Of a stretch of DNA of 64,000 nt, positions 1 to 64,000 are shown piece after piece. The notes below the pieces were generated by a model that was not told where the DNA came from, did not search any database, and saw only the letters and a list, made by a program, of their open reading frames with translations. Source of the stretch: Gammaproteobacteria bacterium. Its GTDB lineage: Bacteria; Pseudomonadota; Gammaproteobacteria; Ga0077536. The first letter of the stretch is position 1; each line of letters opens with the position of its first letter. The DNA is taken from positions 1-64,000 of the forward strand of contig JADLGE010000041.1 in the NCBI GenBank assembly GCA_020849475.1, written 5' to 3'. A program made the translations under genes and the position numbers.

Positions 1-4
1 CCAA

Positions 5-1372
5 GTGATGAACAAGCTGCGCTTTTATTTCTTTCATCTCATGCCCTATCCGCATATTCCGCCGAGCACGGAATTTCCGTCGAGTTGGGTGAGCCTGTCG
101 AACAAGCACTACGATCCGCAGCGCGGACGCCTGCTGTACAACGAGTACATCGAGCAGCTGGTGGCGGCCGAGAAACACGGCTTCGATGGCGTCGGCGTCA
201 ATGAACATCACGCCAACTTCTACGGCACCATGCCTTCGCCGAACATCATCGCGGCGATGCTGGTACAACGCACCAGCCACATTCCCATCGGCGTGATTGG
301 CAACGCGATTCCCTTGCATGGCAATCCGCTGCGCGTGGCGGAAGAAATCGCCATGCTGGACGTGATCTCGGGCGGCCGCATCATCTCGGGCTTCGTGCGT
401 GGCATCGGCTGCGAGTATTTCAACAACGGCGTGACGCCGGCCGACTCGGTCGAACGCTTCGATGAAGCGCACGACCTCATCATCAAGGCCTGGACCGACG
501 ATGGTCCCTTCACCTGGCAGGGCGATCATTTCTACGTACCCAATGCCAACATCATTCCCAAGCCCATCCAGCAACCGCATCCGCCGATCTGGATCCCGGG
601 CCAGGGATCGCTTGAAACCCTGCAGTTCGTCGCGCGCCATCATTACACCTACATGATGGTGTTCTCGCCGCTGTGGTTCACCAAGATGGCTTTCGATGGC
701 CTGCGCGAAGAGTGCAAGCGTCTCGGCTATGAAGCGCCGAAGAGCATGTTCAACGCCTGCGTGCCGACCTACGTCGCCGAGACCGATGAACAGGCCCATC
801 GGGAAGCGAAGGCGCACCTGTCATGGGTGTTCAACACCGGTTTGAAGATCCCCGATCAGTTGTTCTTCCCGCCGGGCTATATGAGCACCAAGTCGTTCCG
901 CAACTTCGTCGGTCTGCTGCAGAAGGGCAAGGTCAAACCGCAGGCGCAGCTTTCTTATGACGAACTCATCAAGGATCGCTACATCATTGTCGGTTCGCCG
1001 GAAACGGTGAAGAACCAGTTGGGCGAGTACTGCGATGAAGTCGGCGCCGGCGGCATTCTTGCGGTCGGTTCATCCTATGGGCCGATGCCGAACTGGATGG
1101 TGATGAAGAACATGCAGATCTTCGCCGAGGAAGTGATGCCGGAATTCCGCGAGGCTGACGGCAAACCCGATCACCTGCGCGCTGAACCGCCCGCACCGGC
1201 CACCCACGCCGAGTTCGCCGCGCGCTTCGGACGGCCGCCGGAGTCAGCGCGCTCGCTGGTGACCGGCGGCGGCAATCAGCTGGTCGAACATCGCCTCGCG
1301 CATCTGCCCGAGATCATCGACAAGACCATGGCCAGGGACGCCGACGCAGAGCGGCCGGCCTCGGCCGGCTGA
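5..1372 (+). CDS. LLM-class (luciferase-like) flavin-dependent oxidoreductase
   Basis: The product (about 455 residues) is a bacterial luciferase-like monooxygenase or F420/FMN-dependent oxidoreductase with the TIM-barrel fold of the family. Visible family hallmarks are the early EHHANFYG stretch (residues about 67-74), the barrel segment with VISGGRIISGFVRG, and QQPHPPIWIPGQGS in the middle. The family oxidises or hydroxylates small organic molecules with reduced flavin; the substrate cannot be read from the sequence. GTG at 5 is directly followed by ATG at 8, and either could be the start; the upstream control region lies outside the window. The last 60 or so residues are an extra Pro/Ala/Arg-rich tail. 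A LysR regulator lies downstream on the same strand, with a small gene of opposite orientation between them. The family call is firm and the function unknown. Confidence 0.88.
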   Translation: MMNKLRFYFFHLMPYPHIPPSTEFPSSWVSLSNKHYDPQRGRLLYNEYIEQLVAAEKHGFDGVGVNEHHANFYGTMPSPNIIAAMLVQRTSHIPIGVIGNAIPLHGNPLRVAEEIAMLDVISGGRIISGFVRGIGCEYFNNGVTPADSVERFDEAHDLIIKAWTDDGPFTWQGDHFYVPNANIIPKPIQQPHPPIWIPGQGSLETLQFVARHHYTYMMVFSPLWFTKMAFDGLREECKRLGYEAPKSMFNACVPTYVAETDEQAHREAKAHLSWVFNTGLKIPDQLFFPPGYMSTKSFRNFVGLLQKGKVKPQAQLSYDELIKDRYIIVGSPETVKNQLGEYCDEVGAGGILAVGSSYGPMPNWMVMKNMQIFAEEVMPEFREADGKPDHLRAEPPAPATHAEFAARFGRPPESARSLVTGGGNQLVEHRLAHLPEIIDKTMARDADAERPASAG

Positions 1373-1496
1373 GCGAAACGCCAGTCGCGGCGACCCGCGG
1401 TGTCGTCGTGGCTGGGCAGGGAACTGTCGCGGGCAACCGCGGCAGGTGCTGACGGGCGCGGCGCAATGCTGCCTTGAGGACAGCACCGCAAATGAC

Positions 1497-1518
1497 ACGG
1501 GGCGCCGCGGCGCCCCGT
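1497..1518. terminator. Perfect 22-bp palindrome between convergent genes
   Basis: ACGGGGCGCC is followed by GC and its exact complement GGCGCCCCGT. It lies between the 3' ends of the oxidoreductase gene (ending 1372) and the small minus-strand gene (ending 1544), so it could stop transcription from both sides. There is no long T-tract on either strand, so the terminator reading is an inference from position and stem strength. Confidence 0.5.
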
Positions 1519-1543
1519 CGATCCCCCCTTCAAACCTGGCCGT

Positions 1544-1711
1544 TCAGACCTGCGCGGCGTGAGCCTCGCTAAGCACCACCGCAGTGGCATTGATGCGGGT
1601 CAGGTTGGCCGGCACCGCGGCGGCCAGGCCGGCCAACAGCGCGGCGACCAGGGCCAGCTTGAGCAGGGTGGCGGAGGTGGTCTTGAGGGTGTTGATGGTC
1701 TGGGTGGTCAT
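1544..1711 (-). CDS. Small membrane peptide, 55 residues, unknown function
   Basis: An ATG at 1711 opens a 55-codon frame ending in TGA at 1544-1546. A GGAG sequence sits seven bases upstream of the ATG, good spacing for a ribosome binding site. The peptide begins MTTQTINTLKTT, then has a Leu/Ala-rich hydrophobic stretch (about residues 15-34), then a short polar tail with VPANLTRINATAV and ending SEAHAAQV. It could be a single-span membrane peptide or an exported peptide: the AAAVPA region resembles a signal peptidase site. I do not recognise a family. The neighbouring LysR gene is divergent (147 bp between starts), an arrangement in which the regulator often controls the divergent gene. That this is a gene rests on the ribosome site, the hydrophobic profile and the otherwise empty gap. 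Confidence 0.5.
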   Translation of the reverse strand: MTTQTINTLKTTSATLLKLALVAALLAGLAAAVPANLTRINATAVVLSEAHAAQV

Positions 1712-1858
1712 GGCATTTCTCCAAGTTTAATGAGGAAGTGGTCTGTGGCGCCGTGCTTTGATGAAGCTTTGCTGCCGACCTTGGAGCGCATTCTATTGTT
1801 GCCATTTCCGCGCGATAAGCCGGTAGGATTGCAAGACTGAATTGCGGAATCAGCAACA

Positions 1859-2770
1859 ATGGAAGACATCCTCGCCCTGCGCCTGTTCCTCGCCATCGCC
1901 GACACGGCGAGCTTCACCCATGCCGCGCGGCGTCTGTCGCTGACGCCGGCCGTCGCCTCGCGCAAGCTCGCTGCCCTCGAGGCCGAGATTGGCCAACGCC
2001 TGTTCCTGCGCTCGACGCGCAAGGTCAGCCTCACCGAACACGGCGCCTTTCTGCGCCAGCATGCGCAACGGGTGGTCGACACAGTGGACGAAGCGGACGA
2101 GGCGATGCGCGGCGCGCTGGCGCGGCCGGCAGGACGGCTGCGCATCAGCTGCCGCGCCGGTCTCGGCAGCTATTTCATCGTGCCCTTCATTCCTGAGTTC
2201 CGCGCCACCTACCCGGAAGTCACCATCGGACTCGAACTCATGCACAGTCGCCAGGGCGACCTCATGGCCACCGGTTGCGATGTTGCCGTGACCATCGGCC
2301 AGCTGCAGGATTCGAACCTCGTCGCACGGCGAGTGGCCGAGACCGACTCGCATCTCTATGCCAGTCCCGCCTACCTCGCCCGACACGGCACACCGCGCAG
2401 CGCACAGGATCTTGAACAGCACGCGTGTCTGACCATGTCCGCCGAGACCGGCACCACCACCTGGGCTTTGTCCAAACACGGGGCACGCTTCGATGTGCCG
2501 CTACGCTCACCGGTAGCCATCGATGATGCCGACGCGGTGCTGAGCTGTGCCTGCGCGGGCTTAGGTGTTGTGCTGCTCGCCGACTGGTTCGTGCAGCGTG
2601 CGGTGCGCAGCGGCGCACTGGTGCGCATCCTGGAAGACCACCAGGTCGAACCGCGTGGCACGCCTATCAGCCTGCTCTATCAAAGCCGCAGCTATGTGCC
2701 ACTCAAGGTGCGTGCCTTCATGGATTTCTACGCGGACAAAGCCACGCAGCTGTTTGGCGCGGCGCCGTGA
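1859..2770 (+). CDS. LysR-family transcriptional regulator
   Basis: At 303 residues this has the usual LysR length. The N-terminal winged helix-turn-helix (about residues 5-62) contains FTHAARRLSLTPAVASRKL followed by the linker helix. The effector-binding domain of two alpha/beta lobes fills residues about 90-300 and contains LRISCRAGLG and YPEVTIGLEL. Such proteins bind promoter DNA as tetramers and respond to a small molecule. It is divergent from the 55-residue peptide gene and lies downstream of the flavin oxidoreductase, either of which it might control. The effector is unknown. The ATG start at 1859 begins directly with the HTH domain, as is normal for the family. Confidence 0.93.
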   Translation: MEDILALRLFLAIADTASFTHAARRLSLTPAVASRKLAALEAEIGQRLFLRSTRKVSLTEHGAFLRQHAQRVVDTVDEADEAMRGALARPAGRLRISCRAGLGSYFIVPFIPEFRATYPEVTIGLELMHSRQGDLMATGCDVAVTIGQLQDSNLVARRVAETDSHLYASPAYLARHGTPRSAQDLEQHACLTMSAETGTTTWALSKHGARFDVPLRSPVAIDDADAVLSCACAGLGVVLLADWFVQRAVRSGALVRILEDHQVEPRGTPISLLYQSRSYVPLKVRAFMDFYADKATQLFGAAP

Positions 2771-2791
2771 GCGTCGCGCCAAATGCGCGTC

Positions 2792-3121
2792 TCACCCACC
2801 GCTCAGCCGTTCACTGAAATTGAGCCCCACCACGCCGAGCGTGATCACGCCAATGGAAACCAGCTTGGCGATGGTGGCCGGTTCCTTGAACCAGACGATG
2901 CCGATGAGCGCAATCAAGGTCATCCCTAACGCCGACCAGATGGCATAGGCGACGCTGATGTCGATGCTGCGCACGGCCAAGGTCAGCAGCCCGATGCTGC
3001 ACCCGTAGCACACGAACACCGTGATGGACGGCAGCGGATGCTGAAAGCCGTCGGAAAGCTTCATGGCCGTGGTGCCGGTCACTTCGAACACAATGGCGAG
3101 GATGAGATAAAGCCAGGACAT
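2792..3121 (-). CDS. Small multidrug resistance (SMR) family efflux transporter
   Basis: This four-helix inner-membrane protein of 109 residues works as an antiparallel dimer exchanging protons for cationic compounds. The start at 3121 (MSWLYLILAI) is preceded by GGAGGAG at good spacing; the longer frame to 3160 would run into the methyltransferase gene. The essential membrane-embedded glutamate is Glu13 in FEVTGTTAMKLSDGF, and helix 3 carries YAIWSALG with the conserved Trp. The GTTAMKLS signature is nearer to the EmrE/Qac branch than to the guanidinium exporters (Gdx/SugE). It lies 35 bases downstream of a methyltransferase that resembles N-methylating enzymes, so a quaternary amine product might be its substrate; that is inference. 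Confidence 0.9.
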   Translation of the reverse strand: MSWLYLILAIVFEVTGTTAMKLSDGFQHPLPSITVFVCYGCSIGLLTLAVRSIDISVAYAIWSALGMTLIALIGIVWFKEPATIAKLVSIGVITLGVVGLNFSERLSGG

Positions 3122-3156
3122 GAAATGCGCTCCTCCGCGAGCCGGGTATTCGCTGT

Positions 3157-4172
<1,016 letters not shown>

Positions 4173-4189
4173 TGATAGCAGACCACTTC

Positions 4190-4210
4190 AATGTGCGAAT
4201 GCATTCGCAC
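4190..4210. repeat. REP-like palindrome, family B
   Basis: AATGTGCGAATG is followed by CATTCGCAC, forming an almost uninterrupted palindrome (TGTGCGAATG and its complement at 4192-4211). It shares the AATGT-GCGA...TCGC-AC layout with the copies at 52941 and 61521-61595. It is intergenic, downstream of amtB. Confidence 0.6.
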
Positions 4211-4282
4211 AGTCGACCCTGAGCAAGCGCGCAAAAAGAATCCGTGCGACGGCAGCGCGGCGCCATTGACGAGGTATCTGCA

Positions 4283-4312
4283 CAAAAAAAACGGGCGCCC
4301 GAAGGCGCCCGT
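4283..4312 (-). terminator. Rho-independent terminator of glnK-amtB
   Basis: Read on the minus strand, ACGGGCGCC, a short TTC-containing loop and GGCGCCCGT are followed at once by a run of T residues (A residues at 4284-4291 on the plus strand). The position 20 bases after the amtB stop and the strong stem with T-tract make this a textbook terminator. Confidence 0.9.
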
Positions 4313-4332
4313 TGCAGTCGACAGCGCGAGGC

Positions 4333-5811
4333 TCAGGCGCTGTACGCGCGTTCGCCGTGGCTGGTGGTGTCCAGACCTTCGCGTTCTTCGTCTTCCGGCA
4401 CACGCAGGCCGACCAGCACATCCGCCACCTTGAAGGCGATGAAGGCCGCGATCGCCGTCCAGCCGGTGGTGATCAAGACACCCTTGGCCTGGATGAGAAC
4501 CTGCGTCATGACCGGGTTCGAGCCGACCGATGCCGTCACCCAATCGGTGACGAGGCCCGGTCCACCCAGCGCCTGGTTGTTGAACACACCGGTCAACAAG
4601 GCGCCCAGAATGCCGCCGAGACCGTGCACACCAAACACGTCGAGCGCGTCGTCGGCGCCGATCAGTTTCTTCAGACCCGTCACGCCCCAGAAGCACACCA
4701 CACCCGCCAGCAGGCCGATGATGATGGCACCCATGAGACCGACGTTGCCGCAGGCCGGGGTGATGGCGACCAGGCCGGCCACCGCGCCGGAAGCGGCGCC
4801 CAGCATCGACGGATGCTTGCGCAGCGCCCATTCCACCAGGCTCCAGCTCACGCAGGCTGCGGCGGTTGCCGAGAAGGTGTTGAGGAACGCGAGTGCGGCG
4901 AAGTTGCCCGCTTCCAGCGCCGAGCCGGCGTTGAAACCGAACCAGCCCACCCACAGCAGCGAGGCGCCGATCATGGTCAGCACCAGGTTGTGGGGCGGCA
5001 TCGCTTCGCGGCCGTAGCCGATGCGCTTGCCGACCATGATGGCGCCGATGAGGCCTGCCACGCCGGCGTTGATGTGCACCACCGTGCCGCCGGCGAAGTC
5101 GAGTGCGCCCATCTGCCAGATGAGACCAGCCTTGGCGTTCATGGCATCGACGACGTCAGGCGCGGTATAGGCATCCGGTCCCATCCAGAACCACACCATG
5201 TGCGCTATCGGCAGATAGCCGATGGTGAACCACACGACCATCACGATCAGCGCCGCCGAGAACTTCATGCGTTCAGCGAATGCGCCGACAATCAGACATG
5301 CGGTGATGGCGGCGAAGGTGCCCTGGAACGCGACGAACACGATCTCGGGGATGACCACGCCCTTGCTGAAGGTCGCCGCATTGGCGAACGCAACGGTGAG
5401 CGGGTCGAACACGCCGTTCAGGAACAGGCGCGAAGTGCCGCCGAGATAGGCATTGCCTTCCGTAAAGGCGAAGGAGTAACCGTACAGGCACCACAACACC
5501 ACCAGCAGCGAGAAACCCAGCATCACCTGCATGAGAACGGACAGGATATTCTTCGACCGCACGAGGCCGCCGTAGAACAAGGCAAGGCCGGGCACGGCCA
5601 TCATGATCACGAGCAAGGTCGAGACCAGCATCCAGGCGACGTCGCCCTTGTTGGGCACCGGCGCCGGCGGCGCGGCGGCGGCCGCATCCTCGGCGCCGGC
5701 GATGAAGGGCAGACACAAGAACGCGAGCATCACCAGTAGCGACACCAAGGTGCGGCCATGGCCGAGCTCACGCTTCCCGAAGAGCAAAGCAAGGTTGTTG
5801 TTGCGGTTCAT
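4333..5811 (-). CDS. amtB: Ammonium transporter AmtB
   Basis: This 492-residue inner-membrane channel imports ammonium/ammonia as a trimer. An N-terminal signal-like segment ending LPFIAGAEDAA is followed by an Ala/Pro-rich linker and then the 11-helix Amt core, which begins DVAWMLVSTLLVIMMAVPGLALFYGG. The core holds the family signatures FAGGTVVHINAGVAGLIGA (containing the first pore His) and FGVHGLGGILGALLTG (containing the second). It lies 47 bases downstream of glnK, the usual pairing in which the PII protein plugs the channel when nitrogen is abundant. Control probably comes from the sigma-54 promoter upstream of glnK. A strong terminator follows the gene. Confidence 0.97.
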   Translation of the reverse strand: MNRNNNLALLFGKRELGHGRTLVSLLVMLAFLCLPFIAGAEDAAAAAPPAPVPNKGDVAWMLVSTLLVIMMAVPGLALFYGGLVRSKNILSVLMQVMLGFSLLVVLWCLYGYSFAFTEGNAYLGGTSRLFLNGVFDPLTVAFANAATFSKGVVIPEIVFVAFQGTFAAITACLIVGAFAERMKFSAALIVMVVWFTIGYLPIAHMVWFWMGPDAYTAPDVVDAMNAKAGLIWQMGALDFAGGTVVHINAGVAGLIGAIMVGKRIGYGREAMPPHNLVLTMIGASLLWVGWFGFNAGSALEAGNFAALAFLNTFSATAAACVSWSLVEWALRKHPSMLGAASGAVAGLVAITPACGNVGLMGAIIIGLLAGVVCFWGVTGLKKLIGADDALDVFGVHGLGGILGALLTGVFNNQALGGPGLVTDWVTASVGSNPVMTQVLIQAKGVLITTGWTAIAAFIAFKVADVLVGLRVPEDEEREGLDTTSHGERAYSA

Positions 5812-5858
5812 GACGATTCCACTTGTTTAAACGATGAAGGAGGACCGGGAAACGAAGC

Positions 5859-6230
<372 letters not shown>

Positions 6231-6241
6231 TCACCGAGGCT

Positions 6242-6261
6242 TTTGCAGCATGCATGCCAAG
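6242..6261 (-). promoter_or_regulatory. Sigma-54 promoter of glnK-amtB
   Basis: On the minus strand the sequence reads TTGGCATGCATGCTGCAAAA. The invariant GG (plus-strand CC at 6257-6258) and GC (6245-6246) are exactly ten bases apart, the spacing required of -24/-12 elements, and TGGC and TGCA match the consensus. Transcription would start near 6233, giving a leader of about 35 bases before glnK. The gene pair is a classic NtrC/RpoN target. Further upstream, around 6308-6350, several GCAC/GTGC motifs could form NtrC sites, but none is a clean match. Confidence 0.78.
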
Positions 6262-6525
6262 CGCATTCATTCTGGGATTTCAATTATTTAGAACCAGGCG
6301 GATAGATATGCACGCGGTGCACGCACCACATCGGGGCGTGATGGTGGGCACGGAGCGACAATGACGCACCGGAATGAAGCGCGCCCCGGCCCGGCATGAG
6401 AATGACGGCGCGCAGGCTATGCTGCCGTCGCGCTGGCTGCGCCGTCGTGTCGAATCAGCGCGGCGCCGGAACTCAGGCAGACCGCGCCAATCGCAGCGCA
6501 AACCAGGATTTTCTCGGAGAAGACG
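6262..6525. other. Divergent intergenic region
   Basis: About 260 bases lie between the sigma-54 promoter and the lipoprotein-sorting-like gene. GCACGCGGTGC at 6310-6320 is an inverted repeat of GCAC/GTGC halves, a possible weak enhancer site. No gene is seen. Confidence 0.35.
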
Positions 6526-7386
6526 ATGTTACGAACCATGACCCAGGTGGCCTTGGCCACCTTCGCGACACTCTCGATGCTCGCTGTCGGCAGCGCCCGC
6601 GCCGAACAAGGCCCGGACGCGGCCGCGCTGCTGGCCGACATGCAGCGCGCGCTGGTGCCGGAGGTTGCGCAGTTCAGCCGCGTGCACATCACGGCCCGCA
6701 GCGATCAGCCGGGCGGCGGCGCCAAGGAATGGGATGCGGTGGTCATCCGTCAGCGCGACGATGAAGGTCCGCGCACCGCCTTCAGTCTGGTCAAGCCGGC
6801 CAATCTCAAGGGCGTGGGCATGCTCACCGCACCGCATCCGGGCAAGCGCATCTTGAGTCTGTGGCTGAACACCTCGGAAGAGCGTCGCCCCGTCGAGTAC
6901 ACACCGCTGGAAGCGGATCGCCAATTTCTCTCAACGCGTTTCAATTTCGACGATGTCGCCCTCACCGCCCGCGACACCCAGCCACCGGTGTTACTGGGCA
7001 GCGAAAACGACAGCAGTCACGGCGCGCTTTGGAAAGTCGAAACCCGGCCGCTGCTCGACCGCTATTACTCGCGCATGCTGACCTGGATTGCGGCCGACAC
7101 TTACCTGCCGGTCAAACGCGAGTACTACGATCGCGCCGGCAAATTATGGAAGGTGGTGAGTTACGAAAGCAGGAAGATTGATGGCATACCGACCGTGACA
7201 TCCATCGACCTGCATGACGTGCAGTCACGCGATACGGCGAGTTGGCGCGTGCAGGCCATCGCCTATCACCACGACGCGCTGCCCAAGAGAGTCTTGAGCC
7301 CGCGTGGGTTGGGTGACATGCAGGCGCATCCGTTCTGGGCGGAGCTCGATGAGATTGCGCACCGCCACGCGTCGCACGGGTCTTGA
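6526..7386 (+). CDS. Exported outer-membrane lipoprotein-sorting-like protein (LolA-like fold)
   Basis: The 286-residue protein has an N-terminal signal peptide (hydrophobic stretch ALATFATLSMLAVG, cleavage after ARA). The mature part fits the LolA-like outer-membrane lipoprotein-sorting family (the large-domain DUF of about 230 residues): FSLVKPANLKGVGMLTAPHPGKRILSLWL, then RYYSRMLTWIAADTYLPVKREYYDRAG and a late IDGIPTVTSIDLHDV segment. Members often occur beside RND-type MMPL exporters, but no such partner is here. The start ATG follows CGGAG at good spacing. The role is probably periplasmic lipid or lipoprotein handling; this is inferred from fold only. Confidence 0.78.
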   Translation: MLRTMTQVALATFATLSMLAVGSARAEQGPDAAALLADMQRALVPEVAQFSRVHITARSDQPGGGAKEWDAVVIRQRDDEGPRTAFSLVKPANLKGVGMLTAPHPGKRILSLWLNTSEERRPVEYTPLEADRQFLSTRFNFDDVALTARDTQPPVLLGSENDSSHGALWKVETRPLLDRYYSRMLTWIAADTYLPVKREYYDRAGKLWKVVSYESRKIDGIPTVTSIDLHDVQSRDTASWRVQAIAYHHDALPKRVLSPRGLGDMQAHPFWAELDEIAHRHASHGS

Positions 7387-7409
7387 GTGACAGTGCGTGG
7401 CGCAGCGCG

Positions 7410-7433
7410 CCTTGGCAGTGGCCGCTGCCAAGG
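7410..7433. terminator. Hairpin between convergent genes
   Basis: CCTTGGCAG, the loop TGGCCG and CTGCCAAGG form a perfect nine-pair stem between the gene ending at 7386 and the convergent gene ending at 7469. There is no T-tract, so a two-way terminator role is likely but unproven. Confidence 0.5.
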
Positions 7434-7468
7434 CCCACGACAGTCAGACTGCCGGTGCCATGCCTGGC

Positions 7469-7867
7469 CTATTTGCCGAACACGCTGGTAACCAATTCCG
7501 CGTCCAGATATTCGCGCACGTGGGCGACCTTGTTGTCGCGCACCGTGACGACGATGCAGTAGTTGTTGTTGTAGGGCCGACCGTCCTTGGTGCTCGCTTC
7601 ACCCCGAGCCTCCAGCACCACCCGCTCGCCTTCGGCGGTGACGGTGTCGACATGCACCTTGATACCGTCGGCCAGCACCTCGCCGAGCGGCGCGAACAGC
7701 TTGGCGACCAGTTCGTCCTTGCCACGAAACGTGCCGGCGAAGCAGTGGGAACCAAAGAAGGTCCAGGTCACGTCATCGGCCAGACGCGACATGAAGCCAT
7801 CGATATCGCCCTTGGTCACCGCGCCCCAGGTATCCAGCACCAGTTGTTTGTTCGCTTCGACGCTCAT
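7469..7867 (-). CDS. SnoaL-like/NTF2-fold protein
   Basis: The 132-residue protein has the cone-shaped NTF2/SnoaL fold pattern. An N-terminal helix (ANKQLVLDTWGAVTKGDIDGFMSRLADDVTWTFFG) is followed by the strand-rich sheet with FRGKDELVAKLF, GERVVLEARGEAST, GRPYNNNYCIVVTV and a final VAHVREYLDAELV. The family includes ketosteroid isomerases, polyketide cyclases and small-molecule binders; the YNNxY segment and DAELV ending are typical of SnoaL-like proteins. The ribosome site GGGGAG precedes the ATG. No neighbour points to a substrate. Confidence 0.82.
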   Translation of the reverse strand: MSVEANKQLVLDTWGAVTKGDIDGFMSRLADDVTWTFFGSHCFAGTFRGKDELVAKLFAPLGEVLADGIKVHVDTVTAEGERVVLEARGEASTKDGRPYNNNYCIVVTVRDNKVAHVREYLDAELVTSVFGK

Positions 7868-7979
7868 TGCGCGCTCCCCTCGTCATGATTGAAAAACCGA
7901 ACCATACCAGCGCCCCCCCGCGCTTCCCAGCGCCGGCGCCGCGGCGCTTGACTCGCATTCGCGAGATCGAACGCTTACC

Positions 7980-8447
7980 ATGCGCCAGCCATTCATAGCG
8001 ACCCGCAGCCTTCCTTCAGCGATGCGCCTCGTACTGCTGTTACTCGGTTTGATTTTGTTGGGCGACGCCCAGGCCGAAGGCGCGGCGGCGCCCTATGAAA
8101 ATGAATACCAGGACGCGCGCAAGAACTACCGCGCGCGTCACTACCAGGACGCGGTGCGCATGCTGGAAGCACTGCTCAAGGTCCACCCTGACTGCGCGCG
8201 CTGCGCGCACCTGCTCGGCAAGAGCTATGGCCGTCTGGCGCAGCGCGCCAACTGGCTGTCGGCGATGGACCTTGCGCGCAAGACCTGCGCCGCCTTCGAA
8301 CTGGCGGTGCGCCTCGATCCGAATGACGAAGGCGCCATCGAGGACTTGATTCGCTACTACCGCGCGGCGCCTGAGTTTCTGGGCGGCGGGGTCGACAAGG
8401 CCAAACGCATGGAACAGCGATTGAAGAATCTGCACTCGCAAAAATGA
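7980..8447 (+). CDS. Exported TPR-like protein
   Basis: The frame of 155 residues has an internal Met at residue 15 (8022), which also fits a start. The hydrophobic stretch MRLVLLLLGLILLGDAQAEG is a signal peptide cleaved near AQA. The mature protein contains helix pairs with tetratricopeptide spacing: YRARHYQDAVRMLEALLKVHP, then CARCAHLLGKSYGRLAQ, then a last helix with FELAVRLDPNDEGAIEDLIRYY. A periplasmic protein-protein contact role is likely; the partner is unknown. A CxxC (DCARCAH) lies between the repeats and could form a disulfide. Confidence 0.68.
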   Translation: MRQPFIATRSLPSAMRLVLLLLGLILLGDAQAEGAAAPYENEYQDARKNYRARHYQDAVRMLEALLKVHPDCARCAHLLGKSYGRLAQRANWLSAMDLARKTCAAFELAVRLDPNDEGAIEDLIRYYRAAPEFLGGGVDKAKRMEQRLKNLHSQK

Positions 8448-8455
8448 GCCGCCAT

Positions 8456-8474
8456 GGGTGCGACTTCGTTCGCA
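8456..8474. repeat. Degenerate REP-like palindrome, family B
   Basis: GGGTGCGACTTCGTTCGCA resembles the GGTGCGATTTCAATCGCAC core of the copies near 61.5 kb, with several mismatches; the TGCGA/TCGCA arms are intact. It sits nine bases after the TPR gene, beside the family A pair. Confidence 0.45.
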
Positions 8475-8498
8475 AGATGAACGCGCCAGCCACCCTGC

Positions 8499-8568
8499 GA
8501 ATGTCAGACGGAAGCCTGACCCACGGTAGAGAGCGGCGCTCTGCGGGTCAGACTTCAGTCTGACATTC
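8499..8568. repeat. REPIN-like inverted pair of family A elements
   Basis: Left copy at 8499-8522 (GAATGTCAGAC...CTGACCC) and right copy at 8545-8568, its reverse complement with 22 of 24 bases matching, are separated by 22 bases that themselves hold GAGAGC-GGC-GCTCT. The right copy contains the perfect palindrome GTCAGACTTCAGTCTGAC. It fills the gap between the convergent TPR and ThDP genes, and its outer end overlaps the TGA stop of the ThDP gene. Confidence 0.8.
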
Positions 8569-10138
8569 ACCGCTTCACCGGCACTCCAAGATTCTGCACC
8601 ACCATCACTTCGATGAGATGCGGGCCGCGCGTCTGCATGGCTTTGGCGAACGCGTTTTCGAATTCGGCGACGGTCTCGACCTTGCAGGCATCGACTTGCA
8701 TGCCCTGGGCGATGCTTACCCAGTCGATGACCGGGTTGCCGAGGTCGAGCATCGAGAGCGTCTTGGGATTGGGGTCACCGGCCTTGAGGCGCGTAAGTTC
8801 GACGTTGAGAATCGCGTAGCTGCTATTGTTGAGCAGCACCACGGTCACGTCGCTGCGCTCGCGCGCCATGCTCCACAGCGATTGCACGGTGTACATGGCG
8901 CTGCCGTCGGCCTGGAAGGCCACGACCTTTCTGTCGGGGCAGGCGATGGATGCGCCGAAGCTGACCGGCAGGCCCTGACCGATGGAACCACCGGTGACCG
9001 AGATCCAGTCATGCGCGGGCGCGCCCTCGGTGCGCAGGAACAGTTCCTGCGCGCAGGTGATGCCTTCGTCGGAAATGATGGCGTTTTCCGGCAGGCCGGC
9101 GCTGATCACATCAGCTATCGCGCCCGGACTCAGTTCAGTGCCGGTGAGGCTGGGAACGATGCGCGGCTGTCGCGGACACTCGGCAGCGGTGGTGACGCGC
9201 GTCGCAAGTTTGGCGAGCGCGGCGGGAATATCGTCGTGCACGCCTGCCAGCGTCATCATCGCGCAGTCGGGCGGCGCCAGCAGGCTGGGCACACCGGGGT
9301 AGGCGAAGAACGCCACCGGCTCCTGCGCGCCGACCAGGATTATCTGTTCGAAGTCCTTCAAGAATTCGATGGCCTGCTCGGCGAAATAAGGAATGCGCGC
9401 CAAGGGTGTGCGGCCGGCGCCGCGCTGTACGCGCACCGGAAAGGTCTCGCACAGCAGCGTCGCATTACAGCCGGCGGCGATGCGCCCGAGCATTTCGAGC
9501 GGTGCTTCGCGCATCGCGCGCCCACCGACAACGATAGCCGTGCGGCGACCGTTGGCTAGCGCCGCGGCAACCGCTTCGATGGCGCTGTCGGCGACCGTCG
9601 CCAAGCCCTCGGGGGCAAGGCGGTCGTAGGATTTTTGCGCCGGTTCCCAGGCGTGATTGGCGGGCACGATCAAGGTCGCGATGTGCCCCGCGCCGCCGCG
9701 CGCGGCCTGCACCGCCTCGGCGCCGGCCAGGGCCAGGTCTTCAGCGGACGCTGAGGTGCGCACCCATGCCGACTGCAGGCGCACATGTCCCGGCACGTCC
9801 GAGGTCAGGGGCGCGTTGTACTTGTGATGCCATACCGCATGGTCGCCGACGATATTCACCACCGCCGAATGGGCCTTGCTGGCGTTGTGCAGATTGGCCA
9901 TGCCATTGGCATAGCCGGGGGCGAGATGCAGCAGCGTGATGGCGGGATTGTCGGCCATGCGCGCGTAGCCGTCGGCAGCGCCCGTCACCACGCCTTCGAA
10001 CAGACACAGAATGGGCCGCACGGCGTCGGTCTTGCCGATGGCCGTGACGAGATGCATCTCGGACGTGCCCGGATTGGCAAAGCAGACTTCAATGCCAGCC
10101 TCGACCAGGGTATCGAGCAGGGTATGGGCGCCGTTCAT
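8567..10138 (-). CDS. Thiamine-diphosphate-dependent enzyme, acetolactate synthase/benzoylformate decarboxylase-like
   Basis: The protein (523 residues from ATG 10138, preceded by GAGGAG) has the three-domain ThDP fold. The Pyr domain has NPGTSEMHLVTAIGK and the activating glutamate Glu48 in CLFEGVVTGAADGYARM. A central domain contains AIVVGGRAMREAP. The PP domain carries the Mg/diphosphate motif ADGSAMYTVQSLWSMARE ending in VVLLNNSSYAI. Candidates are decarboxylation of a 2-oxo acid or a carboligation. Annotations for this subgroup (acetolactate synthase large-subunit homologue) are usually by similarity, and no small subunit gene is nearby, so a catabolic or orphan role is more likely than branched-chain synthesis. 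An upstream ATG at 10153 is less likely because it lacks a ribosome site. Confidence 0.83.
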   Translation of the reverse strand: MNGAHTLLDTLVEAGIEVCFANPGTSEMHLVTAIGKTDAVRPILCLFEGVVTGAADGYARMADNPAITLLHLAPGYANGMANLHNASKAHSAVVNIVGDHAVWHHKYNAPLTSDVPGHVRLQSAWVRTSASAEDLALAGAEAVQAARGGAGHIATLIVPANHAWEPAQKSYDRLAPEGLATVADSAIEAVAAALANGRRTAIVVGGRAMREAPLEMLGRIAAGCNATLLCETFPVRVQRGAGRTPLARIPYFAEQAIEFLKDFEQIILVGAQEPVAFFAYPGVPSLLAPPDCAMMTLAGVHDDIPAALAKLATRVTTAAECPRQPRIVPSLTGTELSPGAIADVISAGLPENAIISDEGITCAQELFLRTEGAPAHDWISVTGGSIGQGLPVSFGASIACPDRKVVAFQADGSAMYTVQSLWSMARERSDVTVVLLNNSSYAILNVELTRLKAGDPNPKTLSMLDLGNPVIDWVSIAQGMQVDACKVETVAEFENAFAKAMQTRGPHLIEVMVVQNLGVPVKR

Positions 10139-10320
10139 GAATGCTCCTCGCATGCGGTCTGCGACCGCCCACCAGCGGCCGGTCTTGATCAGAGCCGCAT
10201 GTTACGTTGCGCTGATCGCGGCGCGCAATACATGATGACGCTGGCCAACGCTGGCCAACGCTGCCCTGCATGCCTGGCCCTGTCATCCACCATGTCGCGT
10301 GCCGCGACCGGGAGTTCGCC

Positions 10321-10827
10321 ATGAAGCAACATCTGCAATTATTAGCCGGCTATCACGTGTGGGCCTTCGAGACCCTGTTCGAGGCGCTGCTGCCGCTGGA
10401 CGATGATCGCTACCGCGCCGATTGCGGCCTGTTCTTCCGCAGCATTCACGGCACGCTCAATCATCTGCTGGTGGCCGACAGCGTGTGGTTCGGCCGCGTC
10501 ATCGGCCAGCCATTCACGGTCAGCGGCCTCGATGCGGAACTCGAAAGCGAACGCGAAACCCTGGAGCAGCGCTTGTGCGCACACAGCGCCCATTGGCAGC
10601 ACTGGTTGAAGGACAGAAGCGCCGCCGAGATTGCCGCGCCGCTCGCCTACAGCAACATGTCCGGCACGCGCTTCAAGCAGGAGACCGCCACCCTGCTGCT
10701 GCATGTCGTCAATCATGCCAGCCATCACCGCGGCCAGATCTCGGCCGCCATCACCGGCTTCGGTCTCGACGCGCCGGAGATGGATTTGATCTGGTATCTG
10801 CGGCGCGTGGAAACGCCGCTCGGTTGA
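10321..10827 (+). CDS. DinB-family (putative metal-dependent thiol transferase) protein
   Basis: The 168-residue four-helix-bundle protein matches the DinB/YfiT-like superfamily. The metal-binding histidines are visible in IHGTLNHLLVAD and in HVVNHASHHRGQISAAI, the usual HxxxHRGQ element. The reading frame is open from 10270, but the ATG at 10321 (MKQHLQLLAGYHVWAFETLF) starts where the family starts. Family members transfer thiols or act in stress responses; the specific reaction is unknown. It is convergent with the 121-residue exported protein gene, five bases away. Confidence 0.82.
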   Translation: MKQHLQLLAGYHVWAFETLFEALLPLDDDRYRADCGLFFRSIHGTLNHLLVADSVWFGRVIGQPFTVSGLDAELESERETLEQRLCAHSAHWQHWLKDRSAAEIAAPLAYSNMSGTRFKQETATLLLHVVNHASHHRGQISAAITGFGLDAPEMDLIWYLRRVETPLG

Positions 10828-10832
10828 ACGCC

Positions 10833-11198
10833 CTACTCGGCGGGCACCGTCGCCAGCAGCGCCGCGCACTCGGCACCGTGTTGCTGTTCGACGGTGTGGA
10901 AATTCTTCCAGTCCGAGTTCATGAGCTTGGTCATGGCGCCGGCCGCCTGCGCCATGAGCTCGTCCAGCGATTTGCGCCCGACCAGCTTGATGCCTTCATT
11001 GAAAGCACGCTCACCGGCGCCGTAAACCTCTTCGTATTCCTTCATCGGCTTGACGTTCACGGCGTTGAAATAAAACGCCGCACAGGTCGCGAACTTGGCG
11101 GCCTTGTCCTGCGCGGTTTGCGGCGCCTCGGCGGGCGCCTGCGTGGCGAACATCAACAGCACGAGCGCGCCCACGGCGCGCGAATGGACCAGCGTCAT
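10833..11198 (-). CDS. Exported protein of 121 residues, unknown function
   Basis: A signal peptide is clear: MTLVHSRAVGALVLLMFATQAPAEA-type hydrophobic start with cleavage near APA. The mature part is helical and has two cysteines (ATCAAFYFNA and HGAECAALLA), which could pair in the periplasm. No family is recognised with certainty. It follows the RraA-like gene by 12 bases with a GAAGG ribosome site, so it is the third gene of an operon with the HpcH/HpaI and RraA-like genes, although an exported helical protein has no obvious part in their chemistry. Confidence 0.65.
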   Translation of the reverse strand: MTLVHSRAVGALVLLMFATQAPAEAPQTAQDKAAKFATCAAFYFNAVNVKPMKEYEEVYGAGERAFNEGIKLVGRKSLDELMAQAAGAMTKLMNSDWKNFHTVEQQHGAECAALLATVPAE

Positions 11199-11210
11199 GA
11201 ATCTACCTTC

Positions 11211-11873
11211 TCAATCTTCAAGCTTGAAAGCGAGCTTGCTGGGCTCGCCACGTTGCAAGGCGTCGACGTGCTCGGCCAGCGTGATCATGGAAATCAGGCC
11301 GCGGCCGGCCTCGATGTTGGCACGCACCACGGTTTCACGCGCTTCTATGGCGCGCGCGGCCGGCACCAGGGCGCGCAGCTCGGCGGCGGTGGCGACGATG
11401 AGACCGTCGTCATCACCGAGCACGATGTCGCCCGGATTGACCGCCACACCCCCACACACCACCGGCACCTGCAAAGCGCCAAGCTCGCGGATGGTGCCCG
11501 ACATCGGACACAGGCCGCGCGCGTAGACCGGCAGGGCGAGTTTGCGCAAGGTCGTGACATCGCGCACCGGGCCATCGACGATGATGCCGGCCAGGCCACG
11601 GCGCGCCGCCTCCATCGAAAACAGTTCACCGACCACGGCGCGACTGCTGCCCTGGGTGTCGACCACCAACACTTCACCCGGCTGGGCGGCGTCGAGCGCG
11701 CGAATCACGGCCAGGAAATCTTCATGGCAACGCACGGTGCGCGCCACGCCCACCAGCTTGACGCCGGTATTGATGGCGCGCAGGCCGACATCCATGACGC
11801 GCAGCGATTTATCGGCATCGGCCAGCGACGCACAGTCGAGTTCCAGCAAGGCCTGTTTGAGTTCGGCGTCCAT
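11211..11873 (-). CDS. RraA-family protein (putative 4-hydroxy-4-methyl-2-oxoglutarate aldolase/oxaloacetate decarboxylase)
   Basis: The 220-residue protein starts MDAELKQALLELDCASLADA, the usual beginning of RraA-like proteins. Characteristic elements follow: GEVLVVDTQGSSRAVVGELF, then the central GLAGIIVDGPVRDVTTLRKLALPVYARG, where the Arg-Asp pair binds metal and substrate in the aldolases, and VNPGDIVLGDDDGLIVA. The family includes retro-aldolases of aromatic meta-cleavage pathways and RNase E inhibitors. Its ATG overlaps the TGA of the upstream HpcH/HpaI gene (ATGA at 11870s), so translation is coupled. A catabolic aldolase or decarboxylase role is therefore preferred over RNase inhibition. 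Confidence 0.85.
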   Translation of the reverse strand: MDAELKQALLELDCASLADADKSLRVMDVGLRAINTGVKLVGVARTVRCHEDFLAVIRALDAAQPGEVLVVDTQGSSRAVVGELFSMEAARRGLAGIIVDGPVRDVTTLRKLALPVYARGLCPMSGTIRELGALQVPVVCGGVAVNPGDIVLGDDDGLIVATAAELRALVPAARAIEARETVVRANIEAGRGLISMITLAEHVDALQRGEPSKLAFKLED

Positions 11874-12631
11874 CACGGCTTGGCTCCGCGCAAGGTTTCG
11901 AGCAGGTGCCGCGCGCCGGCGGCGAAGATGGCGATGTCGGCACTGGCCGACAACAACGAGAAGCCGTCGCGCATATGGGACACCAGGAAATCCGGCGTCG
12001 CGCCGTGGATGCCCACCGGCATGCCGTGGGCACGGCACACGTCGCGAATGTGCTTGATGGCGTCGAGCACTTCGCGGTCGTGCACGCGGCCAATCTTGTT
12101 GAAGCTCGCCGACAGATCGTAAGGGCCGATGAAGACCGCATCGACGCCCTCGACCTTGCAGATCTCTTCGATGTTTTCCACCGCATCGACGTGCTCGGCG
12201 AGCACGATGACCGAAGTCGCGTCATTGGCGCGCGCCACGTAGTCCTCGGCGTTCAGGCCGTACATGCTGGCGCGCGACAGGCCGAAACCGCGACTGCCCA
12301 TCGGCGCGAACTTGGCGTAAGAGACAATCAGGCGCGCGTAGGCAGCGGAATTGACCTGCGGCACGATGATGCCGGCGGCGCCGGCGTCGAGCGCGCGCTT
12401 GATCGAAATTTCGTCGCCACGCGACAGGCGCACCACGCAGGGCGTGTCGCCCGCGGTCTGCACGATGCGCTGCACCGCCGGCGGCGCGAGCGGCGCGTGT
12501 TCGGTTTCGATGAACAGCCAGTCGTAGCCGATATGACACAGGGCTTCGACCACCTCCGGCGCTTCGAGCGTGACGATGGTGCCGAGCAGCACCTCGCCGG
12601 CGCGCAGACGTTGACGGAATTTGAAATTCAT
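11873..12631 (-). CDS. HpcH/HpaI aldolase-family enzyme
   Basis: The 252-residue class II (metal-dependent) pyruvate aldolase has the family hallmarks IGYDWLFIETEHAPL (catalytic Glu/His region), VRLSRGDEISIKRALDAGAAGIIVPQVNSA (with the substrate Arg and the metal-site loop) and VDAVFIGPYDLSASFNKIG. Enzymes of this family cleave 2-keto-3-deoxy sugar acids or 4-hydroxy-2-oxo acids to pyruvate or oxaloacetate and an aldehyde. It heads a three-gene operon with the RraA-like gene, which often decarboxylates or cleaves the companion oxo acid. The exact substrate cannot be fixed from sequence. Confidence 0.9.
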   Translation of the reverse strand: MNFKFRQRLRAGEVLLGTIVTLEAPEVVEALCHIGYDWLFIETEHAPLAPPAVQRIVQTAGDTPCVVRLSRGDEISIKRALDAGAAGIIVPQVNSAAYARLIVSYAKFAPMGSRGFGLSRASMYGLNAEDYVARANDATSVIVLAEHVDAVENIEEICKVEGVDAVFIGPYDLSASFNKIGRVHDREVLDAIKHIRDVCRAHGMPVGIHGATPDFLVSHMRDGFSLLSASADIAIFAAGARHLLETLRGAKP

Positions 12632-12692
12632 TTAGCTCGCGCTCCGCGAAGTGAATGAGGTGATGGCGCCACCTTGGCCCGGGCGACCGCAA

Positions 12693-13505
12693 TCACCCCT
12701 TGATTTTGAATGTCTCCTGCCAGCGCATGCCCTTGGAATCCTCGACCTCGGCGCGAATTTCACTGGCGCCCGCCGGGCGGAAGAAAAACCGGAAACTCGG
12801 ATCTTCACTGACGGAAAAGCCGGTCTCGGCGGTCATCAGCAATTTGTCGCCTTCATAGAGCTTGATGGTTTTCACGTAGTGCTCGGGGCGAATCAGCTGG
12901 GTCTTCTGATCCTTCTGCATGCCGGTGACGTTGGGATGGCTCAGGAGGAACTGGCCAATCATGAGGTCGGCGTGGGCATCGTCGCTGACTGCGCGGAATT
13001 TCATTTCGCCGATGTGTTCCATGGCTTTTTCAAAGTCGCTGGCGGCCGGCGCCGAACAGCCGCCCTGGGCTTTCACGAAGTTGGTGACGAGGTGATGTTC
13101 GCCGGTGTTGAGCACCGCCACCGCGCGAATATTGGTGTACTGGTCGACGCGCACGCGCAGCGCGAGGTCGGCGCGCCCCGAGGCCGGCGTCAGGTGAAAT
13201 ATCCCGGCCAGCGGCTGCGGATTGTTTTCCACGAAGACATAGATGTCCTTGATGTAGCGCGCCTCGGTCTGCGGGATGCCGGCGCTGATCGAGACCGGCG
13301 TGAAGGCCGCGTCCTCGGAGCGATATGGGGTTTTCATGTCGATGATGGCGCGCCCTTCGGTGAGCGGCGTATCGCCGAAATAATGGGGCTTGAGCAGGGT
13401 CGCCCAGACATCGACGTCTGACTGCGCGTCACCCTCGGCGGCGAGGCCGCGTAGCGGAGACACCAGCAGGGAAATCAACAGCAGTAACGGGACCAGACGC
13501 ACCAT
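12693..13505 (-). CDS. Fused SoxYZ-like sulfur-carrier protein, exported
   Basis: From ATG 13505 (GGAG eight bases upstream) the protein has 270 residues and a signal peptide (LVPLLLLISLLVSPLRGLAA). Residues about 30-150 form a SoxY-like domain ending in FVKAQGGCSAPAA, where Cys150 matches the swinging-arm cysteine that carries sulfur in SoxY. Residues about 165-270 form a SoxZ-like domain with FLLSHPNVTGMQKDQKTQLI and SVSEDPSFRFFFRPA. This is the fused carrier type known beside quinoprotein dehydrogenases. Neither sox genes nor a quinoprotein dehydrogenase is in the window. The gene lies 81 bases after thiL on the same strand. Confidence 0.87.
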   Translation of the reverse strand: MVRLVPLLLLISLLVSPLRGLAAEGDAQSDVDVWATLLKPHYFGDTPLTEGRAIIDMKTPYRSEDAAFTPVSISAGIPQTEARYIKDIYVFVENNPQPLAGIFHLTPASGRADLALRVRVDQYTNIRAVAVLNTGEHHLVTNFVKAQGGCSAPAASDFEKAMEHIGEMKFRAVSDDAHADLMIGQFLLSHPNVTGMQKDQKTQLIRPEHYVKTIKLYEGDKLLMTAETGFSVSEDPSFRFFFRPAGASEIRAEVEDSKGMRWQETFKIKG

Positions 13506-13586
13506 GACACGCTCTCCGTCGCCCCGGTGGGACAATCCCACCACTGTCCGAATCATAGCCCAGGAGCGCGGCCCGCCGCTTGAGGC

Positions 13587-14540
13587 TCACACGAAATGTC
13601 GATAGCCCAGGGTTGCCGGTGTGACATCGCGCCCCTGCCCGTCCACGCAGCGCACGCCGCTGCCCGCGCGCACCACGCCTATCTCGGTCAGCGGCACGGC
13701 GAGTTGTCGCGCCAGCGCGTGGGCGGCGCCGAGCGCGGCCGGAGGGATGCACAGCGCCAGCTCGTAGTCGTCGCCGCCGCTCTGCGCATAGTCGCGCGCA
13801 CGCGCCGCGCCGACGGACGCCAGCAAGGCCGACGACAGCGGCAAGCGCGATACATCGATTTCGGCGGCGCAGCCACTGTGTCGCATGATGTGGCCCACAT
13901 CGGCCAACAGGCCGTCGGACACATCGATGGCGGCGCTCGCCACACCGCGCAGACCCTGGCCCAGCGCCAGGCGCGGCGTCGGCCACAGGAAGCTCGCGAG
14001 CAATGGGTCTTGGCTGCGTGCAAGAGGCTCGGCCAGGGCCAGCTCCAGCCCTGCGCGCGCATCACCGAGCGTGCCGGACACCGCGATCACGTCGCCCACT
14101 TGCGCACCGCGCCGGCTGAGCGCCGCACCGTTGACGCTGCCCAACACCTGCAGGGTCAAGGTCAAAGGGCCGCGCGTGGTATCGCCGCCGATGAGACTGA
14201 CCCTGGCCGTGCCCAAGGCCTTGCCGAGACCGTCGGCAAATGCCGCCAGCCAGGCTTCATCGAGCACCGGCAGAGTCAGCGCCAGGGTCGCATAGCGCGG
14301 ACGCGCGCCCATCGCCGCGAGATCGCTGAGATTGACCGCCGCCAGGCGATGGGCGACCGCGTCGGCGCGCAGACCGTGAGGAAAATGTACGCCGTCGACC
14401 AGGGTGTCGACCGCCGCCACCACATGCTCACCGGCCGGCCACGCCAGCACCGCGGCATCGTCGCCGATGCCGATGAGGACGTCCGGAGAAGGGATTTCGA
14501 GCGGAGCGAAGTAGCGCGCGATGAGGCTGAACTCATCCAT
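13587..14540 (-). CDS. thiL: Thiamine-monophosphate kinase
   Basis: ThiL phosphorylates thiamine monophosphate to the active diphosphate with ATP. The 317-residue product has the PurM-like ATPase fold: MDEFSLIARYF at the start, IGDDAAVLAW (metal-binding Asp pair), VDTLVDGVHFP, VNLSDLAAMGARPRYATLAL and VSLIGGDTTRGPLTLTL, with the C-terminal AIDVSDGLLADVGHIMRHSG. It is the last conserved gene of the glyA-nrdR-rib-nusB cluster. The usual next gene, pgpA, is absent here and the SoxYZ-like gene takes its place. Confidence 0.96.
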   Translation of the reverse strand: MDEFSLIARYFAPLEIPSPDVLIGIGDDAAVLAWPAGEHVVAAVDTLVDGVHFPHGLRADAVAHRLAAVNLSDLAAMGARPRYATLALTLPVLDEAWLAAFADGLGKALGTARVSLIGGDTTRGPLTLTLQVLGSVNGAALSRRGAQVGDVIAVSGTLGDARAGLELALAEPLARSQDPLLASFLWPTPRLALGQGLRGVASAAIDVSDGLLADVGHIMRHSGCAAEIDVSRLPLSSALLASVGAARARDYAQSGGDDYELALCIPPAALGAAHALARQLAVPLTEIGVVRAGSGVRCVDGQGRDVTPATLGYRHFV

Positions 14541-14560
14541 GACGACGCCCCGTCAGCGGC

Positions 14561-15016
14561 TCACGGCGGTTGCGTAGCCCGCACTTCCACACTGCGGGCG
14601 GTGTGCGCGAGACGGTCGAGCACACCGTTGACATAGCGATGACCTTCGACCGTGCCGAACATCTTGCACAGTTCGACGCCTTCGTTGATCACCACGCGAT
14701 AGGGGATCTCGAGGCAGTAGCGCATCTCATAGGCGCCGAGCAGCAGCACGCTGCGCGCGACCGGGTCGAGTTGCAGCCATTCGCGATCGAGGAATGGCGT
14801 CAGATCGGTTTTCAAAGTTTCGAAATGACGCGGCACTTCACTGACCAGGCTCGTGAAGTACTCCATGTCGACGCTCACCAGTTCGCGATCAGACACGAAT
14901 TCCTTGACGATGTCGCGCGGCTCCTGGCCGGCCATCTGCCACTGGTAGAGCGCCTGCACGGCACAGCGCCGCGCACGCACTCGACCATGATTGGAACCGC
15001 CGCTGGCTTTGCTCAC
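14561..15016 (-). CDS. nusB: Transcription antitermination factor NusB
   Basis: The 151-residue all-helical protein binds boxA RNA with NusE (ribosomal S10) in rRNA antitermination. Family features are [15 protein letters not shown] near the N-terminus and [35 protein letters not shown] towards the end. It starts with GTG at 15016, which overlaps the TGA stop of ribH (GTGA), so its translation is coupled to ribH. About 20 bases separate it from thiL. Confidence 0.96.
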
Positions 15017-15486
15017 AGCTGGCGCATCAACGAGATCATTTCGATGGCGGTGACGGCAGACTCCGCGCCCTTGTTACCGGCCTTGGTGCCGGCGCGCTCG
15101 ATGGCCTGCTCGATATTGTCGACCGTCAACACGCCGAAGATCACCGGCACGCCGGTGTCGGTGGCGACCGCGCCCAAGCCGCGCGAACAGGCGCCGGCGA
15201 CATGATCGAAATGCGCGGTCGCGCCGCGGATCACAGCGCCAAGCGCGATCACCGCGTCGTACTTGCCCGACTTGGCGAGCCTGGCCGCCACCACCGGGAT
15301 CTCGAACGCACCCGGCGTGCGGGTGACGGTCACGTCGGCCGGTGCGACGCCATGGCGACGCAGCGTATCGAGACAGCCTGCTTCCAGGGCTTCGACGATG
15401 AAGCCGTTGAAACGCGCGCTGATGATGGCCACGCGCATCTTGCCTTCCGCCACCAGGCGTCCTTCGATGACCGTCACGTCCTGCAT
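15013..15486 (-). CDS. ribH: 6,7-dimethyl-8-ribityllumazine synthase
   Basis: RibH condenses the ribityl-aminopyrimidine with dihydroxybutanone phosphate, the next-to-last step of riboflavin synthesis. The 157-residue subunit shows [19 protein letters not shown], then [21 protein letters not shown], then [18 protein letters not shown] with the catalytic His of the family, and a late [18 protein letters not shown]. It lies between ribBX and nusB in the riboflavin operon. Confidence 0.97.
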
Positions 15487-15529
15487 CGTTCTTTACCTTC
15501 TACTTGAGTTGAGCGCCGCGCGGGCCGGC

Positions 15530-16636
15530 TTATTTGACGTATTCGACGACTTCGAGACCGAAGCCCGAGATCGCATGATATTTGCGGCGATTGCTCATGA
15601 CGCGCATCTTGCGCACGCCAGCGTCCGCCAGGATCTGTGCGCCGAGACCGATCTGTCGCCAGTCCATGGCGGGGTTTTCACGCCGCGGCACCGCGCCGTC
15701 ATCGGACTCGTTATACAAACGCACCTGGTGCACCAGTTCACGATTGGTGACCTGGTTGTTGAGCACCACGATCACACCCTCGCCCGCCGCCGCCACGCGC
15801 TGCATGGCATCGCGCAACGGCCAGCCTGCGTCTTTGCGCAGGCTCGCGGTCAGATCCTCGAACGGGTTGTAGATGTGCACGCGCACCAGCGTCGGTCGCT
15901 CGGCATCGATATCGCCCTTGACCATCGCCATGTGCAGATCGCCATGGATCGCATCCTCGTAGGCGAGCAGACGGAAATCGCCGAATTCGGTCGGGATAAT
16001 CGAATCGGCGACGCGCTCGACGGTCTTCTCATTGGCGATGCGGAAATGGATCAGATCGGCAATCGTGCCAATCTTGAGATTGTGTTCTTCGGCGATGCGT
16101 TCGAGATCCGGGCGCCGCGCCATGGTGCCGTCGTCGTTCAGGATCTCGACGATCACGGCGGCCGGTTCGAGGCCCGCCAGACGCGAGAAGTCGCAGCCCG
16201 CTTCAGTGTGGCCAGCGCGCGTCAACACGCCACCCGACTGCGCCATCAACGGAAAGATGTGGCCGGGCTGGGTCAGATCGGAAGGCTGCGCGTCCTTCTT
16301 CACCGCCGCCTGCACGGTGCGCGCGCGATCGGCGGCCGAGATGCCGGTGGTGACGCCTTCGGCGGCTTCGATGGACAGCGTGAAATTGGTGCGATGGGTG
16401 TAGCGGGTGTCCTGCACCATCAGCGGCAGGTTCAGGCGACGGCAGCGGTCTTCGGTCAGGGTCAGGCAGATCAGGCCACGACCGAACTTGGTCATGAAGT
16501 TGATCGTCTCCGGCGTGCAATGCTCGGCGGCAATGATGAAGTCGCCTTCGTTTTCGCGATCTTCATCGTCCATGATGATGATCATGCGACCAGCGCGTAG
16601 CTCGTCGATCAGTTCCTGTGTGCTGCTGAGTGCCAT
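15530..16636 (-). CDS. ribBX: RibBX-type protein: DHBP synthase with degenerate GTP cyclohydrolase II domain
   Basis: Residues about 1-200 are 3,4-dihydroxy-2-butanone 4-phosphate synthase (RibB), with all the hallmarks: DDEDRENEGDFI (Mg site), RAGHTEAGCDF and the Glu-bearing PAAVIVEILNDDG. Residues about 205-368 align with GTP cyclohydrolase II (RibA), but where active RibA has a Cys-containing zinc motif after VH (SECLTGDVFGS...CDCG), this protein has VRVHIYNPFEDLTASLRKDAG with no cysteine. The RibA domain is therefore expected to be inactive. Such RibBX hybrids are known in gammaproteobacteria that carry a separate ribA. The protein makes the four-carbon unit for RibH, the next gene. Confidence 0.93.
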   Translation of the reverse strand: MALSSTQELIDELRAGRMIIIMDDEDRENEGDFIIAAEHCTPETINFMTKFGRGLICLTLTEDRCRRLNLPLMVQDTRYTHRTNFTLSIEAAEGVTTGISAADRARTVQAAVKKDAQPSDLTQPGHIFPLMAQSGGVLTRAGHTEAGCDFSRLAGLEPAAVIVEILNDDGTMARRPDLERIAEEHNLKIGTIADLIHFRIANEKTVERVADSIIPTEFGDFRLLAYEDAIHGDLHMAMVKGDIDAERPTLVRVHIYNPFEDLTASLRKDAGWPLRDAMQRVAAAGEGVIVVLNNQVTNRELVHQVRLYNESDDGAVPRRENPAMDWRQIGLGAQILADAGVRKMRVMSNRRKYHAISGFGLEVVEYVK

Positions 16637-16675
16637 GGTAAGTCGCCGGAGTCGATGCTCGTGAATGGGCTGCCG

Positions 16676-16681
16676 ATTATA
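16676..16681 (-). promoter_or_regulatory. Possible -10 box before ribBX
   Basis: A perfect TATAAT lies on the minus strand, 40 bases before the ribBX start, in the 100-base gap after ribE. A G+C hairpin (GCCCGCC/GGCGGGC, about 16691-16707) immediately upstream could end ribE transcripts. No good -35 box is seen, so an internal operon promoter is only possible. Confidence 0.35.
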
Positions 16682-16736
16682 AACATTTCAGCCCGCCGGG
16701 GGCGGGCCGTGGACGCGCTGGACGCGCCCTGGCGAA

Positions 16737-17402
16737 TCAGCTGGCGGGGCCGGCGCCGAAACCGGCCTCGGCCAGGCTCGCGAGCGTGATGCCGCCACCC
16801 GCCGGGGCTTGGGTCTTGCTCAACATGCGTTCGATGTAGCGGGCAATGAGGTCGACTTCGATGTTGACGGCCGCACCGGCGCTCAAGGCGCCGAGCGTGG
16901 TGCGCTCCAGGGTGTGAGGAATGGTCAGTACGTCGAAGGTGTCACCGTCAACGCCGTTGACGGTCAGGCTGACGCCGTCGATGGCGACCGAGCCCTTGAA
17001 GGCGAGATAGTGCGCGAGTTCGCCCGGCACCCGCACCACCCAGCGAATGTAGTCGTTCAGTGGCTCGCGCTTGACCACCGAGCCGATGCCGTCGATGTGG
17101 CCGCTGACGAGGTGTCCGCCGAGCCTGTCGGTGAGGCGCAGGGCCTTTTCCAGGTTGACCGCGTCGCCCACCTGGCGCGCGCCGAGCGTGGTGCGGGCCA
17201 GCGTCTCGGTGGAGACGTCGACGGCGAAATGTCGCGCGCCGAACTCGACCACCGTCAGACACGGCCCGGACACCGCAATGGAATCGCCCAGCGCCACATC
17301 GCTCAGATCGAGGCCGGCCGAATCGATGGCCATGCGCATGGCGTCGCCGCGCCGTGACAATTGAGTGATGCGACCTACGGTGGCGACGATACCTGTGAAC
17401 AT
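16737..17402 (-). CDS. ribE: Riboflavin synthase, alpha chain
   Basis: The enzyme dismutates two lumazine molecules to riboflavin and the pyrimidine precursor. The 221-residue protein consists of two repeated barrels. The first begins at MFTGIVATVGRI with SIAVSGPCLTVVEF and STETLARTTLG; the second begins GGHLVSGHIDGIGSV with VAIDGVSLTVNGVDGDTFDV and PHTLERTTLG. The true start is the ATG at 17402 that opens with MFTGIV, the invariant N-terminus; the frame open to 17444 is not used. It lies ten bases downstream of ribD. Confidence 0.96.
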   Translation of the reverse strand: MFTGIVATVGRITQLSRRGDAMRMAIDSAGLDLSDVALGDSIAVSGPCLTVVEFGARHFAVDVSTETLARTTLGARQVGDAVNLEKALRLTDRLGGHLVSGHIDGIGSVVKREPLNDYIRWVVRVPGELAHYLAFKGSVAIDGVSLTVNGVDGDTFDVLTIPHTLERTTLGALSAGAAVNIEVDLIARYIERMLSKTQAPAGGGITLASLAEAGFGAGPAS

Positions 17403-17412
17403 GATTCTTCCA

Positions 17413-18510
17413 TCAAGGACATTGCAGAACGACGCGCAAATCATCTCCGATCCGGTCGCAGGCGGCCATAGGCAGGGTCAGCGCGTCGGCGAGCAGCGTC
17501 GGTGACGGCACTTCCAGCGCGGCGCGCGCCGTGAGCCCCAGGATCTTGGGCGCGATATACAGCACCAGTTCGTCGAAACAGCGCGCGGCGATGAAGGCGC
17601 CGGCCAGGCGCGGCCCCGATTCGACCATGAGGTCGTTGATCTCGAGCTCACCCAAGCGCGCCACCAGCGCGTGCAAGTCGATACGTCCATCGGTGAGCGG
17701 CAACGCTTCGATGCTCGCACCGGCCGCGCGCAGCGGCGCAGCCTCGGACAAGGCCTGCTCACCGCAGAAGATCCAGGTCTCGCCCGGCAGACTCAGGAGG
17801 CGCGCGTCGGGCGGCGTGCGCAGGTACTTGTCGAGCACGATGCGATGGGGCTGACGGCCATGCATGTCGAAGCGCGGGTCGCGCACGTTGAGCGAGGGAT
17901 CGTCGGCCAGCAGTGTGCCAATTCCGGTCACTATCGCGCAGGACTCGGCGCGCAGGCGCTGCACGTCGGCGCGCGACGCCGCGCTCGTGATCCACTGGCT
18001 GCTGCCGTCGGCAAGCGCCGCGCCGCCGTCGATGCTCATGCCGAGCTTGATGCGCACGCGCGGCCGGCCGCTGCGCATGCGCTGGAAGAAGCCGCGATTG
18101 AGTTCGGCCGCGGCGCTCGCAGCCACGCCACCCAGCACTTCGATACCGGCCGCACGCAGACGCGCCGCACCGGCGCCGGCCACGCGCGGGTTGGGGTCGT
18201 CCATCGCGTACACCACGCGTGCCACCCCCGCCGCCACCAAGGCTTCGCTGCAGGCCGGCGTGCGGCCGTGATGATTGCAGGGTTCGAGACTCACATAGGC
18301 GGTCGCGCCGCGCGCCCGCTCACCCGCCTTGGCCAGGGCGTCGGCTTCGGCATGGGGCCCGCCTGCACGGCGATGGAAGCCTTCGGCCAGCACCACGCCG
18401 TCCTTGACCAGCACGCAGCCGACGCAGGGATTGGGAGAAGTCGAATACTGGCCGCGCGCGGCGAGCGCCAGCGCCTGGGCCATGAATTTTTCGTCGTCGT
18501 GACTCGTCAT
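17413..18510 (-). CDS. ribD: Bifunctional diaminohydroxyphosphoribosylaminopyrimidine deaminase/reductase
   Basis: RibD carries out the second and third steps of the pyrimidine branch of riboflavin synthesis. The N-terminal deaminase domain has the zinc motif GGPHAEADAL and EPCNHHGRTPACSEAL. The C-terminal NADPH-dependent reductase domain starts near RVRIKLGMSIDGG and contains ITSAASRADVQRLRAESCAIVTGIGT. From ATG 18510 it has 365 residues. A TTG at 18531 directly after the nrdR stop would add seven residues, but the ATG start (MTSHDDEKFMAQALALA) matches the family better. Confidence 0.94.
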   Translation of the reverse strand: MTSHDDEKFMAQALALAARGQYSTSPNPCVGCVLVKDGVVLAEGFHRRAGGPHAEADALAKAGERARGATAYVSLEPCNHHGRTPACSEALVAAGVARVVYAMDDPNPRVAGAGAARLRAAGIEVLGGVAASAAAELNRGFFQRMRSGRPRVRIKLGMSIDGGAALADGSSQWITSAASRADVQRLRAESCAIVTGIGTLLADDPSLNVRDPRFDMHGRQPHRIVLDKYLRTPPDARLLSLPGETWIFCGEQALSEAAPLRAAGASIEALPLTDGRIDLHALVARLGELEINDLMVESGPRLAGAFIAARCFDELVLYIAPKILGLTARAALEVPSPTLLADALTLPMAACDRIGDDLRVVLQCP

Positions 18511-18531
18511 GCGCAGAGCAGCGGCGCGCAA

Positions 18532-19050
18532 TCAGCTCGGCTTCTTGGCTTTCTCGGCCTGCAGCAAATCCAGTTGCTGTTCGCGCAGATCCGGCGGCAG
18601 TTCGTTTTCCAGCCGTTCGATTTCTTCGAGAAACGCCTTCACGTCCTCGAAGCTGCGATACACCGAGGCGAAACGCACATAGGCAACCTGGTCGAGATTA
18701 CGCAGCGCGTCCATCACCAGTTCGCCGATGCGCACCGAATCAATTTCACGCTCACCGCTTTCGCGAATCTGGCGTTTGACGTCGTTGATGGCGCTTTCCA
18801 CGCGCTCCATCGCCACCGGGCGTTTTTCCAGTGCCTTCAGAAAGCCGCTGCGCAGCTTGTCTTCGTTGAAGGTCTCGCGCCGACCATCGCTCTTGATGAT
18901 GCGCGGCAGGCTGAGTTCGGCGGTTTCGTAAGTGGTGAAGCGCGCTTTGCAGCTCACGCATTCACGACGACGACGGATTTGATCGCCTTCGCCGAGCAGG
19001 CGCGAGTCAATCACGCGCGTATCGACGTGGGTACAGAATGGACAATGCAT
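18532..19050 (-). CDS. nrdR: Transcriptional repressor NrdR
   Basis: NrdR represses ribonucleotide reductase genes when dATP is abundant. The 172-residue protein has an N-terminal zinc ribbon ([17 protein letters not shown] and [16 protein letters not shown]) followed by an ATP-cone domain ([20 protein letters not shown]). The ATG at 19050 starts directly at the zinc ribbon, as in all relatives; the longer frame to 19152 would add 34 spurious residues. It lies 46 bases after glyA. Confidence 0.97.
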
Positions 19051-19096
19051 GGCCTGCGCTCTGTGTGTGTGTGCTGACTGGCCGTGCGCCTGGCGC

Positions 19097-20353
<1,257 letters not shown>

Positions 20354-20430
20354 GCTCGGGAAATCCTCCAGTGGTCAGATGCTGAACGGGCCGCGCGGGG
20401 CCTGGGATGGTCCTGCGCGACGGCCTCGCG

Positions 20431-20459
20431 ATTATCGGCCAATGACGCTCGATGCACAA
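20431..20459 (-). promoter_or_regulatory. Probable sigma-70 promoter of glyA
   Basis: On the minus strand TTGTGC is followed after exactly 17 bases by GATAAT, which gives good -35 and -10 boxes. Transcription would begin about 85 bases upstream of the glyA start, leaving room for a leader. Confidence 0.5.
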
Positions 20460-20562
20460 TCAAAAATCATTGAATTTACTGGATTTATAGCGGCGCCGGC
20501 GGGCTCGCGCGAGGCCTCGCCGCGGACTGAAGATCCGACGTCCGCGGCCGCTAAGGCATTCC

Positions 20563-23427
20563 ATGCAGATTCATCCCCATGGCGAGCTCACACCAGGCGC
20601 GGAAAACGGCGAGAAACGCTTTCTGCTTTTGAACCGCGACCGTCTCCGTCGTGTGCAGGCCTCACTCACGCCGCGCCAGCGCGATTTCCTCGAAATGCTG
20701 CCGCTGCTGTTTCACATCAATCACCCGCTGCTGCCGGGCTACGTGTCCAAGGACACACCCGCCGGCATCAACGATTACGGACCGACGGAACCGACCCTGC
20801 GCGCCGCCAAACGCATGGTGCGGTCCTTTGATTACGACCGACGCTCGGCGGTGCGCTTCCCGATACGCGCGCTGTACATGATGGGCAGCCCCGGCACCAT
20901 CGCCTACACCCGCCACAGCGATCTGGACATGTGGCTGTGCCACGACCCGGAACTCGCGCCGGCCGCCGTCGACCTGATTGCCGAGAAAGCGCGCCGCATC
21001 GAACTGTTCGCGGCCGAGATTGGTCTCGAGGTGCACTTCTTCGTGCTCGACGCCGAGCGCTTCCGCAGCGGCGAGATGTTGTCGCTGTCGGACGAAAGCA
21101 GCGGCTCGTCACAGCACTCGCTGCTGCTCGATGAATTCTATCGCTCGAGCCTGCTGGTCGCCGGCCTGCGGCCGCTGTGGTGGCGGGTGCCATCACGCTT
21201 CGAGCACCAGTACGACGACTACGTGCGTGAAGCCGTGGCCGCGCGTCAGCTCGACCCCCGTGACTACATCGACTTCGGCGGTCTGGCCAGCATTCCGGTG
21301 GAAGAATTTTTCGGCGCGGCGGTGTGGCAGCTCTACAAGAGCATCAAGTCCCCTTACAAATCGGTACTGAAACTGTTGTTGATGGAAGCCTATGCGGCGG
21401 AATTCCCCAACACCACCCTGTTGAGTCAGCGCTACAAGCAGAGCATTGAATCGGAACACGTCAATCTCGACAGCCTCGACCCCTACATCCTCATGTACAC
21501 CAAGGTCGAAGAGCACCTCATGGCGCGCAACGATCCGGTGCGGCTCGATGTGCTGCGCCGCAGCTTCTACATCAAAGCCAACCTGCGCCTGTCGACGCGC
21601 GGTCCGCAGGCCGCCGAGGACTGGCGCGCCGAGGTGCTCAACCACATGGTCGAGGCCTGGGGCTGGAGTTGGGAGCAGGTATCACGTCTCGATCAACGCG
21701 AGGAATGGCGCATCGACACTGCGGTCGAGGAGCGGCGCGACCTGATCAATACGTTGAAGGACAGCTACGCCATGCTGTCGCAGTTCGCGCGCGACCAGGC
21801 CAACGATCACAAGATCAGCGGCCACGACCTGCATGTGCTCGGCCGCCAGCTCTACGCCGCGTTTGAAAAGAAGCCGGCCAAGATAGAAGTGGTGACACGC
21901 GGCATCTGCAGCAACCCGCAGGAAGCGAGCCTGTCGCTGCATGAAGTGAAGCTCGGCGAGACCGGCACGGTATGGATGCTGTTTACCGGCATGGTGAGGC
22001 CGGCGGAAGTACAGTTCCGTCGCCCCTTGAAACGCTGCGCATCGGCGGCGGAGATCCTCATCTGGTGCCACATGAACCGGCTGAGTGACCCGGCCACCAC
22101 CTGGCATGTGTTCACCCAGACCACCGATTTATCGGCGCTCGAGATCAAGCGCGTCAACGAGGCTCTCGCCACCAATCTGCATGCCGCCGACGAAGTGGAC
22201 GGCGACGACGGCCTGCGTGCGCGGCCGCGTATTTCGCGAGTGATATTGATGGTGAACGTCGGCGTCTCGACATTCTCGTCGAATGCCGCCGGGGTGTTGA
22301 CCAGCAATCGCACCGACGCCTTCCAGTTCGGCGCGCGGCGCATGAACCTGGTCCGCACCATCGACCTGGTGTTTGTCACCAGCTGGTCGGAAACCTTCAC
22401 CTATCACTATGAAGGCAACGGCGCGGTGCTTGAAGCACTGGCCGAATGCCTGCAATGGGCGAATGTCGAGAGCCATGAGACCAGCGTGCCGCCCATCGAG
22501 GCGCACTGCTTTACATCAGACTATGCCAACCAGATTGCCGAACGTGTGACGCAGACCTTCAGCACCGCCTATCGCTTTCTACTCCGTCACGCGGTGGATT
22601 CGACACCGCATTTCGTGCTGGAAATCGACGACCAGTTGCACCATATCCGCATGAACAAGGGCAAGCCACGGATTGAAGTGCACGGCGGCCAGGTGGTTCT
22701 GCTGCGCGCGCTGGGCGACGCCAGCAATGAACGCTTCAACACCGTACATTTCGACGGTGAATGCGCCCACGCCGGCGTGCTGCCTTTTATCTATCCGCAC
22801 AATCGCGCGGGACGCCTGCAGGTCTTTGCCCGCCAACGTGGACAGTTCGCCGACATCTTCATCATCGACGAGCGTGGTCTGTTGCTGGTGCATCGCCAGG
22901 AGTGTCACAACATGGCGGCGCTGTTGCATCACTACCGGCGCTTCCTCGACACCGCCCTGCCACGCTGCAGTTTCGACGGCAGCAGCGGCATCGCGCTTGA
23001 GGAACTCGCCATCGACACCGTCGAGATCCTGAGCGTTGGGTCGAGCGTGCAGTTGAAGCCCTATAGCGATCAGCCGCTGGTCGGCAGTCCCTATCTTTCC
23101 ATCCAGGTGCTGGCCGATGCCGACGTGCATGGCCACCAGCAATTCACCATCCACGCCAACCATCGCGAATTCTCGACCTGGGAGCACGGCGGCTCGCTGT
23201 TCGTGCAGGTCGCCGAGTTTGTGCTCTCGCAGCGCAAAGCCGGCGAGATTTATCCGATTTACATCACGGATCTCGATCTCTCGCCGCGCTTCCGCAAGCA
23301 AATCGGCATCGAGTCGCTGCGGCCGTTCGATCTGCTGAACTACAAGAAGCGCATCGAATATCAGTTGACCCGCGCCATGCTGCGCGAAGTGGCGGGCGCC
23401 AACCCCAACGTGGCCCTGGCTTCCTGA
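20563..23427 (+). CDS. cyaA: Class I adenylate cyclase
   Basis: This 954-residue enzyme makes cAMP from ATP. It is the gammaproteobacterial class I type: an N-terminal catalytic domain in the nucleotidyltransferase superfamily with MMGSPGTIAYTRHSDLDMWLCHD (the GS...D-x-D metal site), then VHFFVLDAERF and SSQHSLLLDEFYRSSLL, and a long C-terminal regulatory part. Normal class I enzymes have about 850-950 residues, so it looks intact. It is divergent from glyA, with about 200 bases between the starts. The class is a marker for Gammaproteobacteria. A DUF815 ATPase gene follows on the same strand. Confidence 0.95.
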   Translation: MQIHPHGELTPGAENGEKRFLLLNRDRLRRVQASLTPRQRDFLEMLPLLFHINHPLLPGYVSKDTPAGINDYGPTEPTLRAAKRMVRSFDYDRRSAVRFPIRALYMMGSPGTIAYTRHSDLDMWLCHDPELAPAAVDLIAEKARRIELFAAEIGLEVHFFVLDAERFRSGEMLSLSDESSGSSQHSLLLDEFYRSSLLVAGLRPLWWRVPSRFEHQYDDYVREAVAARQLDPRDYIDFGGLASIPVEEFFGAAVWQLYKSIKSPYKSVLKLLLMEAYAAEFPNTTLLSQRYKQSIESEHVNLDSLDPYILMYTKVEEHLMARNDPVRLDVLRRSFYIKANLRLSTRGPQAAEDWRAEVLNHMVEAWGWSWEQVSRLDQREEWRIDTAVEERRDLINTLKDSYAMLSQFARDQANDHKISGHDLHVLGRQLYAAFEKKPAKIEVVTRGICSNPQEASLSLHEVKLGETGTVWMLFTGMVRPAEVQFRRPLKRCASAAEILIWCHMNRLSDPATTWHVFTQTTDLSALEIKRVNEALATNLHAADEVDGDDGLRARPRISRVILMVNVGVSTFSSNAAGVLTSNRTDAFQFGARRMNLVRTIDLVFVTSWSETFTYHYEGNGAVLEALAECLQWANVESHETSVPPIEAHCFTSDYANQIAERVTQTFSTAYRFLLRHAVDSTPHFVLEIDDQLHHIRMNKGKPRIEVHGGQVVLLRALGDASNERFNTVHFDGECAHAGVLPFIYPHNRAGRLQVFARQRGQFADIFIIDERGLLLVHRQECHNMAALLHHYRRFLDTALPRCSFDGSSGIALEELAIDTVEILSVGSSVQLKPYSDQPLVGSPYLSIQVLADADVHGHQQFTIHANHREFSTWEHGGSLFVQVAEFVLSQRKAGEIYPIYITDLDLSPRFRKQIGIESLRPFDLLNYKKRIEYQLTRAMLREVAGANPNVALAS

Positions 23428-23498
23428 GGCGCCGCGCCTCGCGCGCGGCGGACGATGCAGTAGAATGGCGCCCGACCTGAATCGAGTGGACGCCTTCC

Positions 23499-24374
23499 TT
23501 GGGAAAAGCAGACAAATTCTTTCGTCGCGCAGAACAACTCCTGGAGCGCCTTGAGCGCCTGGTACCGACGCCGCAGGACGATGACCTCGAAGACGCCATC
23601 GCCTGGCGCTGGCGCAAATCCAATGGCCGTGCCGGACGCCTGGAAGCGATACACCGCTTCAATCAAGTGCGTCTTGCCGATCTGCTGCACATCGAGCGCC
23701 AGAAGGATGCACTGGAGCGCAACACCCGCCAGTTCCTGGCCGGGCTGCCGGCCAACAATGCACTCATGTGGGGCCCGCGCGGCACCGGCAAGTCGTCACT
23801 GGTGAAGGCGCTGTTGAATGACTACGCCGCCCAGGGTTTACGCCTGGTGGAAGTCGACCGCCTCGATCTCGTCGACCTGCCAGACATCGTCGACCGTCTG
23901 CACGACAGCCGTGGCCGCTACATCATCTACTGCGACGACCTTTCCTTCGACGATAACGACGCCACCTATCGCGCCCTCAAGACCGTGCTCGACGGTTCGG
24001 TGCTCGACACACCGGACAACATCATCATCTACGCCACCTCCAACCGTCGCCACCTCATGCCCGAGCACCAGTCGGACAACCAGGGCGCGCGCGTGGTCGA
24101 CGGTGAACTGCATCAGAGCGAAGCGGTGGAAGAAAAAATCTCGCTGTCGGAACGCTTCGGTCTGTGGCTGTCCTTCCATCCCTTGAGCCAGGACCGATAT
24201 CTCGACATCGCCGAACATTGGCTGCGCGCCTTCAAGGCCAATCTTTCGGATCTGCCCGGTGCGCGCGCCGCCGCCTTGCAATGGGCGTTGCTGCATGGTT
24301 CGCGCAGTGGTCGCGCCGCCCATCAGTTTGCGCGGGATTACGCCGGCCGACAGGCGCTGGAGCAGCGTTCATGA
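23499..24374 (+). CDS. DUF815-family ATP-binding (AAA-type) protein
   Basis: The 291-residue protein begins at a TTG (23499) and carries a Walker A motif in NALMWGPRGTGKSSLVKAL (about residues 85-105), a Walker B-like YIIYCDDLSFDDND and a sensor-like IIIYATSNRRHLMP. This is the DUF815 family of P-loop ATPases found widely in bacteria, with unknown function. It overlaps by ATGA with the downstream phosphoribosyltransferase gene and so is translated with the purine salvage genes. TTG is unusual as a start but no better one is seen near the conserved N-terminus. Confidence 0.85.
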   Translation: MGKADKFFRRAEQLLERLERLVPTPQDDDLEDAIAWRWRKSNGRAGRLEAIHRFNQVRLADLLHIERQKDALERNTRQFLAGLPANNALMWGPRGTGKSSLVKALLNDYAAQGLRLVEVDRLDLVDLPDIVDRLHDSRGRYIIYCDDLSFDDNDATYRALKTVLDGSVLDTPDNIIIYATSNRRHLMPEHQSDNQGARVVDGELHQSEAVEEKISLSERFGLWLSFHPLSQDRYLDIAEHWLRAFKANLSDLPGARAAALQWALLHGSRSGRAAHQFARDYAGRQALEQRS

Positions 24375-24931
24375 GCGATGTGACAGTTTCGGAAGTCACG
24401 CGCGTGCGTGCCGGCGCGCGTTGCCTGGCATCGATGGCCGAAGTGCATCGCGCCTGCGACGCGATGGCGGAAAACATCAGCGCGCGCCTGCAAAACGCCA
24501 ATCCACTGTTGTTGTGCGTCATGACCGGCGGCGCATCGCCGCTGGCACTGCTGCTGGAACGTCTGGATTTTCCCTTGCAGGTTGATTACGTGCATCTCAC
24601 GCGCTACGGCCTTGCCACCAGCGGCGGCGACATCACCTGGATCAAACGCCCACCTGAATCGATACGCGGCCGCACCGTGCTGGTGGTGGACGACATCCTC
24701 GATCACGGCTTGACCTTGTCGGCCTTGATTGACGAATGCCATGCGCAGGGCGCGGCCGAAGTGCTGAGCGCGGTGCTGGTGACCAAGACCATTGCCAATC
24801 GCGCCGGACTCGCCGCGGCCGACTTTTCCGCCCTGACCTTGCCGGATGAATACCTGTTCGGCTGCGGCATGGACTACAAGGGTTATCTGCGCAACGCCCC
24901 CGGCGTCTACGCAGTGGGAGCGGCGCCATGA
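24371..24931 (+). CDS. hpt: Hypoxanthine-guanine phosphoribosyltransferase
   Basis: The 186-residue enzyme (ATG 24371, overlapping the upstream stop) converts hypoxanthine or guanine and PRPP to IMP or GMP. The PRPP-binding loop is TVLVVDDILDHGLTLSALI, preceded by DYVHLTRYGLATSGGDITWI. The family usually has about 180 residues. It overlaps the methylthioinosine-type phosphorylase gene by four bases (ATGA at 24928). In that pair the phosphorylase would release hypoxanthine and this enzyme would recover it, a clear functional link. Confidence 0.92.
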   Translation: MSDVTVSEVTRVRAGARCLASMAEVHRACDAMAENISARLQNANPLLLCVMTGGASPLALLLERLDFPLQVDYVHLTRYGLATSGGDITWIKRPPESIRGRTVLVVDDILDHGLTLSALIDECHAQGAAEVLSAVLVTKTIANRAGLAAADFSALTLPDEYLFGCGMDYKGYLRNAPGVYAVGAAP

Positions 24932-25674
24932 AACTCGGCATCATCGGTGGTAGTGGTCTGTACGATCTGCCGGGGCTCGGCAACGTCTCTCACAGCAACG
25001 TGCTCACCGCCTGGGGCGCGCCTTCCGCGGCGCTGACGCGCGGCGAATTGCAGGGCGTGGAGCTGGTGTTTCTGCCGCGCCATGGCAGCAATCATCACCT
25101 GCCGCCGCATCTCATCAACTACCGCGCCAATATCGCGGCGTTGGCCGAGGCCGGCGTCGACGCGATCATCGCCACCGCCGCTGTCGGCGGCATTGAACAC
25201 GAGGCCGGCACCGGCGCGATAGTCATACCCACACAGGTCATCGACTATACCTACGGCCGCGAGCACACCTATTCCGACGGCACGCAACCGCACCCGCAGC
25301 ACGTCGATTTCAGCGATCCCTATGCGCCGCGTCTGCGCGAAGCCTTGCTCGCCGCGGCAAACGATGCCGGCATCGCCGTGCGCGCCAGCGGCGTGTATGC
25401 CGCGACGCAAGGGCCGCGTCTAGAAAGCGCGGCCGAAATCGACCGGCTCGAACGCGACGGCTGCACCATCGTCGGCATGACCGGCATGCCGGAAGCCGCG
25501 CTGGCGCGCGAACTCGGCATCGATTACGCGAACATTTCGCTGGTGGTCAATCCCGCCGCCGGCCGCGCCAAGGGCGAGATCACCATGGCCGATATCGAAC
25601 GTGAGCTTAAGCTTGGCATGGGCAGGATACGCAGCGTGATTGCAGCGCTGGCGGCGCGCATGGGCAGAGAGTAA
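24928..25674 (+). CDS. Methylthioinosine/methylthioadenosine-type nucleoside phosphorylase
   Basis: The 248-residue protein is an MTAP/PNP-family phosphorylase, cleaving a purine nucleoside with phosphate. Family features are IGIIGGSGLYDLPG-type start, LPRHGSNHHLPPHLINYRANI (phosphate and methylthio site), and GVYAATQGPRLESAAEIDRLERDGCTIVGMTGMPEAALARELG. Adenine-specific MTAP has aspartates after the SLVV-type strand; here the segment reads SLVVNPAAGR with Asn, which fits 6-oxopurine (inosine-type) recognition, as in the methylthioinosine phosphorylases of Pseudomonas. Together with mtaD and mtnA this argues for an MTI route. The specificity is inference. Confidence 0.82.
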   Translation: MKLGIIGGSGLYDLPGLGNVSHSNVLTAWGAPSAALTRGELQGVELVFLPRHGSNHHLPPHLINYRANIAALAEAGVDAIIATAAVGGIEHEAGTGAIVIPTQVIDYTYGREHTYSDGTQPHPQHVDFSDPYAPRLREALLAAANDAGIAVRASGVYAATQGPRLESAAEIDRLERDGCTIVGMTGMPEAALARELGIDYANISLVVNPAAGRAKGEITMADIERELKLGMGRIRSVIAALAARMGRE

Positions 25675-25702
25675 ACCCGCCCGGCTTTACCCGATCATTG
25701 TC

Positions 25703-25725
25703 GGTCAGACTTCAGTCTCACCCAC
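25703..25725. repeat. Single REP-like element, family A
   Basis: GGTCAGACTTCAGTCTCACC matches the family A core with one changed stem base (the C replaces a G in the second arm). It lies between the convergent phosphorylase and csiV genes. Confidence 0.65.
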
Positions 25726-25754
25726 AAAAATTTCCCCGAGTGGCGCGCGCCGGG

Positions 25755-26507
25755 TCAATCCGGCTCCGGCACGGCGCCTGTATTTTCATCATGGCCTGCG
25801 CCTTCATCCACCGGCTCGTCGCTGCCGCTGCCGGCGGACGGATCTTCCTCTGGCAGATCAAACGGCACCACCTGCACCAGCACCCCGAACAACGGGTGGT
25901 CGAAGTAATGCACTTCGCGCAGCTTCATGCTGCGTGAGGCCTTGAGCCTGACCGGCGTGCCGTCGTGGTCGTAGATGAAATCGACATCGACGCTCATCTG
26001 CCGCGCGACCTTGAGCATCACCGTGCCTTCGATACGCGGCGTCAGGGCCACCGTCGCGACACCTGAATCGCCATTGGCGCTCTGGCGGGTCGCCGTGGCG
26101 CCGCGCGTATCGACATCGGCAAGATGCACGCGCTTGGCGCCACTCACACCGAAACTCGGCTGCCGCCAGGCGGCCGACAGCAGGGGCGCGTATTCACTGC
26201 TGTTGCGCAGACGTCGCTCGGCATCATTGAGCCCGCGTTCGTTGCGATCGAGCGCCTTGAACGCCAGTGGGCCGGCGCCGCCCGGTGTTTGTGTTTCGGC
26301 AGGCTCGTCAGCCATCGCCGGCAGATCGGTAATGAGGTCCATGCTGTCGCTGAAATCCGGCAGCTCGGTCATGGCCGGCCATTGTTCGCCGCCCGCGGTC
26401 GATTCGACGTTATGCCGGAACACCACCACATCGACCTGGTACCAGCGCGCCGCGGCAATACCGGGCAGCGCCAGCAGCGCGCACAGCACGACGGCGCGCA
26501 GCGCCAT
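25755..26507 (-). CDS. csiV: CsiV-family peptidoglycan-binding protein
   Basis: From ATG 26507 the 250-residue protein has a signal peptide (MALRAVVLCALLALPGIAAA) and an N-terminal WYQVDVVVFRHN strand, the start typical of CsiV (cell shape integrity Vibrio) proteins. The C-terminal part has AVLKVARQMSVDVDFIYDHDG-type and DHPLFGVLVQVVPFDLPEE. It is probably periplasmic and linked to cell-wall integrity under D-amino acid stress. It starts two bases after the mfd stop, as is usual in related gammaproteobacteria. An acidic tail follows. Confidence 0.7.
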   Translation of the reverse strand: MALRAVVLCALLALPGIAAARWYQVDVVVFRHNVESTAGGEQWPAMTELPDFSDSMDLITDLPAMADEPAETQTPGGAGPLAFKALDRNERGLNDAERRLRNSSEYAPLLSAAWRQPSFGVSGAKRVHLADVDTRGATATRQSANGDSGVATVALTPRIEGTVMLKVARQMSVDVDFIYDHDGTPVRLKASRSMKLREVHYFDHPLFGVLVQVVPFDLPEEDPSAGSGSDEPVDEGAGHDENTGAVPEPD

Positions 26508-26508
26508 C

Positions 26509-29962
<3,454 letters not shown>

Positions 29963-29970
<8 letters not shown>

Positions 29971-30679
29971 GACGTCGCGCAGCGGCGATTTCCGCGTTGA
30001 TGGCCGCCAGCGCCGCCAGTGGGTCGGGCACCTGGGTCACCGGCCGCCCCACCACCAGATAAGACGCGCCAGCGCCGATGGCGGCGCCCGGCGTGGCCAC
30101 GCGCACCTGGTCGTCGGCGCCACTGCTGGCGGGCCGCACGCCGGGTGTGACGAGATTGAACGCGGCGCAACGCTCGGCACGCAATTGCGCTATCTCGAGC
30201 GGCGAGCACACCACGCCGTCGAGTCCGGCGTGCTCGCTCAACGCGGCGAGGCGCGATACTTGATCGGCGATGGTGCCCGCCACGCCGACGCCGTGCAGCG
30301 TCGGCTCGTCGAAGCTGGTCAACACCGTCACAGCGATCAGTAGCGGACGCTCAGCGCCCTCGCCCAGCGCCGCGCGCGCGGCACGCATCATCGCCTCGCC
30401 GCCAGCGGCATGCACATTCATCATCCACACACCGAGATCCGCCGCGGCGCGACAGGCGCCGGCCACGGTGTTGGGGATGTCGTGAAATTTGAGATCGAGA
30501 AACACCTCAAAGCCGCGCCTTACGAGTTCACGCACCACCTCGGGGCCGGCGCGGGTGAACAATTCCTTGCCGACCTTGACGCGGCACTGCGTCGGGTCGA
30601 GCTTTTCAGCCAGCGCCAGCGCGGCGCCAGCATCGGCGTAATCGAGGGCAATAATGAGAGGCTTGGCTGTATCGGTCAT
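29963..30679 (-). CDS. pyrF: Orotidine 5'-phosphate decarboxylase
   Basis: The 238-residue enzyme makes UMP. The family signatures are [16 protein letters not shown], the catalytic [16 protein letters not shown] (with Asp-x-Lys-x-x-Asp), and the late GVRPA and VVGRPVTQ phosphate-binding segments. The ATG at 30679 ([14 protein letters not shown]) is chosen over the open frame to 30724. It is followed by mfd with an eight-base overlap and preceded by lapB. Confidence 0.96.
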
Positions 30680-30736
30680 GGGTCGGATGCTGAAATGAGG
30701 CCGACGACCCAGCGCCGCCGGCAAATGCGTCGAGTG

Positions 30737-31924
30737 CTATTCGCCCTCGAGACCATGGATAGGCTTGACCGAGTTCCATGATTTGCAGCTCGGGCAATGC
30801 CAGTGCAACGAGCGGCCCTTGAAGCCGCATTTGCCGCACATGTAATTCAATTTTTGCTCGATGAGTCGCGAGGTGACTTCCTTGAGCAGAGACAGACTCT
30901 CGTGCGCTTCGCCATCAGCGCCGGCCAGCGAGTAGGCAATCAGCCGGTCGATGCCACGCACTGTCGGACGCTGCTTCAATTCGTCGACCATGCGCTGCTT
31001 GGCGGCGTCGACGCCGTCGAGTTCGTGCAGCATCTCGGCCAGCATCAACACCGGCGTGACACCGGTGCGCTGAGTGCCGAGGCGCTCGAGATAGGCGACC
31101 AGCTCAGGCGTGCGATCGAGTGTTCGATAACACTCGACCAGCGGCACGATGGCTTCAGAGATGAAGGCCACGTTCTGCGTTTCGATGCGCTGCAGATGTC
31201 GGATGGCGGCCTCGTAGGCGCCAGCGGTCATGGCCAAGCGCGCCTGCGTGAGGCTCGCGCGCACGCATTTATCGTCGACCGCCAGCGCCTGGCGCAGGCG
31301 AGCGCTGGCTTCCTCGACATCGCCTTCGGCGAGCAGCGCGTCGGCCTGTTCACACAGGAAGTGCGCGCGGCGATCGCGCAGATCCGTGTTACCGAGCTTT
31401 TCCAGTCGCTGGGTGTATTCGAGCGCCTTGTCCCAGTCGCGTTCCTGCTGGTAGATGTCGACCAGGTGATCAATGGCCTGACGCTGGTGCGCACCGCTTT
31501 CCAGCAGTTCCTTGAACAGGCTCTCGGCGCGATCAAGCAGTCCCGAGCGCATGTAGTCCAGACCGAGTTCCAGCAGCGCCAGCGCACGCTGGTCGAATTC
31601 GAGACTCGGGCGGGCGACGATGTTCTGATGGATGCGAATCGCACGGTCGACTTCGCCGCGGCGACGGAACAGGTTGCCGAGCGCAAGGTGGGTCTCGACC
31701 GTCTCACTCTCGATTTCGATGGCCTTGATGAAAACTTCGATGGCCTTGTCAGGCCGGTCGTTCAACAGGAAGTTGAGCCCGCGTATGTAGTCCGGGGACA
31801 GACCGCCAGCGGCGCCGCGCCCATTGCGCCGTCCGCCGACCTCGCGTCTGCCAACGAGCCAGCCCGACAGGGCCGCGACCGGCAGCAGACATACCACCAG
31901 GCCGAATAGATACTCAGGAGACAT
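30737..31924 (-). CDS. lapB: Lipopolysaccharide assembly protein LapB (YciM)
   Basis: LapB balances LPS and phospholipid synthesis by steering LpxC to FtsH. The 395-residue protein has an N-terminal membrane helix (FGLVVCLLPVAALSGWLVG), a chain of nine or so TPR-like repeats (for example YIRGLNFLLNDRPDKAIEVF and LGNLFRRRGEVDRAIRIH), and a C-terminal rubredoxin-type metal site (MCGKCGFKGRSLHWHCPSC). Its start overlaps the 3' end of lapA by 11 bases; the pair is conserved. Confidence 0.96.
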   Translation of the reverse strand: MSPEYLFGLVVCLLPVAALSGWLVGRREVGGRRNGRGAAGGLSPDYIRGLNFLLNDRPDKAIEVFIKAIEIESETVETHLALGNLFRRRGEVDRAIRIHQNIVARPSLEFDQRALALLELGLDYMRSGLLDRAESLFKELLESGAHQRQAIDHLVDIYQQERDWDKALEYTQRLEKLGNTDLRDRRAHFLCEQADALLAEGDVEEASARLRQALAVDDKCVRASLTQARLAMTAGAYEAAIRHLQRIETQNVAFISEAIVPLVECYRTLDRTPELVAYLERLGTQRTGVTPVLMLAEMLHELDGVDAAKQRMVDELKQRPTVRGIDRLIAYSLAGADGEAHESLSLLKEVTSRLIEQKLNYMCGKCGFKGRSLHWHCPSCKSWNSVKPIHGLEGE

Positions 31925-32207
31925 CTTTGGCCGAAATCGCGCGCAGGCTGGCGAGTTCGCGACCGGCTATTTGCTGACGACGCTTCAGACGGCGGATCTC
32001 GGCTTTGAGCCGCAACACCGAACTCGCCATCACCAACGCGCCCAGCAGCACGCCAAGTACCAGCGACGCGACCACCACGAGCGACAGTTCAACGGTGACC
32101 GTGCCGGCAAAATAGTCGAGCACGATGTCCTGCTTGTTACGGATATGGAATGCCAAGCCGGTGAGAGCCACCAGCACGGCGATAAGAAGGTAAATCAGGC
32201 GCGTCAT
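31914..32207 (-). CDS. lapA: Lipopolysaccharide assembly protein LapA (DUF1049)
   Basis: The 97-residue inner-membrane protein has two hydrophobic helices (LIYLLIAVLVALTGLAFHI and LSLVVVASLVLGVLLGALVMA) and a C-terminal coiled coil (LKAEIRRLKRRQQIAG), the design of the DUF1049 family. The start is set at the ATG at 32207 (MTRLIYLL); the upstream ATG would add six residues. It lies 36 bases after ihfB and overlaps lapB. Confidence 0.92.
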   Translation of the reverse strand: MTRLIYLLIAVLVALTGLAFHIRNKQDIVLDYFAGTVTVELSLVVVASLVLGVLLGALVMASSVLRLKAEIRRLKRRQQIAGRELASLRAISAKDVS

Positions 32208-32243
32208 GCCAAGCACCGGTAGCACCGTGACGAAGACGCAGGA

Positions 32244-32615
32244 TTACGACTCGTCGTCGTCGTCCGGGAGATCATTGTCGCCATCGGTATCCGGATCGTA
32301 GTCCCGTGCAAGCTTGATCTCGGGCGCGGTCTCGGCCCCCAGATTGACGCGCTCACGCAGTTCCTTGCCCGGTTTGAAGTGCGGCACATACTTGGCAGGC
32401 AGCGACACCGGGTCGCCGGACTTGGGATTGCGTCCCACGCGCGGCGGCCGGTAGTGCAGAGAGAAACTTCCAAAGCCACGAATTTCAATACGCTCACCGG
32501 TCGCCAGGGTCTGGCCCATGTGCTCGAGCATGGTCTTGACGGCCAGCTCAACATCACGATAGCCCAGCTGCGACTGTTTGCGCACCAATAAATCGATGAG
32601 TTCAGACTTTGTCAT
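32244..32615 (-). CDS. ihfB: Integration host factor, beta subunit, with acidic C-terminal tail
   Basis: IHF bends DNA at specific sites as a heterodimer. Residues 1-92 are the normal IhfB fold, with [20 protein letters not shown] and the DNA-contacting arm [31 protein letters not shown]. The protein runs on for about 30 residues with a tail rich in Asp and Glu (ending [11 protein letters not shown]), making 123 residues against the usual 94-105. The position between rpsA and lapA is the usual one. Confidence 0.94.
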
Positions 32616-32645
32616 TATTGTTCTCTAACTTGCCTGCGGTCAGGA

Positions 32646-32675
32646 CGCGCGTTCCTCCGGGTCGAGGAACGCGCG
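32646..32675. terminator. Strong hairpin after rpsA
   Basis: CGCGCGTTCCTC, the loop CGGGTC, then GAGGAACGCGCG form a perfect 12-pair stem, ten bases after the rpsA stop. No T-tract follows, so the hairpin could end or attenuate transcription into ihfB or protect the rpsA mRNA end. Confidence 0.55.
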
Positions 32676-32684
32676 CGCAGCGGC

Positions 32685-34352
32685 TTACTTGTCGAGCTGC
32701 TCTTTCAGCAGGTCGCCAAGCGTCGTGCGAGTGCCGTCATTGTCGGCACTGTATTCCTGCAGGGCAGCCTGCTCTTCTTCGCTTTCCTTGGCCTTGATCG
32801 ACAAATTGACGACGCGACGCTTGCGGTCGACGCCGACAATCAGCGCTTCCACTTCTTCGCCTTCGCGCAGCACCTTGCGTGCATCGTCCACCGGGTCGAT
32901 GGAGATCTCGGAGGCACGCAGCGAGCCTTCCACACCTTCGGCCAGATCGATGGTCGCGCCCTTGGCATCGACCGCGACAATCTTGCCGGTCACGATCACG
33001 CCCTTGCCATGCTGGGCGAGGTAGGTCGAGAACGGGTCCTGGGCAAGCTGCTTGACGCCGAGCGAAATGCGTTCGCGTTCGGCATCGACCGCCAGCACCA
33101 CGGTTTCCAGTTCGTCGCCCTTCTTGTAGTTGCGCACCACTTCTTCGCCGGGCAGATCCCACGACAGATCCGACAGGTGCACGAGACCGTCGATGCCGCC
33201 GTCGAGGCCGATGAAGATGCCGAAGTCGGTGATCGACTTGATCTTGCCGACCACGCGCTCACCCTTGTTATGGGTGGCGGCGAATTCTTCCCAGGGGTTG
33301 GAACGGCACTGCTTCATGCCGAGCGAGATGCGGCGACGCTCTTCGTCGATGTCGAGCACCATGACTTCGACTTCTTCGCCGAGGTGCACGACCTTGGACG
33401 GATGCACGTTCTTGTTGGTCCAGTCCATTTCGGACACGTGCACCAGGCCTTCCACGCCCTCTTCGATTTCGACGAAGCAGCCGTAATCGGCAATGTTCGA
33501 AACCTTGCCGAACAGGCGGGAATGCTCGGGATAGCGGCGTGCGATATCGACCCACGGGTCGTCACCGAGCTGCTTGAGCCCCAAGGACACGCGCTGACGA
33601 TCACGATCGAACTTCAGCACCTTCACTTCGATTTCATCGCCGATGTTGACCACTTCGGACGGATGCTTGACGCGGCGCCATGCCATATCGGTGATGTGCA
33701 GGAGACCGTCGATGCCGCCGAGATCGATGAACGCACCGTAGTCGGTGAGGTTCTTGACCAGACCCTTGATGGTGGCGCCTTCGTTCAGGCCTTCGAGCAG
33801 CGCTTCGCGCTCGGCCGAGTTCTCGCTTTCCACCACTGCGCGGCGCGAAACGACCACGTTGTTGCGGCGACGGTCGACCTTGATGACCTTGAATTCGAGC
33901 GGCTTGCCTTCGAGATAGCTGGTGTCACGCACCGGACGCACATCGACCAGCGAACCGGGCAGGAAGGCGCGGATGGTGCTGATGTCGACGGTGAAACCGC
34001 CCTTGACCTTGTCGCTGATGATACCGATGACGGTTTCGTTGGTTTCGCAGGCCTTCTCGAGTTCTTCCCAGGCCTTGGCACGCTTGGCCTTGTCGCGCGA
34101 CAGGCGGGTTTCGCCATAGCCGTCTTCGACTGCGTCCAGCGCGACGTCGATCTCGTCGCCAACCTTGACGTCCACGTCACCGGCATTGTTGCGAAACTGT
34201 TCGAGCGGAATGACACCCTCGGACTTGAGTCCGGCATTCACGACCACGAAATCCGAACGGATCTCGACGATGATGCCCTTGACGATGGTGCCGGGCCGCA
34301 TCTTGGCAGCGACCTGACTCTCTTCAAATAATTCTGCGAAACTTTCCGCCAT
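32685..34352 (-). CDS. rpsA: 30S ribosomal protein S1
   Basis: S1 brings mRNA to the ribosome. The 555-residue protein has six S1 RNA-binding domains; each begins with a VvGKIksi or VKGxV-type strand, for example the third, [22 protein letters not shown], and the fourth, [23 protein letters not shown]. The length is the usual one for proteobacteria. The 118-base leader to cmk contains a small hairpin (CAGCC/GGCTG near 34384-34398), perhaps part of S1 autoregulation; that is speculative. Confidence 0.98.
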
Positions 34353-34470
34353 ATTTTTGTTTAAACGAAAGCCTGTCGCACCACAGCCATCGCGGCTGGG
34401 TTTGGGTCAGACCTTTCCGTCTCCTAGCTGTGTGTTGTTGATCGGATGACCCAGAACCCCGGCGTGTCAC

Positions 34471-35169
34471 TCAGGACGTTGCGCCGCTGGCCAGGCCCGC
34501 TTCCCGCACCAGACGTTTGACATGCAGGACCACGGCGGCGATATCGCTATCGGTCGTATCTAGAATGATGGCGTCGGTTGCTGGCTTGAGAGGGGAGATG
34601 GAACGCTGTTCGTCGCGACGATCCCGCTCGGCGATGTCCCCTAAAAGCTGCGGGAGGTTAACACCCATTCCTTTTTCATTCAATTGCTTGTAGCGCCTCC
34701 GGGCTCGTTCCTCGACGCTCGCCGTGAGGTAGATCTTGAGGTCCGCGGCGGGGAATACCACGGTGCCCATGTCGCGTCCGTCGGCGACCAGACCAGGCGC
34801 CTGGGCGAAGGCGTGCTGACGGTCGAGCAGCGCCGCCCGCACCGGTCCCAGGGCCGCGACCTGCGAGGCGCGCGCGCCGGCCTCTTCGCTGCGGATGAGG
34901 TCGGTGACGTCCTGGCTTTCCAGCAGCACGCGGGTATCGCCCTCGCCTTCGACGAACTCGACCGGCAGTTGCGCCGCCAGTGCGGCGATCCCATCGGCGT
35001 CGTCCAGGGCCACGCCGCGGGCCAGCGCGAACTGCGCCGTGACCCGATAAAGCGCCCCGGAATCAAGCAGATGCCAACCGAGCCAGGCGGTGATGAGGCG
35101 CGCCAGCGTGCCCTTGCCGGTGCCGCTCGGACCGTCGATGGTGATGATCGGCGCCGACCGGCCAGTCAC
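34471..35169 (-). CDS. cmk: Cytidylate kinase
   Basis: The 232-residue kinase phosphorylates CMP and dCMP with ATP. The P-loop is IDGPSGTGKGTLARLI, followed by GALYR and VADGRDMGTVVFPAADLKIYL and the lid-like RRRYKQLNEKG. It starts with GTG at 35169, which overlaps the aroA stop (GTGA), so it is translated after aroA. Confidence 0.97.
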   Translation of the reverse strand: MTGRSAPIITIDGPSGTGKGTLARLITAWLGWHLLDSGALYRVTAQFALARGVALDDADGIAALAAQLPVEFVEGEGDTRVLLESQDVTDLIRSEEAGARASQVAALGPVRAALLDRQHAFAQAPGLVADGRDMGTVVFPAADLKIYLTASVEERARRRYKQLNEKGMGVNLPQLLGDIAERDRRDEQRSISPLKPATDAIILDTTDSDIAAVVLHVKRLVREAGLASGATS

Positions 35170-36476
35170 GAGGACGCGATCCGCAGGCCGCAGGCGCGGG
35201 CGGCCGAGACGAACGTCGGGAACGAGGTGGCGATATTGGCGGCATTGCGGATGGTGATCGGGCCATCGGCGCGCAAGGCCGCCATCGCGAACGCCATGGC
35301 GATGCGATGGTCGCCATGGGCGTCAATCTCGCCGCCCCGCAGCTGACCGCCGTCGATGGCGATACCGTCGTCGAACACTTCGGTGCCGATGCCAAGCGCA
35401 TTGAGGCCGTCGGCCATGACCGCGATGCGATCGCTTTCCTTGTGGCGCAGTTCTTCGGCGCCGTGCAGCACGGTGCGGCCTTGCGCACAGGCGGCGGCGA
35501 TGAATACGGCCGGGAATTCATCGATGGCGAGCGGCACGGCGGCCTGTGGGATGTCGATACCGCGCAGGGCCGAGCCATGCACGGTGAGATCCGCCACCGG
35601 CTCACTGCCGACCAGACGCGGCGCGCCGTGGTCGATGCGCGCGCCCATCGCCGCCATGATGTCGAGCACACCGGTGCGGGTCGGGTTGACGCCGACCGCC
35701 GGCATGCGCAGGCAGCTGCCGGGCGCGATAGCCGCGCCGACGATGAAAAATGCCGCCGAGGAGATGTCGGCCGGCACCGCGATATCAAACGGGCGCAGGC
35801 GTTGCCCGCCGCGCAGACTGACGGTGCCGCCCACGCTTTCGAGTTCGACGCCGCAGGCGCGCAACATGAGTTCGGTATGGTCGCGGGTCGGCGCCGGTTC
35901 GGTCACGCGCGTCACGCCGTCGGCATACAGGCCGGCCAGCAGCACCGCGGATTTGACCTGCGCGCTCGCCACCGGCAGCAGGTAATCGATGGCCGTCAAA
36001 CGCCCGCCGCCGGCCAGCACCACCGGCGGCGTGCCGCCTGCGGCGGTGCTCAAACGTGCGCCCATGGCATTCAGAGGCTCGGCCACGCGGCGCATGGGAC
36101 GGCGGCTCAAGGAGGGGTCGCCGCTCAGCGTGGCCGGCAGACCGGCGCCGGCGAGGATGCCGCACAGCAAACGCATCGAGGTGCCGGAGTTGCCGAGATA
36201 GAGCGGCGCCGCCGGCGCCTTCAGGCCATCGACACCGACGCCGTGCACGGTCAGTCGGCCGTCACCGTGATTGTCGACTTTGACCCCCAGGGCGCGAAAC
36301 GCGTCCATGGTCGCCAACACGTCCTCGCCGAGCAGGCAGTCCGACACCTGGCACACACCATCGGCCAGCGCGCCGAACATCACTGAACGATGGGAAACCG
36401 ATTTGTCGCCAGGGATGACGATGCTGCCGGTCAGCGCGCCCCCGGGCGCGACGATGAGATCATTGGCGACGGACAT
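35166..36476 (-). CDS. aroA: 3-phosphoshikimate 1-carboxyvinyltransferase (EPSP synthase)
   Basis: The enzyme joins shikimate 3-phosphate and PEP in the chorismate pathway. The 436-residue protein has the shikimate-phosphate motif VIPGDKSVSHRSVMFGALADG, GNSGTSMRLLCGILAG and the catalytic region EELRHKESDRIAVMADGL. The ATG at 36476 is chosen; it overlaps the tyrA 3' end by 17 bases. In Pseudomonas the TyrA and AroA proteins are one fused chain; here they are separate genes with overlapping ends. Confidence 0.97.
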   Translation of the reverse strand: MSVANDLIVAPGGALTGSIVIPGDKSVSHRSVMFGALADGVCQVSDCLLGEDVLATMDAFRALGVKVDNHGDGRLTVHGVGVDGLKAPAAPLYLGNSGTSMRLLCGILAGAGLPATLSGDPSLSRRPMRRVAEPLNAMGARLSTAAGGTPPVVLAGGGRLTAIDYLLPVASAQVKSAVLLAGLYADGVTRVTEPAPTRDHTELMLRACGVELESVGGTVSLRGGQRLRPFDIAVPADISSAAFFIVGAAIAPGSCLRMPAVGVNPTRTGVLDIMAAMGARIDHGAPRLVGSEPVADLTVHGSALRGIDIPQAAVPLAIDEFPAVFIAAACAQGRTVLHGAEELRHKESDRIAVMADGLNALGIGTEVFDDGIAIDGGQLRGGEIDAHGDHRIAMAFAMAALRADGPITIRNAANIATSFPTFVSAARACGLRIASS

Positions 36477-37341
36477 TGGCTTGCGGTACCACACAGCGGT
36501 CGCGCGCCTCTTTGGCGCGCTTGAAGGATAGTTCGAGTGTTGCGCCATCGCCGTCGCGCAGCGCCTGCATCAGACGTTCGAGACGCGCGTTGTAAGCGCC
36601 GCAGATCTCGAGCAGCGCATCGCGATTGGCAAGCGCGATATCACGCCACATTTCGGGATTGCTGGAGGCGATGCGCGTGAAATCGCGAAAGCCGCCGGCG
36701 GCGAAAGCAAAGATATCGTCGGCATCACTGGCCGCGGCCAGCATGTCGACCAGGGTGAAGGCCAGCATGTGCGGCAGGTGGGAAGTTGCCGCCAGCACGC
36801 GGTCATGATCGGCGACCGACATCTGCGCGACGCGCGCGCCGGCCGTTTCCCACATCGCGCGCACGCAGATGAGTGCGTCCGTGTCGGTTTCCGCGACGGG
36901 CGTCAGGATCACGCGATGGCCGACATAGAGCTCGGCAAATGCCGCCTGCGCGCCGCTGTGCTCGGTGCCGGCAATCGGATGGCCAGGCACGAAGCGCGCA
37001 AATTTTTCGCCGAGCGCCGCCCGTGCGGACGCCACCACGCTGGCCTTGGTGCTGCCGACGTCGGTAACGACGGTGCCGGGCCCAAGCGCCGGCGCGATGC
37101 GCGCGAGAATGTCGGCGGTCGAACCCAGGGTCGCGCCGATGACCACCATGTCGGCATCGACCACCGCCTGTGCGGCGTCCTGGCTGTAGCTGTCGATGAC
37201 ACCGAGTTCCACCGCCTGCTCGAGATTGGCGATGCCGCGTCCGACCCCGACCACGGTCTCGACCTTGCCCGCTTTGCGCAATGCGCACGCCAGCGAACCG
37301 CCGATCAAGCCGACGCCGATCACCACCAGCTTGGAAATCAT
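36460..37341 (-). CDS. tyrA: Prephenate dehydrogenase
   Basis: The 293-residue enzyme oxidises and decarboxylates prephenate (or arogenate) on the way to tyrosine. It has an N-terminal NAD(P) fold with the glycine motif VVIGVGLIGGSLACALRK and ATLGSTADILARI, and the catalytic HPIAGTEHSGAQAAF. No chorismate mutase or ACT domain is attached. It lies between pheA and aroA. Confidence 0.95.
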   Translation of the reverse strand: MISKLVVIGVGLIGGSLACALRKAGKVETVVGVGRGIANLEQAVELGVIDSYSQDAAQAVVDADMVVIGATLGSTADILARIAPALGPGTVVTDVGSTKASVVASARAALGEKFARFVPGHPIAGTEHSGAQAAFAELYVGHRVILTPVAETDTDALICVRAMWETAGARVAQMSVADHDRVLAATSHLPHMLAFTLVDMLAAASDADDIFAFAAGGFRDFTRIASSNPEMWRDIALANRDALLEICGAYNARLERLMQALRDGDGATLELSFKRAKEARDRCVVPQANVRRQ

Positions 37342-37369
37342 GCTGTCACCTTAAAGACCCGCGCCGCGC

Positions 37370-38455
37370 TCAGAGAATGGCGCGCGGATAGCTGCCGAGC
37401 AATTTGAACAGGCTTGCGCGATTCTCGATCTCGGCCAGCGCCGCCGCCACCACCGGGTCATCGCTGTGCCCCAGGAGGTCGACGAAAAAGAGGTAGTCCC
37501 ACACGCCGTTGCGCGCCGGACGCGATTCGATACGCGTCATGCTGATGCCGCGTTCGGCGAGCACGCTCAGAATCGCGTGCAGGGCGCCGGCCTTGTTCGG
37601 CAGGCCGAACATCACGGTCGTGACATCGTCGCCGCTGTCGCGGGGAATGGCGCGGCCCAATACCGCGAAGCGCGTGGTGTTGTGCGGAAAATCCTCAATG
37701 TTGGAAGCCAGCGCCGTCAGCCCATAACGACGCCCGGCGTCAACGCTGGCTATCGCGGCGCTGCCGGCTTCGGCGCGCGCGCGCTGCGCGGCGGCGGCGT
37801 TGGAACTGAAGGCGATGCGCTCGGCGGCGGGCAGATGCCGGTCCAGCCAGCCACGGCACTGCGCCAGCGCCTGCTCGTGTGCATAGACACGCTGCACTTC
37901 GTCGAAGGTCGAGGCATTGCTCAACAGCTGGTGGTGCACGGCCAGCACGACCTCGGCGCAGATGCGCAAGCCCGATTCGGCGAGGCAATCAAGGGTCTGG
38001 TTGATCGATCCGCCGACCGAATTCTCTATCGGCACCACGCCGTAATCACAGGCACGCGCTTCGACTTCGCGAAACACTTCGCCGACGCTGGTGCTGGCCA
38101 CCGGTTCAATGGCGCCACCGAAATGCTTCATGACCGCGGCGTGGGTGTAGGTGCCTTCCGGGCCGAGATAGGCCACTCGCAGCGCGTGCTCCAATGACAG
38201 GCAGGTAGAGATGATCTCGCGCATCACGCGCACCAGATCTTCATCCGGCAAGGGGCCGGGATTGGATTCCAGCAGACGCCGCAGGATGCGCGCTTCGCGT
38301 TCGGGGCGGTAGAACTCGGTGGCGGTGCCGCTGCCGCGTTTGACCTCGCCGACTTCCATGGTCAGCGCGGCTCGGCGATTGAGCAATTGCAGGAGCTCGT
38401 CGTCGACCGCGTCTATCATGACGCGCAATTCACCTATGCGCTGTTCGGTCGACAT
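37370..38455 (-). CDS. pheA: Chorismate mutase/prephenate dehydratase (P-protein)
   Basis: The 361-residue bifunctional enzyme leads to phenylpyruvate. Residues about 1-90 are an AroQ-type chorismate mutase (AVDDELLQLLNRRAALTMEVG), residues about 95-275 the dehydratase (VAYLGPEGTYTHAAVMKHFG and PIENSVGGSINQTLDCL, ending at NTTRFAVLG with the TRF motif), and the rest an ACT domain with GISMTRIESRPARNGVWDYLFFVD for phenylalanine feedback. The serC and hisC genes that often accompany this block are missing between gyrA and pheA/tyrA. Confidence 0.97.
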   Translation of the reverse strand: MSTEQRIGELRVMIDAVDDELLQLLNRRAALTMEVGEVKRGSGTATEFYRPEREARILRRLLESNPGPLPDEDLVRVMREIISTCLSLEHALRVAYLGPEGTYTHAAVMKHFGGAIEPVASTSVGEVFREVEARACDYGVVPIENSVGGSINQTLDCLAESGLRICAEVVLAVHHQLLSNASTFDEVQRVYAHEQALAQCRGWLDRHLPAAERIAFSSNAAAAQRARAEAGSAAIASVDAGRRYGLTALASNIEDFPHNTTRFAVLGRAIPRDSGDDVTTVMFGLPNKAGALHAILSVLAERGISMTRIESRPARNGVWDYLFFVDLLGHSDDPVVAAALAEIENRASLFKLLGSYPRAIL

Positions 38456-38559
38456 GGGCGACTCAGTCCGCGAGCCGTGGCGGCTGCGAGCGGCGCCAAC
38501 GCGCAGAAATCCGCGCTGAAGTCGATGTCGATATCGCCACGGCGCCGCGCTCTGCGGTG

Positions 38560-41199
38560 CTATTCGCTGGCGGCGCCGTCGGCGCCGTCGCTGCTGTCAC
38601 CCGCGGCGCTGTCATCGCCGCTGGCATCATCACCCTCTTCGAGTTCACCGCCGTCGGCGGCGATGCCGGCAAGGTCGGCAATCTGTTCCAGGCCAACCAG
38701 CGACTCGCCGTCAGCGAGCGCAATCAAGCGCACACCCTGGGTGTTGCGACCGATGACCGAAATGCCTGCTACCGGTGTACGCACCAAGGTGCCCTTGTCG
38801 CTGATCAGCATGATTTCGTCGTCGTCGGAAACCGCCACCGCACCGATCACGTTGCCATTGCGTTCGCTGGCCTGGATGGCGATGACGCCCTGTCCACCGC
38901 GGCCCTTGACCGGATATTCCTCGAAGCGCGTGCGCTTGCCATAGCCCTTGGAAGTCGCGATCAGCACCGTGCCGTCGCCTTCCATGGAGATGAGGCCGAT
39001 GACTTCCTGCTCGGGCCCGAGGCGAATGCCACGCACGCCGCGCGCAAGACGCCCCATCGGCCGCACGTGCTGCTCGGAGAAGCGCACCGCCTTGCCACCG
39101 GAGCTGACCAGCATGAGATCCGCCGCGCCCTGCGTGAGGGCCACGCCGACCAGGCGATCACCTTCATCCAGGTCGACCGCAATGATGCCGGCCGAACGCG
39201 GCCGCGAGAAGTTGTCGAGGGAAGTCTTCTTGATGACGCCACTGGCGGTCGCCATCACGACATAGAGTTCCGGATCGAATTCCTTGATCGGCAACACCGC
39301 GGTGATGCGTTCGTTTTCCACCAGCGGCAGCAGGTTGACCAGCGGCCGGCCGCGCGCGGTGCGCCCGGCCTGCGGCACTTCGTAGACCTTAAGCCAGTAC
39401 AGTTTGCCGGTGTTGGAGAAGCACAGCATGGTGTCGTGGGTATTGGCCACGAACAGCTTGTCGACGAAATCCTCGTCCTTGGTGGTGGTGGCGGTCTTGC
39501 CCTTGCCACCGCGACGCTGTGATCGATAGACCTCGATCGGCTGCGACTTCGCGTAGCCGGCGTGAGACAAGGTCACGACCACGTCTTCCTGCGAGATCAG
39601 ATCTTCGAGCGACAGATTTTCGTGGGTCTCGACAATCTGCGTGCGACGCGCATCGCCGAACTGCTCACGAATCTCCAAGAGTTCGTCGCGGATGACCTGC
39701 ATGAGGCGCTCGGGGCGATGCAGGATGTCCAAAAGATCATCGATGCGCGCCAGCACTTCGCGGTATTCCTCGAGAATCTTGTCCTGCTCGAGCGCGGTCA
39801 GGCGCTGCAGGCGCATGTCGAGGATTTCCTTGGCCTGGCGTTCCGACAGGTGGTAACCGTCGTCCTTCATGCCGAACTGCGGGCCGAGATCCTGCGGCCG
39901 CGACACATCGGAGCCGGCGCGCTCGAGCATGGTCATCACCAGGCCAGGCGCCCACGCGGTCGCCATCAGGGCTTCGCGCGCTTCATTCGGATTCGGCGAT
40001 GCCTTGATCAGTGCAATGATCGGATCGATGTTGGCCAGCGCCACCGCCAGGCCTTCGAGGATATGCGCGCGATCGCGCGCCTTGCGCACTTCGAACAGCG
40101 TGCGCCGCGTCACCACTTCGCGGCGATGACGCAGGAAGCAATCGAGCAGTTCGAGCAGGTTGAGCGTACGCGGTTGGCCGTCGATCAGCGCCACGGTGTT
40201 GATGCCGAACACCGATTGCATCTGCGTATGACGATACAGATTGTTGAGCAGCACCTCGGCGCTCTCGCCGCGCTTGAGTTCGATGACGATGCGCATGCCG
40301 TCCTTGTCGGATTCGTCACGCAGACCATCGGGGCGGATGCCCTCGATCTTCTTTTCCTTGACCAGCTCGGCGATTTTCTCGATTAGGCGCGCCTTGTTGA
40401 CCTGGTAGGGCAACTCGGTGATGACGATGCTGGAGAAATCCGTGTCGGCATTTTCGATGTCGGCGCGGGCGCGCACGTAGATGCGGCCGCGACCGGTGCG
40501 ATAGGCCTCGCGGATGCCGGCCGAGCCGTTGATGATGCCGGCAGTCGGGAAATCGGGGCCCGGGATGTAGCGCATGAGCGCGTCGACATCGAGGCTGGGC
40601 TCGTCGATCAGCGCCACGCAGGCGTCGATCACTTCGCGAAGATTATGCGGCGCGATATTGGTCGCCATGCCGACCGCGATACCGCTGGAACCGTTGACCA
40701 GGAGATTCGGAATGCGCGACGGCAGCACCGTCGGTTCCCGTTCCTTGCCGTCGTAATTGGGCACGAAATCGACGGTGTCCCGGTCGATATCGGCCAACAG
40801 TTCATTGGCGATGCGATCGAGGCGGCACTCGGTGTAACGCATGGCCGCCGGCGCGTCGCCGTCGACCGAACCAAAGTTGCCCTGGCCATCGATGAGCGTG
40901 TAGCGCAGGGAGAAATCCTGCGCCATGCGGACCAATGTGTCGTAAATCGCGCTGTCGCCGTGGGGATGGTATTTACCCATCACCTCACCGACCACACGTG
41001 CGCATTTCACATACGGTCGGTTCCAGACATTGCTGGTTTCCTGCATCGCGTACAGCACGCGTCGATGCACCGGTTTCAGCCCGTCACGGGCATCCGGCAG
41101 TGCGCGCCCCACGATTACGCTCATGGCGTAATCCATGTAGGACTGGCGCATTTCGTCCTCGATGTTGACAGGCACCAGCTGGCGCGCGAAATCGGCCAT
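38560..41199 (-). CDS. gyrA: DNA gyrase subunit A
   Basis: GyrA is the DNA-breaking subunit of gyrase. The protein has 879 residues from ATG 41199 ([16 protein letters not shown]). The active-site Tyr122 is in [10 protein letters not shown], and the quinolone region reads [20 protein letters not shown], with Ser83 and Asp87 in the drug-sensitive form. The C-terminal pinwheel repeats begin around the GyrA-box (QRRGGKGK). A tail of acidic residues and serine closes the chain. The -10 box upstream at 41259-41264 fits this gene. Confidence 0.98.
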
Positions 41200-41235
41200 G
41201 GGAAACAAATTAACTTATTGAATTTTTATAAGAAT

Positions 41236-41264
41236 TTCCCGGCGACGGGAAGGGCGCAGTATAA
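41236..41264 (-). promoter_or_regulatory. gyrA promoter -10 box and leader hairpin
   Basis: TATACT lies at 41259-41264 on the minus strand in the context GTTATACTGCGC, about 60 bases before gyrA. Immediately downstream, TTCCCG-TCGC-CGGGAA (41236-41251) forms a perfect six-pair hairpin near the transcript start. No clean -35 box is seen. Confidence 0.5.
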
Positions 41265-41305
41265 CACGCTGATTTCGATCAAGGCACCCCTGCATCGTTC
41301 GTGAG

Positions 41306-42349
41306 TCAGGCGGCACAGAGGGCCGCGATGCTGGCCCGGTCGGGGCGCTCGATGACGCCCTTCTCGGTGACCAGCGCGTCGATGAGATGGGCCGGCGTCA
41401 CGTCGAACACGGGGTTCAATGCGCGCACGCCGGGCGCCGCCACTTCGACGCCGCCGAGCTGCGTCAATTCGCGGCCCTCACGGTGCTCGATGACGATGTC
41501 GGCGCCGCTGGCAGTGGCGATATCGATGGTCGACAGCGGCGCAGCAATCATGAAACGCACGCCGTGCGCACGGGCCAGGGTGGCGAGGCCATAGGTGCCT
41601 ATCTTGTTGGCGGTGTCGCCATTGGCCGCCACCCGGTCGGCGCCGGTGATGACCCATTGCACGCGTCCCTGGGCCATCAGCCACGCCGCGGCACTGTCGG
41701 CAATCAGGCTGACGTCGATGCCGTCCTGCATGAGTTCCCATACCGTCAGGCGCGCGCCCTGCAGCCACGGCCGCGTCTCGCCGGCGTAGACCGCCGCCAG
41801 CCGTCCGTCACGCCACGCGCTGCGGATGACGCCGAGCGCGGTGCCATAGCCGGCGGTCGCGAGCGCGCCTGCATTGCAATGGGTCAGGACGCCCGAGCCG
41901 GGCGCGATCAGGCTCGCGCCGAAATCGCCCATGGCCCGATTGGCGGCGAGATCCTCATCGTGCAGACGCAACGCCAGCGCCAGCAGCGGTGGATAAGGGT
42001 CGCCGTCGATATCGGCACAGGCCGCCGCCATCACGTCCAGCGCCCACATGAGATTGACGGCGGTCGGCCGCGTTTCGCGCAGCATGGCGAGATCCGCTGT
42101 GACCGCCGCTCGCCATGCCGCGCCGGCCCGTGCGAAATGGGTGCGCGCCGACAAGGCCACCGCGTAGGCCGCGGTAATGCCGATGGCCGGCGCGCCGCGC
42201 ACCACCATGCTGCGAATGGCATCGGCGGCGCTGTCGGCATCGTGACAGGCGATGTAGGTCACTTCCCGCGGCAACAGCCGCTGGTCAAGCAACGACAGGT
42301 GATCGCCAACCCAGCGTATGGCCTGGGTGTCGTCTCGAGCGTGCGACAT
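41306..42349 (-). CDS. mtnA: S-methyl-5-thioribose-1-phosphate isomerase
   Basis: MtnA converts methylthioribose 1-phosphate to methylthioribulose 1-phosphate in methionine salvage. The 347-residue protein has [19 protein letters not shown], the catalytic-cysteine loop [22 protein letters not shown], and [23 protein letters not shown]-type sequence with the catalytic Asp. It is divergent from mtaD by about 70 bases, so a shared control region is likely; the two act in the same pathway. Confidence 0.96.
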
Positions 42350-42421
42350 GCAAGGGTTCCTTAGAGGGTCTCAAAATGCTGTGGTACTTTAGCCTTAAAT
42401 CAACGCCTGCTTAAGTTATTC

Positions 42422-43738
42422 ATGCCGCAATCCGTCCAGGCTATCCATGCCCGCTGGGTAATCCCGGTCGAGCCCACCAACACGGTGCTCGACCATCACA
42501 CCGTCGTGATCGAAGACTCGCAGCTGGCGGCCATCGTACCGACGGCGCAATGGCAGAGCAGCGGCGCGCATGTGGAAGAAATTTCGCTGCCGGAGCACGC
42601 CCTGATACCGGGCCTGGTCAACGCCCATACCCACGCCGCCATGAGCCTGTTCCGTGGCATGGCGGATGACCGCCCCTTGATGGACTGGCTCGAGAATCAC
42701 ATCTGGCCGGCCGAGGCGCGCGCCATCAATCGTGAATTCGTGCGCGACGGCACGCGTCTCGCGGCCGCCGAAATGCTGCTTGGCGGCACGACCTGCTTCA
42801 ACGACATGTATTTCTTCGGTGACGAGGCCGCGTCGGCCGCCATCGAAGCCGGCATACGCGCGGTCATCGGCATGATCGTGATTGGATTTCCGAGCGCCTG
42901 GGCGGCCGACGTCGACGAGTATTTCCGCAAAGGCCAGGCGGTGCACGACAAGTTCCGCGACCATCCGCTCATCACCAGCGCCTTCGCGCCGCACGCGCCT
43001 TACACGGTCGACGACCACGCGCTGCGACGCATCGCCACGCTGGCCGAAGAGCTCGACCTGCCGGTGCACATGCACGTGCAGGAGACCAAGGATGAAGTCG
43101 AACGCGCCATCGCCGTCAGCGGTGTGCGGCCGCTGCGCCGCCTGCAAGGCTTGGGCCTGGTCACGCCACGCCTGCTCGGCGTGCACATGACCTGCCTCGA
43201 CGATGATGAACTCGATCTGCTGGCCCACAGCGGCGCCACGGTCGTGCATTGCCCGGAATCGAATTTGAAACTCGCCAGCGGTTTCTGCCCGGTCGCCAAG
43301 CTGCTCGCACGCGGCGTGAACGTCGCCTGCGGCACCGATGGCGCGGCCAGCAACAACGATCTCGACATGCTCGGCGAAATCCGCACCGCCTCGCTGTTGG
43401 CCAAGGGCGTGGCGGGCGACCCCTGTGCGCTGCCGGCAGCGCAGGCGCTGCGCATGGCCACCTACAATGGCGCGCAGGCCTTGGGCCTGGAACGCAGCAT
43501 CGGCTCGCTGGAAGTCGGCAAACAGGCCGACATGGTTGCCATTGATCTTGGCGAACTGCGCGCGCGTCCGGTCTACGACCCGGTCTCCCAGATCATCTAC
43601 AGCAGCCACCGCGACCAGGTGTCACAGGTGTGGGTGGGCGGACGGCGCGTGGTGCGCGACCGTCAGCTCGTGACACTCGATCTCGCGGATGTGCGCGCCG
43701 CCACCGATGATTGGGCGGAGCGCATACGCCAGGCTTGA
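42422..43738 (+). CDS. mtaD: Methylthioadenosine/S-adenosylhomocysteine deaminase (TRZ/ATZ family)
   Basis: The 438-residue amidohydrolase deaminates methylthioadenosine to methylthioinosine (and SAH to SIH). The metal ligands are HTH in GLVNAHTHAAMSLFRGMAD, the later HMHVQETKDEVE, the His in GVHMTCLDDDEL, and the Asp in VACGTDGAASNNDLDML. The pairing with mtnA and the occurrence of a methylthioinosine-type phosphorylase at 24.9 kb support the MTA substrate. Other amidohydrolases of the TRZ/ATZ group (for example triazine or guanine deaminases) are the alternatives. Confidence 0.9.
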   Translation: MPQSVQAIHARWVIPVEPTNTVLDHHTVVIEDSQLAAIVPTAQWQSSGAHVEEISLPEHALIPGLVNAHTHAAMSLFRGMADDRPLMDWLENHIWPAEARAINREFVRDGTRLAAAEMLLGGTTCFNDMYFFGDEAASAAIEAGIRAVIGMIVIGFPSAWAADVDEYFRKGQAVHDKFRDHPLITSAFAPHAPYTVDDHALRRIATLAEELDLPVHMHVQETKDEVERAIAVSGVRPLRRLQGLGLVTPRLLGVHMTCLDDDELDLLAHSGATVVHCPESNLKLASGFCPVAKLLARGVNVACGTDGAASNNDLDMLGEIRTASLLAKGVAGDPCALPAAQALRMATYNGAQALGLERSIGSLEVGKQADMVAIDLGELRARPVYDPVSQIIYSSHRDQVSQVWVGGRRVVRDRQLVTLDLADVRAATDDWAERIRQA

Positions 43739-43746
43739 GCGGGCGA

Positions 43747-44367
43747 TCAGTCCTGCGGAATACCGATGGCCTGATCCCATCGATTGACGATGGAGCAGAA
43801 CAAATCCGCGGTGCGCTCGGCGTCATAGATGGCCGAGTGTGCGGCCGATGGATCCCACTTGAAGCCCGCCGCGCGCACCGCGCGCGCCAACACCGTCTGA
43901 CCGTAAGCGAGGCCCGACAAGGCCGCGGTGTCGAAGGTGCTGAAGTTGTGGAAGGGCATGTCCTTGATGCTGCAGCGGTCGGCCGCGGCCTTCACGAACG
44001 CCAGGTCGAAAGCCGGGTTGTGGCCCACCAGCACCGCGCGCGTGCAACCGTGTTCGTTGATCTGTCGGCGCACGGCCGAGAAGATCTCCTTCATCGCTTC
44101 CGGTTCTTCCACCGCCAGACGAAACGGATGAAAGGGATCGATTTTGTTGAACTCTAGGGCCCGACGTTCGAGATTGGCGCCCGGAAAGGGCCGCACGTGA
44201 AACGCGAAAGTGGCCTGCCGGCGCCAGCCGGCAATGGGGTCGACTTCGAGCGTGACGGCGGCGATTTCCAGCAGCGCGTCGGTGCGCGCGTTGAAGCCGC
44301 CGGTCTCGACATCGACGATGACCGGCAGGAAGCCGCGAAAGCGGTTGGCGATGACGTTTTCGTTCAT
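43747..44367 (-). CDS. rnt: Ribonuclease T
   Basis: RNase T trims the 3' ends of tRNA and other stable RNAs. From ATG 44367 the 206-residue protein has the DEDDh exonuclease motifs: FLPVIVDVETGGFN (Exo I), VLVGHNPAFDLAFV (Exo II) and AHSAIYDAERTADLF (Exo III, with the His and last Asp). The N-terminus RFRGFLPVIVDVETGGF is typical of RNase T rather than the DNA polymerase epsilon chain. It is convergent with mtaD, eight bases away. Confidence 0.95.
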   Translation of the reverse strand: MNENVIANRFRGFLPVIVDVETGGFNARTDALLEIAAVTLEVDPIAGWRRQATFAFHVRPFPGANLERRALEFNKIDPFHPFRLAVEEPEAMKEIFSAVRRQINEHGCTRAVLVGHNPAFDLAFVKAAADRCSIKDMPFHNFSTFDTAALSGLAYGQTVLARAVRAAGFKWDPSAAHSAIYDAERTADLFCSIVNRWDQAIGIPQD

Positions 44368-44455
44368 GAGCGGCACGGCACGCACAGGGCGGCCCATGAC
44401 GCCGCCGCAAGCCATCCGATTGGCTTATGCGTGAGTGCTGCGTAAATTGATTTCA

Positions 44456-46881
<2,426 letters not shown>

Positions 46882-46882
46882 C

Positions 46883-47407
46883 ATGCGCGACGACGCCGCG
46901 CCCGCCGCCATGCACATGCTGGGCGTCAGCGCGGCCACCTTTGAAGTCACCACGCGTGAAGCGCTGGCCGAGGTCAGTCTGGCCATGGCCAGTCAGACGC
47001 GTCGCCGCCTCGACATCGTCAGCCGCCATCTCGACGCCGCCCTGTATGACAACGAGGCATTCGTCGCCGCCGTCAAACAGATCACCTTGAATCATCACAG
47101 CGCGCGCGTGAGGCTGTTCATCCTCGACCCGCGGCCCTTGCTCGGCCAGGGTCATCGCCTCATCGAACTCGCCACCCGCCTCACCTCCTTCATCGAAATT
47201 CGCACGCCGGCGCCGCAGCACAAGAGCTTCAACGAAGCGCTGTTGATTGCCGATAACCTGGGCTACGTGCGTCGCCAGTTCTCCGACCGCTTCGAGGCGG
47301 AAGTGGATTTCGCCAGCCGACGCGGCGCCACCGCCTTGACCGAGCGCTTCGAGCAGCTCTGGCAGCGCGGCCAACTGGATGCGAATTTCAGGAGACTCCA
47401 TTTATGA
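46883..47407 (+). CDS. Conserved hypothetical protein (phospholipase D-like/DUF7931-type)
   Basis: The 174-residue protein has no strong motif. The sequence LDIVSRHLDAALYDNEAFVAAVKQITLNHHSARVRLFILDPRPLLGQGHRLIELATRL looks like the sheet-helix arrangement of a phospholipase D-like domain without the HKD catalytic motif. I think this is the DUF7931 type, but from memory only. It follows purB by one base and overlaps the secretin-like gene by four (ATGA at 47404), so it is coupled to both. It is cytoplasmic, with no signal peptide. Confidence 0.55.
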   Translation: MRDDAAPAAMHMLGVSAATFEVTTREALAEVSLAMASQTRRRLDIVSRHLDAALYDNEAFVAAVKQITLNHHSARVRLFILDPRPLLGQGHRLIELATRLTSFIEIRTPAPQHKSFNEALLIADNLGYVRRQFSDRFEAEVDFASRRGATALTERFEQLWQRGQLDANFRRLHL

Positions 47408-48267
47408 CGCGATTCGGTGGCGCGCTGCTGTTGTGGATGTTCTGCATCGCCGCGCAGGCCGAATTGCTGGTCATGGAGGTGCTGCCGCTCAAACACCGTC
47501 TCGCCAATGATCTCGTGCCGACCTTGCGTGAACTGGTGGCCGAAGGCGGCACCGTCACCGGCCTCAACAATCAGATCATCATTCGCAGCACACCCGCCAA
47601 CCTTGCCGACCTGAAACATGTGCTGGAGGGGCTGGACACGCGCCAGCAGCAATTGCGCATCACGGTGCGCCAGAACGTCGGCGACAGCAGCCAGCTCGCG
47701 GCCGACGCGCTGGCGGCCCACGTGCGTGCCGGCCCGGCTGAAGTGGCGGCCGGACTCGGCGGCCCGGGCGATGCGCCCGGCGCGGGCATACGCTACCAGG
47801 GCGAACATGCCGGCGTGAGCGTCGAGAGCTACCGCACCCATGGCCAGGATGAGCGTGCCAGCAGCCATTTCGTGATGGCCATCGAGGGCACGCCGGCCTA
47901 CATCGCCACCGGCGTCTCGCTGCCGCTGCCGGCATCCTCGGCCGTCATCACGCCTTACGGCGCCAACGTCCAGCAATCGCTCGATTACCGCAACGTCGGC
48001 AGCGGCGTGTATGTCACGCCGCGCCTCGCGGGCGAGGACGTGACGCTCGAAATCTCGCCCTACAACCAACAACTGGCCGCTCGCGGCGGCGGCGTGATCG
48101 CCGAGCGCAGCGTCAACACCGTGGTGCGCGGACACCTTGGCGAGTGGCTGCCGCTGGGCGGCGCGAGCACCGCCAGCCATGACAGCCGCCGCAGTGAATT
48201 GACCACCACCGAGCGCCACGCCAATGAGGCCTATGACGTGTGGGTAAAAGTGGAAGTCGCCCCTTAA
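47404..48267 (+). CDS. Exported secretin-like protein (short)
   Basis: The 287-residue protein has a signal peptide (GGALLLWMFCIAAQA) and an N1-like domain with PLKHRLANDLVPTLRELVAEGGTVTGLNNQIIIRSTPANLADLKHVLEGLD, the repeat found in type II/III secretins. The C-terminal half (residues about 170-285) looks like the beta domain of secretins, with GVYVTPRLAGEDVTLEISP and NTVVRGHLGEWLPLGG, but the protein lacks most of a normal secretin (about 600 residues). It is probably a periplasmic or outer-membrane protein. No secretion genes are nearby. Confidence 0.7.
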   Translation: MTRFGGALLLWMFCIAAQAELLVMEVLPLKHRLANDLVPTLRELVAEGGTVTGLNNQIIIRSTPANLADLKHVLEGLDTRQQQLRITVRQNVGDSSQLAADALAAHVRAGPAEVAAGLGGPGDAPGAGIRYQGEHAGVSVESYRTHGQDERASSHFVMAIEGTPAYIATGVSLPLPASSAVITPYGANVQQSLDYRNVGSGVYVTPRLAGEDVTLEISPYNQQLAARGGGVIAERSVNTVVRGHLGEWLPLGGASTASHDSRRSELTTTERHANEAYDVWVKVEVAP

Positions 48268-48333
48268 GTCCACGACAATAGCGGCCTCACGCGTGGCGCC
48301 CCCGGCGCCGCCCAGGCCACAGGACTTCTCTCG

Positions 48334-51300
48334 ATGCTCTTACTCCGCGGCACCCGCGCGCTTTCGCCATTCCGTCTGGATAAATTGCTCGCTGCCGGCC
48401 GCGCCCAGTGCCCGTCGCTGAGCGCGCTCGAGGCCGAGCATGTCTACGTCGCGTGGCTGGCGAGTCCGGGCGATGACACAGCGCAATTGCGCCAACGCCT
48501 GCTGGCCCTGACCCGCGCGGTGGCGGTCATCGATATCGATAGCGACAGCGCACCGGATGTGCTGGTCGCGCCGCGCCTCGGCACCATTTCGCCGTGGTCG
48601 AGCAAGGCCAGCGACATCGCGCGCAACTGTGGCGCGCCCGTGCAACGCATTGAACGGGTCACGGCCTGGCGCTGCGGCGGCGTAAGCGTCGCCGAGCGCG
48701 CCACCCTGCTGCCGGTATTGCACGATCGCATGACCGAGACCGTGCTCGGCGCGTGGGCCGAGCTGTCACGCCTCGCCAGCGACACCACGCCACGGCCCTT
48801 GCGTCATGTGCCGCTCACGACGCACGGGCGCGCGGCGCTGGTCGAAGCCAATCGCAACCTCGGCCTGGCGCTGGCCGATGACGAAATCGACTACCTGGTC
48901 ACGCGCTTCACCGAGTTGGCGCGCGACCCCAGCGACGTCGAACTCATGATGTTCGCGCAAGCCAATTCAGAACATTGCCGACACAAGATTTTCAACGCGA
49001 GCTGGACCATCGACGGGGTGGCGCAGGACATGAGCCTGTTCGGCATGATCCGCAACACCTTCGCCACCCATCCCAACGATGTGCTGTCGGCCTATCGCGA
49101 CAACGCCGCTGTCACGCGCGGTTATCACGCACCGCGTTTCCATGCCGAGCCCGACAGCGGTGAATACCGCGAGCAGGCGCAGGACATCCACATCCTGATG
49201 AAGGTCGAGACGCACAATCATCCGACCGCTATCTCACCCTACCCCGGCGCGGCTACCGGCGCCGGCGGCGAAATTCGCGACGAAGGCGCGACCGGTCGCG
49301 GCGCCAAGCCCAAGGCCGGTTTGACCGGTTTCAGTGTTTCGCATCTGCGCATTCCCGGCCTGTCGGCGCCATGGGAAGCGGAGCGCCCGCTCAATCCGCG
49401 CCTGGCCAGCGCCTTCGACATCATGACTGACGGGCCGCTCGGCGCCGCCGCATTCAACAATGAATTCGGGCGGCCGGCCTTGAACGGCTACTTCCGCAAT
49501 TTCGAACATGTAGTCGACGACACGCGCGGTCTGCTGCGCGGCTATGACAAACCCATCATGCTGGCCGGCGGTCTCGGGAACATCCGCGGCGACCATGTCG
49601 AGAAGCTGCCGATGAGCGACAACGCCGCGATCATCGTGCTGGGCGGTCCGGCGATGCTGATTGGTCTTGGCGGCGGCGCGGCTTCCTCGGTGGGCTCAGG
49701 CGCGATCGACGCCGAGCTCGACTTCGCATCGGTGCAAAGAGACAACGCCGAAATCGAAAGGCGCGCGCAGATGGTGATCGACGCCTGCTGGGCGGCCGGT
49801 GAACGCAATCCCATTCTCATGATTCACGACGTCGGCGCCGGCGGCCTGTCCAATGCCATCCCCGAGATCCTGCACGACGGCGGCCGCGGCGGTGACATCG
49901 CGCTGCGCGACATTCCGAACGCCGAACCCGGCATGGCGCCGCTCGAGATCTGGTGCAACGAAGCACAGGAACGCTATGTGCTGGCGCTGCGTCCCGAAGA
50001 CGTGCCGCGCTTCGCTGCCATCTGTGAACGCGAGCGCTGCCCGTTCGCGGTGGTCGGCTATGCCAACGCCAGCGAACATCTCGCGCTGCGCGATGCACAG
50101 GCTCAAGACGACACGGCACGCGCACCGATAGACCTGCCAATGGATGTCATCTTCGGCAAGCCGCCGCGCATGGAACGCAGCGCCCGGCATGTCGCGCCGC
50201 GCACCCGCGCGTTCGACACGCGCGGCATCGAGCTTGCCGAGGCGCTGGACCGCGTGCTGCGTTTTCCGACCGTCGCCGACAAGCGTTTCCTCATCACCAT
50301 CGGCGACCGCAGCGTCGGCGGCCTGTGTGTGCGCGATCAGATGGTCGGGCCCTGGCAGGTGCCGGTGGCCGATTGCGCCGTCACCGCCAGCAGCTTCCGC
50401 GAGCGCTGCGGTGAAGCGATGGCCATCGGCGAACGCACGCCGGTGGCGCTGCTCGATGGCCCGGCCGCCGCGCGGCTCGCCATCGCCGAAGCCATCACCA
50501 ATATCGCCGCGGCGCGCATTCGTCGCATCGAAGACATCGTGATTTCAGCCAACTGGATGAGTCCGGCCGGCTTTGAAGGCGAAGACGCCCGACTCTACGA
50601 CATGGTGCGCGCGGTCGGCATGGAATTGTGTCCTGCGCTCGGCATCAACATTCCAGTCGGCAAGGACTCGATGTCCATGCAGTCGTCATGGCGCGCCGCG
50701 GATGGCGAGTGGCGCACGGTCTCGCCGGTGTCGCTGATCGCCACGGCGTTTGCACCGGTGACGGACATCAATGCCAGTCTCACGCCGCAGTTGCAGCGTG
50801 ACGATGAGACGCGCCTGGTGCTGATCGATCTCGGCCGTGGGCGCCAGCGCCTCGGCGCGTCGATACTTGCGCAGTGCTACCAAGCGCTGGGTGAGTCCCC
50901 GGCCGACTGCGACAGCGCGCAGGATCTGGCGGATTTTTTCCGCGCCATCCAGGCCTTGAACGATGCCGGCCTGCTGCTCGCCTACCATGATCGCTCCGAC
51001 GGCGGCCTCGCGGTGAGCGTGGTGGAAATGGCTTTTGCCGGCCGCTGCGGCGTGGAACTCGATATCAGCGCACTAACGGGCGATGACCTCGCCTGCCTGT
51101 TCGCCGAAGAACTGGGCGCGGTGCTGCAGGTGCGCGCGGCCGATGTCGAGGCCGTGCTCGGCTACCTGCGCGATGCAACGTCCTTGAGCGATTGCACCCA
51201 TGTCATCGGTCGCCCGCTGACGGCGCGCAATCTGCGCGTGTTGCGCGACGGGCGTGAATTGCATCGCGCCACGCTGGAAAATCTGCTGGCGGCCTACAGC

Positions 51301-52227
51301 GCCACCACCCATGCCATGCAACGCCTGCGCGACAATCCACGCTGCGCCGATGAAGAGCTGGCGACGATACTCGACCAGGACGACGCCGGCCTCGGCGTGC
51401 ATCTGCCCGACACCAGCTTCACGCGCCATCGACCGCGCAGCTACAGCGGCGCGCGACCACGCGTCGCCATCCTGCGCGAGCAGGGTGTGAATGGCTATGT
51501 CGAAATGGCGGCGGCGTTTGATCGCGCCGGCTTCACCGCCGTCGACGTGCACATGACCGACATCATCGCCGGTCGCCACACCCTCGAAGATATGCAGGGC
51601 CTGGCGGCCTGCGGCGGCTTTTCCTACGGCGACGTCCTCGGCGCCGGTCGTGGCTGGGCTGGCACCATCGCTTTCAACGCACAGGCGCGCGCGCGCTTTG
51701 AAGCCTTCTTCCAGCGCCCCGATACGTTCACGCTCGGCGTGTGCAATGGCTGCCAGATGCTGGCCAATCTTGCCGACAGCATTCCCGGCGCCGCGCATTG
51801 GCCGCGCTTCGAACGCAACGCGTCTGAACAATACGAAGCGCGCCTGGTGATGGTGGAAGTCACGGAATCGCCGTCCATTCTCATGCGCGGCATGCACGGC
51901 CTGCGTGCGCCCATCGTCGTTGCCCACGGCGAAGGCCGCGCCGAATGGCCGCAGGGCGCGGCGCCCGACCTGCGTGGCGCATGCCTGCGCTATGTCGACG
52001 GCGACGGCGCGCTCGCCACCACCTATCCGCACAATCCCAACGGTTCGCCGCTCGGCCTTGCGGGTCTCACCAGCGACGACGGGCGCGTGACCATCATGAT
52101 GCCGCACCCGGAACGCGTGTTCCTGCGCCAACAGTATTCATGGTTCCCGCCCGAGTGGCAGGATGCCGAAGGCCCGTGGCTGGCCTTGTTCAACAACGCG
52201 CGGGCGTGGTTGGCGGGGGAACGATGA
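48334..52227 (+). CDS. purL: Phosphoribosylformylglycinamidine synthase
   Basis: PurL makes FGAM from FGAR, glutamine and ATP. The 1297-residue single-chain form, as in gammaproteobacteria, has the N-terminal domain, two PurM-like halves (with [16 protein letters not shown] and [17 protein letters not shown]) and a C-terminal glutaminase domain (about 1040-1297) with the catalytic Cys in [14 protein letters not shown]. Domain order and length are complete. It lies 66 bases after the secretin-like gene. Confidence 0.98.
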
Positions 52228-52371
52228 TCGGTGTCGATACAGCAGTCGAATCGTATCGATATTCATGTGGATCGGATTTCAGTCTGACATTCCGCCGTGC
52301 CACCGCGCGACGATATCTGCTGAATGTCAGACTGAAGTCTGACCAACAATAGGTCGTCAGCGTTTGCAACG
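52228..52371. other. Gap between purL and the Smr gene
   Basis: A 144-base gap with no gene; it is largely filled by the REPIN-like pair at 52269-52345. Confidence 0.7.
52269..52345. repeat. REPIN-like inverted pair of family A elements
   Basis: Left copy at 52269-52292 (GGATCGGATTTCAGTCTGAC plus ATTC, degenerate in its first arm) and right copy at 52322-52345 (GAATGTCAGACTGAAGTCTG plus ACCA) face in opposite directions around 29 bases. The orientation is the reverse of the pair at 8499-8568: here the GAATGT ends point inwards. Confidence 0.75.
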
Positions 52372-52920
52372 ATGAGCGACGACGACAAGCACCCACCTCG
52401 CGAAAAATCCTTTCGCGAACTCATCGGCAAGGTGCGGCCGCTGGTCGTCGACACCATCGAGCCGGAGCGGCCGCGCCCGCCGCCGCGCCGGCGGCGTGTC
52501 GAATACGAAGCGGCGAGCCTGCCGCTCGAGCCGGCTGCGTATCAGCGCCTCGGCAGCGACAGCCACGATGCCGCCGCCGGTCAGGATTACCACCGTCCGG
52601 GACTGCAGAACTCAGTGCTGCGCAAACTGCGACGCGGCCAGTTCCCGGTGCAGGACGAACTCGATCTGCACGGCATGACGGTGCGCGAGGCGGGCGTCAG
52701 GTTGAGTGATTTTCTGTTGCACGCGCGCGGTCTGCGCTTGTCCTGCGTGCGCATCATCCATGGCAAGGGCTTGAGTTCACCGGACAAGAGTCCGGTGTTG
52801 AAACCGCAGGTGGCGCGCTGGCTGCGCAGCCATGACGGCGTGCTGGCGTTTGCGCCGGCGCGCATCGAAGACGGCGGCAGTGGCGCGTTGTACGTGTTGT
52901 TGCGCAGTCGGCGGGACTAG
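52372..52920 (+). CDS. Smr/MutS2-C-domain protein
   Basis: The 182-residue protein carries a C-terminal Smr domain (about residues 95-180): VQDELDLHGMTVREAGVRL and VRIIHGKGLSSPDKSPVLKPQVARWL, with the LDLHGxT and HGKG motifs that mark Smr nucleases or RNA-binding proteins. The N-terminus is basic and proline-rich (PRPPPRRRRVEYEA). In E. coli SmrB cuts mRNA at collided ribosomes; this may be its equivalent, but an SmrA-like role is possible. It is convergent with ispF. Confidence 0.85.
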   Translation: MSDDDKHPPREKSFRELIGKVRPLVVDTIEPERPRPPPRRRRVEYEAASLPLEPAAYQRLGSDSHDAAAGQDYHRPGLQNSVLRKLRRGQFPVQDELDLHGMTVREAGVRLSDFLLHARGLRLSCVRIIHGKGLSSPDKSPVLKPQVARWLRSHDGVLAFAPARIEDGGSGALYVLLRSRRD

Positions 52921-52940
52921 CAACCCCGGGGCGAATGTTC

Positions 52941-52963
52941 AATGGGCGAATGAATTCGCACCT
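52941..52963. repeat. REP-like palindrome, family B
   Basis: AATGGGCGAATGAATTCGCA followed by CCT: the GCGAAT-GA-ATTCGC arms pair perfectly. Read on the minus strand it aligns with the copies at 61521-61595; the two central pairs are exchanged (A-T for T-A) on both sides, so the stem is conserved while the sequence changes. It lies between the convergent Smr and ispF genes. Confidence 0.6.
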
Positions 52964-52970
52964 GAAGAAC

Positions 52971-53438
52971 TCATTCCAACAGACACACGGCGCTCGCGGC
53001 GATGCCTTCACCGCGACCGGTGAAACCCATCTTCTCGGTGGTGGTGCCCTTGACGTTGATGGCCTCGATGGCGAGCCCGGTGTCTTCGGCGATGTTCTGA
53101 CGCATGGTCTCGACGTGGGCTGAAATGCGCGGACGCTCGCAGATCGCCACCGCGTCGATGTTGATTATCTGCAGGCCCGCGTCATCCAGCAGTTCTTTGA
53201 CACGGCGCAACAGCACGCGGCTGCTCACCCCCTTGTAGGCCGGATCGGAATCGGGAAAGTGACGACCGATGTCGCCGAGCGCGGCGGCGCCGAGCAGCGC
53301 ATCGCAGATCGCATGCAACAGCACGTCGCCATCGGAATGCGCCGCCAGACCCTGCTCGAACGGAATGTGCACGCCGCCCAGCACCACGTGGTCGCCGTCC
53401 TTGAATCGATGGGCGTCGTAGCCCTGCCCTACTCTCAT
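52971..53438 (-). CDS. ispF: 2-C-methyl-D-erythritol 2,4-cyclodiphosphate synthase
   Basis: IspF closes the cyclodiphosphate ring in the MEP isoprenoid pathway. The 155-residue protein has the metal motif [12 protein letters not shown] (Asp8, His10), [18 protein letters not shown] and the C-terminal [23 protein letters not shown]. It overlaps ispD by four bases (ATGA). Confidence 0.97.
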
Positions 53439-54157
53439 TGCGTCGGCCCTCCCCGGGCGGCTTGCGCCTGCGCGGCCAGGATCATGCCGGCCAGCGCAAG
53501 GTCTTCAGGATGCGTGATTTTGAGATTGTCGGCGCTGCCCGCCACCACGCGCGGCGTGAGGCCGATGCGTTCGATGGCCTGCGCTTCGTCGGTCACGACC
53601 ACGCCGTCGGCGAGCGCGGTTTCAATGGCGCCCGTCAAAGTGCCGAGGCGGAACATCTGCGGTGTCAGTGCATGCCAGAGCTGGGTGCGATCGACAGTCG
53701 CGATGATTGCGCCGTGTGCATCGCAACGCTTCAAGGTGTCGCGCACCGGCGCGGCGAGTATGCCGCCCACTTCGTCGTCGCCCAAGGTGACAAGCATGCG
53801 ATCAAGATCAGTGATGCGCACGCACGGCCGCGCGGCGTCGTGCACCAGCACCCAATCGTCGGGCCCGGCATGGGCGGCCAATGCGTGCAAGGCCGACAGC
53901 ACCGAGTGACAACGCTCGGCGCCACCCGCGGCGCTGCTTACCTTGCCCGGCAATTTTGCGCGCAGGTCTTCGAAATATTCATCGCCCGCGCTGATCGCCA
54001 CCACCACTTTCTGAATCAGTGCATGACCGGCGAGGCGCCACAACGTGTGTTCCAGCACCGAGCGGCCGGCGAGTTCGAGATATTGCTTGGGCACGGCCGA
54101 GCCCATGCGCTTGCCGGCGCCGGCGGCAGGGACCACTGCGTAGACGGCGCCGTTCAT
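53435..54157 (-). CDS. ispD: 2-C-methyl-D-erythritol 4-phosphate cytidylyltransferase
   Basis: IspD attaches CMP to MEP. The 240-residue protein has the nucleotide-binding [25 protein letters not shown] and [14 protein letters not shown]. It ends in a Gln/Ala-rich tail. It overlaps ftsB upstream and ispF downstream by four bases each, so the three are translated in sequence. Confidence 0.97.
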
Positions 54158-54975
54158 TCGAAGGTCGCCGCTTTACGCGCTGGCGGTGGGGCGCTGGTGG
54201 GCGCCTTGGCGGCGGGTCGCGACGGCGCGGCGGGATTGATGGTCCGCGCGCTGGTCGTCGATGGGCTGCTGACACCGGCCTTGGTCTTGCTCGTGTTCGT
54301 AGTCGGCACGGTGCTCTTGGTGGCGGTCGTGGTTCTGGGGACGGTTGCGGCTGGCTTGGCCGGCGCCGGGCTCGACGGCTTCACCGTCGGTTTGCTGGTG
54401 GTGGCTTTGGCCGCCACCGCCGGCGCGGCTTTCGCCGTCGTTTTCGCGCCGCTGCTGGTCGCTGGCTTGCTGGCGGTCGAGCCATTGCCCTTGGCCGCAG
54501 TGGCGCTCTTGGCCGCCGCCGCCGCGACGATGGCTTTCACCATCGGCTTGACCGAGGCCGCTTTGTCTTGCGCTACCGGCGGCGACGCCGGACTGCCCGC
54601 CGCCGCGACGTCTACCGGCGCCAAGGGATCGAGCGGTGGCTCGAGCGGCGCCTCGATGCCGTTGGCGAGGCCGCTGGCATTGCGTGCCTTGTCATGTTCG
54701 TGGTTGGGGTCGGTGATACGGAAGAACACTTCGCCGTTCTTGATCATGCCCATCTCACTGCGCGCGCGCTCTTCGATGGCCTCGAGACCTTGCTTGAGAT
54801 CCATCACTTCCGCGGCCAGCGAGCGATTGCGCTCTTTCAAGCGCGCAATCTCATCTTTCTGCTCGGCCACCGAGGTCTTCAATTTCTCGACGTCGTGTTT
54901 GCCACCGCGCGTGTACCAGAGCCCGTACTGCAGGTACATCGTGAGCAGCACCAGCACAATGATGACCAGGCGCAC
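54154..54975 (-). CDS. ftsB: Cell division protein FtsB with a long periplasmic extension
   Basis: FtsB forms the FtsQBL division complex. Residues 1-92 are the normal protein: a short cytoplasmic start, membrane helix (RLVIIVLVLLTMYLQYGLW), coiled coil (about 28-75, VEKLKTSVAEQKDEIARLKE) and the conserved SEMGMIKNGEVFFRITDP. It then continues for about 180 residues with Ala/Lys/Thr/Pro/Ser-rich, low-complexity sequence (many TTxxK and AAKA repeats), giving 273 residues against the usual 90-110. The start is GTG at 54975. The eno-ftsB-ispD-ispF order confirms the identity. The extension is predicted to be disordered and to sit in the periplasm. Confidence 0.92.
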   Translation of the reverse strand: MRLVIIVLVLLTMYLQYGLWYTRGGKHDVEKLKTSVAEQKDEIARLKERNRSLAAEVMDLKQGLEAIEERARSEMGMIKNGEVFFRITDPNHEHDKARNASGLANGIEAPLEPPLDPLAPVDVAAAGSPASPPVAQDKAASVKPMVKAIVAAAAAKSATAAKGNGSTASKPATSSGAKTTAKAAPAVAAKATTSKPTVKPSSPAPAKPAATVPRTTTATKSTVPTTNTSKTKAGVSSPSTTSARTINPAAPSRPAAKAPTSAPPPARKAATFE

Positions 54976-55033
54976 TTACGACCCGGCGGCGCGCTGGCAG
55001 AGGCACACGGGCGGATGGCCGTTCAAGCCGATG

Positions 55034-56335
<1,302 letters not shown>

Positions 56336-56351
56336 TCAAGTTTGAAATGAT

Positions 56352-59091
<2,740 letters not shown>

Positions 59092-60762
59092 ATGTCCGAC
59101 ATCGAAATCGCCCAGGCCGCCACCATGCAGCCCATTGTCGAGCTGGTGGGCAGCCGTTACGGCATCGCTTCCGCGCACCTGGTGCCCTATGGCCATTACA
59201 AGGCCAAGCTGTCACTGGATTACATCCGCGAACTGGAAGCGCGCCCCGATGGCAAGCTGGTGCTGGTGACCGCCATCAGCCCGACCCCGGCCGGCGAAGG
59301 CAAGACCACCACTACCGTCGGTTTAGGCGACGCCCTCAACAAGGGCGGGCGGCGCGCCATCATCTGCCTGCGCGAGCCCTCGCTCGGGCCGTGCTTCGGC
59401 GTCAAGGGCGGCGCGGCCGGCGGCGGCTATGCGCAGGTCGTGCCGATGGAAGACATCAACCTGCACTTCACCGGCGACTTCCACGCCATCGGCGCCGCGC
59501 ACAATCTGCTGGCGGCGATGCTCGACAACCATATCAATCACGGCAACGCGCTCGACATCGACCCACGCCTCATCACCTGGAAGCGGGTGGTGGACATGAA
59601 CGACCGCGCGCTGCGCGACATCGTGGTGGGTCTCGGCGGCACGGCCAACGGCTATGCCCGTGAGGACGGCTTCGACATCACGGTCGCCTCGGAAGTGATG
59701 GCGATTTTCTGCCTCGCCACGTCGCTGGCCGATCTGAAAGCGCGCCTCGGCCGCATCGTGGTTGGCTACACCCGTGAACGCACACCGGTGACGGCGGCGG
59801 ACCTGAAAGCCCATGGCGCGATGGCCGCGCTGTTGAAAGACGCCATCAGCCCCAACCTCGTGCAGACCCTGGAGAACAACGTCGCCTTCGTGCACGGCGG
59901 TCCGTTCGCCAACATCGCCCACGGCTGCAACTCGGTGACCGCCACGCGCACGGCCTTGAAGCTCGCCGACTACGTGGTGACGGAAGCGGGCTTCGGCGCC
60001 GATCTCGGCGCCGAGAAATTCATCGACATCAAGTGCCGCATGGCGGACCTGAAGCCCAGCGCCGTGGTGCTGGTCGCCACCATCCGCGCGCTCAAGTACC
60101 ACGGCGGCGTGGCCGTGCCGGAATTGAATCGCGAGAACCTCGCGGCGCTGGAAGCGGGCTGCATCAATCTCGAAAAGCATTTGAGCAACATCCAGAACCA
60201 CTACGGCCTGCCGTGCGTGGTCGCCATCAATCACTTCACCGCCGACACCGATGCCGAAGTCGAACTGCTGCGCAAACGCGTGGCGGCGCTCGGCGCCAAG
60301 GTGGTGGTGGCCAGGCACTGGGCCGAGGGCGGCGCCGGTGCGATGGATCTGGCCGAAGCGGTGGTCGAATTGACCGAAGCCAATCACGGCGCCCATCGCT
60401 ACGTGTATGAAGCGGGCGACAGCCTGTGGGACAAGATCAATGCCGTCGCCACCAAGGTCTATGGCGCCGCCGGCATCAGCGCGCCGGCCAAGGTGCGCGA
60501 GCAGATCAACAGTCTAGGCAGCCGCTATCCCGATTTCCCGGTGTGCATGGCCAAGACCCAGATGTCGTTCTCGACCGATCCCGCCTTGCGCGGCGCGCCC
60601 AGCGGCCACACCGTCGAAATCAGCGAAGTGCGGGTGTCGGCCGGCGCCGGCTTCATCGTCGCCATCGCCGGCAACATGATGACCATGCCAGGCTTGCCGA
60701 AGTCACCGGCGGCGGAGCGGATTGATGTGACGGACGAAGGGAAGATTGTCGGGTTGTTTTGA
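59092..60762 (+). CDS. fhs: Formate-tetrahydrofolate ligase
   Basis: Fhs makes 10-formyl-tetrahydrofolate from formate, THF and ATP. The 556-residue protein has the ATP loop [47 protein letters not shown], and [19 protein letters not shown]. The ATG at 59092 has GAGGA six bases upstream; the ATG at 59086 and the TTG at 59068 lack this spacing. It supports purine and one-carbon metabolism with glyA, purB and purL. It is followed by the REP-like hairpin at 60773. Confidence 0.96.
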
Positions 60763-60772
60763 CGCTTCTTCT

Positions 60773-60802
60773 TTGTGGGTCAGACTTCGGTCTGACCCAC
60801 AA
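60773..60802. repeat. REP-like element, family A, perfect 13-pair hairpin
   Basis: TTGTGGGTCAGAC, the loop TTCG, then GTCTGACCCACAA make a perfect stem, ten bases after the fhs stop. The core is the family A sequence, but both ends are symmetrical (TGTGGG/CCCACA). The stable TTCG tetraloop and its place between the convergent fhs and SIMPL genes suggest it also works as a transcription end or mRNA-stabilising hairpin. Confidence 0.75.
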
Positions 60803-60818
60803 CAATCCGGAATTCATA

Positions 60819-61508
60819 TCACGGCGCCAACTCGATGGTGCCGTTCACCACCACTTCCAGATCTTGAGTGCCGGCCTCGATGGCGGGGCTTGCGACATCG
60901 GCCTTCATCGCCATCGCGCGGCCGGCGTACATCATGGGTTGCGGCAGGTTGCCGCGCTGGTCGAGATTGGCATTGACCAGCGTGTAACTCTTGCGCCCGA
61001 AGCTGGCCGCGACCTTCTGCGCGCGTCCCGAAAAGCGCTTGATGGCTTCATCGGTCAAGCGCTCGACCACCGACTCACGCAAGGCGTCGGAGATCTCATA
61101 GCTCACCGATTCAATCGCAAGCCCGCCCTGCAGCGTGCCGAGCAGGGTGGTCAGGGTTTCGTGCTGGGCGCTCTCGAGACGCAGGCCTTGATGCACGCGC
61201 CACGAGGAAATCTTCTGCTGGTCGTCGTATATCGGATCGCTGCGGTAGTCGAGAGTCTGGGCCTTGACGCCCTGGGTGTTTCTGGCGGTGGTGAGCGCCG
61301 CGGCCATCGCCTTGTTGACCGTATCGGCGGCCTTGGCCTGCTCGCGCGCGTCGCTCTCGACGAACAGGCGCACCACCAGCAGGTCACTGGCGACGTCGTC
61401 CTTGGCCGCTGCGCTGAGCGTGACGAGATTGCGGTTCGGGGTGTTGTCGGCGGCATGGGCGGTGCCTGCCATGGCCACCAGCAGCAGCGCGATGAACGTG
61501 AAACGCAT
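60819..61508 (-). CDS. SIMPL-domain (DUF541) exported protein
   Basis: From ATG 61508 (AAGGAG at good spacing) the 229-residue protein has a signal peptide (FIALLLVAMAGTAHA) and the SIMPL domain: LVTLSAAAKDDVASDLLVVRLFVE, LDYRSDPIYDDQQKISSWRVHQGLRLES and a final TQDLEVVVNGTIELAP. These periplasmic or outer-membrane proteins of unknown biochemistry (YggE/DUF541) are often linked to oxidative stress. Its promoter region lies in the REP pair upstream. Confidence 0.88.
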   Translation of the reverse strand: MRFTFIALLLVAMAGTAHAADNTPNRNLVTLSAAAKDDVASDLLVVRLFVESDAREQAKAADTVNKAMAAALTTARNTQGVKAQTLDYRSDPIYDDQQKISSWRVHQGLRLESAQHETLTTLLGTLQGGLAIESVSYEISDALRESVVERLTDEAIKRFSGRAQKVAASFGRKSYTLVNANLDQRGNLPQPMMYAGRAMAMKADVASPAIEAGTQDLEVVVNGTIELAP

Positions 61509-61520
61509 CTTCAATCTCCT

Positions 61521-61595
61521 TGTAGGTGCGATTTCAATCGCACATTGAAATCTCGGTGGCGCGCCCTTGAATGTACGATTGAAATCGCACCTACA
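61521..61595. repeat. REPIN-like inverted pair of family B elements
   Basis: First copy at 61521-61546 (TGTAGGTGCGATTTCAATCG then CACATT) and second at 61570-61595, its reverse complement with a single mismatch in 26 bases. The core is GTGCGATTTCAATCGCAC. The second copy contains the TAG stop codon of the adjacent decarboxylase gene (plus-strand CTA at 61591-61593). Confidence 0.85.
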
Positions 61596-63012
61596 AAGCT
61601 GTAATCAAGCGCCACGCTTCGACCACATGCTCACGCGTTGTATAGGTCTGGCCGATGCAGAAACGCAAGGCGTAACGTCCGCCTATGACCGTGTGGCTCA
61701 TGAACAAACGCCCGCTGTCGTTCAAACGCTTCAACAACCTCTGGTTCTCTTGGTCACTGCCCTTCAGGCGAAAGCAAATCAGGTTCAGTGACCGCGGCGC
61801 CACCAGTTCAAAGCGCGAATCCTCCGTCACCCATTGCGCGAATTCCTCGGCCAAGGCGAGATGCTGACGAATGAAACTCCGCAAAGCTTCGAGACCATAG
61901 GAACGCAGCACGAACCACAGCTTCAAGGCGCGAAAGCGGCGACCGAGCGGAATCTGCCAGTCGCGGTAATCAATCGCTTCGCCGCCGGCCGTGGCGTCGT
62001 TGCGTAAATATTCAGGCAACACCGTCAAGGCCCGTATCAAGGGCTCGCGATCGGCGACGAAAAAACAGTCGCAGTCGAAATTGGTCAACAGCCATTTGTG
62101 CGGATTGAAGCAATAGCTGTCGACGCCTTCCATGCCGTCATTGAGATGGCGATACTCCGGGCACAGCGTCGCGCTGCCCGCCATCGCGCCATCGACGTGC
62201 AGCCACAATCCCTCGGCCTGGCACAGCGCCGCAATCTCGCGCACCGGGTCGATGGCCAGCGACGAAGTCGTGCCGATGGTCGCGCATACGAAAAACGGCG
62301 TGAGGCCGGCGGCGCGATCGGCGGCAATCGCCGCCGCCAAGGCGTCGACGCGCATGGCAAGCCGCTCATCGGTCGCAATCTTGCGCAACTGCGCGCGACC
62401 GATGCCGGCAATGCTGACCGCCTTGTCCAGCGAGGAATGGGTTTCCTCGGAGCAATAGGCGACGAGGCCCGGCGGCACGCCCTGCTGACGCACGGTGTAA
62501 TCGGCGATGCGTTCACGCGCCGCCAGCAAGGCACACAGCGTGGCGCTCGACGCACTGTCCTGAATCACACCGCCGCCGGCGGTGGTGGTCTTGAAGCGCT
62601 GCGGCAGACCGAGCGCGTCCACCAGCCAGTCGAGCACATGGCTTTCGAGTTCGGTGCAGGCCGGGCTCGTCAGCCACAGCATGCCCTGCACGCCGAGGCC
62701 CGAGCTCAACAAGTCGCCGAGGATGGATGGCGGTGAAGCATTGGCGGGAAAGTAGCCGAAGAAATTCGGGCTCTGCCAATGCATGAGGCCCGGCACGATG
62801 ATGCGCTCGACGTCTTCAAGAATCGCCTTGAAGTCCGTGCCTTGTTCTGGCGCGGCGGGCGGCAACTGCGCGCGCACATCGCCGGGTGCGAGTGGCGACT
62901 TGACGGGCAGTTCGGCGACGCGCGCGCGGTAATCGACCAGCCAGTCGATGAGTGCGTAGCCGGCTGCGCGGAATTGTTCGGGGGAGAGATGTTCGAAAGA
63001 GGTGTCGCTCAT
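61591..63012 (-). CDS. Group II PLP-dependent decarboxylase (aromatic amino acid/tyrosine type)
   Basis: The 473-residue protein (ATG 63012, MSDTSFEHLSPEQFRAAGY) is a group II pyridoxal-phosphate decarboxylase. It has PGLMHWQSPNFFGYFPANASPPSILGDLL, the substrate-loop sequence AGGGVIQDSASSATLCALLAAR, WLHVDGAMAGSAT and the PLP lysine in FNPHKWLLTNFDCDCFFV. Relatives decarboxylate aromatic L-amino acids to amines (tryptamine, tyramine, phenylethylamine), but glutamate, histidine or 2,4-diaminobutyrate are also possible. The last two codons, with the stop, lie in the REP element. Confidence 0.88.
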   Translation of the reverse strand: MSDTSFEHLSPEQFRAAGYALIDWLVDYRARVAELPVKSPLAPGDVRAQLPPAAPEQGTDFKAILEDVERIIVPGLMHWQSPNFFGYFPANASPPSILGDLLSSGLGVQGMLWLTSPACTELESHVLDWLVDALGLPQRFKTTTAGGGVIQDSASSATLCALLAARERIADYTVRQQGVPPGLVAYCSEETHSSLDKAVSIAGIGRAQLRKIATDERLAMRVDALAAAIAADRAAGLTPFFVCATIGTTSSLAIDPVREIAALCQAEGLWLHVDGAMAGSATLCPEYRHLNDGMEGVDSYCFNPHKWLLTNFDCDCFFVADREPLIRALTVLPEYLRNDATAGGEAIDYRDWQIPLGRRFRALKLWFVLRSYGLEALRSFIRQHLALAEEFAQWVTEDSRFELVAPRSLNLICFRLKGSDQENQRLLKRLNDSGRLFMSHTVIGGRYALRFCIGQTYTTREHVVEAWRLITAL

Positions 63013-63079
63013 GATGGAGCGATGGTGGCGCAAGCCGTGCGGCGGGCGCAAGACGCGCTCGCCGCAACGGTGCAATCCA

Positions 63080-63565
63080 TTACAGATTGGCGAGGATGTT
63101 CTCGGCCGAGCTGGCCTTGACGTCCGACGCCGCGGCTTCGCGATGCACCTGGGTGACGACGCCATTGTCGACCACCAGCGCGAAGCGCTCACCACGCGTG
63201 CCCATGCCGAAGCCGCTGGCGTCGAGCGACAGGCCAAGCGCCTTCACGTATTCAGCATTGCCATCGGCCAGCAGCGTGACCTTGTCGCCCGCGCCCTGTT
63301 CCTTGCCCCACGCGCCCATCACGAACACATCGTTGACCGACATGCAGGCGATGGTGTCGACGCCCTTGCCCTTCAAAGCAGCGGCGTTCTGGATGAAGCC
63401 CGGCAGATGCTTGGCCGAGCAGGCCGGCGTGAACGCGCCCGGCACCGAAAACAACACGACCTTCTTGCCGTTGAAGAGATCATCGCTCGAGATCTTGTTC
63501 GGACCTTCGGCGGTCATCACGCCGAAAGTGCCGCTGGGCATTTTGTCACCTGTCTTGATAGTCAC
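63080..63565 (-). CDS. Peroxiredoxin (Prx5-like)
   Basis: The 161-residue thiol peroxidase reduces peroxides. The peroxidatic cysteine is in FSVPGAFTPACSAKHLPG. The chain also has FVMGAWGKEQGA and VTLLADGNAEYVKALGLSLDASG, as in Prx5/1-Cys types coupled to glutaredoxin or glutathione. The start is GTG at 63565, with a perfect GGAGGT six bases upstream; the ATG at 63628 would give a 21-residue extension with no support. Confidence 0.92.
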   Translation of the reverse strand: MTIKTGDKMPSGTFGVMTAEGPNKISSDDLFNGKKVVLFSVPGAFTPACSAKHLPGFIQNAAALKGKGVDTIACMSVNDVFVMGAWGKEQGAGDKVTLLADGNAEYVKALGLSLDASGFGMGTRGERFALVVDNGVVTQVHREAAASDVKASSAENILANL

Positions 63566-63712
63566 GTTGTAACCTCCAAATTGAATTTGCTGTGCCTGCG
63601 AACGCCGTGCACCGTGCAGGTCGTCCATGGATGCATTGTGCCACCCTGCCGTGATGGCTGGGTAGGGTCAGGGGAGATCCCTCGCGGGCTTTGCGGGAAT
63701 CTCCGTGCGCCG

Positions 63713-64000
63713 TCACACCACGCGGTCCTGCGGCACGCGGCCATCGAAGAAATCTTGGAGATTATCGATAACGCGCATGCCCATGGCGATGCGCGTTTCG
63801 TCGCTGGCACTGCCGAGATGCGGCAACAACACTACGTTATCGAGGCCCAACAGTGCGGGCGGCACCTGCGGTTCGCCGGGATAGACATCGAGGCCGGCGC
63901 CGGCGATTCGCCTCTCGCGCAGCGCTGCAATCAAGGCGTCATGATCGACCACGTCGCCGCGCGCGGTGTTGATGAGGAAAGCACGCGAGCCCATGGCCGC
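63713..64000 (-). CDS. 2-hydroxyacid dehydrogenase, partial (3' part)
   Basis: The end of a D-isomer-specific 2-hydroxyacid dehydrogenase is present: GSRAFLINTARGDVVDHDALIAALRE, then GAGLDVYPGEPQ, then the catalytic His in VVLLPHLGSASDETRIAMG. The sequence runs off the right edge (64000), so the start and the N-terminal substrate domain are missing. The fragment fits glyoxylate/hydroxypyruvate reductases or related types; the substrate cannot be decided. Confidence 0.85.
   Translation of the reverse strand, partial: AAMGSRAFLINTARGDVVDHDALIAALRERRIAGAGLDVYPGEPQVPPALLGLDNVVLLPHLGSASDETRIAMGMRVIDNLQDFFDGRVPQDRVV

Follow-up and report, generated by a model that had tools for sequence, protein, structure and literature searches.

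A long, probably disordered C-terminal arm on FtsB in one gammaproteobacterial genus

Septal wall synthesis is switched on by the FtsQBL complex. In E. coli FtsB, residues 64–87 suffice for FtsQ binding, in which R72–E82 and F84 matter, residues 88–103 are disordered in the crystal and the protein truncated at D90 is fully functional (PMC6134095). FtsB proteins of M. tuberculosis, M. leprae and M. ulcerans possess residues past the FtsQ/FtsL-binding segment, which are partly disordered (PMC12004960, PMC9846249), and in M. tuberculosis a conserved C-terminal helix located after a spacer docks onto PerM (PMC12004960). The outer domain of DivIC, the FtsB homologue of S. aureus, binds the wall via teichoic acids (PMC9652317).

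The FtsB described here is encoded in the window, i.e., the whole analysed stretch of 64,000 nucleotides from a gammaproteobacterial draft genome (137 contigs, GC content of DNA about 71%). As judged from the sequences of the neighbouring genes, ftsB is preceded by eno and followed by ispD and ispF, and the ftsB-ispD-ispF order is the same as in E. coli K-12; in contrast, FtsB of K-12 comprises 103 aa (312 bases with the stop codon) and the window protein 273 aa. The GTG start codon is immediately preceded by TAA. The short C-terminus, which is usual for FtsB though not demanded by the curated models, is absent, and the protein continues for 188 residues past position 85, or 181 past residue 92, in agreement with the tail of about 180 residues read in the earlier note. 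The tail (54154–54699) is in frame with the core and its end overlaps ispD by ATGA. The long + strand frames opposite the tail were attributed to the scarcity of stops in the complement of GC-rich coding DNA rather than to antisense genes.

Table 1. Features of the ftsB locus (positions of the window)
Feature	Position	Strand	Remarks
ftsB, 273 aa + stop	54154..54975	-	GTG start; DivIC and NCBIfam FtsB profiles
N-terminal helix, residues 2–22	54910..54972	-	predicted helix; transmembrane role by homology to E. coli FtsB
Conserved FtsB core, residues 1–92	54700..54975	-	TM, coiled coil 26–75, FtsQ-binding segment ~64–87
Tail part 1, residues 93–136	54568..54699	-	Ala/Pro-rich, net charge -4
Tail part 2, residues 137–273	54157..54567	-	Ala/Thr/Pro/Ser/Lys-rich, net charge +19
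Ala-rich predicted helix within the tail, residues 143–158	54502..54549	-	block pLDDT 75 and 69; low confidence
ATGA, ftsB stop overlapping ispD start	54154..54157	-	
ispD, downstream neighbour of ftsB	53435..54157	-	

The assignment of the frame to FtsB, proposed earlier from the bare sequence, was borne out by the profile searches. The DivIC model (PF04977) matched residues 12–89 with an E value of 8.4e-23 (80.4 bits, cut-off 28.9) and the NCBIfam FtsB equivalog NF002058 gave 116.7 bits against a cut-off of 101. FtsB chains of solved structure, which we take to be those of E. coli and P. aeruginosa, aligned to residues 4–90. One of these structures, 6h9n, is that of the E. coli protein (PMC6134095). 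Among 43 aligned FtsB sequences the FtsQ-contact residues R72 and E82 (E. coli numbering) were invariant and F84 was conserved in at least 90%, and the window protein has all three; since these contacts are complete in the core, the FtsQ-binding end is intact and the tail comes after it. An AlphaFold2 model built with the 43 sequences predicted helices 2–22 and 26–75 at high pLDDT (97 and 92 for the two blocks of residues 1–20, and 85–97 across the first 70 residues), corresponding to the N-terminal anchor and the coiled coil. The window FtsB was the single DivIC match in its genome. A second candidate (G000:C95) was a weak match within a 279-aa coiled-coil protein and was rejected, its likeness to FtsB being limited to the coiled coil. 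The FtsB partners FtsL and FtsQ were found in the same genome and in the six relatives searched, as were SPOR proteins, and the tail thus replaces no obvious missing SPOR part. The FtsQ reading of this genome stops soon after the segment expected to contact FtsB and has no matching tail.

Residues 93–273 are composed of Ala (26%), Pro (14%), Thr (13%), Ser (11%) and Lys (10%), with a low fraction of Gly (0.04). The tail had been called basic in the earlier note, which holds for residues 137–273 with a net charge of +19 and not for residues 93–136, the net charge of which is -4. Past residue 92 the Lys to Arg ratio was 18:5, whereas five neighbouring proteins together gave 64:199 (Fisher p 3.7e-7), a contrast driven largely by the Arg-rich PurL (11:116), eno alone giving 22:20. 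GC pressure alone would be expected to favour Arg and Gly. In the AlphaFold2 model the tail had a pLDDT of mostly 41–62 in blocks of ten residues, with a somewhat better end (58–70), so that it is probably disordered in the cell; by analogy with the known topology of FtsB, it would be located in the periplasm. No wall-binding domain was detected in the protein, and no SPOR domain was present among 15 Pfam matches up to an E value of 10. In the PDB the tail matched a Mycoplasma protein (E 0.0066), which was considered a compositional coincidence. When the tail was used as a query against six genomes, nothing convincing was found beyond the tail itself, the other six matches having E values of 0.035 to 1 and internal stops.

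Low-complexity regions rich in Ser, Thr, Pro and Ala are typical targets of O-glycosylation, and on its composition the tail might be a substrate of a general system for such modification, forming a glycosylated brush. This explanation is very improbable, as PglL_A (PF15864), the model of PglL-type ligases, had matches in none of 10 genomes including the source genome, a weak negative given that the model spans 26 positions.

The comparison with relatives was based on a family profile search of 36 genomes, the same 36 that were covered by a search at the level of the order. Out of 31 matches, one (G020) proved to be a different protein, leaving 30 FtsB sequences. The tails past position 85 counted 188 residues in the window, 114 in a member of the same genus (G019) and 3–32 in the other 28, the tail of 3 aa belonging to a locus (L029) that runs off its stretch; the unusual length claimed for the tail thus holds within the family. 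In G020, the third representative of the genus, the assembly contains neither ftsB nor a true match to ispD, so that this genome is uninformative. The core is 81% identical to that of the window in G019 and 70% identical in the sister genus g4, whose tails are 18 aa long; between the window and G019 it differs by 27 synonymous and 15 amino-acid-changing codons out of 90. Among 80 public loci, several of which are genomes already in the family set, the longest tails were of 114 (L032, the same as that of G019) and 83 residues (L069), the remaining ones not exceeding 32. The L069 match (about 2944–3447) is a gammaproteobacterial FtsB, the 83-residue tail of which is of mixed charge and unlike that of the window in composition.

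Orthologues of normal length had been named beforehand as an outcome that would speak against the tail. Such tail-less orthologues are indeed what the sister genera have, but the congener G019 has a tail, so the extension stays real. An artefact, i.e., a frameshift, a lost stop or a misassembly, could be suspected in a draft genome in so many contigs, and it was rejected as extremely improbable: in the congener the same frame likewise stays open as far as the ATGA junction, the sister genus has this junction too and the codon use of the tail matches that of the core, with GC3 amounting to 0.82 in both. The earlier description of a continuous frame coupled to ispD, not produced by the assembly, is therefore upheld. 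The end of ftsB reads GAA-TGA, overlapping the ATG of ispD, in the window, in G019 and in two g4 genomes. As the short-tailed sister genus has the same junction, the simplest account is that the extra codons were acquired within the frame before an old stop, and not by stop loss. Duplication is suggested as one route of tail growth by a 33-bp tandem repeat within the tail of G019 (2.6 copies, 88% matches). No strong tandem repeat was detected in the tail of the window (scores 30–42).

The two congeners share the order of charges, acidic and then basic, the parts being split at a common PPVAQ: -4/+19 in the window and -3/+10 in G019, where the basic part extends over 60 residues. The alignment of the two tails was no better than that of shuffled sequences, as 51 of 500 shuffles reached the score for the full tail and 368 of 500 for the basic part. 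Due to this lack of alignment, no motif of the tail is under visible constraint, and at the level of sequence only the make-up and the acidic-then-basic order are common to the congeners. This bears on the idea that a short binding element, such as the Ala-rich helix 143–158, docks on another membrane or division protein with the remainder serving as a spacer. The helix is predicted with better pLDDT than most of the tail and the PerM-docking helix of M. tuberculosis FtsB constitutes a precedent (PMC12004960); however, the Ala-rich helix falls in a region that cannot be aligned with the congener tail. Ala runs are also readily modelled as helices. A docking element of this kind was accordingly considered improbable.

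A class-wide sample was used to place the tail among more distant FtsB proteins. FtsB was matched in 341 of 369 genomes, with 309 of the matches listed (149 + 160) and 32 not. All listed frames of at least 163 aa and some shorter ones, 40 in total, were fetched; frames of up to 162 aa allow a tail of at most 77. The fetched long frames were mostly long through the upstream run of the stop-to-stop frame, their tails having 4–72 aa, including those of L254 and L255, which were badly placed by the profile or ended oddly and were both short. The window tail is thus by far the longest among the FtsB surveyed and, among the 309 of 341 matches listed, the only one above 77 residues. Basic Ala/Lys/Pro tails of 67–72 residues with a net charge of +4 were found in family f69, in three genomes of two genera (G103, G233 and G336; L244, L257 and L248). 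Since many tails elsewhere are short, their presence suggests an origin separate from that of the window tail. The other long tails of the sample were acidic or not basic, e.g., in G291, G294 and G183. Two of these genomes (G294 and G183; L256 and L258) belong to family f149, and their FtsB-like proteins carry acidic Pro-rich tails of 63–67 residues with similar ends.

The C-terminus was variable across the FtsB surveyed (3–48 aa in most), which is in accordance with a near-neutral expansion of the tail. The end of FtsB past about residue 90 would then be dispensable, and GC-rich low-complexity codons would accumulate by slippage and small duplications, with selection acting only against harmful products. 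The tandem repeat in the congener tail, the alignment of the congener tails no further than composition and the activity of E. coli FtsB truncated at D90 (PMC6134095) argue for this explanation. On the other hand, Lys prevails over Arg and Gly is low despite the high GC content, the charge order is identical in both congeners, the window tail contains no strong tandem repeat and basic tails also exist in a second family, f69. Such an expansion remains a serious alternative, with a probability somewhat below even, and it is about as likely as a tethering of the tail to the wall.

To see how far the composition of the tail departs from its own genome, 603,119 bases of the latter (the window and 29 stretches) were screened, yielding 3,125 stop-to-stop frames of at least 90 aa in all reading frames. 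Twenty of the stretches were contig starts picked blind and nine came from contigs already in view, including one near ftsL and one holding a weak match to the tail query. The FtsB tail had the highest share of A/K/P/T/S per 80 residues containing at least five Lys (0.875, the Lys condition having been fixed after the tail had been seen), followed by 0.725. This runner-up (L228:659-1210) has a histone-like Lys/Ala/Pro N-terminus and a globular-looking second half. In stretches chosen for their SPOR matches, the corresponding A/K/P/T/S values were 0.81 for a DamX-like and 0.76 for a DedD-like protein, two of the six SPOR matches of the genome. Their names are based on SPOR domains above the Pfam cut-off and partial NCBIfam matches below the curated cut-offs, and the DedD-like protein scored slightly better on the RlpA and FtsN models. 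In both proteins an A/K/P/T-rich segment directly precedes the SPOR domain, and these predicted linkers are the nearest compositional likeness to the FtsB tail in the genome. In composition and setting they resemble it as long A/K/P/T arms on inner-membrane division proteins, but they end in a SPOR domain, whereas the FtsB tail ends free. The linker of E. coli DedD was found to be unstructured by NMR (PMC7642682). Three of the five SPOR matches of G019 (L199, L200 and L201; C273, C222 and C192) lie about 75–235 bases from a contig end, as if the low complexity of the linkers preceding SPOR had interrupted the assembly.

Taken together, the observations speak for an otherwise normal FtsB with a real, lineage-specific arm in the periplasm, which is probably disordered. 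The proposed mechanism is that an FtsB with the usual N-terminal anchor, coiled coil with FtsL and FtsQ-binding end gained a long disordered arm in this genus. The arm would leave the FtsQ-bound end and be free in the periplasm, as the part with the canonical function extends no further than about residue 90. With its positive charge and Ala/Pro/Thr/Ser make-up it could reach toward anionic polymers of the septal envelope by weak, non-specific attraction, adding local avidity or spacing to FtsQBL in the manner of the DamX/DedD linkers, minus the terminal SPOR domain. The tethering is proposed on the grounds of the composition, the likeness to DamX/DedD and the wall-binding homologue DivIC of S. 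aureus (PMC9652317). Evidence in favour of the arm comprises the excess of Lys over Arg, the congener tail with the same charge order, the basic tails of f69 and the low pLDDT; against it count the lack of congener alignment, the tail-less g4, the absence of a SPOR or wall-binding domain and the PurL-driven Lys/Arg contrast. A normal FtsB with a genus-specific disordered periplasmic arm, flexible and weakly attracted to the wall, is therefore put forward tentatively, at a little less than an even chance. From these analogies we infer that the tail may contact the wall or other envelope polymers, and it would presumably be of benefit to the cell.

A broader possibility is that in at least two gammaproteobacterial lineages (in the GTDB sense) FtsB separately acquired a SPOR-less basic arm that links FtsQBL directly with the septal wall, the state of which would then be read by FtsB itself in addition to FtsN and other SPOR proteins. 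This appears unlikely.

Compared with the described systems, the mycobacterial FtsB proteins are extended at both ends, and the window FtsB only C-terminally, by a basic, low-complexity sequence in which no conserved motif was seen. DivIC of the Gram-positive S. aureus uses for binding its ordinary outer domain, about 74 aa in size, with no tail of the window's kind described in the available excerpts of that study (PMC9652317). No tail of such kind was named for a Gram-negative FtsB in the accessible portions of the open-licence PubMed Central literature. Disordered ends of FtsB are already known from mycobacteria (PMC9846249), and the new part is the length, the composition and the Gram-negative setting.

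If FtsB carries a wall-attracted arm in some lineages, these would provide a natural experiment on wall sensing by the activator complex of Gram-negative bacteria, and the free end of FtsB would be shown to tolerate the addition of functions. A neutral arm would instead indicate the amount of disordered sequence that can be accommodated by an essential subunit of the divisome.
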